Below are positions 1-47,658 of a DNA stretch of 47,658 nucleotides, piece after piece; positions within the stretch are counted from its first letter, which is position 1, and every line of letters starts with the position of its first letter. This stretch comes from Clostridiales bacterium (GTDB lineage Bacteria; Bacillota; Clostridia; Oscillospirales; QAMX01). The stretch is from assembly GCA_012800055.1 (NCBI GenBank), contig JAAZKA010000015.1, forward strand, positions 1-47,658, in the 5' to 3' direction. A program made the position numbers and the translations under genes. The notes under the pieces were generated by a model. That model worked only from the letters and a program-made list of their open reading frames with translations, was not told the origin of the DNA and made no database searches.

Positions 1-795
1 CGGAGTCGTCGGTGCGGTCGGGTCAGCCATGACGACCGTGCCTGCCGCGTAGACCGCGCTGACTTTGATATTTTCCGTCAGCACCGTATTCACGGTCACA
101 GGCACGCCGGTGTCCGTCACCCAGCCGGTGAGCGTATAACCGGCGAGTGTCGCCGTCGGCAGCGTACCGCACGCGGTGCCGGCAGGATAGAAGCTGATGT
201 CCGAGTCCATTTCGCCATCGCCCGCGTCGAACTCAATGTAGTAGTACAACGGCGCATTGGTTTCGCCGTAGATGCCGTAGAGGAAGACCATCGCCTCCTC
301 GAGCCGTCGCTCTACCAGACGTTTGAGCACCTTGCCGCCGAAATGGCACCATCGTCCGAACGCGTGGACGATTGCCGACTCGCTCCATGTCCCGCTCAGC
401 AGCAGCTCCGATAGGTATGAGTTGTTCACCCAGCCGATGCCCACGCCGTAGCCAAACGATACCAGCGCGTCAAACTGCTGCTGCGTCAGCGACACGCCTT
501 TGCGATTGGCCCACTTGAGCGTCGATTCCCCCACAACGTTGAGCGTGTCGCGCAGAAGCTGAGACGCCTGCGCCTCCGTGATTCCCGACGGATAATTGCC
601 CGGTGAGCAGGATGTTCCGTAGCCGATGTACCACTGGATGCCGTCACTGTAGGGTGTCGACAGGAAGCCTTCGTATTCCTTTATCATTTCCACCAGCACG
701 TCTGATACCGTCATGGCGGCGTTCGTTTCACAGGATGCCGGAACAGCTCCCGCCAGCAACAGAGCCGCAAGCAGGAAACATAATATTCTTTGCAT
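1..795 (-). CDS. Secreted GH24-type lysozyme with InlB-like repeat, C-terminus outside window
   Basis: A leftward frame starts at ATG 795 and stays open to the window edge (265 codons visible). AGGAG lies about 12 nt upstream. The first ~20 residues form a hydrophobic signal peptide ending near PASC; the lipobox is poor, so export rather than lipidation is likelier. Residues about 34-175 look like phage-type lysozyme (GH24), which cleaves peptidoglycan: KEYEGFL carries the probable catalytic Glu42 and Asp51 sits nine residues later as in T4 lysozyme. The expected catalytic-site Thr appears to be Tyr (WYIGYG), an oddity. Residues about 186-250 (YIEFDAGDGE... GYTLTGW) resemble the Listeria-Bacteroides/InlB B-repeat of surface proteins. 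No phage genes are nearby, so this is more likely a host cell-wall or competition enzyme than a prophage endolysin. Confidence 0.8.
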   Translation of the reverse strand, partial: MQRILCFLLAALLLAGAVPASCETNAAMTVSDVLVEMIKEYEGFLSTPYSDGIQWYIGYGTSCSPGNYPSGITEAQASQLLRDTLNVVGESTLKWANRKGVSLTQQQFDALVSFGYGVGIGWVNNSYLSELLLSGTWSESAIVHAFGRWCHFGGKVLKRLVERRLEEAMVFLYGIYGETNAPLYYYIEFDAGDGEMDSDISFYPAGTACGTLPTATLAGYTLTGWVTDTGVPVTVNTVLTENIKVSAVYAAGTVVMADPTAPTTP

Positions 796-829
796 GATAC
801 CTGGGACTCCTTTTTACAAAGTACCCCTT

Positions 830-859
830 ATTATAACACCGGAAGTGTGATGACAGCAA
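830..859 (-). promoter_or_regulatory. Probable sigma-70 promoter of the lysozyme gene
   Basis: On the minus strand TTGCTG (859-854) is followed after 18 nt by TATAAT (835-830), about 35 nt upstream of the ATG at 795. The -10 is perfect; the -35 matches 4 of 6 positions. Confidence 0.5.
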
Positions 860-935
860 GCGTTTTTCGGAATGTTCTTGAATTGTTCATAGAATATGGC
901 AATAATCCATGTAAAAACACGTAACAATATACATA

Positions 936-964
936 TTGCGTATTTGGCACGGCGGGTGTATAAT
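936..964 (+). promoter_or_regulatory. Probable sigma-70 promoter of dgoD
   Basis: TTGCGT (936-941), 17-nt spacer, TATAAT (959-964). Transcription would begin near 971, giving a leader of about 28 nt before ATG 999. This also argues against any dgoD start upstream of 999. Confidence 0.65.
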
Positions 965-998
965 ACTCTCATACCGAATATATAAGGAGGGTGCACCC

Positions 999-2168
999 AT
1001 GAAGATCACAAATGTGCGTGCGTACCTTGTCCGGCCGCGCTGGTGTATGGTTGAGATCACGACCGACGCAGGTCTGACGGGCTGGGGTGAGCCGGTCATC
1101 GAAGGCCGCGCCGCCACCGTCCGGGCGTGCGTGGAGGAGCTGACCCCCTACCTCATCGGACGTGACCCCGGCGCGATCGAGGACATCTGGCAGACTCTCT
1201 ACCGAGGCGGATTCTACCGCGGAGGTCCCATTCTCATGAGCGCCATTGCCGGCATCGATCAGGCGCTGTGGGATATTAAAGGCAAATACTTTAATGCGCC
1301 CGTCTGGAAGCTGATGGGCGGAGCCGTCCGTGAGCGCATAGAGGTCTACGCGTGGATCGGCGGCGACCGGCCCTCCGACGTTGCCGCTGCTGCACTCGAG
1401 AAGAAAGCCCAGGGCTACCGCGCCGTCAAGATGAACGCCACCGAAGAACTCCGCTATGTCGACAGCCATACAAAGATCGACGCCGTGCTTGAACGCGTCG
1501 CACAGGTACGCGAAGCCGTCGGACGAGGTTTCGGCATCGCCGTCGACTTCCACGGCCGTGTCCACAAACCGATGGCCAAGGTGCTTGCCAAGAAACTCGA
1601 GGAGTTTGATCCCATGTTCATCGAGGAGCCCGTCCTCTGCGACAACTTCGAAGACTTCCCCGAAATCGCACACGCCTGCTCCATCCCCATCGCGACCGGC
1701 GAGCGCCTGTTCACCCGTTGGGACTTTAAGCGGCTGCTCGAACAGGGCGCCGTCGATATCCTCCAACCCGACCTCTCCCATGCCGGCGGCATCACCGAGG
1801 TCAAGAAGATCGCAGCCATGGCCGAGGCCTATGATGTCGCCCTCGCACCCCACTGTCCCCTCGGTCCCGTCGCCCTGATGGCCTGTCTCCAGATCGACGC
1901 CACCTGCCACAACGCTTTCATCCAGGAGCAGAGCATCGGGATCCACTACAACGCCGACTCCCGCGCGCTCTCCGACGCCGACGCAGTACTCGACTATATG
2001 CGCAACCGCGAAGACCTTACCTATAAGGACGGTTTCGTCACACTCCCAAAACGTCCCGGCCTCGGCATCGAAGTCAACCGCGAACGCGTCCTAGCCGAAG
2101 ACGAGCATCCCCACGCCTGGAAGAATCCTGTCTGGCGGCATGAGGACGGCTCCGTCGCGGAGTGGTGA
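999..2168 (+). CDS. dgoD: D-galactonate dehydratase (mandelate racemase/enolase superfamily)
   Basis: Dehydrates D-galactonate to 2-keto-3-deoxygalactonate in the DeLey-Doudoroff route (cytoplasm, Mg2+). The 389-residue product matches remembered E. coli DgoD over its whole length: GWGEPVIEGRA near the start, FYRGGPILMSAIAGIDQALWD, the metal-ligand region DFHGR...FIEEPV, the catalytic-base region PDLSHAGGI, LAPHCPLGP, and the end WRHEDGSVAEW. ATG 999 was chosen because AAGGAGG sits 9 nt upstream and the promoter overlaps the longer possible frame. No KDG aldolase, kinase or sugar-acid transporter is adjacent, so the rest of the pathway must lie elsewhere. The next gene starts close to or overlapping its stop. 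Confidence 0.93.
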   Translation: MKITNVRAYLVRPRWCMVEITTDAGLTGWGEPVIEGRAATVRACVEELTPYLIGRDPGAIEDIWQTLYRGGFYRGGPILMSAIAGIDQALWDIKGKYFNAPVWKLMGGAVRERIEVYAWIGGDRPSDVAAAALEKKAQGYRAVKMNATEELRYVDSHTKIDAVLERVAQVREAVGRGFGIAVDFHGRVHKPMAKVLAKKLEEFDPMFIEEPVLCDNFEDFPEIAHACSIPIATGERLFTRWDFKRLLEQGAVDILQPDLSHAGGITEVKKIAAMAEAYDVALAPHCPLGPVALMACLQIDATCHNAFIQEQSIGIHYNADSRALSDADAVLDYMRNREDLTYKDGFVTLPKRPGLGIEVNRERVLAEDEHPHAWKNPVWRHEDGSVAEW

Positions 2169-2203
2169 CGCGTACTTATCACGATATGGGAGATACAATC
2201 GAG

Positions 2204-3442
2204 ATGCGACGTTTTACTCCGCTGATAAAGCATGCAGCCGCGTTTGCAAAATGGATCGGGCTGTCGGTTGCTGCGGGACTTCTGTGCGGCGCGGTCGGGA
2301 CGGGCTTTTACTATACGGTGGATTATGTCACCAGACTGCGCATCAACTTCCCGTGGATGCTGTACACGCTGCCGGTGCTGGGACTTGTGATCGTGTGGTT
2401 GTACCGCGTGACGAAGACGGAGAACGACGGCGGTACGAATACGATTTACCGGACGGTGCGAACGGGAGAGAAGGTAACGCTGTGGATGGCGCCGCTGCTC
2501 TTCGTGTCGACGGCGCTGATACACCTCGGCGGCGGATCGGCTGCGCGTGAGGGCGCGGCACTGCAGCTCGGCGGCAGCTTCGCCGGGGCGTGCGGCAGGC
2601 TGCTGCGGCTGCGTAAGAACGACCTGCGCGTGATTACGATGTGCGGGATGGCGGCGGTTTATTCGGCAATGTTCGGGACTCCGCTGACGGCGGCACTCTT
2701 TTGCGTCGAGGTCATCAACGTCGGCAAGATGCAGTATGCGGCGCTGCTGCCGTGTGCGGCGGCATCCTATACGGCATACCTGCTGGCGACGCATCTCGGG
2801 GTTACGCCGATGGCGTTCAGCGTTCCGGCGTCCGCGTTCAGCGTGACAACGGCGCTGCAGGCGCTTGCGCTGGGTATCTTCTGCGCGGGTGTCAGCATAC
2901 TGATATGCGTGACGCTTAAAAAGGCAGAAAAGCTTTATAAAAAGTACATCCCGAACCCGTATTTACGCATCGCGACGGGCGGCATACTGGTGATTCTGCT
3001 GACATTGCTGCTCGGAACGCGTGACTACAACGGTATCGGTAGAGATGTGCTTGCGCGGGCGATAAGCGGTGAGGCGTTGCCGTGGGCGTTTGTATGCAAA
3101 ATGTGGATGACGGCACTGACATTGGGCGCAGGTTTTCGGGGCGGCGAGACCGTGCCGACACCGCTCATCGGCGCGACGTTCGGCTGCTTCGCCGGAGCGC
3201 TGATCGGACTCTCCCCTGCCCTGGGTGCCGCTGTCGGGACAGTCGCGGTCTTCTGCGGCGCGGTCAACTGTCCGATGACGGCGATCGCAATGGGTGTGGA
3301 GATGTTCGGCGCGGGCAATCTGCCGCTCTACGCCGTCGCATGCGTGGTCAGCTATACGATCAGCCTGCGCTTCAATCCCTGTACGGCGCAGAAAACTGTA
3401 CTTTTCGAGCTCGAACCCGTTGAGGAGACGGATAGTTGTTGA
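2204..3442 (+). CDS. CLC-family anion channel/antiporter, possibly fluoride-type (CLC-F)
   Basis: About 412 residues with many hydrophobic segments. CLC landmarks: GGGSAAREGAALQ (residues ~110-121 from ATG 2204) is the helix-F GREGP equivalent, and GGETVPTP with GATFGCFAG is the helix-N region. Where chloride-type CLCs have GSGIP this protein has GGTN, and Pro after REG is replaced by Ala; such changes resemble the CLC-F fluoride/proton antiporters, so fluoride export is a reasonable inference but not proven. Start is uncertain: ATG 2204 has GGGAG 11 nt upstream, ATG 2186 is possible, and a GTG at 2162 would overlap dgoD by 7 nt. No fluoride riboswitch is visible upstream, and transcription probably comes from the dgoD promoter. 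Confidence 0.82.
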   Translation: MRRFTPLIKHAAAFAKWIGLSVAAGLLCGAVGTGFYYTVDYVTRLRINFPWMLYTLPVLGLVIVWLYRVTKTENDGGTNTIYRTVRTGEKVTLWMAPLLFVSTALIHLGGGSAAREGAALQLGGSFAGACGRLLRLRKNDLRVITMCGMAAVYSAMFGTPLTAALFCVEVINVGKMQYAALLPCAAASYTAYLLATHLGVTPMAFSVPASAFSVTTALQALALGIFCAGVSILICVTLKKAEKLYKKYIPNPYLRIATGGILVILLTLLLGTRDYNGIGRDVLARAISGEALPWAFVCKMWMTALTLGAGFRGGETVPTPLIGATFGCFAGALIGLSPALGAAVGTVAVFCGAVNCPMTAIAMGVEMFGAGNLPLYAVACVVSYTISLRFNPCTAQKTVLFELEPVEETDSC

Positions 3443-3459
3443 GGAAACGGATAGGTGAT

Positions 3460-3495
3460 GAAAACTTCCCGGAGGCAACACTCCGGGGAGTTTTC
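3460..3495. terminator. Bidirectional intrinsic terminator between convergent genes
   Basis: A 15-bp stem (3460-3474 with 3481-3495, one G-T pair, loop GCAACA) has A-rich and T-rich flanks on both sides (AAAAC / GTTTTC), so it can end both the CLC transcript and the leftward operon. Its right arm touches the stop codon of the amidohydrolase gene. Confidence 0.8.
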
Positions 3496-4289
3496 TATCG
3501 TCCCAGCAGCCGCCGCGCGTTGTCTGAAAGGATGGCGTTCTTCTCTGTGTCGGTGAGCGGGAGTGCACGGAGCGCCTGTATTTCGTCATGCGCACAGCTC
3601 CACGGCGCGTCCGAGCCGAACAGCACATGTTCCGCACCGACGGCTTTCACGATGCGCAGGAACTGGTCATGCGGGAAGTATGAGAACCCCATCGACGTGT
3701 CGAGGTAGATGCCGGAGCCTGCGAGATATCGCTCAACATCGTCCCACTGCGCGTGACCGCCGAGGTGCGCGGCGACGATCGGCGCGCCCGGGAACTCCCG
3801 CATCAGATGGGCAAAGCGTTCGGGATTTGTATGAAACGGCGGCGGAAAAGCCGGATCGTAACCTGCATGGTGCAGAATCATAAACCCACGGCTTAATGCA
3901 CAGTCGTAGATGCGCAGCATGTGGGGATCGTCAAGCAGGAAGTTCTGATACTCGGCGTGGAACTTCAGCCCCTTAAGACCCAAAGACGCGGCGAAATCAA
4001 TGGCGCTTTTATAGTCGTCGGTATGCGGATAAATACCGCCGAACGCCTCGATGCGGTCTGAGCGGACCGACGCTGCCCACTCGTTGATGCGGACAAGCTG
4101 CGACGCCTTCGTGATAACGGGCTGAAGGACAGACATGGAGATGCCCCAAGCATCCATGTTGCGCAGTGTGCCCGTGACGGTACCGTCGTGGACGGGTGTG
4201 TAGGCATACGCGGCACTTTCATACAGTCCCGCGATGGCGCGCGGAGCGAGCGTGTCGGGAAATGCATGGGTGTGAAAATCGACAATCAT
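3495..4289 (-). CDS. Amidohydrolase family 2 (TIM-barrel metal hydrolase/decarboxylase)
   Basis: 264 residues. The metal-binding HxH lies at the N-terminus (DFHTHAFP), followed by KFHAEYQ, LHHAGYD and AAHLGGH, which supply further His ligands, and the closing Asp lies in LFGSDAPW. This is the amidohydrolase-2 / ACMSD-like fold, acting on cyclic amides, lactones or carboxylated aromatics; the substrate cannot be read from sequence. It is the last gene of a leftward operon, starting 14 nt after the stop of the FAD oxidoreductase. A weak AAGG is the only ribosome binding site signal, consistent with translational coupling. It may process a product of the upstream oxidoreductase (inference). Confidence 0.82.
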   Translation of the reverse strand: MIVDFHTHAFPDTLAPRAIAGLYESAAYAYTPVHDGTVTGTLRNMDAWGISMSVLQPVITKASQLVRINEWAASVRSDRIEAFGGIYPHTDDYKSAIDFAASLGLKGLKFHAEYQNFLLDDPHMLRIYDCALSRGFMILHHAGYDPAFPPPFHTNPERFAHLMREFPGAPIVAAHLGGHAQWDDVERYLAGSGIYLDTSMGFSYFPHDQFLRIVKAVGAEHVLFGSDAPWSCAHDEIQALRALPLTDTEKNAILSDNARRLLGR

Positions 4290-4303
4290 GGGTGTAACGA
4301 CCT

Positions 4304-6130
4304 TTATACAGATTCACGGGAGAAGCGCCGAAAGACCTCACGGGCGATGGGCGCAGCGTCGACAAGCAGACCGGATGCCTTCAGCCCGACCGTCAGCCGA
4401 AAGGTGTCGGCGTTGAGAACGTCGCGCAGTGTCCGCGTGATATCCTCACGCAGCACGGGATGTTTACGGGCGATATGCTGCAGCGCGGCATGGGCGGCGG
4501 TGAACCAGAGGAACGCGCGCGTTTCGGGGCTGTCCAGCAGCGCATTGGGTGTAAAGGGGATATCGACCGTCCAAAACGGATCCCGGACGATGCGCGTGAG
4601 CAGCGGGACGGCATCGACTGCGCCGAGACGTCCGAGCGCGTGGATGGCAGAGACGGCATGCGGCGGGTTGTACTTGCGGCTCATCGAAGGGATATAGCCC
4701 GAACGGTCCTCCGCGAGTCTGAGCAGGACGGGCAGCCCGGTATCGTCGCCGAGCAGTGAGAGCGCAAGCGCCGCGTTGCATGACAGCAGCATTTCCGGCG
4801 TGCTGACCCATTCTCTCAGGAGATCGGTGAGCCGTTCACGTCTCGCCGACCAGATGGCAAGCCCGGGCGCGTCGGAGGACAGCCCTGCACGGATGGCGTC
4901 CGGGTCGGTCAGCCAGGCCAGCGGGCACTTGCGCTTTTCGTCGTACAGCCCGGGCGCGTCGGTCTCGCGCAGGCAGCCGGTCTGTGTCAGCTCCCGTCTG
5001 ACTTCCGCGACGGCGTCGGGGTCACGAATGAGCGCTGCCGGCGACACTCCGCGTGTGACGCACATCCGCGTGAGAACGGCCGCCAGTTCGCCGGATTTCT
5101 GCATCTCGTCCTTCATCCGCAGCGCCGGCGCAAAGGAATGTTCGACACTCATCGCGCGTCCGCAGATGAGCAGGCCGGCGATGCCCTTCGGTACCGCCGC
5201 GCCGCACGGAACGCCGAACCGGATGCCGACACCCCACAGTCCGGCGATCCCGAGCCAGTCGCGCGCAGGGGCGTCCTCGTACGCCGTATCCTTCCCGTGG
5301 TGGTCGACGTTGGAGTAGCCGTAGAACGCCGGCACGGGCAGCTCCCGGGGGAGCGTTACGTCTTCAAGCGTCAAGCGCTCCTCACCGACTACTGTAGCAC
5401 CCTCGCGGATACCGATGATCGGTACAAAGCCGAGAAGCAGGTTTTGTGCGTCATATTGTTCCCACAGATGCTTCTCATCGCAGGTGGTTGATGTAATATC
5501 GCGGGAATATGCCCAAGCGTCGTAGGGGTCGATCACACCGCTGTCGATGTTCCAGTGTGAGATGCGTCCGGCGTTCGCAGTGAGGAAGACGTAGGAGTAT
5601 GGCTGATAGCGTCCGTCTGCCTCGCGCCCGTAGGTGAGCGTACAGCCTGCCATGCGTGCGAGATACGCGTCGGCGGTGGCGTCGATGACAATGCGCGCAT
5701 CGGCGGTGTGACGACCGCTGTCATCGTACCACTCAACGCCGTGCACGGAGCCCGCGTCCAGAAATGCACCGGTCACGGATGCCTCGAAGCGCAGATGTAC
5801 TCCCGCGTGGACTGCCTCCTCACGCAGTGTCCGGCGCTTGGCGTATTCTTCGGCGTCCCGGACACCGTCCGGACGCGGCAGATCAAGGGTTTGGTAGAAT
5901 CCGCCGGGGTTGCCGTGGTAGTAGCCGGTGATGCCGCCCGCCGTACCGGTGCCGCCCATGCACGCAAGAGATTCAATCCCGAGCGTCCGCAGGCCTTTCT
6001 GTGCACAGAGGATTGCCGCAATTGCTCCGGCAGTCCCGAGCCCCGCAACAATCACGTCATAGGATTCATCAAACGGACTGTTGTCATATGTTTGTGTAAG
6101 AGAATCGTCAATCATTGTGCTGTAGAGCAT
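4304..6130 (-). CDS. FAD-dependent oxidoreductase with C-terminal HEAT-like extension
   Basis: About 608 residues. The N-terminal dinucleotide-binding motif is AGLGTAGAIAAILCAQKG, followed by GGTGTAGG typical of the FAD_oxidored family (glucose-inhibited-division/fumarate-reductase-like superfamily). DATADAYLARMAG (about residue 150) is the second FAD contact and LLICGRAMS (about 325) the C-terminal FAD loop. From about residue 440 short helical repeats (NAALALSLLGDDTGLPVLLRLAED, AIHALGRLGAVDAVPLLTRI) resemble HEAT/PBS-lyase repeats, an unusual addition that may bind a partner. ATG 6130 has GGAGGG 8 nt upstream and overlaps the stop of the preceding gene (TGATG), so translation is coupled. 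Substrate unknown; relatives are often found in carbohydrate-degradation loci. Confidence 0.85.
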   Translation of the reverse strand: MLYSTMIDDSLTQTYDNSPFDESYDVIVAGLGTAGAIAAILCAQKGLRTLGIESLACMGGTGTAGGITGYYHGNPGGFYQTLDLPRPDGVRDAEEYAKRRTLREEAVHAGVHLRFEASVTGAFLDAGSVHGVEWYDDSGRHTADARIVIDATADAYLARMAGCTLTYGREADGRYQPYSYVFLTANAGRISHWNIDSGVIDPYDAWAYSRDITSTTCDEKHLWEQYDAQNLLLGFVPIIGIREGATVVGEERLTLEDVTLPRELPVPAFYGYSNVDHHGKDTAYEDAPARDWLGIAGLWGVGIRFGVPCGAAVPKGIAGLLICGRAMSVEHSFAPALRMKDEMQKSGELAAVLTRMCVTRGVSPAALIRDPDAVAEVRRELTQTGCLRETDAPGLYDEKRKCPLAWLTDPDAIRAGLSSDAPGLAIWSARRERLTDLLREWVSTPEMLLSCNAALALSLLGDDTGLPVLLRLAEDRSGYIPSMSRKYNPPHAVSAIHALGRLGAVDAVPLLTRIVRDPFWTVDIPFTPNALLDSPETRAFLWFTAAHAALQHIARKHPVLREDITRTLRDVLNADTFRLTVGLKASGLLVDAAPIAREVFRRFSRESV

Positions 6131-6906
6131 CAAAACATCCCTCCTTCCCGAAGTGCCGTACCCGCGTCGAAGGCGGAGATGGGGTCGTTATAATACGCGG
6201 AAGGCCGCCATAAGAAGCCGCCAGCGTCGAACCCGGCGCGCGCGGGTGTGACGTCCGGAAGATGTGCGACGGCGGCGCGGCGCCATGGAGAGAGGTTTGC
6301 GACCGCCGCGTCGACAGCTTCCTGCGCATCGGTGAGAGAGCCGGTGAACGGGAAATGCGCCGCGCAGAGTCCCGGATACAGGCCTGAGTTTACCTCCGCG
6401 CCTTTTATGACCGGCAGCGGTGCGGCAGGATCAGCGCTGAGCAGCAGGCACGCAAGCGTCCGGGTACACGCGCCGACATCATACCCGAGTGCGCGCATCC
6501 CGACGCCGGAGGTCGTGTCGAGAACACGTGCGGCGTTCAGCGTAAGAAATCCGGCGGTGGTGAAGAAGACGGCGCGGAAGTGCTCCTTCACCCGCGACAG
6601 CTCTGTCAGACGTGCCGACAGCAGCATCCGCGCGCCGGATTCCTTATAGATCTTCGCGAGTACCGGCTGCACACCCGGCAGATGGACGGGAAGGCCGGAT
6701 GTGAGCAGTCCGCGTGTCTCGAGCGTGCGATAAAACGCGCGGGCTTTCTCCGAACGCGGCTGAGACGGAGGGGTACCGAAACCGTGCAGGGCATTGGCGA
6801 ACTCGCCGCCGATGAGGATGCCGCCGTCCGCGACAACACAGGAGCCGTCCGCATAACCTGCCGCGAGTGCGGACGCACCCAGAATCAATGTCTCAGTCAT
6901 TTTCAT
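6130..6906 (-). CDS. Compact, degenerate FAD-oxidoreductase-like protein
   Basis: 258 residues, not confidently recognised. Its segment order parallels the FAD_oxidored domain: a leading strand with ETLILGASALAAGYA where GxGxxG should be, then GGILIGGEFANAL, then a helix and ARMLLSARLTEL, then ARVLDTTSGVGMRALG in place of the usual DATGD..A..AG. The glycine-rich loop is poor and the C-terminal FAD loop is not evident, so FAD may not be bound. It sits between the ceramidase-like gene (ATGA overlap) and the full-size FAD oxidoreductase (TGATG overlap), which suggests a partner subunit of the latter. Alternatively it is a decaying duplicate, but the frame is intact and tightly coupled on both sides. 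Confidence 0.7.
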   Translation of the reverse strand: MKMTETLILGASALAAGYADGSCVVADGGILIGGEFANALHGFGTPPSQPRSEKARAFYRTLETRGLLTSGLPVHLPGVQPVLAKIYKESGARMLLSARLTELSRVKEHFRAVFFTTAGFLTLNAARVLDTTSGVGMRALGYDVGACTRTLACLLLSADPAAPLPVIKGAEVNSGLYPGLCAAHFPFTGSLTDAQEAVDAAVANLSPWRRAAVAHLPDVTPARAGFDAGGFLWRPSAYYNDPISAFDAGTALREGGMF

Positions 6907-8174
6907 AACGCTGCAGCGAGCTTCAGCAGACGCTCGGACATCTCGTACCCGGCGTCCGGCTCGGTCTGGGCGGAGCAGCAGATACGTGTGGAGTAGATGC
7001 CCTTGCGGAACAGTTCACGGATGCCGACATAGCCGATGTTGCCGTTGGCGAGGTTTGCCGTCATTGTGTACGCGGAGGGTGAGCGGTCCTTAAGGATTTT
7101 TGCGAACTCGACGTAAATCTCACCGGGCATTCCGTAGATCATCAAAGCCCCGATTTTCAGCACCTGCACGGTGACGGGAATCGGCTGGGAACCTTCCGCG
7201 TCCATCCGTCTGGCTTCGGAGGCGTAGAAGTTGTCGATCACGCCGTCCTCGGGGCGTACGGTGTCGGCCCAGGCAAGCGTTTCGGCGTCAGGAAGCCGGG
7301 ACGGGAGTGTGAAGCGGTCGTCTGCGCCGCCGATGGCGTCATCATCGGAGAGGAATATTTTCTCGTAGACCTCGCTGACGGCACCGGCGAGGATGCGGCC
7401 CATCCTGCGGTAGTAACCGGGCTCGGCGGAAGTGCCGTGCTCGAAATCAATGTGGTTGATGTTGCCGCAGAACCCGTTGACGAACAGCGGCATGAACTCC
7501 GCACCGTAGGTCTTTCTAAGCATGTCGCGCATCGCGCCGGGATAATCGCTGGAGTAGAGCGACACGCCGCCTACACTGTCGCAGTGGCAGGCGTAGTTGG
7601 CAATCAGGCCGTAGGGCGAGCCGTCGGCATTGTCGATGCGCAGCACGCCGACCTCGGGGTCGATCTCACCGAATGCACGCATCCCGGGGACGTGGGCGTT
7701 GGTCCTATAGGAACCGTCGGGAAGGACGAAGTCACGGTAGTGCGCCAGGGTGCGCTCGATGCCACTGCCATAACCGATGCGTACCGGGCGCTTGTTCTGC
7801 GCGGCGTACACGGCTGCGTCGTGTATCCGGGATCCGAGGAAATCGACATAGACGGGATCCTTATGTACGAAGTCGTCCCAGGTCTCGACCGGGCCGCCGT
7901 AGTGCGTATGCGTTGCGCACAGCAGGACAGCCGACGCGGGCATATCCAGGTCACGGGCGATCTCCGCGCGCGTCTTTAATGCAAGCTCATCGGGTATGCC
8001 GATGACGTCGCAGGTGACGAGGACGACTTTCTGACCGGCGTCATTCTCAAAGTACGCGGCGTAGGCATACAGACGCTCGAGAATGCCTTTCGCGCGGCGC
8101 AGGACGAAATGACCGGGCATTTCCATTCCGAGCGCCGGGGTGATGTCGAGCTCGTAGAGTCCGCAAAACAGCAT
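6903..8174 (-). CDS. Neutral/alkaline ceramidase-like hydrolase
   Basis: 423 residues. The N-terminus (ELDITPALGMEMPGHF...) and LLCATHTHYGGP, YACHCDSVGG and FVNGFCGNINHIDF match the N-terminal catalytic domain of neutral/alkaline ceramidases, where His residues bind zinc. It is shorter than true ceramidases (600+ residues) and has no signal peptide, so it is a cytoplasmic relative whose substrate is probably not ceramide; in other bacteria such proteins occur in sugar-related loci. ATG 8174 was chosen because GGAGG lies 7 nt upstream; the longer frame begins in the divergent intergenic region. It is the first gene of a leftward four-gene operon ending at 3495. Confidence 0.82.
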   Translation of the reverse strand: MLFCGLYELDITPALGMEMPGHFVLRRAKGILERLYAYAAYFENDAGQKVVLVTCDVIGIPDELALKTRAEIARDLDMPASAVLLCATHTHYGGPVETWDDFVHKDPVYVDFLGSRIHDAAVYAAQNKRPVRIGYGSGIERTLAHYRDFVLPDGSYRTNAHVPGMRAFGEIDPEVGVLRIDNADGSPYGLIANYACHCDSVGGVSLYSSDYPGAMRDMLRKTYGAEFMPLFVNGFCGNINHIDFEHGTSAEPGYYRRMGRILAGAVSEVYEKIFLSDDDAIGGADDRFTLPSRLPDAETLAWADTVRPEDGVIDNFYASEARRMDAEGSQPIPVTVQVLKIGALMIYGMPGEIYVEFAKILKDRSPSAYTMTANLANGNIGYVGIRELFRKGIYSTRICCSAQTEPDAGYEMSERLLKLAAAL

Positions 8175-8221
8175 AGAAAAACCTCCATAAATTAATTTAA
8201 TATGAGCGTAAGAATAAAGAA

Positions 8222-8251
8222 TTGGACATTTATACACTTTTCGCGTATACT
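8222..8251 (+). promoter_or_regulatory. Possible promoter of the cation/proton antiporter gene
   Basis: TTGGAC (8222-8227), 18-nt spacer, TATACT (8246-8251), about 40 nt upstream of the TTG start at 8292. It lies in the divergent gap shared with the ceramidase-like gene, for which no convincing -35/-10 pair was found. Confidence 0.45.
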
Positions 8252-8291
8252 GTATTATAAAGAGAAGAAACCGTAAAGAGAGGGAAACTAT

Positions 8292-9632
8292 TTGGGCGTT
8301 TTAGACATCGCGCGGATTGAGAATCCCGAGGCGCGCGCAATTCTGTGTATCGCAGCCATGCTGTTCGCAGGGTTTTTACTGACACGCATCACGAAGAAAT
8401 GCAGGCTGCCAAATGTAACGGGCTACATACTGGCGGGTGTGGTGCTTGGGCCGTACGTGCTGGGGGTATTGTCACCGCAGGTGACCCAGCGGATGGGGTT
8501 TCTGACGGACGTTGCGCCGGCGCTGATCGCGTTCGGCGTAGGGAAGTATTTGAAAATCTCGAAGCTGCGTGAGAACGGCCGGCGTGTGGTGATGATCACG
8601 CTGTGCGAGGCACTGCTCGCGGCGGCGGTCGTGACGATTGTGATGATGTTCCTGTTCCATTATGAGTGGCCGTTTGCACTGCTGTTAGGTGTGATTGCTG
8701 CTGCGACTGCGCCGACCTCAACGATCATGACAATCCGACAGTACAAGGCGAAGGGACGCTTCGTCAATACGCTGCTGCAGGTGATCGCGGTAGACAACGC
8801 GCTTGCGATCATAGCGTTTTCGGTTGCGGCAGCGGTCGTACAGGCGATGAGCGGCGGCGGGAGCATGAAGACGCTGGATATCGTGATGCCGCTGGTGTAC
8901 AATACCATTCTGATCATATTGGGAACGCTTGCGGGACTGCTGCTGAAGCGGCTGATTACGCCGACACGGACGATCGACCATATGCTGGTACTGGCGGTGG
9001 CAATCGTGCTGATCATCGCCGGAATCGGCGCATTGTTGCGCGTGTCGCCGCTGCTGGCGTGCATGGCAATGGGCATGGTGTACGTCAACCGCGGAGGCGA
9101 CAGGAGACTTTTTAAGCTGGTGGCGCGGTTCTCGCCGCCGATCCTGCTGATGTTCTTTGTCCTGTCCGGCACGAAACTGAACATCCCGACGCTCGCAACG
9201 GCGGGGCTGGCAGGCGTGGCTTACTTTGCCGTTCGGTTGATTGCAAAATACACGGGGGCATTCATCGGTTCGGCGATATCGGGCGCGACGAAGGAGACGC
9301 GGCGCTACATCGGTCTGGCGTTGATTCCGCAGGCGGGCGTGTCGATCGGTCTGGCGGGTCTCGCACAGCGCATCCTGCCCGCAGAACTGGGGGTTCTGTT
9401 GTCGACGATCATCCTGTCGTCCGGACTGATGTACGAAATGGTGGGACCGGCGTGCGCGAAGGCGGCATTGCACCTGGCGGGCACGATCGGACAGATGCCG
9501 GAGAACGGTGCGGCAGAGGATACAGGCGCGCTGCTGGAGCAATTCTCAGAGCCGAGCAATGATTCACTTGGCACGGTGGACGAGAACGCGAAGTCTGAGG
9601 AACAAGAGGACAACAGCGTCGAGCTTTCCTAA
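8292..9632 (+). CDS. Cation:proton antiporter, CPA2 (Kef-type) family
   Basis: 446 residues with about 11-12 hydrophobic segments. The N-terminal segment (RLPNVTGYILAGVVLGPYVLG) is the CPA2 signature and AVDNALAI contains the likely ion-binding Asp; the segment after GATKETR ends the membrane domain. An acidic tail (TVDENAKSEEQEDNS) follows, with no TrkA-N domain. It probably exchanges Na+ or K+ for H+. The TTG at 8292 is preferred because AGAGAGGG lies a few nt upstream; ATG 8359 would cut off the first helix. A LysR gene follows after 21 nt on the same strand, so the two may be co-transcribed. Confidence 0.87.
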   Translation: MGVLDIARIENPEARAILCIAAMLFAGFLLTRITKKCRLPNVTGYILAGVVLGPYVLGVLSPQVTQRMGFLTDVAPALIAFGVGKYLKISKLRENGRRVVMITLCEALLAAAVVTIVMMFLFHYEWPFALLLGVIAAATAPTSTIMTIRQYKAKGRFVNTLLQVIAVDNALAIIAFSVAAAVVQAMSGGGSMKTLDIVMPLVYNTILIILGTLAGLLLKRLITPTRTIDHMLVLAVAIVLIIAGIGALLRVSPLLACMAMGMVYVNRGGDRRLFKLVARFSPPILLMFFVLSGTKLNIPTLATAGLAGVAYFAVRLIAKYTGAFIGSAISGATKETRRYIGLALIPQAGVSIGLAGLAQRILPAELGVLLSTIILSSGLMYEMVGPACAKAALHLAGTIGQMPENGAAEDTGALLEQFSEPSNDSLGTVDENAKSEEQEDNSVELS

Positions 9633-9653
9633 AACTTGAACGGAGGGGTTTTC

Positions 9654-10586
9654 ATGATTGACAACAAGCTGCGTACGCTGCTGTCGCTTGCAAATACAAA
9701 GAACTATACCGAGACCGCGCGGGAGCTGAACCTGACGCAGCCGGCGATCAGCCATCACATCCGGCTGCTGGAGGAGGAGTTCAACACGCGTCTGTTCGTA
9801 CGCGTGAAGAATAAGCTGAAGCTGACCCCCGAGGGCGAGATTCTGCTCAAGTACGCCCGGAGCATCAACGCCCTCTACGACAACGCCATAGCGGAGATCG
9901 AGGCATATACCGCCAATATCCGCCACCTGACCATCGGCATTACCCAGACCGTCAGCGAAGTTTCCATGCCGCAGGTCATTGCCCTCTACTGCAACGACCA
10001 CCCCGGCACCCAGGTCACTGTCGTCACCGATACGATCAAGAACATTTACGACCGCCTGAAGCTCTACAAGCTGGATATCGCGGTGGTCGAGGGCGAAGTG
10101 ACGGCGCCGGATTACGTGCCGATGCTGCTGGATACCGACTCTCTGTGTGTAATCGTGTCGCCGCTGCACCCGCTGGCCAACCGCAGCGGTGTGACGTTCG
10201 ACGACATTTGCAATGAGAAGTTCATCCTGCGCTCAAAGAAATCCGGCACGCGTACGCTGTTTGCAAACTACCTGTCGAAGTATTCCAAGACGATCAAGAA
10301 TCTGAATGTCACGATTGAGATCGACGACGTAAGCGTCATCCGAGAGCTTGTGAGCCTGAACATGGGCATCTCGATTGTGGCGAGGAGCGCGTGCGTGGAG
10401 GATGTACAGCGGGGCAGACTCGCGGCAATCGCGTTCTCGGATGCGAACATGTCCCGGGAAATCAACATGCTGTGCCACAAGGATTTCGCGCATCCGGAGA
10501 TTTTAAGGGATTTTCGGGATATCTACCGGCGGCTGTTTCGCAGCGGCAGCGCGGAAATCTCCGATCATCCCGACGAAGAAGATTGA
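9654..10586 (+). CDS. LysR-family transcriptional regulator
   Basis: 310 residues. An N-terminal winged helix-turn-helix is clear (NYTETARELNLTQPAISHHIRLLEEEFNTRLFVR, typical LysR recognition helix), followed by a periplasmic-binding-like effector domain from about residue 90. ATG 9654 has GGAGG 7 nt upstream. It lies directly downstream of the antiporter, not divergent from a target as most LysR genes are, so its target may be that operon itself or something distant. Effector unknown. Confidence 0.92.
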   Translation: MIDNKLRTLLSLANTKNYTETARELNLTQPAISHHIRLLEEEFNTRLFVRVKNKLKLTPEGEILLKYARSINALYDNAIAEIEAYTANIRHLTIGITQTVSEVSMPQVIALYCNDHPGTQVTVVTDTIKNIYDRLKLYKLDIAVVEGEVTAPDYVPMLLDTDSLCVIVSPLHPLANRSGVTFDDICNEKFILRSKKSGTRTLFANYLSKYSKTIKNLNVTIEIDDVSVIRELVSLNMGISIVARSACVEDVQRGRLAAIAFSDANMSREINMLCHKDFAHPEILRDFRDIYRRLFRSGSAEISDHPDEED

Positions 10587-10712
10587 CAAAGGGGAAATCA
10601 GCGCCAATCTGATGCGGGATCAAGACAGCTGGGGGCTGAATATGTCGATCCCCGGCATCATCAAGCATGAATCGGCACTGCAGGGCTGCATCCCGTTGAA
10701 CCCCCCGCGTTT

Positions 10713-11870
10713 TTAAACGACAACCCGACCGCTCAGGATAACTCGATAAACCTTCGCTCCGATCTCGGAGAGAGGGTTTTTCTCATGGATGACGACGTCA
10801 GCATCCAGACCCTCACGCAGTGCGCCGACGCGGTCGGAAAGGCCCAGCAGCTCCGACGGCCACAGCGTGACGGCTTTCCACGCGTCGTCCTCGGCAAGCC
10901 CTGAGCGCGCGGCAAGTCCCGCACACAACGGCAGATACTGCAGCGGAATGACCGGCGCGTCGGTGATGATACCGAACTTGATTCCGGCTTTCGCAAGTAC
11001 GGAAGGTGTTTTGAATGACTTTTCGCGCAGCTCGTACTTCGACTTCGATCCGAATGACGGCCCGATGAAGACCGGCACATGCTCCTGAGCAAGGATATCG
11101 GCGATCAGATGCCCCTCGGTGCAGTGGTCGAGCGTGATGTCCAATCCAAACTCGCGGGCGATACGCAGAGCGGTGAATATGTCGTCGGCGCGGTGGGCGT
11201 GGGCCTTGAGCGGGATTTGATGCCGCAGCACCGGCAGCATCGCCTCAAGCTTACAGTCGTATGCCGGTGCCTTGACGCCCGGATCCGCTGCTGCCGCGTC
11301 GATGTCCGCGAGGTAGCGCTGCGCGCGGGACAGCAGGTCACGCAGGATTGCAGCGGTTGCCATACGCGTGATCGGAGACTTCTGCTGATTGCCGTAGAAA
11401 CGCTTGGGGTTCTCACCGAATGCAATCTTCATAGCGAGGGGATTTCTGAGAATCATATCGTCGACGCGCTGTCCCTGCAGCTTGAGCGCAGCGAATGTCC
11501 CACCGACGACGTTGGCGCTGCCGGGGCCTGTGCAGGCGGTCGTGACGCCGGCTTGGAGTGCCAGAGAGAATGCCTCGCATGCCGGGTTAACCGCGTCGAT
11601 TGCGCGCATTTGGGGCGTGCACGGGTCGGTGCGCTCGTTGACGTCCGAGCCTTCGAAACCGATGCCCTCCTCCTCCAATCCGATGTGGCAGTGCGCCTCG
11701 ACAAATCCGGGCGTCACGAGCCGTCCGCCGGCGTCGATGACCTCGCAGCCGTCCGGCACGGGCAAGTTCTCTCCCACTCCGGCAATCTTCCCGCCGTCGA
11801 TGAGAACGCAGCCGTTCGGGATGTCCGGTGCGCACATCGGTTTGACATACCCATTTTTAATCAGAAGCAT
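10713..11870 (-). CDS. Amidohydrolase, imidazolonepropionase-like (COG1228-type)
   Basis: 385 residues. A small beta-domain (LLIKNGYVKP...GCVLIDGGKIAGVG) leads into the barrel, with the metal motif GFVEAHCHIG, then KAHAHRADD, TLDHCTEGH and GIITDAPV as further metal and catalytic positions, and a C-terminal composite-domain strand (GLDADVVIHEKNPLSE). It hydrolyses a C-N bond of a cyclic or acylated substrate, not identifiable here. ATG 11870 has AGAGGG 8 nt upstream and follows the preceding stop by 4 nt, making it the last gene of the leftward mannosidase/ApbE operon. It could act on a breakdown product of the glycans handled by the first gene (inference). Confidence 0.85.
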   Translation of the reverse strand: MLLIKNGYVKPMCAPDIPNGCVLIDGGKIAGVGENLPVPDGCEVIDAGGRLVTPGFVEAHCHIGLEEEGIGFEGSDVNERTDPCTPQMRAIDAVNPACEAFSLALQAGVTTACTGPGSANVVGGTFAALKLQGQRVDDMILRNPLAMKIAFGENPKRFYGNQQKSPITRMATAAILRDLLSRAQRYLADIDAAAADPGVKAPAYDCKLEAMLPVLRHQIPLKAHAHRADDIFTALRIAREFGLDITLDHCTEGHLIADILAQEHVPVFIGPSFGSKSKYELREKSFKTPSVLAKAGIKFGIITDAPVIPLQYLPLCAGLAARSGLAEDDAWKAVTLWPSELLGLSDRVGALREGLDADVVIHEKNPLSEIGAKVYRVILSGRVVV

Positions 11871-11874
11871 CGTG

Positions 11875-12381
11875 TTATCCCTCTTTCGTATGTTTATGGA
11901 GCCTGAAATAGGCAAACTGCGCGGTAAGACCGGTGAGCGTTCCGGCGAGGATTGCGGCGATGAGCAGGTGCGGCAGATAGACGAATACGACGGCTGTGCG
12001 CATCAGCAGTGCCGCAACGGTGAGCTGACCGGCGTTGTGGGCGATTGCCCCAAAGACACTCGTCACCCACATCTGCTGCGGCGGCAGCTTCACGCACAGC
12101 ATCACAAGCAGGCATAACAGTCCGCCCGCCGCACTGTAGAGAAAGCTCCCCATCCCGCCGGCCAGAACCGCTGCCAGAAGCACCCGTACCGTCAGCACAC
12201 CTGCCGCCTCTTTCCGTCCGAGTGTGTACAGCGCGTAGAGCGTCAGGCAGTTGGCAAGTCCCGGCTTGACACCCGGAACCGCAGTGAACGGAGGCAGCAG
12301 CGATTCAAGATACCACACCCCGAGCGCGATCGCCGCGAGCAGTGCCATCTGCGTCAGACGGTTGGGATGAATACGTTTCAT
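11875..12381 (-). CDS. Gx transporter family membrane protein (EetB-like)
   Basis: 168 residues with about five hydrophobic helices. LTQMALLAAIALGVWYLESLLPPF and GVKPGLANCLTLYALYTLG are hallmarks of the family named heptaprenyl diphosphate synthase component I / Gx transporter; it resembles ECF S-components. Family members sit next to NusG-II and ApbE genes in flavin-based extracellular electron-transfer loci (EetB), where they are thought to move a flavin or quinone-related substrate. ATG 12381 starts 5 nt after the NusG-II gene stop. The next gene, an amidohydrolase, follows at 4 nt. Function here is inferred from context. Confidence 0.82.
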   Translation of the reverse strand: MKRIHPNRLTQMALLAAIALGVWYLESLLPPFTAVPGVKPGLANCLTLYALYTLGRKEAAGVLTVRVLLAAVLAGGMGSFLYSAAGGLLCLLVMLCVKLPPQQMWVTSVFGAIAHNAGQLTVAALLMRTAVVFVYLPHLLIAAILAGTLTGLTAQFAYFRLHKHTKEG

Positions 12382-12386
12382 ACTGA

Positions 12387-12749
12387 TTACCCCGCTATCG
12401 CGTCGACCCCGGTGTCTGCGGAACCCGATATGACCAGCATCACACGGTTTGGGAGACATATGACGGGCTTCCCCGCACTTGCGTAACCCTGCCGTACGCA
12501 CAGCCCGTCGGGACAGCATGCGTCGAGCATTCGTACATGACCCGGCGAAAACTCCACCGTATTGCCGCCGACCGCGAGTGTCCAGGTCTCCGTGACGGTG
12601 TTCAGATCAACGACTGCGACGATCTCACCGTCGAGGTAGACCGTCGCGGTTGCGCCGGAGCCGTTATGGTCAGACGCCAGAACCAGGATTCCGCATCCGA
12701 TGAGCATAAAAGCGAACACAATGATATAAATTACCGTCGAACGTTTCAT
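12387..12749 (-). CDS. NusG domain II-containing membrane-anchored protein (EetA-like)
   Basis: 120 residues. One N-terminal membrane anchor (TVIYIIVFAFMLIGCGILVLA), then a small extracytoplasmic beta-domain containing ATVYLDGEIVAVVDL and CCPDGLCVRQGYAS...VICLPNRVML, the NusG-II signature. Despite the name it is unrelated to transcription in these settings. It overlaps the ApbE gene by 4 nt and precedes the Gx transporter, the same trio as in flavinylation-linked electron-transfer loci. The paired cysteines of the CCPDGLC segment are in place, so the domain looks intact. Confidence 0.85.
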   Translation of the reverse strand: MKRSTVIYIIVFAFMLIGCGILVLASDHNGSGATATVYLDGEIVAVVDLNTVTETWTLAVGGNTVEFSPGHVRMLDACCPDGLCVRQGYASAGKPVICLPNRVMLVISGSADTGVDAIAG

Positions 12750-13750
12750 CCGGCGTACCTCAGCGTGTAGTCCGACGAGATGTCCGAGAGCACCCCGGCA
12801 AGCCCGGAGGTCGCGACGATCTCCCGGTTCTCCGTGACAAAGACGGCTTCAAAATCACCCTGCGTTTTTTGAAATTTGAGGGCGTCATCAAGACCCATCA
12901 CGAACAATGCCGTCGCGTAGGCGTCGGCGAGCGCACCGTCGGAGCCGATGACCGTGACGCTGACAAGACCCGTCCGTGCAGGTGCGCCGGTCGAAGGGTC
13001 AAGGATGTGGTGGTAGGTCACACCGTCGCGCTCGAAGTAACGTTGATAGCTGCCGGACGTGACCACCGAGCAGTCCATGACCTGCACGACGGCAAAGGAT
13101 GCGTCGAGGCTGTACGGGTTGCGCGGTCCGATGCGCCACGGGCTGCCGTCGGGCTTGCTGCCCACCGCCCGGACATTTCCGCCGAGCGATATCACCGCCG
13201 ACGTCACACCGGCGTCCCGCAGCGCATTCGCCATGACGTCTGCCGTGTACCCTTTCGCGATGCCGCCGAAGTCGAGCGCCATCCCGGTCCTCAGCACGGC
13301 GGTATTTCCGTCGAGCGTCACATCGGAGTAGCTGCCGTATGCGCGCAGGGTCAGCAGTTCATCCGCGTCGGGTACGCGCTTGTCGGTTGATGTGAATCCC
13401 CACGCCTGCACGCACGGATAGACGGTCGGGTCAAACGTGCCGCCGGTCACATCCGCGAGTGTGAGCGCACGTGCGAGCAGTGCGGCGGTCGCGTCGGAGA
13501 GTTCGGCCGCACCGGTCTCGTTGAGCCGATACAGTTCGCTGCCCGTATCGACCGCCGAGAGCCGCGTGTCGGCTTCGTTGAGCACCGCAAGTGCGCGGTC
13601 GATCGCACCGCCTACGGTGAAACGGGAACCGTAGGCGGTGACCAGGATGTCAGTGTCCATCGCAAACGCCGCACGCGTCTCGCAATAGCTGCCGGCACAA
13701 CCGGTCAGCAGGATGCACAGCGTCAGAAAAAGTACCGATAATCTTTTCAT
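12746..13750 (-). CDS. apbE: FAD:protein FMN transferase, lipoprotein
   Basis: 334 residues. A lipoprotein signal (LFLTLCILLTGC) anchors it outside the membrane. The enzyme cuts FAD and attaches FMN to Thr/Ser of extracytoplasmic target proteins. Seen: AFAMDTDI near the start, DFGGIAKGY, SLGGNVRAVG, and HHILDPSTG with a downstream Asp for metal binding, all standard ApbE motifs. ATG 13750 overlaps the stop of the mannosidase gene (ATGA), and its own stop overlaps the NusG-II gene. No protein with an obvious FMN-binding domain is encoded in the window, so the target must be elsewhere (for example an RNF subunit or a flavinylated lipoprotein). Confidence 0.93.
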   Translation of the reverse strand: MKRLSVLFLTLCILLTGCAGSYCETRAAFAMDTDILVTAYGSRFTVGGAIDRALAVLNEADTRLSAVDTGSELYRLNETGAAELSDATAALLARALTLADVTGGTFDPTVYPCVQAWGFTSTDKRVPDADELLTLRAYGSYSDVTLDGNTAVLRTGMALDFGGIAKGYTADVMANALRDAGVTSAVISLGGNVRAVGSKPDGSPWRIGPRNPYSLDASFAVVQVMDCSVVTSGSYQRYFERDGVTYHHILDPSTGAPARTGLVSVTVIGSDGALADAYATALFVMGLDDALKFQKTQGDFEAVFVTENREIVATSGLAGVLSDISSDYTLRYAG

Positions 13751-16002
13751 TCCGGAAGCTTTTCGAGCAGTTCTGCCCATCTGCGTGTCTGTTCGAGCGT
13801 ATACGGTACCTCGCCGGTGATGTAGTGGTTGTATACGGTCTTCCCGTCATACCGCAGCGCGAGAATCAGCAGCCGCTTCTCGGAGTAAAACAGTTCCACA
13901 CCCGGAAGCTTTGTATTCTCATTGGCGGCGGCGGTGAACGTACCCTCCGCGAGTGTTTCGTCGGTTTCGGCGTCGTATACGCGGTAGGTTCCGGCGATAT
14001 CCGCGAGGGTATCGTTGCAGACGGTCAGCGGTGCGCGCCAGTTTTCGATCTCGCCCATGCACAGCACGCATCCCTGCTGCGCGCGTTTGATCCAGCGATA
14101 CGCCAGTTTCTTCTCGAAGTAGTAGTCGACGATTGCATCGGAGAACTGCGGCCAGCCGTCGGTGAGATTCCACCAGATGACGCCGGTGCCCTCCCACTTG
14201 CGCAGACGCATCGTCTCGATGAAGAACTTCTTCGCTTCGGCCTGCGCGAACTGAGAGATGAACGAGAAGTCCGGGAGGTTGTCGGGGATATAGCCGAGTA
14301 TCTGCCGCGTCTGCTTCGCCATCATCGGGATACGGCTGTCGTACCAGTGGCGTCCGGCGTCGGCGGCGTGGATGTGCCATTCATGGTTATTCTCCCACGG
14401 CCATATTGCGCCGGGCGTGATGAACTTCGCGATGCTCTCCGGAGAGTTGCAGCCATGATAACCGGTCTCGCTGACGAAGCGGGCGTTGTGTGCGGAGTAG
14501 AAGCGCGCCTTGTAGTGGTCGCGCGCACCCCAGATGTGCTGCTCTGCCGAGACGCCGTTGTAGCTTGTGTCACCGTCCGCGCGTTCGCCGAGGTCGGGCG
14601 AGCTTGCCAGGTACGGACGGTGCGGATCCTCACGCCGTACGATCTCCGGCAGCAGTCCGCGCGTGAGTTTGTTGCTCTTCGGGTCAGGATCGTAGTAGTC
14701 GCACTCGTTGTCGCCGCACCACAGAAGCAGTGACGCATGGCCCCGGAGCTTGCGGATGACCGCCGTGGCCTCCGTTTCCATGACTTTCAAAAACGCGTCG
14801 TCTTCCGGGTACGGCCCGCACGCCATTGCGAAGTCCTGCCATACCATAATACCGTATTCATCGCATAGGTCGAAGAACGCGTGATCCTCGTAGACATTGC
14901 CGCCCCAGCAGCGCACGATGTTGCAGCCGAGATCTGCAAGCATCCCGACCGCACGTTTATACCGCAGCGGGTCGCGTGAGTGGAACGCGTCCATCGGAAC
15001 CCAGTTGGAGCCTTTGCAGAAGATCGGCGTATCATTGACATAGAACTTAAACTCACGGAAACCTTTTTCACGCGGGACGCGCTCAAGCCGGACGGTGCGG
15101 ATGCCGACGCGCTTCTCAACGGATGCCGCCGGGACACCGTCGACCAGCAGCGTCACGGTCACGTCGTAGAGGTTCTGCTCGCCGTAGCCGCGCGGCATCC
15201 ACAGCTTGGGCTGCGGTATTTTCACGCCGACAAAGCCCGCAGTGAAGTAGACCTTGCTCTCCTGTGAGAACACCTGCTTGCCGCAGCGTCCCTCTATCTT
15301 CAGTGAGAGCCTGCGGATATTCTGCGGCGCGGTGCGGGAGGTGAAGTTGACCTGCAGCGTCGCTTCCGCTTCACTGACGCGGATGGGCGCGATGTAGACA
15401 TCGGTCAGCTCTGTCGCGGGGATTTCCTCGATGCGCACGCCGCGCCATAAGCCTGCCGAGACGGTGCGGGGCATGATGTCCCAGCCGAAGCACGATGCCG
15501 GTTTGCGCAGCCGGAGCTGTTCCTGATTATGGTAATAGGTCTCTCGCAGTGGGAATGGATAGTATTCCTGATCGGCAGCCCAGACAAGCGGGGAACGCAG
15601 ATAGACCTGCAGGATGTTGTCTTCCCGCAGCAGCTCTCCGCAAGGGAAGGTGTGGGCGATCAGCGCGTTCTCGGTATGCCCGAGCAGGATACCGTTGAGG
15701 TAGTAGTCGGCGATACAGTCGACGCCCTCAAAGACCAGCCGCTGTGGTTTGGCAAGCGCGTCGGCGGTCAGCGTGAAGCGGCGCTCATAGAGGTAGTCGT
15801 AGGTCTCAAACTCCTGGCACTTGAGGATGTTGTCGCCCATAAAGAGGTCATCGGGCAGCAGTCCCGCGTCCTGCAGCGCGAACTCGACGTTCCCCGGAAC
15901 TGCTGCCGGCATTGCGGGCGCTTGGGTGATCTCATCAATCGATCTCTTCTCCGCATTCGCCGGAAACGCCCACAGACGCCAGACTCCGTTTAAGCTCATC
16001 AT
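13747..16002 (-). CDS. Beta-mannosidase-like glycoside hydrolase family 2
   Basis: 751 residues, no signal peptide, so it acts in the cytoplasm on imported oligosaccharides. Order: jelly-roll sugar-binding domain (to about 180), immunoglobulin-like domain (about 185-290), TIM barrel (about 290-640) and a tail. The acid/base Glu433 lies in WCGDNECDY and the nucleophile Glu512 in FVSETGYHG, both matching GH2 beta-mannosidases (WCGNNE / SE.G); PRGYGEQNLY is also typical. ATG 16002 has GGAGG 8 nt upstream. It heads the operon that contains apbE and the Gx transporter, an unusual partnership. Beta-1,4-mannan or N-glycan fragments are plausible substrates. Confidence 0.9.
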   Translation of the reverse strand: MMSLNGVWRLWAFPANAEKRSIDEITQAPAMPAAVPGNVEFALQDAGLLPDDLFMGDNILKCQEFETYDYLYERRFTLTADALAKPQRLVFEGVDCIADYYLNGILLGHTENALIAHTFPCGELLREDNILQVYLRSPLVWAADQEYYPFPLRETYYHNQEQLRLRKPASCFGWDIMPRTVSAGLWRGVRIEEIPATELTDVYIAPIRVSEAEATLQVNFTSRTAPQNIRRLSLKIEGRCGKQVFSQESKVYFTAGFVGVKIPQPKLWMPRGYGEQNLYDVTVTLLVDGVPAASVEKRVGIRTVRLERVPREKGFREFKFYVNDTPIFCKGSNWVPMDAFHSRDPLRYKRAVGMLADLGCNIVRCWGGNVYEDHAFFDLCDEYGIMVWQDFAMACGPYPEDDAFLKVMETEATAVIRKLRGHASLLLWCGDNECDYYDPDPKSNKLTRGLLPEIVRREDPHRPYLASSPDLGERADGDTSYNGVSAEQHIWGARDHYKARFYSAHNARFVSETGYHGCNSPESIAKFITPGAIWPWENNHEWHIHAADAGRHWYDSRIPMMAKQTRQILGYIPDNLPDFSFISQFAQAEAKKFFIETMRLRKWEGTGVIWWNLTDGWPQFSDAIVDYYFEKKLAYRWIKRAQQGCVLCMGEIENWRAPLTVCNDTLADIAGTYRVYDAETDETLAEGTFTAAANENTKLPGVELFYSEKRLLILALRYDGKTVYNHYITGEVPYTLEQTRRWAELLEKLPE

Positions 16003-16035
16003 TGTAAATTCCTCCCACGGCATTTCTCATAGAAC

Positions 16036-16064
16036 AGTATACCGTTTCAGCGGGGAAAAGTCAA
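16036..16064 (-). promoter_or_regulatory. Promoter of the mannosidase-apbE operon
   Basis: On the minus strand TTGACT (16064-16059), 17-nt spacer, TATACT (16041-16036), about 34 nt before ATG 16002. It is back to back with the promoter at 16117-16145, leaving about 50 nt between them for shared regulator binding. Confidence 0.75.
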
Positions 16065-16116
16065 GAAAATAAATACGAATGGATAAAAGCGCGTGTGTAT
16101 CCGTCAAACACAGCTC

Positions 16117-16145
16117 TTGCAATCGGTACGCGGATGTGGTATAAT
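16117..16145 (+). promoter_or_regulatory. Promoter of the D-2-hydroxyacid dehydrogenase gene
   Basis: TTGCAA (16117-16122), 17-nt spacer, TATAAT (16140-16145), 35 nt before ATG 16181. Confidence 0.7.
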
Positions 16146-16180
16146 CAAACACAAGGATTCTGACAAAGGAGAGTATGCTT

Positions 16181-17167
16181 ATGAGAATTGCCATGCTGCA
16201 GCCGCACGACAGTGTCCCGTCCATTTTCTCGGAGAAGGCACTTAAGAGACTTGAGAAAATCGGAGAAGTTGTCCGCAATCCCGGTACCGCGAGCGATGAA
16301 AACGTCAAAAAGACAATCGAGGGCGCCGACATCGCCATCACGTCCTGGGGCAATACCACGCTGCACGCCGACATCCTCGATGCCGCGCCGAACCTCCGCC
16401 TGATTGTCCACGCAGCCGGTTCCATCAAGCCGATCGTCTGCGATGCCGTCTGGGAGCGCGGTATCCGCGTCACCGGTTCGCCCAAGCCACTGGGCATAGG
16501 CGTCGCTGAGACCGCGCTGGGCTTCACGATCTCCGCGGCCAAGAACTACTACAACCTCAACGCATCGCTTCATAACGGCGGATGGGGAGAGGGCAAGGAG
16601 AATATCCGTGAGCTGTACGACTTGACTGTCGGCGTCATCGGCGCCGGATGGGCGGGCGGTCACTATCTGCGCCTGATGCAGAACTTCGACGTCGAGACGC
16701 TGCTGTATGACCCCTACTGCTCCAAGGAGAAGGCCGCGGTGCTGCACACCACCCTCGCCGACCTCGAGACCGTGCTCAGGAAATCCGATATCATCTCCAT
16801 CCACGCACCGTCCATCCCCGAGACGAACAACATGTTCAACAGGGACACGCTCGCGATGATGAAGAAGGACGCGATTCTCATCAACACCGCGCGCGGCTCG
16901 ATTATCAACGAAGCCGACCTCTACGCGCATATGAAGGCCGGCAACCTCAAGTACGCTTGCATCGACGTCTTCAATCCCGAACCTCCGGCGGTCGACAATC
17001 CGCTGCGTACATTGCCCAACGTCATCATGACCCCCCACCTCGCCGGACTTGCGGCAAACGGCAAGCTGCGCATCGGAATGCACGCGGCTGAGGAGATCGA
17101 AAAGTTCCTCGCGGGTGAGAAGATGGACTGTGAGGCGACCCGGGCGATGCTCGCGACGATGGCATAA
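16181..17167 (+). CDS. D-isomer-specific 2-hydroxyacid dehydrogenase (NAD-dependent)
   Basis: About 328 residues. The nucleotide-binding loop GVIGAGWAGG starts near residue 151, and the catalytic set Arg238 (TARGS), Glu267 (NPEPP) and His286 (TPHLAG) is complete. Such enzymes reduce 2-keto acids or oxidise D-2-hydroxy acids (glycerate, lactate, phosphoglycerate-like). It lacks the C-terminal ACT domain of long SerA. ATG 16181 has AAAGGAG 9 nt upstream; the ATG at 16175 is too close to that site. A GC-rich stem-loop follows the stop. The substrate is open; sugar-acid metabolism fits the neighbourhood. Confidence 0.9.
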   Translation: MRIAMLQPHDSVPSIFSEKALKRLEKIGEVVRNPGTASDENVKKTIEGADIAITSWGNTTLHADILDAAPNLRLIVHAAGSIKPIVCDAVWERGIRVTGSPKPLGIGVAETALGFTISAAKNYYNLNASLHNGGWGEGKENIRELYDLTVGVIGAGWAGGHYLRLMQNFDVETLLYDPYCSKEKAAVLHTTLADLETVLRKSDIISIHAPSIPETNNMFNRDTLAMMKKDAILINTARGSIINEADLYAHMKAGNLKYACIDVFNPEPPAVDNPLRTLPNVIMTPHLAGLAANGKLRIGMHAAEEIEKFLAGEKMDCEATRAMLATMA

Positions 17168-17190
17168 GACACTTCCATACAGATCACAAG

Positions 17191-17214
17191 GGCGGCGCCG
17201 GTTCAGACGCCGCC
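17191..17214 (+). terminator. Stem-loop after the dehydrogenase gene, weak terminator
   Basis: GGCGGCG (17191-17197) pairs with CGCCGCC (17208-17214) around a 10-nt loop, 23 nt after the stop codon. Only two T residues follow, so termination may be inefficient. Confidence 0.45.
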
Positions 17215-17252
17215 TTGCTGCGCCTGAAAATAGATCCTTTCCGCGTCAGCTC

Positions 17253-17281
17253 TTGTCAAGAGAGAAATATTGTGGTATACT
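17253..17281 (+). promoter_or_regulatory. Promoter of the class III aminotransferase gene
   Basis: TTGTCA (17253-17258), 17-nt spacer, TATACT (17276-17281), about 50 nt before ATG 17333. The -10 lies inside the first unit of a tandem repeat (17272-17305). Confidence 0.7.
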
Positions 17282-17305
17282 GTACACAGGTGGTATACTA
17301 CACAG
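17272..17305 (+). repeat. Imperfect tandem repeat over the -10 and start region
   Basis: Two adjoining units, GTGGTATACTGTACACAG (17272-17289) and GTGGTATACTACACAG (17290-17305), differ only by a 2-nt indel. The first contains the -10 hexamer, the second falls at the expected transcription start. Could be a duplicated operator or a local slippage. Confidence 0.6.
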
Positions 17306-17332
17306 TGTTATTCAATATCGGAGGCATGAAAA

Positions 17333-18541
17333 ATGTCCAATTGGAATGAACGTCTGAATAAAACCATGCCGCACGGCTCGTCGACAACGTCGAAGGCGCC
17401 GCATCTGCTGCCGGAGGAACCGGAGATCATCGTACGCGGCAACGGCTGCCGGGTATGGGATGAGAAGGGCCGTGAGTTCATCGACTTCCGCAACAGTCTG
17501 GGGCCCGTATCGCTCGGCTACCGCTTCCCGGCCGTCGACGAAGCCATCCGGAAGCAGCTCGACCACGGCATCATCTTCGGTCATCCGACGGCGCTGGAGT
17601 GCGAGGTCAGCGAGATGCTGTGCGATGTGATCCCGTGCGCGGAGCAGGCGCGCTTTCTCAAGACCGGCGGTGAAGCCTGCGCCGCCGCCATCCGCATCGC
17701 CCGTGCGTACACCGGACGTGAGCATGTGATTCAGATCGGCTACAACGGCTGGCTCAACTCTCTGGCGTCAGGTGCGAAGGTCGGGCCGCGTGAGGCTGCA
17801 CATACCATCCCCGGCGTACCGGCGGCAATCTCCGCGCTGTACCACGCCGCCGGGTGGAACGATACCGACGGTATTTCCGCGTACTTCGACGAGTTCCCCG
17901 GAAATGTCGCGGCGGTGATTGTCGCAGCGGACTACCGAAACTTCGAGCTGGGCAGCACCTTCTACCCGTTCCTGCGCGAGATCACCCGTAAAAACGGCGC
18001 GCTGCTGATCTACGACGAGATTGTGACGGGCTTCCGCGTGGCACTCGGCGGCGTGCAGGAGTATTTCGGAGTGAACCCCGACCTGTGTATCTTCGCCAAG
18101 GCGATCGCCAACGGGATGCCGCTGTCGGTGTATGCCGGTTCCCGCGAGATCATGGCGACCTGCGAGCGCAGGGGCTTCTCGATCTCCTCGACCTACGGCG
18201 GCGAGACGCTCTCCCTCGCGGCGTGCAAAGCGACCATCGAGACCTTTCGCAGCTTCGATGTCTCAGGACACATCCGCGAGCACGGCGCGTACCTGTGGGG
18301 CAAGGTCAATCGCCGCTTCAAAGCGGCGGGCGTCCCGCTGGCACTCGAAGGCGCCCCCGCCTGCCCGATGTTTATCCAAGGCAGCAGCGCGCGTCCGGGG
18401 CTGCTCAGCGACTTCTTCCGCGCGGCGTATCGACACGGCGTGTCGCTCTACAACGTCAGCTACGTCAACTTCAGCCATAAGACCGACGACTGTGACGAGG
18501 CATACGAGAGGATTTGCCGGGCGATCGAGGACGTGAAGTGA
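17333..18541 (+). CDS. PLP-dependent class III aminotransferase, glutamate-1-semialdehyde aminomutase-like
   Basis: 402 residues. Seen: FLKTGGEACAAAIRIAR (phosphate-binding region), LIYDEIVTGFR (Asp contacting the pyridine N), and IFAKAIANGMP with the Schiff-base Lys256. This resembles HemL and related aminotransferases, but no tetrapyrrole genes are nearby and the family contains many sugar and amino-acid transaminases, so HemL function is unlikely. ATG 17333 has GGAGG 8 nt upstream. It may work with the preceding dehydrogenase, but each has its own promoter. Confidence 0.85.
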   Translation: MSNWNERLNKTMPHGSSTTSKAPHLLPEEPEIIVRGNGCRVWDEKGREFIDFRNSLGPVSLGYRFPAVDEAIRKQLDHGIIFGHPTALECEVSEMLCDVIPCAEQARFLKTGGEACAAAIRIARAYTGREHVIQIGYNGWLNSLASGAKVGPREAAHTIPGVPAAISALYHAAGWNDTDGISAYFDEFPGNVAAVIVAADYRNFELGSTFYPFLREITRKNGALLIYDEIVTGFRVALGGVQEYFGVNPDLCIFAKAIANGMPLSVYAGSREIMATCERRGFSISSTYGGETLSLAACKATIETFRSFDVSGHIREHGAYLWGKVNRRFKAAGVPLALEGAPACPMFIQGSSARPGLLSDFFRAAYRHGVSLYNVSYVNFSHKTDDCDEAYERICRAIEDVK

Positions 18542-18637
18542 GGATGATTCCTCACGATGGCTTTTACCTGAGGAAACGATGCTTGCCATGCGTTATGAAT
18601 GAAAACTCTCAATTATTAACAGAAAGGACGAATCTAC

Positions 18638-19156
18638 ATGAACGAAGCTTTAAAGAACATCCTGACCCGCCGGAGTGTCCGCCGCTTTGAGAATCGCCCG
18701 ATCTCCCGGGAGAACCTTGCGCAGATCGCCGAGGCTGCGATTCAGGCGCCGTCGGCGATGAACCGGCAGCTCAACCAGTACACAATCGTCACGGATCCCG
18801 CGAAAATCGCGAAGCTCGCGGCGGCAATGGGGAAAGAACTTGGCCGCGCGGACTACGATCTCTACAAGCCCGCCGCGCTGATCCTCTGTACCGCGCCGCG
18901 TGAGTCAAAGTTCGGCCGGGAGGACTGCGCCTGCGCGATGGAGAACATCTTCCTTGCCGCCCACGCGCTCGGCATCGGCTCGGTCTGGATCAACCAGCTC
19001 ATGAATCTGTGCGATGCGCCCGGCATTCGTGAGGTACTGACGGAGCTGAAGGTACCCGCCGATCACCTCGGCTGGGGTACCGCCGCACTCGGATACGGCC
19101 CACAGGAATCGCTCGGTGCATCCAAACGCACCGACGCCATTGTCTGGGCAGACTGA
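18638..19156 (+). CDS. Nitroreductase-family flavoprotein
   Basis: 172 residues. The N-terminal RRSVRRFENRPIS and QAPSAMNRQ bind FMN phosphate, and the GIGSVWINQ segment is the usual middle motif; the end (LGWGTAALGYG) closes the flavin pocket. Such NAD(P)H:FMN oxidoreductases act as dimers in the cytoplasm on nitro, quinone or flavin substrates; the true substrate is unknown. AAAGGA lies 9 nt before ATG 18638. The 96 nt before it contain a short GAGGA/TCCTC hairpin at 18541-18554 but no convincing promoter. Confidence 0.88.
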   Translation: MNEALKNILTRRSVRRFENRPISRENLAQIAEAAIQAPSAMNRQLNQYTIVTDPAKIAKLAAAMGKELGRADYDLYKPAALILCTAPRESKFGREDCACAMENIFLAAHALGIGSVWINQLMNLCDAPGIREVLTELKVPADHLGWGTAALGYGPQESLGASKRTDAIVWAD

Positions 19157-19163
19157 CAAAAAT

Positions 19164-19191
19164 CCCCGCGTACATGAAAACGTACGCGGGG
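19164..19191. terminator. Bidirectional intrinsic terminator
   Basis: CCCCGCGTAC (19164-19173) pairs perfectly with GTACGCGGGG (19182-19191). On the minus strand a T5 run follows directly; on the plus strand ATAATTTT follows. It separates the convergent nitroreductase and DUF4832-like genes. Confidence 0.85.
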
Positions 19192-19198
19192 GATAATT

Positions 19199-20497
19199 TT
19201 ATAGCTGTATGATGCCTGCCTGCAGCCAGCCGTCCTCAAGGTACTTCTTGTTGACCGCCATGCGGATGTTCACGCCGTCCGGGTTATTAAGTGCCAGAGC
19301 AATATTGAAGGTGCCGTGGAGATTCGTGAGGTCGAGTGCGAAGTCCTGCATTGTGGTACCGGGCTCCCATGCGCCGTCCGCGATGACGCCGAGGTCATGG
19401 GCTGCACCGTCAGCGGTCAGCCGCAGTTTCAGGGACAGCGGCAGATAGCACTTCGCCCAGCCGAGGTTGGTCATCGTGACGCTGCCGCCGTGCGGGGTAA
19501 GCTTAAGCGTGTCCGGCCGCAGCCAGTAGCCCAGACGGTTGGCGGCGTATTCGGCGAGGTCAGAGTTATTTTTCAGGAAGCGTCCCGGGTAGTCGTGGAA
19601 GCCCGCGTAGGTCGCGCCGGTACGTCGGAGAGCCTCGAGCGCGGGAAAACCGCTGCGCCAGACGTCCTCGGGAATCAGCTCGGCGTGCGCGAACTCAATA
19701 TCGACGGGCGCCTGATGCCGGAACGCGTCGAACAACATGGGATCGCGGAGGGTGTCGTATCCGGCGACGCTGCGGGCGGGTCCTGCGACGCAGATCGAGT
19801 CGTCGCGCAGTCCCAGTCCCAGCTCCCGGCAGTACCGTGTCAGCTCCGGGCACAGCGTCATGTCATGGTGCAGCATGTCATCGTTGACCATCAGCAGCGT
19901 ATGCGGAAACGCCGCACGGTGCATGTCGATGTGGCGGGTGAGCGTCTCCAAATCATAGTGTCCGGTCTGCGTATGCCCCTCGCCGTAGCGTCCGAAGGTT
20001 CCGACGTCGACAAACTCCAAGCGCGGGTCATGACTGTAGTGCTCACCGAGTGCCTGCAGTGTCTCTTCCGCAAAGCCGAGGAAGATGCCGTCGGAGTAGT
20101 CCGGTTCCCAGGCGTTGTTCGGCAGATCGAATCCACGCGCGCCGGCTTCACGGACATAGTCGGGCGTTGCACGCTGATTGTTGTTCCAGCGCGGCGTCTC
20201 GCACTGGAAGGTACACATGCGCATCGAGAAGCAGTACCCACGGCTCCCCCATTCGTCCATGATCCGGTCAAGGTAGGAGAAGTCATAGACGCCTTTCCGC
20301 GGGTTTATATCGCACCAGTCGAAGCGCAGGTAGAGCTGCCGCAGTCCTGGGAACGCGGTCACGTCTCCGATGAGCGCGCGGTCATCGCGGTAGCGCGGGC
20401 GGCTGTATCCGCAGTCGATGTAGTGCCAGTACCAGCCCTTGTGCGGATTGTTGAGCACCGTGCGCTCATCACGCAGCTGGTACAGGTCGAAGGTCAT
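19199..20497 (-). CDS. DUF4832-like TIM-barrel protein, putative glycosidase
   Basis: 432 residues, not assigned with certainty. The N-terminus (VLNNPHKGWYWHY) resembles the NP.rG opening of DUF4832/DUF4874 proteins, followed by barrel-like segments (LRFDWCDINPRKGVYDFSYLD, as in beta-galactosidase-type barrels; LEFVDVGTFGRYGEGH; LMVNDDML) and a C-terminal beta-domain from about residue 330 (VTMTNLGWAKCYLPLSL). No signal peptide is seen, so it would act inside the cell. ATG 20497 has GAGGTG 6 nt upstream and starts 5 nt after the glutamine synthetase stop; GTG 20506 is an alternative. Coupling to glnN is unexpected. Confidence 0.7.
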   Translation of the reverse strand: MTFDLYQLRDERTVLNNPHKGWYWHYIDCGYSRPRYRDDRALIGDVTAFPGLRQLYLRFDWCDINPRKGVYDFSYLDRIMDEWGSRGYCFSMRMCTFQCETPRWNNNQRATPDYVREAGARGFDLPNNAWEPDYSDGIFLGFAEETLQALGEHYSHDPRLEFVDVGTFGRYGEGHTQTGHYDLETLTRHIDMHRAAFPHTLLMVNDDMLHHDMTLCPELTRYCRELGLGLRDDSICVAGPARSVAGYDTLRDPMLFDAFRHQAPVDIEFAHAELIPEDVWRSGFPALEALRRTGATYAGFHDYPGRFLKNNSDLAEYAANRLGYWLRPDTLKLTPHGGSVTMTNLGWAKCYLPLSLKLRLTADGAAHDLGVIADGAWEPGTTMQDFALDLTNLHGTFNIALALNNPDGVNIRMAVNKKYLEDGWLQAGIIQL

Positions 20498-20502
20498 CGT
20501 AT

Positions 20503-22590
<2,088 letters not shown>

Positions 22591-22655
22591 GACGGCACCC
22601 CCATCCTATTACTCATCGGACAAGATCCTTTCCGATGATGTAAAATACAACTTAT

Positions 22656-22685
22656 ATTATCTCACAAAACTAGTCTGTTTGTCAA
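22656..22685 (-). promoter_or_regulatory. Promoter of glnN
   Basis: On the minus strand TTGACA (22685-22680), 18-nt spacer, GATAAT (22661-22656), about 65 nt before the glnN ATG. Divergent from the carA promoter at 22810; the 120 nt between contain A/T-rich sequence but no dyad I could assign to a known regulator. Confidence 0.75.
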
Positions 22686-22809
22686 GCATAAGTTACACAA
22701 AAGCGCCTTATTCCATGAAACGGCTTGCATGTACACAAATACACAAGAAATGAGAGAGAAGAGAGACGACGGTTTATATTATTAATTTCGTACTGTCTGC
22801 ACACCGTGC

Positions 22810-22838
22810 TTGACAGAAAAGAATAATTCTGCTATAAT
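22810..22838 (+). promoter_or_regulatory. Consensus sigma-70 promoter of carA-carB/dapF
   Basis: TTGACA (22810-22815), exactly 17 nt, TATAAT (22833-22838): a perfect match to consensus, the strongest promoter in the window. Transcription should start near 22844-22846, giving a leader of about 230 nt before carA. Confidence 0.9.
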
Positions 22839-22843
22839 ACCGG

Positions 22844-22894
22844 ATGGCACAAAGAAAAGAGTTCGTCGCGGAAAAGCAGGGGCGCCGCAAATAA
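22844..22894 (+). CDS. Possible leaderless 16-residue leader peptide
   Basis: An ATG at 22844 falls at the predicted transcription start and opens a 16-codon frame (MAQRKEFVAEKQGRRK) ending at TAA 22892. Two adjacent CGC arginine codons precede the last codon; arginine is an end product of the carbamoyl-phosphate route. The frame covers the proposed antiterminator arm at 22869-22877. There is no ribosome binding site, so it would need leaderless initiation. Short frames arise by chance, so this is tentative. Confidence 0.25.
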   Translation: MAQRKEFVAEKQGRRK

Positions 22895-22931
22895 TAGGAT
22901 ACGCGCAGCGTTCCACGCGAGTGTACAAAGC

Positions 22932-22962
22932 GTCCGCTTTTCTCCGAAAACGGACTTTTTTT
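22932..22962 (+). terminator. Intrinsic terminator in the carA leader (attenuator)
   Basis: GTCCGCTTTTC (22932-22942, starting GTCCG) pairs with GAAAACGGAC (22946-22955), with one bulged C, and is followed by T7. It lies about 90 nt after the predicted start and 113 nt before carA, so carA expression needs read-through. The upstream stretch CGGAAAAGC (22869-22877) can pair with the left arm GCTTTTCTCCG (22936-22946) instead, which would make an antiterminator. No PyrR binding consensus, T-box or known riboswitch core was recognised. Confidence 0.75.
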
Positions 22963-23075
22963 ATATGTATTTATATACTTGAAGGCATTGTCCAGATTCC
23001 GGCGTGATCGACAAGAACGAACCGAACCGATAATACGGAGGAAACTCCGCTGATCCTGATGAAATGAGGCAAATC

Positions 23076-24158
23076 ATGGATAAGACCGCATATCTCGTAC
23101 TCGCCGACGGCACGATTTACAAAGGCAAGCGCTTCGGCGCGGATGGCTGCGCGACTGCCGAGGTTGTTTTCACCACTGCCACAACCGGCTACCTCGAAAC
23201 GCTCACCGACCGTTCCTACCACGGCCAAATGATTGTGCAGGCGTTCCCGCTCATCGGCAACTACGGTGTGATTCCCGAGGACCTCGAGAGCGATCACATC
23301 GAGTGCGCGGCGTATATCGTCCGCGAGTGGAGCCGCCACCCGTCGAACTTCCGCTCCCGGGGCGACATCGATGCGTTCCTCAGAAAGGCCGGCATCCCCG
23401 GTCTCTGCGGCATCGACACCCGCGCGCTCGTCCGACGTCTGCGCGAGTCCGGCGTAATGAACGGCATCCTCTGCGATGACCCGGCGGACGTCGATTTCGC
23501 CGCGCTGCGGGGATATAAGATCGAAAACGCCGTCTCGCGTATGTCCTGCAAGGAGGCCTACGTCGAAAAGCTCGAGGGCGCGAAGTACCATGTCGCATTG
23601 ATAGACTACGGCATCAAGGAGAACATCCTGCGGATGCTCAAAAAGTGCGGCTGCGAGGTTACGGTGCTTCCCTACAACACGGAGATTCGGGAGATTACCG
23701 CACTGCATCCGGACAGCGTGATGCTTTCCAACGGCCCGGGCGACCCGACCGAGAATCCGGAGATCATCGCCGTGCTCAGAGAGCTTCTCAATACCGGCAT
23801 CCCGACCTTTGGCATCTGCCTGGGGCATCAGCTTCTGGCGCTCGCGGCGGGCTTCAAGACCGTAAAGCTCAAGTACGGTCACCGCGGTGCGAATCAGCCC
23901 GTGCGCGATACCGCCTCCGGCCGCGTCTACATCACCAGCCAGAACCACGGTTACGCGGTACTCTCTGAGACGATCGATCCGGAGATCGCGTCGGTCGCGT
24001 TTGAAAACAACAACGACCGCACCAACGAGGGTATTACTTACGTCAAAACCCCGGCGTTCACCGTACAGTTCCACCCGGAGGCCAGCGCCGGCCCGCAGGA
24101 TACTGCGTTTTTGTTCGAGCGCTTCCTTCGCATGATGGACGCGCGGAAGGAGGGCTGA
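23076..24158 (+). CDS. carA: Carbamoyl-phosphate synthase small (glutaminase) subunit
   Basis: 360 residues. The N-terminal domain (AYLVLADGTIYKGKRFGADG, TTATTGYLETLTDRSYHGQ) is CarA-specific, followed by a class I amidotransferase domain: FGICLGHQLLA holds the nucleophile Cys, and FHPEAS the His-Glu partners. It supplies ammonia from glutamine to CarB for carbamoyl phosphate, precursor of arginine and pyrimidines. ATG 23076 has GAGG 6-7 nt upstream; a longer frame from 23064 has no better site. carB starts 3 nt after its stop. Regulation probably goes through the leader terminator. Confidence 0.97.
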   Translation: MDKTAYLVLADGTIYKGKRFGADGCATAEVVFTTATTGYLETLTDRSYHGQMIVQAFPLIGNYGVIPEDLESDHIECAAYIVREWSRHPSNFRSRGDIDAFLRKAGIPGLCGIDTRALVRRLRESGVMNGILCDDPADVDFAALRGYKIENAVSRMSCKEAYVEKLEGAKYHVALIDYGIKENILRMLKKCGCEVTVLPYNTEIREITALHPDSVMLSNGPGDPTENPEIIAVLRELLNTGIPTFGICLGHQLLALAAGFKTVKLKYGHRGANQPVRDTASGRVYITSQNHGYAVLSETIDPEIASVAFENNNDRTNEGITYVKTPAFTVQFHPEASAGPQDTAFLFERFLRMMDARKEG

Positions 24159-24161
24159 CAT

Positions 24162-27100
24162 ATGCCGCTGGATAAAAGCATTAAAAAGGTACTCGTCATC
24201 GGCTCAGGCCCGATTGTCATCGGTCAGGCGGCGGAGTTCGACTATGCCGGTACGCAGGCCCTGCGCGCGCTGAAAGAGGACAGCATCGAAACTGTCCTGG
24301 TCAACAGCAATCCCGCTACCATTATGACTGACCGCGCGATGGCCGACCACATCTACCTCGAGCCGCTTACCCTCCCGACCCTCGAGCGCATCATTGATAA
24401 AGACAAGCCCGACTCGATTCTCTCGACGCTCGGCGGACAGAACGGTCTGACGCTCGGGATGCAGCTTGCGAAATCCGGCTTCCTCGCGTCGCGTGGAGTC
24501 AGGCTCCTGGGCGCGAATCCCGAGACCATCGATCGCGCCGAGGATCGCCTGATGTTCAAGCAGACGATGGAGTCCATCGGTCAGCCGTGTGTCCCGTCGG
24601 ACGTTGTTGAAGATGTCGAGAGTGCCGTGAAGTTCGCGAACACCATCGGCTACCCGCTGATCATCCGTCCGGCGTTCACGCTCGGCGGAACAGGCGGCGG
24701 AATTGTCAATAACGAGGAGGAGCTGCGTGAGATCGCCCACGGCGGTCTGGAGGCCTCCCCCATCCATCAGATTCTCGTCGAAAAGTGCATCTCCGGCTGG
24801 AAGGAGATCGAGTTCGAGGCGATGCGCGATGCCAAGGGCAACGCGATCACGATCTGCTCGATGGAGAACATCGACCCGGTCGGCATCCATACGGGCGACT
24901 CGATCGTCGTGGCGCCGGCACTGACACTCGCTGACCGTGAGTACCAGATGCTGCGCTCGGCAGCGCTGAGCATCGTCCACGCACTCGGTGTTGAGGGCGG
25001 CTGCAATGTGCAGTTCGCGCTCTATCCGGATTCCTTCGAGTATGCGGTCATCGAGGTCAACCCGCGTGTGAGCCGTTCATCGGCGCTGGCGTCGAAGGCC
25101 ACCGGCTACCCGATTGCGAAGGTTGCGACGAAGGTTGCCATCGGTTACACGCTCGACGAGATCCCCAACGCCGTTACGAAGAAGACCTACGCGGCATTTG
25201 AACCGGCGCTCGACTATGTGGCACTGAAGATGCCGAAGTGGCCGTTCGACAAATTCGTCTACGCAAAGCGTGAGCTGGGTACGCAAATGAAGGCGACCGG
25301 CGAGGTGATGAGCATCGCGCCGAGCTTCGAGATGGCGCTTTTAAAGGCTGTCCGCGGCGCTGAGATCGGGCTGGACACGCTCAACATGCCGAGTATGGCG
25401 AAGAAGACCGACACGGAGCTGGAGCAGATCATTCGCCATGCGACCGACGAGCGTCTGTTTGCGGTGTACGAGGCGATGAAGCGCGGTGTCAGCATCGAGA
25501 CGCTCTATAATTGGTCAAAGATCGACCGCTGGTTCTTGCATAAGTTTATGGCGCTTCTCGATTTCGAGCGCACGATTAAGGGCAATTTGACCGAGGAGCT
25601 GTACCACGAGGGTAAGCGTCTGGGCTACCCGGATGCGGCGCTGAAGCGGATATCGGGCTGCGAACTTCCCTGCGCGATGCAGAAGCCGATGTTCAAGATG
25701 GTCGACACCTGTGCCGGGGAGTTCTACGCGGAGACGCCGTACTTCTACTCGACCTTCGATACACCGGAACAGGGCGGCGTGGACGAGGCATATAAGCTTG
25801 CGACCGCGCATAAGCGGCGAAAGGTGCTGGTCTTCGGTTCCGGCCCGATCCGCATAGGACAGGGCATCGAGTTCGACTATGCGTCGGTCTACTGCGTGTG
25901 GGTACTCAAGGAGCGCGGCTACGAGGTTGTCATCATCAACAACAATCCCGAAACTGTCTCGACCGACTTCGACACCGCCGACCGGCTGTACTTTGAGCCG
26001 CTCTGCCCCGAGGATGTTATGCATATCATCCGTCATGAGAACCCGATGGGCGTGGTGGTTGCGTTCGGCGGACAGACGGCGATCAAGCTGACCAAGACCC
26101 TTGCGGAGAACAACATCCCGATCATCGGAAGCTCCGCCGACACCATCGACATGGCGGAGGATCGCGAGCGCTTTGATGAGCTGCTTACGAGTCTTGACAT
26201 CAAGCGCCCGCGCGGTCATACGGTCATGACGGCGGATGAAGCACTGCGTGCCGCAAACGACCTTGGCTACCCGGTGCTCATGCGTCCGTCGTACGTGCTG
26301 GGCGGGCAGAACATGATCATCGCCTACTCCGACGATGACATCCGCGAGTATATGGAGATCATCCTGCGTCAGAAGCAGGACAACCCGGTGCTCATCGATA
26401 AGTACCTGTCGGGTCTGGAGATCGAAGTCGACGCGATCTGCGACGGCGAGGATCTGCTGATGCCGGGCATCATGCAGCACATCGAGCGCACAGGTGTCCA
26501 TTCGGGCGACAGCATTGCGGTCTACCCCGGTCCCGACCTAGACGACGAGCTGCGTGCGAAGGTCGAGGACATCACGCGCAAGCTGTGTAAAGGATTGCAC
26601 GCAATCGGCTTGGTCAACTGCCAGTACATTGTTGTCGGACGCGAACTCTACGTCATCGAAGTCAACCCACGTGCGTCGCGTACGGTGCCGTATCTGTCGA
26701 AGGTGACGGGCGTGCCGATGTGCGAGTTGGCGGTGCGGTGCAGTTTGGGAGAGCATCTGCGCGACCTGGGCTACGGCACGGGGCTGTATAAAATGTCACC
26801 GTACGTGACGGTGAAGGTGCCGGTCTTCTCGTTCGAGAAGCTGACGGACGTCGATACGCAGCTCGGGCCGGAGATGAAATCGACCGGCGAGGTGCTGGGC
26901 ATCGGTAAAAATCTGCGTGAAGCGCTGTTCAAGGGGCTGATTGCGGCAGGCTACACGATGCGCAAGACCGGCGGTGTGTTCATCTCGGTGCGCGGGACGG
27001 ACAAGCCGGAAATCGCGGACATCGCAAAGAAATACGCGCAGTGCGGGTTCACGCTCTACGCCACCTCGGGTACGGCGGCGGTCTTACGCCACGCGCATCT

Positions 27101-28211
27101 GAAGGTCAACGAGATTGCAGACTTTCATGTTGACGGTCACGAGGCGATCCGGCTGCTCGAGAGCGGAAAGATCAACTACGTGGTTTCAACATCGGTTCGC
27201 GGGCGCAATCCGTCAAGAGAGAGTGTGAAGCTGCGCCGTCGTGCGATCAGCCTGCGCATCCCGTGCCTGACTGCGCTCGATACCGCGAAGGCGGTTGCCG
27301 AGACGCTGCTGTCCCACTACTCTGAGCTGAACACCGAGCTTGTGGACCTCAACGCGATGCGTCAGACGCGTACGAGCATCAAGTTCACAAAGATGCAGAC
27401 CTGCGGCAACGACTACATCTACATCAGCGCGTTTGACCAGGACATCCCGTCTCCGGAGTCGCTGACGGTGCTGCTGTCAGACCGCCACTTTGCAATCGGC
27501 GGCGACGGCGTTGTCGTGATGGACCGCTCGTCCGTCGCGGACGCGAAGATGCGCATGTACAACAAGGACGGCTCCGAGGGCCGCATGAGCGGCAACGCGA
27601 TCCGCTGCGTGGCAAAGTATCTCTACGACAACGGCATTGTCCGCAAGCGGGAGATGACGATTGAGACGCTGTCGGGTGTAAAGACACTCTCATTCGTGAC
27701 GCACGACGACCGGGTATGCCGTGTGACGGCGGACATGGGCAAGGCCGTACTCGACGCCGCGGAGGTGCCGGTGAAGCTCGACGGCGAGCGTGTGATCAAC
27801 CGCAAGGTTTCCGTTGCGGACGGCGAGTACGCGATTACCTGCGTGTCGATGGGCAACCCGCACTGCGTGGTGTTCGTGGATGAAACGGACGACATAGACG
27901 TACCCGGAATCGGACCGAAGTTCGAGTACGACCCGCTGTTCCCCGAGCGCGTGAATACGGAGTTTGTACAGGTGATCGACGAGCGCACGTTAAAGATGCG
28001 CGTCTGGGAGCGCGGCAACGGCGAGACACTGGCGTGCGGCACCGGTGCGTGTGCGGCGGTGGTCGCGGCAGTCGAGAACGGCTACTGCACCAAGGGGGTC
28101 GACATCCGTGTCATCCTCCTCGGCGGTGACCTCATCGTCCGCTATACCGACGATACCGTACTGATGACCGGCGAGACCATCAAGGTCTACGACGGCGTTG
28201 TGGAGATCTAA
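24162..28211 (+). CDS. carB-dapF: Fusion of carbamoyl-phosphate synthase large subunit and diaminopimelate epimerase-like domain
   Basis: 1349 residues in one uninterrupted frame. Residues 1 to about 1065 are a full CarB: first ATP-grasp half ([19 protein letters not shown]...), oligomerisation region, second half beginning [20 protein letters not shown] near 555, and the methylglyoxal-synthase-like allosteric domain ([18 protein letters not shown]...YATSGTA). After a linker of about six residues, 1072-1349 is a full DapF: [55 protein letters not shown]. DapF interconverts LL- and meso-diaminopimelate with two Cys; the second is Cys1292, but the first is Ser1143 (AGC at 27588). ATG 24162 has GGAGGG upstream. 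ATG 27357 at the junction has no ribosome binding site, so separate DapF synthesis looks unlikely. Two terminators follow. Confidence 0.93.
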   Translation: [1349 protein letters not shown]

Positions 28212-28220
28212 ACGAGTGCA

Positions 28221-28242
28221 GAGGAACCCTTCTGGGTTCCTC
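28221..28242 (+). terminator. Stem-loop after the carB-dapF fusion
   Basis: GAGGAACCC (28221-28229) pairs with GGGTTCCTC (28234-28242) around a TTCT loop, 9 nt after the stop. No T tract follows, so it may protect the mRNA end or act together with the next hairpin. Confidence 0.55.
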
Positions 28243-28252
28243 GTGAAGAGTA

Positions 28253-28297
28253 AAGAACGGGGTGCATGCTGCAACTGATAGCGTGCACCCCGTTCTT
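28253..28297. terminator. Strong hairpin between convergent carB-dapF and ktrA
   Basis: AAGAACGGGGTGCA (28253-28266) pairs perfectly with TGCACCCCGTTCTT (28284-28297); CTTTAC follows on the plus strand and TTACTC on the minus strand. Likely bidirectional terminator despite short T tracts. Confidence 0.75.
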
Positions 28298-28306
28298 CTT
28301 TACTAT

Positions 28307-28954
28307 TTATTCATTTATCAGCCGTTTGACATCCTCGTTGTGTCCCATAATCAGGAGCGTTTCGTCGGGCTGAAAGACATGGGAGGCGGAGGGAAGCGGG
28401 TACAGTTCGCCGTGCTGTTTGGTAGCGAGAATGTTGATGTTGTATTTGATGCGGACATTCTTCTGCAGGATGGTCTTGCCGACCCATGTCGGTGGGACGT
28501 TGATCTCGTAGATGGAGTAGTCGTCGGTGAGCTGGATGAAGTCGAAGACATTGTCAGAGCCGTACTTTTTCGCGAGCCGTGTCGCCATGTCGCGCTCGGT
28601 ACAGACGACACGGTCGGCGCCGATGCGCAGCAGGAACTTTTCGTGGACGTCGGTCTTTGCGCGCGCAAGGACGAACGGCGCACCATGATCCTTTAAGAGC
28701 GCTGTCGTCTGGAGGGAGCTTTCGAAATCGTCGCCGATCGCCACGACACATAGGTCGAAGCTCGCGACACCCAGAGAGGCAATAAACTGCTCGTTGGTCG
28801 CGTCGCCGATCTGCGCATTGGTCAGGTAAGGCATCGCGCGGTTGATGGTCTCCTCGTTTTCATCGACGGCCATGACATCGTTGCCCTGTTCAAAAAGCTG
28901 ACGTGCGAATTGCTGACCGAAGCGGCCAAGCCCTATGATCAATACGTTTTTCAT
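28307..28954 (-). CDS. ktrA: Potassium uptake regulatory subunit (RCK/TrkA-N)
   Basis: 215 residues. An N-terminal Rossmann RCK domain (NVLIIGLGRFGQQFARQL, acidic DENEE after strand 2, VAIGDDFESSL) binds nucleotide and is followed by a TrkA-C domain from about residue 135, which in relatives binds c-di-AMP. It forms a cytoplasmic ring that gates the KtrB channel. ATG 28954 was chosen as the position where the Rossmann strand starts; AGGA lies about 11 nt upstream. It follows ktrB after 22 nt in the same leftward operon. Confidence 0.93.
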   Translation of the reverse strand: MKNVLIIGLGRFGQQFARQLFEQGNDVMAVDENEETINRAMPYLTNAQIGDATNEQFIASLGVASFDLCVVAIGDDFESSLQTTALLKDHGAPFVLARAKTDVHEKFLLRIGADRVVCTERDMATRLAKKYGSDNVFDFIQLTDDYSIYEINVPPTWVGKTILQKNVRIKYNINILATKQHGELYPLPSASHVFQPDETLLIMGHNEDVKRLINE

Positions 28955-28976
28955 ATCTGTTCGTTTCCTTTCGTAA

Positions 28977-30332
28977 TCATCCGATGGTGACGGGAGCCTC
29001 GGGGAGCTTTGACGCCGGAGGCTCATAAGCCTCCGAGAAGGCGTAGAGAATGGTGAGACTGCCGACGCGTCCGAAGAACATCAGCAGGATAATGAGAAGC
29101 TTGGAGGCGATGCTCAGAGAGCCGGTGATGCCGAGAGTCAGCCCGACGGTACCGCACGCGGACGCTACCTCAAACATCGCCTCACGCATTGTGAAACCGT
29201 CGAACGCGCACAACAGCATCGTCGACAGCAGGAACACGACGATCACCGACGCGACGACACAGACCGCGTTACGCACCGTCTGGTCGGACACACGCCGTCC
29301 GAAGGCTTCGACCGCACGGCGTCTGCGCATCACGGAGAGGACAACGAGGATGAACAGCGTGGCGGTTGTGGTCTTCATGCCGCCCGCCGTCGAGCCGGGC
29401 GAGCCGCCGATGAGCATCAGTACGGTCATCAGCAGAACGCTCTGGTCGGTCATTGCAGCCAGATCCACGGTACTCGCACCAGCGGTACGTGCGGTGATCG
29501 ACTGGAAGAACGCTGCCTGCAGCTTGCCCCAGAAGTTAAACCCCGCGAACGCTTTGCCATGATACTCGAAAATCAAAATCATCAGCGCAGGGAGAACGAT
29601 CAAAAAAGCAGTGGAGAATAAAACGAGCTTGGTATGGAGTTTATACCGCTTGAAATGTGCGCGGTTGTCACGCAGATCGACCCATACAAAGTACCCGAGA
29701 CCGCCGAGCACGATCAGCCCCATTGTAACGACGTTGACAACAAAGTCATTTTGCCACGATATAAGCGATGAGCACGGCGCGTACTCGCCCATCAGATCAA
29801 AGCCCGCGTTGCAAAAAAAGGATATTGCGTGGAAGACGCTGTACCAGATTCCGCGGCCCCATCCGAAGCGCGGGACGAAGCGGGTGGCAAACAACAGCGC
29901 CGCGATGCCCTGCACACTGAAGGAGCCGAAGATGATGAAACGGGTCATGCGCACGATGCCGCCTAGCTGCGGAGCGTTGATGCTCTCCTGCATGGTCATT
30001 CGCTCGCGCAGCCCGATGCGCTTTCGGGTGAAGGTTGCAGCGAGGACAGCGAAGGTCAAAAAACCCAGGCCGCCGATTTCGATGAGCAGGAGGATGACGA
30101 TCTGCCCGAAGGTGGACCAGAAACGCCAGGTGTCGTGGACAATCAGACCGGTGACGCAGGTAGCGGAAGTGGCGGTGAACAGTGCCTCCAGAATCGTCGG
30201 CGAGACGCCGCTGCGGGTTGAGTACGGCGTCATCAAGAGAACCGTCCCGATAACGATGATGAGCGAGTAGCCCGCGAGAATCAACCGCATCGGAGACAGC
30301 GGCGCGGGCTTATAGGTGTTATTTCTGTCCAT
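28977..30332 (-). CDS. ktrB: Potassium uptake membrane subunit (TrkH/KtrB)
   Basis: 451 residues, membrane. The four pore-loop repeats typical of TrkH/KtrB are visible: SATCVTGL, FFCNAGFDL, SITARTAGAST and the last near ACGTVGLTLG, each with the filter Gly, and GGSPGSTAGGMKT, the flexible loop region. It imports K+ with Na+ or H+ coupling under control of KtrA. ATG 30332 has GAGG 5 nt upstream; the long extension to 30473 crosses the promoter and is rejected. Confidence 0.94.
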   Translation of the reverse strand: MDRNNTYKPAPLSPMRLILAGYSLIIVIGTVLLMTPYSTRSGVSPTILEALFTATSATCVTGLIVHDTWRFWSTFGQIVILLLIEIGGLGFLTFAVLAATFTRKRIGLRERMTMQESINAPQLGGIVRMTRFIIFGSFSVQGIAALLFATRFVPRFGWGRGIWYSVFHAISFFCNAGFDLMGEYAPCSSLISWQNDFVVNVVTMGLIVLGGLGYFVWVDLRDNRAHFKRYKLHTKLVLFSTAFLIVLPALMILIFEYHGKAFAGFNFWGKLQAAFFQSITARTAGASTVDLAAMTDQSVLLMTVLMLIGGSPGSTAGGMKTTTATLFILVVLSVMRRRRAVEAFGRRVSDQTVRNAVCVVASVIVVFLLSTMLLCAFDGFTMREAMFEVASACGTVGLTLGITGSLSIASKLLIILLMFFGRVGSLTILYAFSEAYEPPASKLPEAPVTIG

Positions 30333-30410
30333 GGACGCCTCATAAATAAGTTTAATATTATGAATTACGGAGAACAACCAGTCAGCGCAAACCGTTCCCC
30401 CGACTGTTTT

Positions 30411-30439
30411 ATTATACCACGGGCCGCGTGAAAATGAAA
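30411..30439 (-). promoter_or_regulatory. Possible extended -10 promoter of ktrBA
   Basis: On the minus strand TGGTATAAT (extended -10; TATAAT at 30416-30411) with a weak TTTCAT 17 nt upstream. The leader to ktrB is about 75 nt, too short for a c-di-AMP ydaO riboswitch, which often precedes such genes. Confidence 0.5.
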
Positions 30440-30479
30440 GCCTAAGTTTTGCGTTATTTGAAAAAAACAGCAAAGGTGC

Positions 30480-30508
30480 TTGCCGAAAACCGCAGGATGG
30501 TGTATACT
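30480..30508 (+). promoter_or_regulatory. Promoter of the MATE exporter gene
   Basis: TTGCCG (30480-30485), 17-nt spacer, TATACT (30503-30508). It places the transcript start near 30515, so the gene must begin downstream of that point. Confidence 0.6.
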
Positions 30509-30562
30509 GAGACAGACGGCTATGTGAAATTCGCTGCCGATCTCATTTGCGCGAGGTATATT

Positions 30563-31954
30563 TTGAGAACATCACCGCTTGAAAAGCTCCGCTTTCTGGC
30601 CGACCGAGACTTTTGGCGTTCCGTCCTGCCGTTGGCGCTGCCCATCACGCTGCAGAACCTCCTCACCGCGTCGTTCCATCTGGTCGACACACTGATGGTC
30701 GGACAGCTCGGTGATGCGACTATTGCTGCGGTTGGCGTGGCGGGGCAGATTTCCATGTTCATCAACATCATCTTTTTCGGCATCACCGCCGGCGGCTCCG
30801 TCTTCATCGCGCAATACCACGGCGCGCGCGACCGCGACGGAATCTCCCGCGTCTATGGTCTGATGATGACTTTCACCATCCCGGCAGCATTGGTCTTTGC
30901 GCTGATCGGCAGATGCTTCTCCGTACAGCTGCTGAGTATCTTCACCAACGAACCGGAGCTGATTGAGCTGGGCGCGAAGTATCTGCGCGTCGCATGCCTG
31001 TCGTACATCGGCATCGGACTGAACCAGGCATTCTGCATTGTGCTGCGCAGTACCGAGGAAGTCAGGCTTCCGATGCTCACGAGCGCGACGGGTGTGCTGC
31101 TCAACGCGGCTGCGAACTACGCGCTGATTTTCGGCAAGTGGGGCTTCCCGTCGATGGGCGTCGAAGGTGCCGCGCTTGCAACGGTGATTTCGGCGTCATG
31201 CGGGCCGGTACTTTTGCTGGCGATCTCGTTGAAACGCCGCAACGCCTTGCGAGCGCCGATTCGGAAGATGCTGTCGTATAACCTCGCATTTGTGCGGGCG
31301 TTCTGGAAGCGGTCGCTGCCGATCCTGTTCAACGAGACGATCTGGTCGGCGGGTGTCATGGGCTATAACATGGTCTTCGGGCGTATGGGCGCGGACAACT
31401 ACGCGGCACTGACGATCTTCCGTACCATCGAGAACCTCGGCTTCGTGATGTTCATCGGTATCTGCAACGCCTGCGCGGTGCTTGTCGGTAAGCGCATCGG
31501 CGAGGGCAACGAAGAAGCCGCAAAGGTCTGCGCCGGACGCTTCCTGATTCTGGTGCCGCTCGTGGGTGCGGCGGTGGGGGTTCTTCTGCTGCTCCTCACC
31601 CACCCCATCCTGAACCTGTTCAACATCACGCCGGATGTCCGTCGGACCGCGCACAGTCTGCTGATCATCTACGCGGTGGAGATCGGCGTGCGCAACATCC
31701 CGTACGTCGCGATCTGCGGCATCTTTCGCGCGGGCGGTGATACGAAGACGGGGCTGAAGTACGATGCGATCTGTCTATATGGCATCGCGCTGCCGCTGGT
31801 GATTGTGTCGGCATTCTGGCTGAAGCTGCCGTTCCTCGCAGTCTATGTGCTGATGCTTCTCGGCGAGGATTTGCTCAAGTCATATCTGTGTATCCGTCAC
31901 TACCGGGGAATGAGTTGGATTCGGCCGGTGGTCGATGTACAAAAAACCGCATAG
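30563..31954 (+). CDS. MATE-family multidrug/organic cation exporter
   Basis: 463 residues with 12 hydrophobic helices in two similar halves; LALPITLQNLLTASFHLVDTLMVGQLG is the opening MATE motif, and GALATVISASC-type turns (EGAALATVISASCG) close the first half. It exports substrates with Na+ or H+ coupling. The open frame reaches back to 30449, but the promoter ends at 30508; TTG 30563 has GAGG 6 nt upstream and gives the usual MATE length. The reductase gene follows after 15 nt, so they form an operon. Confidence 0.88.
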   Translation: MRTSPLEKLRFLADRDFWRSVLPLALPITLQNLLTASFHLVDTLMVGQLGDATIAAVGVAGQISMFINIIFFGITAGGSVFIAQYHGARDRDGISRVYGLMMTFTIPAALVFALIGRCFSVQLLSIFTNEPELIELGAKYLRVACLSYIGIGLNQAFCIVLRSTEEVRLPMLTSATGVLLNAAANYALIFGKWGFPSMGVEGAALATVISASCGPVLLLAISLKRRNALRAPIRKMLSYNLAFVRAFWKRSLPILFNETIWSAGVMGYNMVFGRMGADNYAALTIFRTIENLGFVMFIGICNACAVLVGKRIGEGNEEAAKVCAGRFLILVPLVGAAVGVLLLLLTHPILNLFNITPDVRRTAHSLLIIYAVEIGVRNIPYVAICGIFRAGGDTKTGLKYDAICLYGIALPLVIVSAFWLKLPFLAVYVLMLLGEDLLKSYLCIRHYRGMSWIRPVVDVQKTA

Positions 31955-31969
31955 AAAGGAAGGTTTACT

Positions 31970-32587
31970 ATGGTTTTGATGCTCAACGGCAGCCCGCACG
32001 AGCATGGCTGCACCTACACGGCGCTTGCGGAGATCGCGGGCGTGCTCGATCGGGAAGGAATTAAATCGGAAATCATCTGGATAGGACATGACGCGCGTCA
32101 GAGCTGCCAGGCGTGCGGCGCGTGCGCGCGCCATGCGGGATGCTGCGCGCTTGCGGACGACGGGTTAAACGCATTTCTGGAGAAAGCACGCGAGGCGGAA
32201 GGGTTTATCTTTGGCTCACCCGTCCACTACGCAGGTCCCAGCGGTGCAATTACATCATTCCTCGGACGGGCGTTCTACTGCAGCTCACAGGCATTCGCAA
32301 ACAAGCCCGGCGCGGTGGTGGCGTCGTGCAGACGTGCCGGTTCAACTGCGACGTTCCAGCAGCTCAATATGTACCTGAACCGTATGATTGTCGTGCCGAC
32401 GCAGTATTGGTGCGTTGTCCACGGAAATACGCCTGACGAAGTTCGCCGGGACGCGGAAGGGATGCAGACAATGCGGACGCTCGGGCAGAACATGGCGTGG
32501 CTCATCCGGACGCTGCGGTGCGCCCATGAACACGGTATCAAGCCGCCCGTGTATGAGCGGCGTGTGGCAACAAATTTTATCCGGTAA
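31970..32587 (+). CDS. Flavodoxin-fold NAD(P)H-dependent FMN reductase
   Basis: 205 residues. LMLNGSPHEHGCTYTAL is the FMN phosphate loop of the NADPH-dependent FMN reductase family and GFIFGSPVHYAGPSG the second flavin loop. Four cysteines in SCQACGACARHAGCCAL resemble the CxxC of iron-sulfur flavoproteins, but spacing (CxxCxxC...CC) does not prove a cluster. GGAAGG lies 6 nt before ATG. Together with the MATE exporter upstream it may handle a quinone or drug (inference). Confidence 0.87.
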   Translation: MVLMLNGSPHEHGCTYTALAEIAGVLDREGIKSEIIWIGHDARQSCQACGACARHAGCCALADDGLNAFLEKAREAEGFIFGSPVHYAGPSGAITSFLGRAFYCSSQAFANKPGAVVASCRRAGSTATFQQLNMYLNRMIVVPTQYWCVVHGNTPDEVRRDAEGMQTMRTLGQNMAWLIRTLRCAHEHGIKPPVYERRVATNFIR

Positions 32588-32780
32588 AAGGAACGATATA
32601 CGCTTGAAAACGGCATGGTTCCTGTGCGGCGGTTGGCTTGGGCATTTGGTAGGCCTGTGTGCGTGTACCTGTCGCATACAAAGCAGTGGCAGGAGATGCC
32701 GCTGACGCACCGGTACCGCGAGAACTCGCGCGGACCGGCGCTTGCGGATATGGGAACAGTTGGGAGCAATGAATAATCAG
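32588..32780 (+). other. Gap with a doubtful 53-codon frame
   Basis: Between the reductase gene and the terminator at 32781 the only candidate is ATG 32615 to TAA 32776 (53 codons, beginning MVPVRRLAWAFGRP). It has no proper ribosome binding site (AAGGAA is 20 nt away) and no recognisable motif. It may be a decayed gene end or non-coding. Confidence 0.3.
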
Positions 32781-32815
32781 CGGGAGTGCATTTAATCGAT
32801 GCGCTCCCGTTTTTT
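32781..32815 (+). terminator. Strong intrinsic terminator ending the MATE-reductase operon
   Basis: CGGGAGTGCAT (32781-32791) pairs with ATGCGCTCCCG (32799-32809), one G-T pair, followed by T6. It also marks the border where composition changes from GC-rich to A/T-richer. Confidence 0.9.
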
Positions 32816-32942
32816 GCTTGCAGCGCTTTTGGTGTCTTTCATGCAAATACGCTATGTTTTTTGAAAACGGTCGATTTCATAAAAATTTTACAAAGCAGGA
32901 ACGCTCACGGAACGCTGCGGTTTATTTGCCGGAACATCAGAC

Positions 32943-32951
32943 TGGTATAAT
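32943..32951 (+). promoter_or_regulatory. Extended -10 promoter of the fatty-acid operon
   Basis: TGGTATAAT (32943-32951) is a perfect extended -10; a -35 at the right distance is poor (TATTTG, 32923-32928). No FapR or FabT operator consensus was recognised. Transcription should start near 32958. Confidence 0.6.
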
Positions 32952-32960
32952 AAATAACGA

Positions 32961-32981
32961 CAGGCAGCAGAAAACTGCCTG
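32961..32981 (+). promoter_or_regulatory. 5-prime stem-loop in the acpP leader
   Basis: CAGGCAG (32961-32967) pairs with CTGCCTG (32975-32981) at or just after the predicted transcript start; no T tract follows, so it is not a terminator. Likely an mRNA stabiliser. The ribosome binding site GGGAGG follows at 32991. Confidence 0.5.
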
Positions 32982-33005
32982 AGAAAATTAGGGAGGCATT
33001 TCATT

Positions 33006-33227
33006 ATGTACTTTAACGCAATCGCAAAAATCGTCTCTGAACGCACAGGCTGTGATGTTTCCGTTGTAAAGCCGGAAAGCAAGTTCTCCGAACTTGGCAT
33101 TGACTCTCTTGACACGGTAGAGCTTCTTATGAACTTGGAGGACGAAATCGGCATTGAGATTGAATTGGATCAGAAGGTAGAAACCATCGACGATCTGGAT
33201 AAGTTCATCCAGAGCAAGCAGGGTTAA
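33006..33227 (+). CDS. acpP: Acyl carrier protein
   Basis: 73 residues, acidic and helical, with the phosphopantetheine site GIDSLD (Ser34). It carries growing acyl chains in the type II fatty-acid synthase. GGGAGG lies 9 nt before ATG 33006. It is the first gene of the ten-gene fatty-acid operon; its TAA overlaps the possible next ATG (TAATG). Confidence 0.96.
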   Translation: MYFNAIAKIVSERTGCDVSVVKPESKFSELGIDSLDTVELLMNLEDEIGIEIELDQKVETIDDLDKFIQSKQG

Positions 33228-33232
33228 TGCCT

Positions 33233-34177
33233 ATGATTAAGTCAGCAATTTGCGAAATGCTGGGTATCAAGTACCCGGTATTTCAGGGTGGTATGGCTTG
33301 GATCGCTGACGGTAAACTGGCCGCTGCCGTTTCCAACGGCGGCGGTCTTGGCATTATTGCGGCGGGAAATGCTCCCGGCGATTATGTCAGACAGCAGATT
33401 CGAGCTGCCAAGAGCATCACCGACAAACCCATTGGCGTGAACATCATGCTGCTGAGTCCGTTTGCGGACGAAGTTGCAAAGATTGTTATAGAAGAAAAAG
33501 TTGAAGTTGTAACCACCGGAGCAGGCAACCCATCCAAATATATTAAGGAATGGCTTGCCGCAGGGTTTAAGGTAATTCCTGTTGTCGCCTCGGTTGCTAT
33601 GGCAAAACTGATGACTCGTCTCGGAGCCTCTGCGCTTATAGCGGAAGGCGGAGAAAGCGGCGGTCATGTAGGAGAACTGACCACAATGGTTCTTGTTCCG
33701 CAGGTTTGCGATGCGACCGCTCTGCCTGTTGTTGCTGCAGGCGGTATTGCAGACGGCAGAGGTGTTGCAGCAGCTTTTATGCTTGGGGCTCAGGGTGTGC
33801 AGATGGGAACCCGTTTTCTCAGTGCTTATGAGTGTACCATTCATCCTGTATATAAAGAAAAAATATTGAACGCGACCGACCTTTGCACGATGGTGACGGG
33901 AAAACGCTTAGGACATCCGGTTCGGAGCTTAAGAACACAGTTTGCAAGAGAGTATTCCAAGGCTGAATACAGCGGAATGCCCGACGAAGAATTGGAGGCA
34001 TTGGCAACCGGAGCATTGAGGCTTGCCGTGCAGGAAGGCGACAGCGAGAAAGGCTGCTTCCTGTCCGGGCAGATTGCAGCAATGGTTAAGAAAGAACAAC
34101 CTGCGGCGGAAATCGTTAAGGAAGTTATAGAGGAAGCTGAGCCTATCCTCCTGAGGGCACCGCAATGGGTAAATTAG
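33233..34177 (+). CDS. fabK: Enoyl-ACP reductase II (FMN-dependent, NAD(P)H)
   Basis: About 314 residues. GIKYPVFQGGMAWIADG opens the nitronate-monooxygenase-like TIM barrel, with GGESGGHVG (catalytic His/flavin region) and AAGGIADGRG plus GTRFL (FMN phosphate site). It catalyses the last reduction in chain elongation and replaces triclosan-sensitive FabI, as in many Clostridia and streptococci. ATG 33233 is preferred for spacing from AGGG; ATG 33227 overlapping the acpP stop is also possible. It overlaps fabD by 13 nt. Confidence 0.93.
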   Translation: MIKSAICEMLGIKYPVFQGGMAWIADGKLAAAVSNGGGLGIIAAGNAPGDYVRQQIRAAKSITDKPIGVNIMLLSPFADEVAKIVIEEKVEVVTTGAGNPSKYIKEWLAAGFKVIPVVASVAMAKLMTRLGASALIAEGGESGGHVGELTTMVLVPQVCDATALPVVAAGGIADGRGVAAAFMLGAQGVQMGTRFLSAYECTIHPVYKEKILNATDLCTMVTGKRLGHPVRSLRTQFAREYSKAEYSGMPDEELEALATGALRLAVQEGDSEKGCFLSGQIAAMVKKEQPAAEIVKEVIEEAEPILLRAPQWVN

Positions 34178-35064
34178 CATTTGTGTTTTCAGGTCAGGGC
34201 GATCAGTATCCCGGTATGGGAAAAGACCTGTATGAAAAATACCCGGCTGCCCAAAGGATTTTTGAACTGTGCGACAAAATCCGTCCCGGAACATCCTCTC
34301 AATGCTTTAACGGCACGGAGGATGCATTAAAGGAAACAAAGAATACGCAGCCCTGTCTTTTCGCAATGGAGCTGGCTGCGGCAAATGTGTTGATGGATAA
34401 AGGTGTTGTTCCGGATGCGGTTGCAGGGTTTTCTCTCGGTGAGGTCGCTGCAGCAACGGTCAGCGGAGCGTTTGACAATGAGACAGGTTTCCGTCTCGTC
34501 TGCAAACGCGGAGAACTGATGCAGCGGGAGGCCGAAAAATTCGATACCTCTATGGCTGCTGTTGTAAAACTTACGTCTGAGCAAGTGCAGGAGGTATGCG
34601 ATAAATACTCCGACATTTATCCCGTGAATTTCAACTGTCCCGGGCAGATTACGGTATCCGGTCTTTCCTCTCAAATGGCAGATTTTTTTGCCGACGTTAA
34701 GACAGCAGGCGGCAGAGCGATTCCGCTTAAAGTAAAAGGAGCGTTCCATTCCCCGTTTATGAACGATGCGGCAAAGGCTTTTGCCGAAGAATTGGCAGGC
34801 GTTGAAGTAAAAGAAAGGTCAATCACACTTTACTCCAATATGACGGCCGAACCTTATGGCGATGATGTTGTAAGTTTGCTTTCCTCTCAGATTTGCAGTC
34901 CCGTGCAATGGGAAAAAATCGTCCGCAATATGATCGCAGACGGCGCGGACACTTTTATTGAGATCGGTCCGGGCAAAACGCTTACCAATATGATCAAGAA
35001 GATCAGCGCAGACGTAAGGGCTGTAAACGTTATCGAATATCTTGCGGAGGTGGAGACATGCTGA
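34165..35064 (+). CDS. fabD: Malonyl-CoA:ACP transacylase
   Basis: 299 residues. FVFSGQGDQYPGMG opens the fold; Ser90 in GFSLGE is the nucleophile and His in GAFHSPFM completes the site; the end region IEIGPGKTLTNMI is conserved. It loads malonyl groups on ACP. Overlaps fabK by 13 nt and fabG by 7 nt, so translation is coupled on both sides. Confidence 0.95.
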   Translation: MGKLAFVFSGQGDQYPGMGKDLYEKYPAAQRIFELCDKIRPGTSSQCFNGTEDALKETKNTQPCLFAMELAAANVLMDKGVVPDAVAGFSLGEVAAATVSGAFDNETGFRLVCKRGELMQREAEKFDTSMAAVVKLTSEQVQEVCDKYSDIYPVNFNCPGQITVSGLSSQMADFFADVKTAGGRAIPLKVKGAFHSPFMNDAAKAFAEELAGVEVKERSITLYSNMTAEPYGDDVVSLLSSQICSPVQWEKIVRNMIADGADTFIEIGPGKTLTNMIKKISADVRAVNVIEYLAEVETC

Positions 35065-35786
35065 AAGGAAAAACAGCGGTTGTGACCGGCGGCTCTCGCG
35101 GCATCGGTGAAGCAATCGCTTACAAGCTGGCTTCTCTGGGTGCCAATATAGCCGTGATTTATGCGGGAAATGCAACTGCCGCAGAGAGTGTCTGTGAAAA
35201 ATGCAAGCAGCAGCACGGCGTGGAAGCAAGGGCTTATCAATGTAATGTTGCAGATTTTTCTGCGGTCAAGGAAACCGTTGCAAAGATAAAAGCAGACTTC
35301 GGCACAGCACAGATTCTTGTCAATAACGCAGGCATTACCCGTGACGGTTTGCTCGCCATGATGAAAGAAGAAGACTTTGATGCCGTTCTGGACACCAACC
35401 TGAAAGGTGCCTTCAATATGATCCGCCATATGGCAGGCATGTTTATCCGAGGACGTGAGGGCTGTATTATCAATATTACCTCTGTTGCGGGCATGATGGG
35501 CAATGCAGGACAGTGCAATTATTCCGCATCAAAAGCAGGTCTTATTGGACTTACAAAGTCTGCAGCGAAGGAGCTTGCACCGAAAGGCATCCGCTGCAAT
35601 GCGGTTGCTCCCGGCTTTATTGCAACGGATATGACAGGAAATCAGGCGGACAATCCGCTTTTGAACATGATTCCCCTCGGTAAGATGGGTGAAACAGAAG
35701 ATGTGGCGGATGCAGTTGCATATCTTACGACTGCAAAATATGTGACTGGCGAAGTGCTCCGTGTTGACGGCGGTATCGCTATATAA
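35058..35786 (+). CDS. fabG: 3-oxoacyl-ACP reductase
   Basis: 242 residues. TGGSRGIG is the NADPH-binding loop, NNAGIT the structural motif, and Ser-Tyr-Lys catalysis is present (ITSVAG, NYSASKAG). Position between fabD and fabF supports the assignment over other short-chain dehydrogenases. AGGTGG lies upstream inside fabD. Confidence 0.95.
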   Translation: MLKGKTAVVTGGSRGIGEAIAYKLASLGANIAVIYAGNATAAESVCEKCKQQHGVEARAYQCNVADFSAVKETVAKIKADFGTAQILVNNAGITRDGLLAMMKEEDFDAVLDTNLKGAFNMIRHMAGMFIRGREGCIINITSVAGMMGNAGQCNYSASKAGLIGLTKSAAKELAPKGIRCNAVAPGFIATDMTGNQADNPLLNMIPLGKMGETEDVADAVAYLTTAKYVTGEVLRVDGGIAI

Positions 35787-35797
35787 GGAGAAAAAAC

Positions 35798-37036
35798 ATG
35801 AGTGAACATAGACGAGTTGTTGTGACCGGTATCGGCGCTGTTACCCCCTTGGGAAACAATGTTGCCGATACTTGGGAAGGTTTGAAAAACGGCAAGAACG
35901 GCATTACACCTATCACACTTTTTGATACGGAAAAATTCAAAGCAAAATTGGGTGCCGAGGTCAAGGGATTCGATCCGAAGGAATACTTAGTGGTGAATGA
36001 CGTGCTCCGCACCGACCGCTATGCTCAGTTTGCCGTTGCCGCCGCACAACAGGCAGCAGATGAAAGCGGTGTAGAAGGTACGGTTGAACCCGAACGCTTC
36101 GCCGTTATATTCGGCACGGGCATCGGTGGTATCGGCACCTTTGAAACTGAACATACAAAGCTGATGGAGAAAGGTCCCCGCCGTGTTTCTTCTCTGTTCG
36201 TACCTATGATGATCGGCAATATGGCTGCCGGTATGATTGGCATTCGCCACGATTGCCGAGGTTCTGCTATGCCTACGGTTACTGCCTGCGCTTCCGGCTC
36301 CAATGCCATCGGTGAAGCGATGCGCCTTATTCGTCATGGTTATGCCGATGCGGTGATTACCGGTGGTGCCGAAGCTGCTATTGTTCCTTCTGCCATTGCA
36401 GGATTTGTCAATATGCAGGCTCTTTCCACTTCCGAAAATCCCGACGAAGCATCCCTGCCTTTTGATAAACGCAGAGGCGGCTTTGTAATCGGCGAGGGTG
36501 CTGTTGCGTTTGTTCTTGAAGAATACGAGCACGCAAAAGCTCGTGGAGCAAAAATATACGGTGAGGTATGCGGCTACAGTTCCACCTGCGATGCATACCA
36601 TATCACCGCGCCCCATCCCGATGCCCGCGGAGGCGCTCAGGCAATGATAGACGCTATGAAAGAGGCTGACTATACCGAGAATGATATCGTATATGTGAAT
36701 GCACACGGCACAGGGACTCCGATGAATGACGTGATCGAAGCGGCTGCCATCAAGAAGGCGCTCGGAGAGGATAATGCGAAGAAGGCATATGTGAGCTCAA
36801 CAAAGTCCATGACCGGGCATATGCTTGGCGCGGCAGGTGCCATTGAAGCGTTGGCTTGCCTTTTTGCACTGAATGAGGGGGTTATTCCCCCGACAATCAA
36901 TTTGAAAGAGCAAGATGAAAATATTGATCTGAACTGTGTTCCGAATACTGCTGTGAAAGCAGATATTACGCTGGCACTATCCAACTCTCTTGGATTTGGC
37001 GGCCACAACGCTTGTCTTGCTTTCAGAAAGGTGTAA
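35798..37036 (+). CDS. fabF: 3-oxoacyl-ACP synthase II
   Basis: 412 residues. Catalytic Cys164 (TACASG), first His in NAHGTGTPMND, and second His in SMTGHMLGAAGA with the preceding Lys are all present. It condenses malonyl-ACP with acyl-ACP. It is the only condensing enzyme in the cluster; the initiating FabH is missing. GGAGAAAA lies before ATG 35798. Confidence 0.96.
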   Translation: MSEHRRVVVTGIGAVTPLGNNVADTWEGLKNGKNGITPITLFDTEKFKAKLGAEVKGFDPKEYLVVNDVLRTDRYAQFAVAAAQQAADESGVEGTVEPERFAVIFGTGIGGIGTFETEHTKLMEKGPRRVSSLFVPMMIGNMAAGMIGIRHDCRGSAMPTVTACASGSNAIGEAMRLIRHGYADAVITGGAEAAIVPSAIAGFVNMQALSTSENPDEASLPFDKRRGGFVIGEGAVAFVLEEYEHAKARGAKIYGEVCGYSSTCDAYHITAPHPDARGGAQAMIDAMKEADYTENDIVYVNAHGTGTPMNDVIEAAAIKKALGEDNAKKAYVSSTKSMTGHMLGAAGAIEALACLFALNEGVIPPTINLKEQDENIDLNCVPNTAVKADITLALSNSLGFGGHNACLAFRKV

Positions 37037-37040
37037 TCCG

Positions 37041-37463
37041 ATGAAAGAAACAGATATTCGCAAATATGCCGAACTGATGAAGGAACTTGGACTCACCGGG
37101 CTTGAGATTACAGAAGAAAACAGTAAAATTCGTTTGGAACGTTCCGTGTCGGTGCCGGCAAAAGAAACCGTATACTCTGTTCCCGAATCTGTCGGTGATA
37201 CGCAGACTGCATCTGAGCCGAAAGATTATATCAGCGTGAAATCTCCGCTTGTCGGCGTGTTTTATGCTGCCCCTGCTGAAAATGCAGACCCATATGTATC
37301 CATTGGAGACAGAGTTGCAAAAGGACAGACGCTATGCATCGTGGAGGCAATGAAGCTGATGAATGAAATCACCGCCGAAGTTGATGGCGTAATTTCGGAA
37401 ATCTGCGTTACAAACGGTCAGATTGTAGAATACGGTACCGAATTATTCCATATTAAGAGGTAA
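37041..37463 (+). CDS. accB: Biotin carboxyl carrier protein of acetyl-CoA carboxylase
   Basis: 140 residues: an N-terminal helical part, a short linker (about 55-70), and the biotinyl domain with EAMKLMN (biotin on Lys105). ATG 37041 has AAAGGTG upstream and follows the fabF stop by 4 nt. Works with AccC, AccD and AccA encoded below. Confidence 0.95.
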   Translation: MKETDIRKYAELMKELGLTGLEITEENSKIRLERSVSVPAKETVYSVPESVGDTQTASEPKDYISVKSPLVGVFYAAPAENADPYVSIGDRVAKGQTLCIVEAMKLMNEITAEVDGVISEICVTNGQIVEYGTELFHIKR

Positions 37464-37467
37464 GGAT

Positions 37468-37884
37468 ATGAACAGAGAAGAAATAATGAACATATTGCCT
37501 CACAGAGATCATATGCTTTTGCTTGATGATGTAGAAAATAAGGAAGGTACGGCTATTGGACACTATACCGTTCGTGGTGATGAGTTTTTCTTAAACGGCC
37601 ATTTTCCCGAGAATCCCATTGTACCGGGCGTTATTCTCTGCGAGATACTGGCACAATCCGCTTGCGTACTGATGAAGGATGCTATGAGTGAAGGGCAATT
37701 GCCCGTTTATACAGGACTTAATAACGTAAAGTTCCGTTCCCCTGTAAAACCGGGTGATACGGTTGAAACACAGTGCCATATCAAACGTGCAAAGCATCCT
37801 TTTTATTTTGCCGAAGGTACTGTTACGGTAGACGGACGGCTTTGTGTATCTGCTGAATTTTCCTTTGCAATAACAGGAGCGTAG
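37468..37884 (+). CDS. fabZ: 3-hydroxyacyl-ACP dehydratase
   Basis: 138 residues, hot-dog fold. NGHFPENPIVPGV holds catalytic His45, and the acidic partner lies in CEILAQSA. ILPHRDHMLLLDDV is the usual start. No fabA/fabM isomerase is in the cluster, so how unsaturated chains are made is not shown. Begins 4 nt after accB. Confidence 0.95.
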   Translation: MNREEIMNILPHRDHMLLLDDVENKEGTAIGHYTVRGDEFFLNGHFPENPIVPGVILCEILAQSACVLMKDAMSEGQLPVYTGLNNVKFRSPVKPGDTVETQCHIKRAKHPFYFAEGTVTVDGRLCVSAEFSFAITGA

Positions 37885-37887
37885 ACG

Positions 37888-39195
37888 ATGTTTTCTAAAA
37901 TACTGATCGCCAACCGTGGCGAAATCGCTGTCCGCATCATACGGGCTTGCAAGGAAATGGGCGTGGCTACGGTTGCTGTATATTCCGAGGCGGATAAAAA
38001 CGCTCTTCACGTGGCTCTTGCCGATCAAAGCTATTGCATCGGAGGTCCCGAAGCCTCGGAAAGTTATCTGAATGAAAATCAAATTATCAGTACCGCTATT
38101 TTGGCGGGGGCGCAGGCGATACATCCCGGTTACGGATTTCTTTCCGAAAATGCACATTTTGCCCGTGCTTGCAGAAAAAACGGGTTGGTATTCATCGGAC
38201 CTGATCCCGAAAGTATGGAACGCCTCAGTGATAAAGCAATTCTGAAAGAACTGATTCGAGGTACCGGTCTTTCAGTCATCCCCGGAACCAAGGCGGTAGC
38301 AAGTGCAGAAGAAGCCAGACGTGCCGCAGAGATAATCGGATATCCCGTAATGCTTAAGCCCTGCGCAGGAGGCGGCGGACGCGGAATACGTTTGATTCGC
38401 TCCGAAGATGAAGTGAACGATGCCTATTACCAGGCAATAGGTGAAGCTGTCAGCTCTTTCGGTGACGGCAGCGTATATCTTGAAAAATATATTTTCCCTG
38501 CAAGGCACGTGGAGCTGCAGATTCTTGCCGACGAGCACGGAAATGCGGTGTGTCTCGGTGACCGTGACTGTTCTCTCCAGAGAAGAAACCAAAAGCTGTT
38601 GGAAGAAACGCCGTCTCCTGCGGTGGATGACGAACAGCGAGCTCAGATTATGGAGCTTGCGGTAGAGGCGGTGAAGCAGATCCGTTACGTAGGTGCGGGT
38701 ACGCTTGAATTTCTGCTTGACCGTGAAGGCAACTTCTGGTTTATGGAAATGAACATCCGTTTGCAGGTGGAGCATTGCGTAACGGAAATGCTGACGGGCA
38801 TTGACCTTGTGAAATGGCAGATTCGTATAGCGGCGGGAATCCCCCTTGATTTTTCGCAAAAGGATATAAAGATCAAGGGCTCTGCCATTGAATGCCGCAT
38901 CAATGCGGGGAGCTGCGGAACTCTGAAAATGCTTCATGTTCCGGGCGGCCCCTCCGTGAGATTTGATACTTACCTGGTCGTTGGTACGGTCGTGTCTCCG
39001 TATTATGATTCACTGCTCGGCAAGCTGATCGTGTATGCCAAGACAAGAGAAGAAACCCTTCGAAAGATGAGGGCATCTCTTTGCGAATTGGTCATCGACG
39101 GGATACCCACGAATATTGAAGAACAACTGAGAATCGTTGAAGATGAACGCTTCACATCCGGAAACTATGATTTAACTTTTATGGGAAACAGGTGA
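37888..39195 (+). CDS. accC: Biotin carboxylase subunit of acetyl-CoA carboxylase
   Basis: 435 residues. IANRGEIAVRIIRACKE opens the pre-ATP-grasp domain; CAGGGGRGIR is the glycine-rich ATP loop; FMEMNIRLQVEH is the catalytic region. In most relatives this last segment reads MNTRVQVEH, so Ile-Arg-Leu here is a small variation. About 10 residues shorter than E. coli AccC. Starts 3 nt after fabZ; accD begins 4 nt after its stop. Confidence 0.95.
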   Translation: MFSKILIANRGEIAVRIIRACKEMGVATVAVYSEADKNALHVALADQSYCIGGPEASESYLNENQIISTAILAGAQAIHPGYGFLSENAHFARACRKNGLVFIGPDPESMERLSDKAILKELIRGTGLSVIPGTKAVASAEEARRAAEIIGYPVMLKPCAGGGGRGIRLIRSEDEVNDAYYQAIGEAVSSFGDGSVYLEKYIFPARHVELQILADEHGNAVCLGDRDCSLQRRNQKLLEETPSPAVDDEQRAQIMELAVEAVKQIRYVGAGTLEFLLDREGNFWFMEMNIRLQVEHCVTEMLTGIDLVKWQIRIAAGIPLDFSQKDIKIKGSAIECRINAGSCGTLKMLHVPGGPSVRFDTYLVVGTVVSPYYDSLLGKLIVYAKTREETLRKMRASLCELVIDGIPTNIEEQLRIVEDERFTSGNYDLTFMGNR

Positions 39196-39199
39196 TGAA

Positions 39200-40063
39200 A
39201 TGGCATTATTGAATTTTTTGAAACCCAAGAATCAGTTGGAAGAAGGCGGGCGTACTTCTGCACCCGTACAGCGTGATGCCGGTGAACCTGAGAAAAAATG
39301 CCCGAATTGCCGCAAGGACATTCCGTTAAGCCGTCTTTGGGCGAACGATCTGGTTTGCCCCTGCGGTTATCATTTCCGCATGAAAGCACGCCAGCGCATT
39401 CAAATGATTGCGGATAAAGGGAGCTTTCACGAGTTGTATTCCAACATGAAAGCGAACAATCCGTTGAACTTTCCCGGCTATAACGACAAGATTGAAACTG
39501 TTCGCGTAGCAAGCAGTGAAACAGAGGCTGTCGTGTGCGGCACGGCTGCGATTGGCAAGCAAAAATGCTGTCTGTTTGTGATGGAGTCCTACTTTATGAT
39601 GGGCAGTATGGGCAGTGCCGTCGGCGAGAAGATCACCTCTCTTTTTGAATATGCCGTACAGTATCGGCTGCCGGTTATCGGCTTTACTGTATCCGGCGGT
39701 GCTCGTATGCAGGAGGGTTTGTTGTCTTTGATGCAGATGGCAAAAACAAGTGCAGCGGTAAAACGGCATAGTGATGCGGGATTGTTGTATATTGCGGTTC
39801 TGACCGATCCGACAACCGGAGGTGTGACGGCGAGCTTTGCTATGGAGGCGGATATTATTCTTGCGGAACCCGGCGCAACTGTTGGTTTCGCAGGTGCAAG
39901 AGTGATTGAGCAGACGACAAAGAAAGCTCTGCCCGAAGGATTCCAAAAGTCGGAATTTGTACTGGAACACGGATTTATTGACAGCATTGTCCCGCGTTCC
40001 AATCAGAAGAAATATTTGAGCGAGCTGTTAAAAATGCATCATAGCGGGAGGGCGATGATATGA
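39200..40063 (+). CDS. accD: Acetyl-CoA carboxylase carboxyltransferase beta subunit
   Basis: 287 residues. An N-terminal zinc ribbon (Cys34, Cys37, Cys53, Cys55) precedes the crotonase-fold carboxyltransferase (YFMMGSMGSAVGEKI, SGGARMQEG, DPTTGGVTASFA). The second cysteine pair is CxC (VCPCGYH) where the family normally has CxxC, a one-residue deletion. Overlaps accA by 4 nt (ATGA), as expected for the 1:1 subunits. Confidence 0.95.
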   Translation: MALLNFLKPKNQLEEGGRTSAPVQRDAGEPEKKCPNCRKDIPLSRLWANDLVCPCGYHFRMKARQRIQMIADKGSFHELYSNMKANNPLNFPGYNDKIETVRVASSETEAVVCGTAAIGKQKCCLFVMESYFMMGSMGSAVGEKITSLFEYAVQYRLPVIGFTVSGGARMQEGLLSLMQMAKTSAAVKRHSDAGLLYIAVLTDPTTGGVTASFAMEADIILAEPGATVGFAGARVIEQTTKKALPEGFQKSEFVLEHGFIDSIVPRSNQKKYLSELLKMHHSGRAMI

Positions 40064-40851
40064 GTGAAACTGCTTACGAACGTGTGAAGCTGGCTCGTGA
40101 CAGCAAAAGACCGACCGGGCTTGATTATATTAAAAACATCTTCAAAGGCTTCATCGAATTTCACGGTGATCGCCGTTATGCAGACGATCCTGCGATCGTG
40201 GGCGGTATTGCAAAGCTGAACAACGATCCTGTGACTGTAATCGCTATTGAGAAAGGTCATACTGCAAAAGAGCGTAATTATCGCAATTTCGGCATGCCTC
40301 AGCCGGAAGGATACCGTAAATCATTACGTCTGATGAAACAGGCAGAGAAATTCGGCAGACCGATTATTTGCTTTGTTGATACATCCGGTGCATACTACGG
40401 AATAGGTGCTGAAGAACGAGGACAAGGACAGGCGATTGCAGAAAACCTGCTTGAAATGTCCACACTTTGTGTTCCCATCATCTCCATTCTGATTGGTGAG
40501 GGCGGCAGCGGCGGCGCTCTTGCGCTTGCGGTTGCAGACAGAGTCTGGATGCTGCAAAACGCCGTGTATTCCGTTATATCCCCCGAAGGCTGTGCAAGCA
40601 TTCTTTGGAAAGATGCTGCCAAGGCGGAAACTGCTGCGGCAAGTTTGAAATTAACGGCTGAGGATGCCAAGAGTCTTGGTGTCATCGAGCGTATCCTTTC
40701 CGAGAACGACATCGGCAAAAAAGAATTTTATGACCGCATTCGCACCCTTTTGACGGAAGAACTCAAAGAGCTGTCCAGTGACGTAGATTTGACACAGAAC
40801 CGTTACGACAGATTCCGTAATCTGGGTGTCAGCGCAGTCGTCAAGGAGTAA
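40060..40851 (+). CDS. accA: Acetyl-CoA carboxylase carboxyltransferase alpha subunit
   Basis: 263 residues, shorter at the N-terminus than E. coli AccA (319) as in many Firmicutes. KNIFKGFIEFHGDR, NFGMPQPEGYRKSLRLMKQAEKF, FVDTSGAYYG, GEGGSGGALALAVAD and SVISPEGCASILWKD are all family motifs. Completes acetyl-CoA carboxylase, which makes malonyl-CoA for FabD. The acyl-CoA ligase starts 2 nt after its stop. Confidence 0.96.
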   Translation: MSETAYERVKLARDSKRPTGLDYIKNIFKGFIEFHGDRRYADDPAIVGGIAKLNNDPVTVIAIEKGHTAKERNYRNFGMPQPEGYRKSLRLMKQAEKFGRPIICFVDTSGAYYGIGAEERGQGQAIAENLLEMSTLCVPIISILIGEGGSGGALALAVADRVWMLQNAVYSVISPEGCASILWKDAAKAETAAASLKLTAEDAKSLGVIERILSENDIGKKEFYDRIRTLLTEELKELSSDVDLTQNRYDRFRNLGVSAVVKE

Positions 40852-40853
40852 TT

Positions 40854-42488
40854 ATGAGCGTATACAAACAGTATTGCAATGAGATTGTCGATGAAAGCGG
40901 CAGGCTGAAAAAAATAACACTCAAATACCCCGAAAACTTTAACTTCGGTTATGATGTTGTTGATAAAATTGCAGATGAAACACCGGAGAAACGTGCGCTT
41001 GTTTGGTGCAATGTCGAAGGTGAAGAGCATACTTTTTCATTTGCGGATATAAAAAAGTACAGCAATCAAATGGCGAATGTGTTTTGCAGTGCAGGAATTG
41101 GTCACGGCGACCGTGTGATGCTGATTCTGAAACGTCACTACGAATATTGGTTTGCGGCGGTTGCTTTGCATAAGCTGGGAGCTGTGATGATACCGGCAAC
41201 GCATATGCTGACGGTCAGCGATTTTGTGTATCGTATCAAATCCTCCCAAGTAAAGGCAATTGTGTGCACCACACATAACGAAGTGCCTGAAAAAATCATT
41301 GCTGCTCTGAACGAGGCTGAAATGACAGCGAAGCTCTGGTGTGTCGGGCAGGATGCAGACGGCTTTGAAAATTTGACAACCGCAATGAAATTTGCCTGTG
41401 ATGAATTTGAGCGTGTGCAGACGTTGGCGACTGATCCGATGGTGCTGTATTTTACCTCCGGTACTACCGGTGATCCCAAAGGCGTGATTCACGAACACAG
41501 CTACCCGCTTGCGCATATCGTCACGGCAAAGTATTGGCAGCAGGCAGAAGATAACGGCTTGCACTTTACTGTCGCAGAAACAGGATGGGCAAAAGCTTCA
41601 TGGGGAAAGATTTACGGACAATGGCTGATCGGCAGTGCTGTTATGGTATATGACTTCGACAATTTTGAGCCGAAGCAATTAACCGCCGTTATTAACCGCT
41701 ATGGAGTAACCTCTTTCTGTGCTCCGCCTACGGTTTATCGTTATCTTGTGCGCAAAGGTATTCCCGATATGCCGACGCTCAAACACGCGACAACCGCAGG
41801 AGAAATGTTAGCACCCGAAGTATTTCGCAAGTTTGCGGAACGCACCGGACTTCAGCTTTGCGAGGGGTACGGTCAAACCGAGACAACACTTCTGACGGCA
41901 AATTTCAAAGGATACAATGCCGTGGAAGGGTCAATGGGAACGCCGTCACCTTTTTACAACATCGAGATTCGAGGAATGGCTGGTCAGCCTGTTGAAGTCG
42001 GTGAGATAGGCGAAGTTGTTATTGTGCCCGAAAAAGCAGGCAAACAAGCAGGTGTGTTTACGGCATATCTTGACAATGAAGAACAGAACAGTTATGTTTG
42101 GCGTGACGGCGTGTACCATACGGGCGATGCGGCATATATGGATGAAAACGGCCGCTATTGGTTCCACGGACGGTTTGATGATATCATCAAAACAGGTGGT
42201 TTCCGTGTGGGACCATATGAAGTGGAAAATGTGCTGATGGAGCATCCTTCTGTTGTGGAATGCAGCGTGATCGGCGTACCGGATGCTCTCCGAGGCCAGG
42301 CCATCAAGGCTGTGATTGTTCTTGGCGTGGGGTATATTCCTTCGCTGGAGCTTGAATTGGAGATCAAGAGTTTCTGCAATCAAAAGCTTGCGGAGTACAA
42401 ATGGATTCGATTGATTGAATTTGTAACCGAAATGCCGAAAACAATCAGCGGTAAAATTCAGAAGACTGTACTTCGCAGTAAGAAATAG
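40854..42488 (+). CDS. Acyl-CoA synthetase (AMP-forming), medium-chain type
   Basis: 544 residues. YFTSGTTGDPKGV is the phosphate loop, GYGQTETT and YHTGD the adenylate motifs, and TISGKIQK holds the C-terminal catalytic Lys. The pattern resembles ACSM/acetyl-CoA-synthetase-like enzymes (HEHSYPLAHI, GWAKASWGKIYGQW) that activate short to medium fatty acids. Being the last gene of the fatty-acid operon, 2 nt after accA, it might supply primer acyl-CoA in place of a FabH-made starter, or recycle fatty acids freed by the thioesterase downstream (inference). No terminator is seen before the next gene. Confidence 0.9.
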   Translation: MSVYKQYCNEIVDESGRLKKITLKYPENFNFGYDVVDKIADETPEKRALVWCNVEGEEHTFSFADIKKYSNQMANVFCSAGIGHGDRVMLILKRHYEYWFAAVALHKLGAVMIPATHMLTVSDFVYRIKSSQVKAIVCTTHNEVPEKIIAALNEAEMTAKLWCVGQDADGFENLTTAMKFACDEFERVQTLATDPMVLYFTSGTTGDPKGVIHEHSYPLAHIVTAKYWQQAEDNGLHFTVAETGWAKASWGKIYGQWLIGSAVMVYDFDNFEPKQLTAVINRYGVTSFCAPPTVYRYLVRKGIPDMPTLKHATTAGEMLAPEVFRKFAERTGLQLCEGYGQTETTLLTANFKGYNAVEGSMGTPSPFYNIEIRGMAGQPVEVGEIGEVVIVPEKAGKQAGVFTAYLDNEEQNSYVWRDGVYHTGDAAYMDENGRYWFHGRFDDIIKTGGFRVGPYEVENVLMEHPSVVECSVIGVPDALRGQAIKAVIVLGVGYIPSLELELEIKSFCNQKLAEYKWIRLIEFVTEMPKTISGKIQKTVLRSKK

Positions 42489-42579
42489 GTGGTCTATGCG
42501 AATAACAATACATGCTGGTTGCTGTGATCAAAATATATTTGCAATTTAACGGAAAATCAAAAATATCGTCACAATTTTA

Positions 42580-42588
42580 TGCTATAAT
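42580..42588 (+). promoter_or_regulatory. Extended -10 promoter of the PAS regulator gene
   Basis: TGCTATAAT (42580-42588) is an extended -10; no good -35. It lies about 62 nt before ATG 42650 in the 161-nt gap after the acyl-CoA ligase. Confidence 0.5.
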
Positions 42589-42649
42589 ATAATGCAGATT
42601 TTTATACAGTCCCATTGGCAGAGGCAGAAACTTTGCAAAAGGAGTTGCT

Positions 42650-44653
42650 ATGATCAACACACCGGACAATATGGAGGCAATACTGAATCATCAAATCTGC
42701 GGCTTTCATCAGTATGTATTGACCCCCCCTATTCACCTGAACTATGTGAGCCACAATTTTTGCGAATTGGTCGGTATTCCGAAAGAAGATTTATTGGATG
42801 ATAAAAAAGATCTTTACGAGCAGCTGGTATACCCGGCAGATCGTAAAAAGTATTCCGATTTCATAGATAAAATCTCGTCGAAAGAACAGCCCCTTACCGG
42901 AGAATATCGCCTTGTAAAAAAGGATGGAACAATTCTCTACGTAAGGGATACTGTCACGCCCAGAAGAATGGATAATGGAATCCTTGTCGGATGTTCTGTT
43001 TTGACGGACATAACCGACATGAAAAACGGAAATGATGATCTGCGATTTTTGAATGAGACCATTCCTTACGGATTTTTAAGATACACTTGCGAAAAGCAGC
43101 CGCATATTACATATATCAATCAAAAAATGATTGAACTTCTGCGCTTCCCCAAAGTAAAAGACGGCGAAATAGATTATCTGGAAATGTATAAGAGCAATAT
43201 TTTCCTGATGATCCCCATGGAGGAACGCCGCAGATTTTCAAAATATCTCAATCGTGTTTACTCTGCCGATGCTCCCATCGCCGGAGACATGACATTGCTT
43301 CGATGTGACGGAACGCGTGCGCATATTTTTGGATGGGTTACAAAGTGCATCAACGAACAAGGGAAAACCGAATTCCAAAGTGTTTGCATGGATATAACGG
43401 AGAGCTATCAGGAAAGAAAGACGAACGAAAACAAACGCTATCTCCAGGCCCTTACGGATGTTTACGACAAAATATTCGAGTTTAATCTGGATACAAATAC
43501 TGTAAAGTGTTTACATTGTGATGAAGCGTCCTATTTTAAGCGCTTTGAGGGTATAGCAATGCAGATCGAGGATGCAGTGAACAGGTGGTTGATTGACTCT
43601 GTGTCCCCGGAACATCAAGACGGTATTCGTCGGTTTTTTATAGATTTCCGTCAAAAGCGGCTGCACGAAACGGATGGGAAACCTCCTCAGATTTTCTATA
43701 AAGCTCGTTCTACCGATCATAGTATCAAACAATACACGGGCGTATTTATCAAGATTGATGAATCTGTGAGTTTTTATTGTTGTCGAGAAATAAAAGACAC
43801 AGCGAATTCCGTGGCATTGAAGGCTGAAAACGACCAGTTGAAAGGGAAAATGCGTGACCTGGTTATGCAGTTTTCTGATGGCATTGCAGCCTTTGAAGTT
43901 TCGCCGGAAGGCATGGTAAAGCCGCTCTATGCAACCGAAAATGTATGTGAGTTCTTTGGCTATACTGAGGAAGAATGGCTCCCGTTGACAGAGCGATTCA
44001 CTCCCTTAGAAAACTTCGTAGCGTACAGTGAGGTAGCTTATGAGAGTTTTACGGAACTTCTGAGAACGGGAGAAGCAGAGTTTACTTATTTTGACTATCA
44101 ATCCGATACAGAGCGTAAAATCAAAGCAATCTGTTCCGAAAAAGAGCCGAACACCAATGCGCCGCGCTATGTAATGCTTTATGCTGTAGAAGGAAAAACA
44201 GAGACCGATAGGCAGACCTTGCCGGAGAACCGCACCGTATCCATCCGTACTTTCGGATATTTCGATGTATTCATCGGGGATAATCCGATTGCATTCCGCA
44301 ACAAAAAGTCCAAGGAGCTTTTTGCCTTGTTGGTTGATCGTAAAGGCGGTTATGTTACTTCGGAAGAAGCTATCGGCTTCTTATGGGAGGATGAGCCGGC
44401 CAACACATTGACGCTGTCAAGGTATCGCAAAGTTGCCCTCCGCCTAAAAAGCACATTAGAGGAGTACGGAATTTCCGATGTTGTTGAAGCTGTGGACGGA
44501 AAGCGCCGTATTGTCCTGGACAAGGTCGAGTGCGATCTGTATCAATATCTTTCCGGCAAAGAAGAATATGCGCAGCTTTTCAAAGGGAGTTACCTGACGA
44601 ATTACAGTTGGGGGGAAACAACTCTGGGAGAGTTGATGAATCATCAGAAATGA
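42650..44653 (+). CDS. PAS-domain sensor fused to OmpR/SARP-like winged-helix DNA-binding domain
   Basis: 667 residues, no membrane segment. Two PAS-like units fill about 20-245 (ILVGCSVLTDITDMK and FQSVCMDITESYQER are typical PAC ends), a less clear region lies at about 250-390, another PAS unit at about 395-510 (VMQFSDGIAAFEVSPEG...ENVCEFFGYTEEEW), and the C-terminus from about 525 (IRTFGYFDVFIGDNPIAFRN, KSKELFALLVDRKGGYVTSEEAI, ALRLKSTLEEYG) is the winged helix of SARP-type regulators. No receiver or kinase domain exists, so it is a one-component sensor, perhaps of an acyl or aromatic ligand. AAGGAG lies 5 nt before ATG. Its stop overlaps the thioesterase start. It may control the fatty-acid operon (inference). 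Confidence 0.85.
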   Translation: MINTPDNMEAILNHQICGFHQYVLTPPIHLNYVSHNFCELVGIPKEDLLDDKKDLYEQLVYPADRKKYSDFIDKISSKEQPLTGEYRLVKKDGTILYVRDTVTPRRMDNGILVGCSVLTDITDMKNGNDDLRFLNETIPYGFLRYTCEKQPHITYINQKMIELLRFPKVKDGEIDYLEMYKSNIFLMIPMEERRRFSKYLNRVYSADAPIAGDMTLLRCDGTRAHIFGWVTKCINEQGKTEFQSVCMDITESYQERKTNENKRYLQALTDVYDKIFEFNLDTNTVKCLHCDEASYFKRFEGIAMQIEDAVNRWLIDSVSPEHQDGIRRFFIDFRQKRLHETDGKPPQIFYKARSTDHSIKQYTGVFIKIDESVSFYCCREIKDTANSVALKAENDQLKGKMRDLVMQFSDGIAAFEVSPEGMVKPLYATENVCEFFGYTEEEWLPLTERFTPLENFVAYSEVAYESFTELLRTGEAEFTYFDYQSDTERKIKAICSEKEPNTNAPRYVMLYAVEGKTETDRQTLPENRTVSIRTFGYFDVFIGDNPIAFRNKKSKELFALLVDRKGGYVTSEEAIGFLWEDEPANTLTLSRYRKVALRLKSTLEEYGISDVVEAVDGKRRIVLDKVECDLYQYLSGKEEYAQLFKGSYLTNYSWGETTLGELMNHQK

Positions 44654-45069
44654 GCCTTTTTATGAGCAAGTACATACATAAGGTCAACTATTATGAGACC
44701 GATAAAATGGGGATAACGCATCACTCAAACTATATTCGATTTATGGAAGAAGCCAAGATGGATTTTCTTTTCAAGATCGGTTATCCTATGACGGCATTGG
44801 AACGCGCAGGAATCACCTCTCCGGTCGTTTCGGTGAACTGCGAATATAAGCATACAACCACTTATGGCGACGAAATTGAGATTGAGGTATGCGTAACCGG
44901 GTATACGGGCGTCAGATTGGCGCTTTCCTATACAATGAAAGATACGGCAAATGATGTTTTGGTGGCAAATGCAGCATCTGTCAATTGCTTTATTAATTCA
45001 GAGGGAAAGCCAATTTCGTTAAAAAGATATTTTCCTGAGCTTGACGCAATCTTGAGAGCAACCAATTAA
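44650..45069 (+). CDS. Acyl-CoA/acyl-ACP thioesterase, 4HBT hot-dog family
   Basis: 139 residues. VNYYETDKMGITHHSNYIRFMEEA is the YbgC/FadM-like signature, with the catalytic Asp in YETDKMG. It hydrolyses a thioester to release the acid. ATG 44650 overlaps the regulator stop (ATGA); ATG 44662 is an alternative but without a ribosome binding site. The link to the PAS regulator and the acyl-CoA ligase suggests a loop of acyl release, sensing and re-activation (inference). Confidence 0.88.
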   Translation: MSLFMSKYIHKVNYYETDKMGITHHSNYIRFMEEAKMDFLFKIGYPMTALERAGITSPVVSVNCEYKHTTTYGDEIEIEVCVTGYTGVRLALSYTMKDTANDVLVANAASVNCFINSEGKPISLKRYFPELDAILRATN

Positions 45070-45137
45070 CCGCTTAAAGTATACGAAGAAGCGCGAAACT
45101 GCCCTATGAGACAGTTCAATCGAAAGGAATCCACATA

Positions 45138-45860
45138 ATGAGCATTACCACGATTTTATTTGATTTGGACGGTACGCTCCTGCCGATGGATCTGGATGTT
45201 TTTACCGACGCTTATTTAAAAGACTTGGCAATGACTGCAGCACCTGCCGGATATGAACCGAAAGCTTTTTATAAAGCTGTCATCACCGGAACATATGCCA
45301 TGGTCAAAAATGATGGCAGTAAAACAAATGAGGAAGTGTTTTGGGATGCCGTTGCCGACATTTTTGGCGACAAGATAAAACACGATATACATATTTTTGA
45401 TGAATATTATCGGACAGGTTTTCAAAAAATTCGATCTGTTTGCGGCTATACCCCAAAAGCTAAAGAATTGATCAATAGAATCAAGGCGAAAGGATACCGT
45501 GTCGTACTGGCAACCAATCCGCTGTTTCCGGCAGCTGCAACCGAAAGCCGGATTCGATGGGCCGGACTTGAACCAAGTGACTTTGAAATATACACTACGT
45601 ATGAGTACGCTCACTATTGCAAACCAAATCCCCAATATTATCAGGAGATTCTCAATAAGCTGCAGCTTACACCTGAAGAATGTTTAATGGTTGGAAACGA
45701 TGTGAGTGATGATATGGCTGCCAAACAGCTTGGAATGAAAGTATTTCTGCTTACGGACTGCTTAATCAACAAGTACGGTGCTGATATATCCGTTTATCCC
45801 CACGGCAGCTATGATGAACTGAACACATTTATTGATGGTTTAGGCGATAATATAAAATAA
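45138..45860 (+). CDS. HAD-superfamily hydrolase (phosphatase)
   Basis: 240 residues. Motif I FDLDGTLL holds the nucleophile and acid Asp, motif II lies in VVLATNP, motif III Lys in CKPNPQYY, and motif IV in MVGNDVSDDMAA. A helical cap sits between motifs I and II (C1 type), so small phosphorylated metabolites are likely substrates. AAAGGA lies 9 nt before ATG. It is 68 nt after the thioesterase, with no terminator recognised between them (an AACTG/CAGTT stem lies at about 45097-45116). Confidence 0.9.
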   Translation: MSITTILFDLDGTLLPMDLDVFTDAYLKDLAMTAAPAGYEPKAFYKAVITGTYAMVKNDGSKTNEEVFWDAVADIFGDKIKHDIHIFDEYYRTGFQKIRSVCGYTPKAKELINRIKAKGYRVVLATNPLFPAAATESRIRWAGLEPSDFEIYTTYEYAHYCKPNPQYYQEILNKLQLTPEECLMVGNDVSDDMAAKQLGMKVFLLTDCLINKYGADISVYPHGSYDELNTFIDGLGDNIK

Positions 45861-45900
45861 AAATGAAAGTGAATATTTGGCTCACTTTCATTTTTTATTT
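45861..45900 (+). terminator. Intrinsic terminator at the right end of the fatty-acid region
   Basis: AAATGAAAGTGA (45861-45872) pairs perfectly with TCACTTTCATTT (45882-45893), followed by a T-rich run. It closes the lower-GC block. Confidence 0.9.
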
Positions 45901-45904
45901 TTGC

Positions 45905-46172
45905 AGAATAACCCCTGGACCAATCTCATCTCAAAAGGCCAGAGGGAATTGTCCTGCGTCAAACCCTCTACAAAGCCAAGACACAGCAGTTCCGTTCGGG
46001 GCAGTCAAACTGCCCCGGGGACAGAAAATCGGCATAGCCGGATTTCTCCAAACGATGCCGATATCATTTCAAGGTATATAATTTCTTAGTGAGCCGTCCT
46101 TTAGCCGCCGGTTTCTTATATTCCGCCTTGAATGCGCCGTGCGCCGTCAGACCGACATTGGGAGCTTTGCCA
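45905..46172. other. Non-coding gap with two perfect hairpins
   Basis: No convincing gene. CGGGGCAGT (45997-46005) pairs with ACTGCCCCG (46009-46017) around a 3-nt loop, and ATCGGCAT (46028-46035) pairs with ATGCCGAT (46055-46062). Open frames of about 70 codons here have no ribosome binding site. The dense structure suggests a small RNA, a repeat element, or a mobile-element remnant at the composition boundary. Confidence 0.4.
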
Positions 46173-46177
46173 TCACC
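46064..46177 (-). pseudogene. Possible C-terminal gene remnant
   Basis: A leftward frame of 38 codons (ending LTKKLYTLK, stop at 46066-46064) reads like the basic tail of a real protein (...AEYKKPAAKGRLTKK) but has no start or ribosome binding site and runs into the stop of the isomerase gene in another frame. It may be a leftover from a gene cut away when the A/T-richer block joined here. Chance is a serious alternative. Confidence 0.25.
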
Positions 46178-47051
46178 CCTCGTACGCGATCAGATACTTC
46201 CCGATTTCGACGAGATAGCCCACATACGCGTCACGCGCGGCGCAGGCATCGGACGGGATGCGACTGACGTCGACCTCATAGTTGAAGTCGCCGGGATATT
46301 CGATTTCACGCAGTGCAAGCATCAGCCGTTTCCAGTTGACCGTCGCGGTAAAGGGCGGGCAGTGGTCATCGGACAGGCCGAAGTTGTCGTTGATGTGCAG
46401 CATTTTCAGACGCTCACCGAATGCGCGGATGGCGGCGGCGTGGTTCAAACCGCAGGCATTGGCATGACCGGTGTCCAGGCAGATACCGATGGTCTGCGCA
46501 CCGACCTTCTCCCGCAGCGCGTCCACAACGGCATTCAGGTTCTCGGCGGTCGCGCAATAGCGGCGGTACGGCACGAGCACGCGGTCGACCATATTCTCAA
46601 CGGCAAGCCCTACGCCGCATTCCTTCGCGAGATGGGCAAACGGCGTCAGGTGATTGATCGAGCGCTCGAACGCGGCGTCGGCGTCATAGTCGGGGATTGC
46701 CATGTCGTAGGGATGGATAGCCGTCCACTCAACACCGAGGATCGCGCATGCCTCGATGGCACGGTTGACGCGGCGGGTAAAATATGCCCACCCGTCGGTA
46801 TCATCGGGCCTGGGATAACTGAACGGGACATGGGCATAACGGAAGCGCGCGCCGAGCGACTCCGCGACGGCTTTAGCCTCCTGTACGGGTGTCTTCCAGT
46901 CCTCACCGTCCGCGAGAAACGGGACGGAGTGGAACGGGAAGTCGAGTACGGTGAACCCCATGCGCACACAGTCGCGGATGGCGTCGGGGATGGAATGGAA
47001 AGAACCGTCGGAGAAGCGGTAGTAGGGGGAAATGGTGGTGGAAAGCTGCAT
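46173..47051 (-). CDS. Sugar phosphate isomerase/epimerase, xylose-isomerase-like TIM barrel
   Basis: 292 residues. Barrel motifs with metal ligands: AIHPYD, LAVENM (Glu), GICLDTGHAN (Asp, His), LHINDNFG (His), and FNYEVDV (Glu at the last strand). This fits the AP-endonuclease-2/xylose-isomerase-like family, which isomerises or dehydrates sugars and inositols; the exact substrate is unknown. ATG 47051 has GGAGG 5 nt upstream. It follows the M55 peptidase gene after 52 nt containing a hairpin. Confidence 0.87.
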   Translation of the reverse strand: MQLSTTISPYYRFSDGSFHSIPDAIRDCVRMGFTVLDFPFHSVPFLADGEDWKTPVQEAKAVAESLGARFRYAHVPFSYPRPDDTDGWAYFTRRVNRAIEACAILGVEWTAIHPYDMAIPDYDADAAFERSINHLTPFAHLAKECGVGLAVENMVDRVLVPYRRYCATAENLNAVVDALREKVGAQTIGICLDTGHANACGLNHAAAIRAFGERLKMLHINDNFGLSDDHCPPFTATVNWKRLMLALREIEYPGDFNYEVDVSRIPSDACAARDAYVGYLVEIGKYLIAYEG

Positions 47052-47068
47052 AAGAACCTCCGTAAAGC

Positions 47069-47089
47069 GGGGACACCACAAGTGTCCCC
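47069..47089. terminator. Hairpin between the M55 peptidase and isomerase genes
   Basis: GGGGACAC (47069-47076) pairs with GTGTCCCC (47082-47089), 5-nt loop. The T-rich side is on the plus strand, opposite to the genes, so for the leftward transcript it is more likely a processing or attenuation element than a full terminator. Confidence 0.4.
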
Positions 47090-47103
47090 TTTATTTAAAA
47101 GAA

Positions 47104-47658
47104 TTACAGGATAAAACGTACGGCGCGCTGGATTTCGTAAAAGCTGGAGGATGTATATATGATGGTCTTCGCGCCGTCCATAGATGCGCCGGGATAGTAG
47201 CTCTTGGCGTGTGCGGCGGAATGGTCACGGTAACGCACGGTGAGCGTGAAGGTTTTCGGGAGCGCTATGTGACAGAGGGAACTATCGCCGGAGAGCGCGA
47301 TCTGCACGCTTTCACGGATGCGCTGTACGGCAAGCCGCGGATGGATGGACATCGTCCCGGCGCCGCGTCCGACGTTTGTGACGACCGTTGTGATGCCCGG
47401 GATGAGTGTCTCCGCCTCCCGACAGATGCCCTCGTCGCCCGATATGAACACGACCGGGACGTTCAGTGTCGCTGACATGTAGGCATTGTAGCGGAACTCG
47501 CTCAACAGCTCGCCGTTCAGGAGGATATACTCATAGGTCTTACTCGAGAAGGTGTGGGCGAGCGGGTTGGCGTCGGTGCCGGCAGCGCTGTGATAACCGG
47601 TCATCATACATGCGTCGAACGGCTGGCACTGCATCCCGCTGAGCATTGTGTAGAGGTC
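47104..47658 (-). CDS. M55-family D-aminopeptidase (DppA-like), N-terminus outside window
   Basis: 185 codons visible, start beyond the window edge. LSGMQCQPFDACMMTGYHSAAGTDANPLAHTFS matches the M55 zinc peptidase region (metal-binding His in TGYHSAAG), and VVFISGDEGICREA holds the conserved acidic zinc-ligand and catalytic region. The missing N-terminal part would supply the first DxE zinc ligands. Such enzymes remove D-amino acids from peptides such as cell-wall fragments. No dipeptide transporter is visible in the window. Confidence 0.85.
   Translation of the reverse strand, partial: DLYTMLSGMQCQPFDACMMTGYHSAAGTDANPLAHTFSSKTYEYILLNGELLSEFRYNAYMSATLNVPVVFISGDEGICREAETLIPGITTVVTNVGRGAGTMSIHPRLAVQRIRESVQIALSGDSSLCHIALPKTFTLTVRYRDHSAAHAKSYYPGASMDGAKTIIYTSSSFYEIQRAVRFIL

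Follow-up and report, generated by a model that had tools for sequence, protein, structure and literature searches.

A conserved pair of FAD-fold genes in a four-gene operon of a Clostridiales bacterium: a candidate two-subunit flavoenzyme accompanied by two hydrolases

The DNA analysed here, 47,658 nucleotides of contig JAAZKA010000015.1 from a Clostridiales bacterium (GCA_012800055.1; hereafter "the window"), belongs to a draft genome that is 88.8% complete and distributed over 159 contigs. Between positions 8174 and 3495 it carries four leftward genes, designated A, B, C and D, which form a single operon. The features discussed below are:

990..2165, + strand: galactonate dehydratase gene (NCBIfam NF010624, 1.1e-193, above cut-off)
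3460..3500, both strands: intrinsic terminator for both directions, shared by the operon and the convergent ClC gene (RNA folding of both strands)
3495..4289, - strand: gene D, 264 aa, metal-dependent amidohydrolase (PF04909)
4304..6133 (start at 6133 or 6130), - strand: gene C, FAD-dependent oxidoreductase (PF12831) with a C-terminal helical HEAT-type domain
6128..6133, - strand: TGATG junction of B and C, read from the sequence as translational coupling
6130..6906, - strand: gene B, 258 aa, compact protein of FAD fold, the smaller partner of C
6903..8174 (start ATG), - strand: gene A, 423 aa, short ceramidase-fold (PF04734) hydrolase with zinc ligands retained

Genes A and B overlap by 4 nt in an ATGA (6906-6903), the stop codon of B (6132-6130) runs into an ATG start of C (6130-6128), with a TTG at 6133 as the alternative start, and C and D are spaced by 14 nt (4303-4290). 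The hairpin at 3460-3500 sits between the convergent ends of the ClC channel gene (2162-3442) and gene D; its folding energy is -27.3 kcal/mol on the + strand (z -8.3) and -22.1 kcal/mol on the - strand (z -6.1), and no shuffled sequence was equally stable on either strand. The first-pass annotation of this DNA had proposed a single four-gene operon, and the ATGA, TGATG and 14-nt junctions together with the strong bidirectional hairpin at the end bear this out.

Gene A passes the Pfam cut-off for Ceramidase_alk (PF04734, 38.8 bits vs 32.1, E-value 6.2e-10) and fails the NCBIfam equivalog for neutral ceramidase (NF041649, 14.7 bits vs a cut-off of 1200). A profile built from A and its relatives (nine members) matches the neutral ceramidases 4wgk (4e-24) and 2zws (7e-20). 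Residues H89, H91, H197 and Y382 of A are invariant in this set and the PGE motif is present. The zinc ligands, which we take to be the two His of the HTH motif, a further His, a Glu and a Tyr as in the ceramidase structure, align with those of 4wgk and 2zws. The family is multi-copy within the order (54/295 genomes), and on inspection some of its members are flanked by genes resembling those of sugar metabolism. The 2.1-Mb draft genome of the window itself (G000) encodes at least six paralogues of A (contigs C100, C107, C109, C114 and C87), two of them in tandem on C114, which amounts to a large family expansion. At the other end of the operon, gene D scores well above the cut-off for Amidohydro_2 (PF04909, 85.3 bits vs 26.4, E-value 7.9e-24), has relatives of known structure in 3cjp and 3irs, and contains the motifs DFHTH, HLGGH and GSDAPW. 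Relatives of D occur in most genomes of the family, some of them beside genes resembling those of aromatic amino acid synthesis.

Gene C is a clear member of PF12831 (130.3 bits vs 27, E-value 1.5e-37) and is also matched by HEAT_2. Its GxGTAG motif retains G31, G33 and G36 in 39 of 39 sequences, so the GxGxxG signature is intact. The predicted structure (pLDDT 90.2, from a 39-sequence alignment) resembles geranylgeranyl-reductase-like and related FAD proteins over the first 400 residues (3oz2, Z 19.9), and a sequence profile links the helical tail to designed HEAT (alphaRep) proteins. Gene B is less conventional: the window protein has no Pfam match and stays below the PF12831 cut-off, while 20 of 39 relatives match that family at E<=0.1, which makes the kinship of B to PF12831 a distant one only. 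Its AlphaFold model (pLDDT 95.2, likewise from 39 sequences) superimposes on glycine oxidase 4ysh (chain of 368 residues) with Z 16.4 and rmsd 4.2 over 250 residues, and 999 of the 1000 chains in the structure search reached Z 8 or more; B can thus be confidently predicted to adopt a complete but miniature FAD/amino-acid-oxidase (DAO)-type fold. The dinucleotide motif reads GxTxxG in place of GxGxxG: the second glycine is replaced by Thr in 35 and by Ser in 4 of the 39 sequences, and in the window protein, where the motif is GASALA, the third glycine is Ala as well, so FAD binding by B is uncertain. The acidic residue (E or D) after strand 2 is kept in 39/39, and the DTT motif has an invariant aspartate. 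PDB sequence searches started from an individual A, B or C protein brought no useful match, and NCBIfam contains no family specific to B or C, the matches listed for the window proteins being partial and far below their cut-offs.

Comparison across genomes ties B and C closely to each other. Relatives of B were found in 6 of 295 genomes of the order (own genome counted) and in 9 of the 391 genomes sampled from the class; the order's sixth match, in G185 (E-value 2.9e-4, residues 182-254 only), was not taken as a true B. Wherever an order or class locus with an intact B could be read, a C-type gene follows B directly. A search of GTDB contigs with C only, from which one spurious hit (L078) was left out, returned 49 true loci, mostly from Paenibacillus and otherwise from Clostridia of several families, and B adjoins C in 48 of 48 testable cases; the 49th (L063) begins inside C and has no sequence on the side needed. 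The order is B-C in all of these loci but L031. In the relatives, too, the ends of B and C overlap or almost touch: an overlap is present in 39 of the 46 loci where it could be measured, with gene calls in the relatives taken as automatic longest frames and starts chosen automatically. No relative of C was detected on plasmids at E<=1e-30. All searches combined, and with the window included, there are 58 B-C loci. When the C profile was run against the 391 class genomes, nine matches reached E<=1e-90, followed by a gap down to 5e-49 and then by generic PF12831 proteins; the nine strong matches lie in exactly the nine genomes with B, and thus at high score neither gene occurs without the other. 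In one genome B and C are naturally fused in a single 908-aa frame (L007), which was encountered in two separate collections (L007 and L054 are the same contig). The distance matrices of B and C correlate with r 0.91 over 54 pairs, against a maximum of 0.24 in 2000 permutations, and paralogues within one genome each keep their own B or C partner. We take this agreement to reflect strict co-inheritance, paralogues within one genome included, and the sequence data strongly support B and C as an obligate pair.

B is itself remotely homologous to C (hhalign E-value 6e-7 in a single comparison), and MAFFT, given the two as one chain, aligned B sequences with C's FAD domain. This kinship would fit paralogues from a tandem duplication that work as separate flavoenzymes and have no more in common than their operons, but we regard that as highly improbable, given that neither is found at high score without the other in the 391 genomes, that B has no canonical FAD motif, and that the two are fused in nature. 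The first-pass annotation had described two flavoprotein-like proteins side by side; their adjacency is upheld, and a single enzyme in two parts is the better reading, given the natural fusion of the genes and their one-to-one co-occurrence. The sequence of B also changes more rapidly than that of C (median pairwise identities of 27% and 38%, respectively), which, together with the small size and altered dinucleotide motif of B, would suit a protein that serves C as a dedicated chaperone or in flavin insertion or stabilisation and is no subunit of the working enzyme. This, too, appears improbable, although less so: the natural fusion, and the fact that divergent paralogues pair strictly one to one, are more in keeping with a permanent subunit, and B has kept both its acidic residue after strand 2 and its DTT motif. 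Taken together, the fusion, the co-occurrence and the matching distances suggest that B and C form a physical complex.

Several Clostridia also encode frames of 930-985 aa (L128 on G554:C86, L129 on G635:C92, L131 on G505:C41, and those on G306:C55 and G305:C56). The frames of L128, L129 and L131 start with a Rossmann-like domain of ~310 aa, which bears a GSTLRG motif in two of the three, and continue with a FAD domain of the PF12831 type and an additional C-terminal portion. Their tandem FAD-fold layout recalls B-C. The N-terminal domain is equally like B (hhalign 9.5e-9) and C (2.8e-9), and for this reason we do not claim its orthology with B.

The surroundings of B-C point to carbohydrates. 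With neighbour classes assigned by BLAST clustering and inspection, 34 of 56 B-C loci have sugar ABC-transporter genes at a distance of up to about six genes, and 44 of 56 have genes of AraC-type or two-component regulators; both are raw counts without a matched background, and the first should be read in the light of the Paenibacillus genomes, which are rich in sugar ABC transporters anyway. Catabolic neighbours, each in a few loci, include heparinase II/III-like (Hepar_II_III) and Alginate_lyase proteins, GH97, GH120, the glucuronate isomerase UxaC, D-2-hydroxyacid dehydrogenase, ADP-ribosylglycohydrolase and GDSL esterase. In L050 a mandelate-racemase-type (MR/MLE) dehydratase, related to the galactonate dehydratase of the window, directly follows C. 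These neighbours point to complex polysaccharides, perhaps uronate-rich ones. Genes of the ADP-ribosylglycohydrolase family stand beside B-C in L033 (confirmed by Pfam) and in L031 and L073 (assigned by BLAST cluster). In the window no sugar transporter stands beside the operon, and the galactonate dehydratase gene, convergent with the operon and located beyond the ClC channel gene, is possibly a functional neighbour only; the carbohydrate link is weaker here than in the other B-C loci.

Other parts of the window deserve brief mention. A GH2-type glycosidase (13747-16023, - strand) and a GH42-like protein (19199-20506, - strand) enclose genes for a 2-hydroxyacid dehydrogenase (16175-17167) and a class-III aminotransferase (17333-18541), and this stretch might be a further sugar locus. 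Farther along, a 1349-aa frame (24162-28211, + strand) comprises a complete carbamoyl-phosphate synthase large chain and a diaminopimelate epimerase. About nine other genomes of the family have frames of 1340-1359 aa with the same epimerase, and several of them encode a stand-alone epimerase besides. This CarB-DapF fusion is conserved, and its joining of pyrimidine/arginine with lysine/cell-wall steps is unusual.

Genes A and D are not regular companions of B-C. Single-sequence and profile searches of all retrieved loci found no relative of A in any other B-C locus, and none of D except for a remote partial match in L021 (profile E-value 1e-5, pairwise BLAST E-value 0.007); the complete A-B-C-D set recurs in none of these other loci. 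The gene-neighbourhood comparison that had been suggested for the four families therefore came out positive for B and C and negative for A and D, and the notion of a conserved four-gene set is not supported, as only B and C remain neighbours in relatives. The operon could nevertheless encode a real, lineage-specific four-step pathway that cleaves, oxidises and hydrolyses its substrate: the genes are tightly packed and overlapping, they share a terminator, the chemistry of hydrolases plus oxidoreductase is plausible, and a galactonate dehydratase is encoded nearby. We nonetheless consider such a pathway rather unlikely, since the set was seen nowhere else and the relatives of A and D are found in unrelated contexts. 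On the sequence evidence, A and D are best read as local additions, that is, accessory hydrolases from widespread families with other contexts. Two further suggestions of the first-pass annotation agree with our results, namely that the four genes imply no known pathway and that a link to sugars is likely, B-C loci often carrying genes of sugar uptake and polysaccharide breakdown.

The reading that we favour, and consider probable, is that B and C make up a two-subunit flavoenzyme acting on a carbohydrate-derived substrate, and that A and D are independent hydrolases joined to the operon. C, with its intact FAD-binding fold and HEAT-type tail, would be the catalytic subunit and presumably holds FAD, whereas B, which has a smaller version of this fold and a modified dinucleotide motif, would dock on C and serve as a structural or second-cofactor subunit. 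Such an enzyme would oxidise (or reduce) a hydroxyl or comparable group of a molecule derived from carbohydrate, and a carbohydrate is presumably its substrate in the window bacterium as well. A would act as a zinc-dependent amide or ester hydrolase of the ceramidase fold and D as a metal-dependent amidohydrolase, presumably on the substrate of B-C, in steps that precede and follow the redox reaction. As neither gene is a regular companion of B-C, the case for these roles comes from the operon of a single genome, and both the roles and the order of steps are speculative.

More tentatively, B-C may found a new class of two-subunit flavoenzymes that serve Firmicutes in polysaccharide catabolism; a small FAD-fold subunit that has lost the canonical dinucleotide motif would complete the active site of the PF12831 + HEAT catalytic subunit or wire electrons to it, and the same tandem plan may recur in the fused 930-985 aa proteins of other Clostridia. 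PF12831 proteins are abundant and mostly annotated just as "FAD-dependent oxidoreductase"; if one branch needs an unannotated partner, this would explain why the family has stayed unnamed, and C expressed alone may yield inactive protein. B-C would also point to an oxidative step in the breakdown of uronates or complex polysaccharides that annotation has missed.

A search of open-licence papers returned none on the B-C pair, and the main text of a transcriptome study of Paenibacillus JDR-2 mentions neither FAD nor flavoprotein (PMC4765114). Among known systems, neutral ceramidases (4wgk, 2zws) have the fold family and zinc ligands in common with A, but they are 646-688 aa long as opposed to 423 aa, and their C-terminal part falls outside the regions matched by A. 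With PF12831 (FAD_oxidored), which has many single-gene members in the same bacterial class, C shares the GxGxxG motif, but it differs from the generic members in its HEAT-type tail and in never being found at high score without B, whereas for the generic proteins of the same genomes (~430 aa) no such dependence on a partner was seen here. Glycoside 3-oxidases and pyranose oxidases carry out flavin-dependent oxidation of sugar hydroxyls before cleavage (PMC10646112); they belong to the GMC superfamily and C to PF12831, and the analogy is functional only. Heteromeric sarcosine oxidase and L-proline dehydrogenase, both among the fold matches, likewise combine several flavin-fold subunits in one enzyme, but B-C has no sequence membership in either, has the HEAT tail and lacks their other subunits. 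In the anaerobic glycerol-3-phosphate dehydrogenase, the adjacently encoded GlpA and GlpB are FAD-type-fold subunits thought to form one dehydrogenase. GlpA/GlpB models are absent among the matches listed for B and C of the window, and only one relative of B touches the GlpB model, weakly. Unlike GlpABC, the operon has no GlpC iron-sulphur subunit, its other genes being A and D only, and C belongs to a FAD family other than that of GlpA; the likeness lies in the arrangement, as B-C also consists of two adjacent genes that both encode a FAD-type fold.
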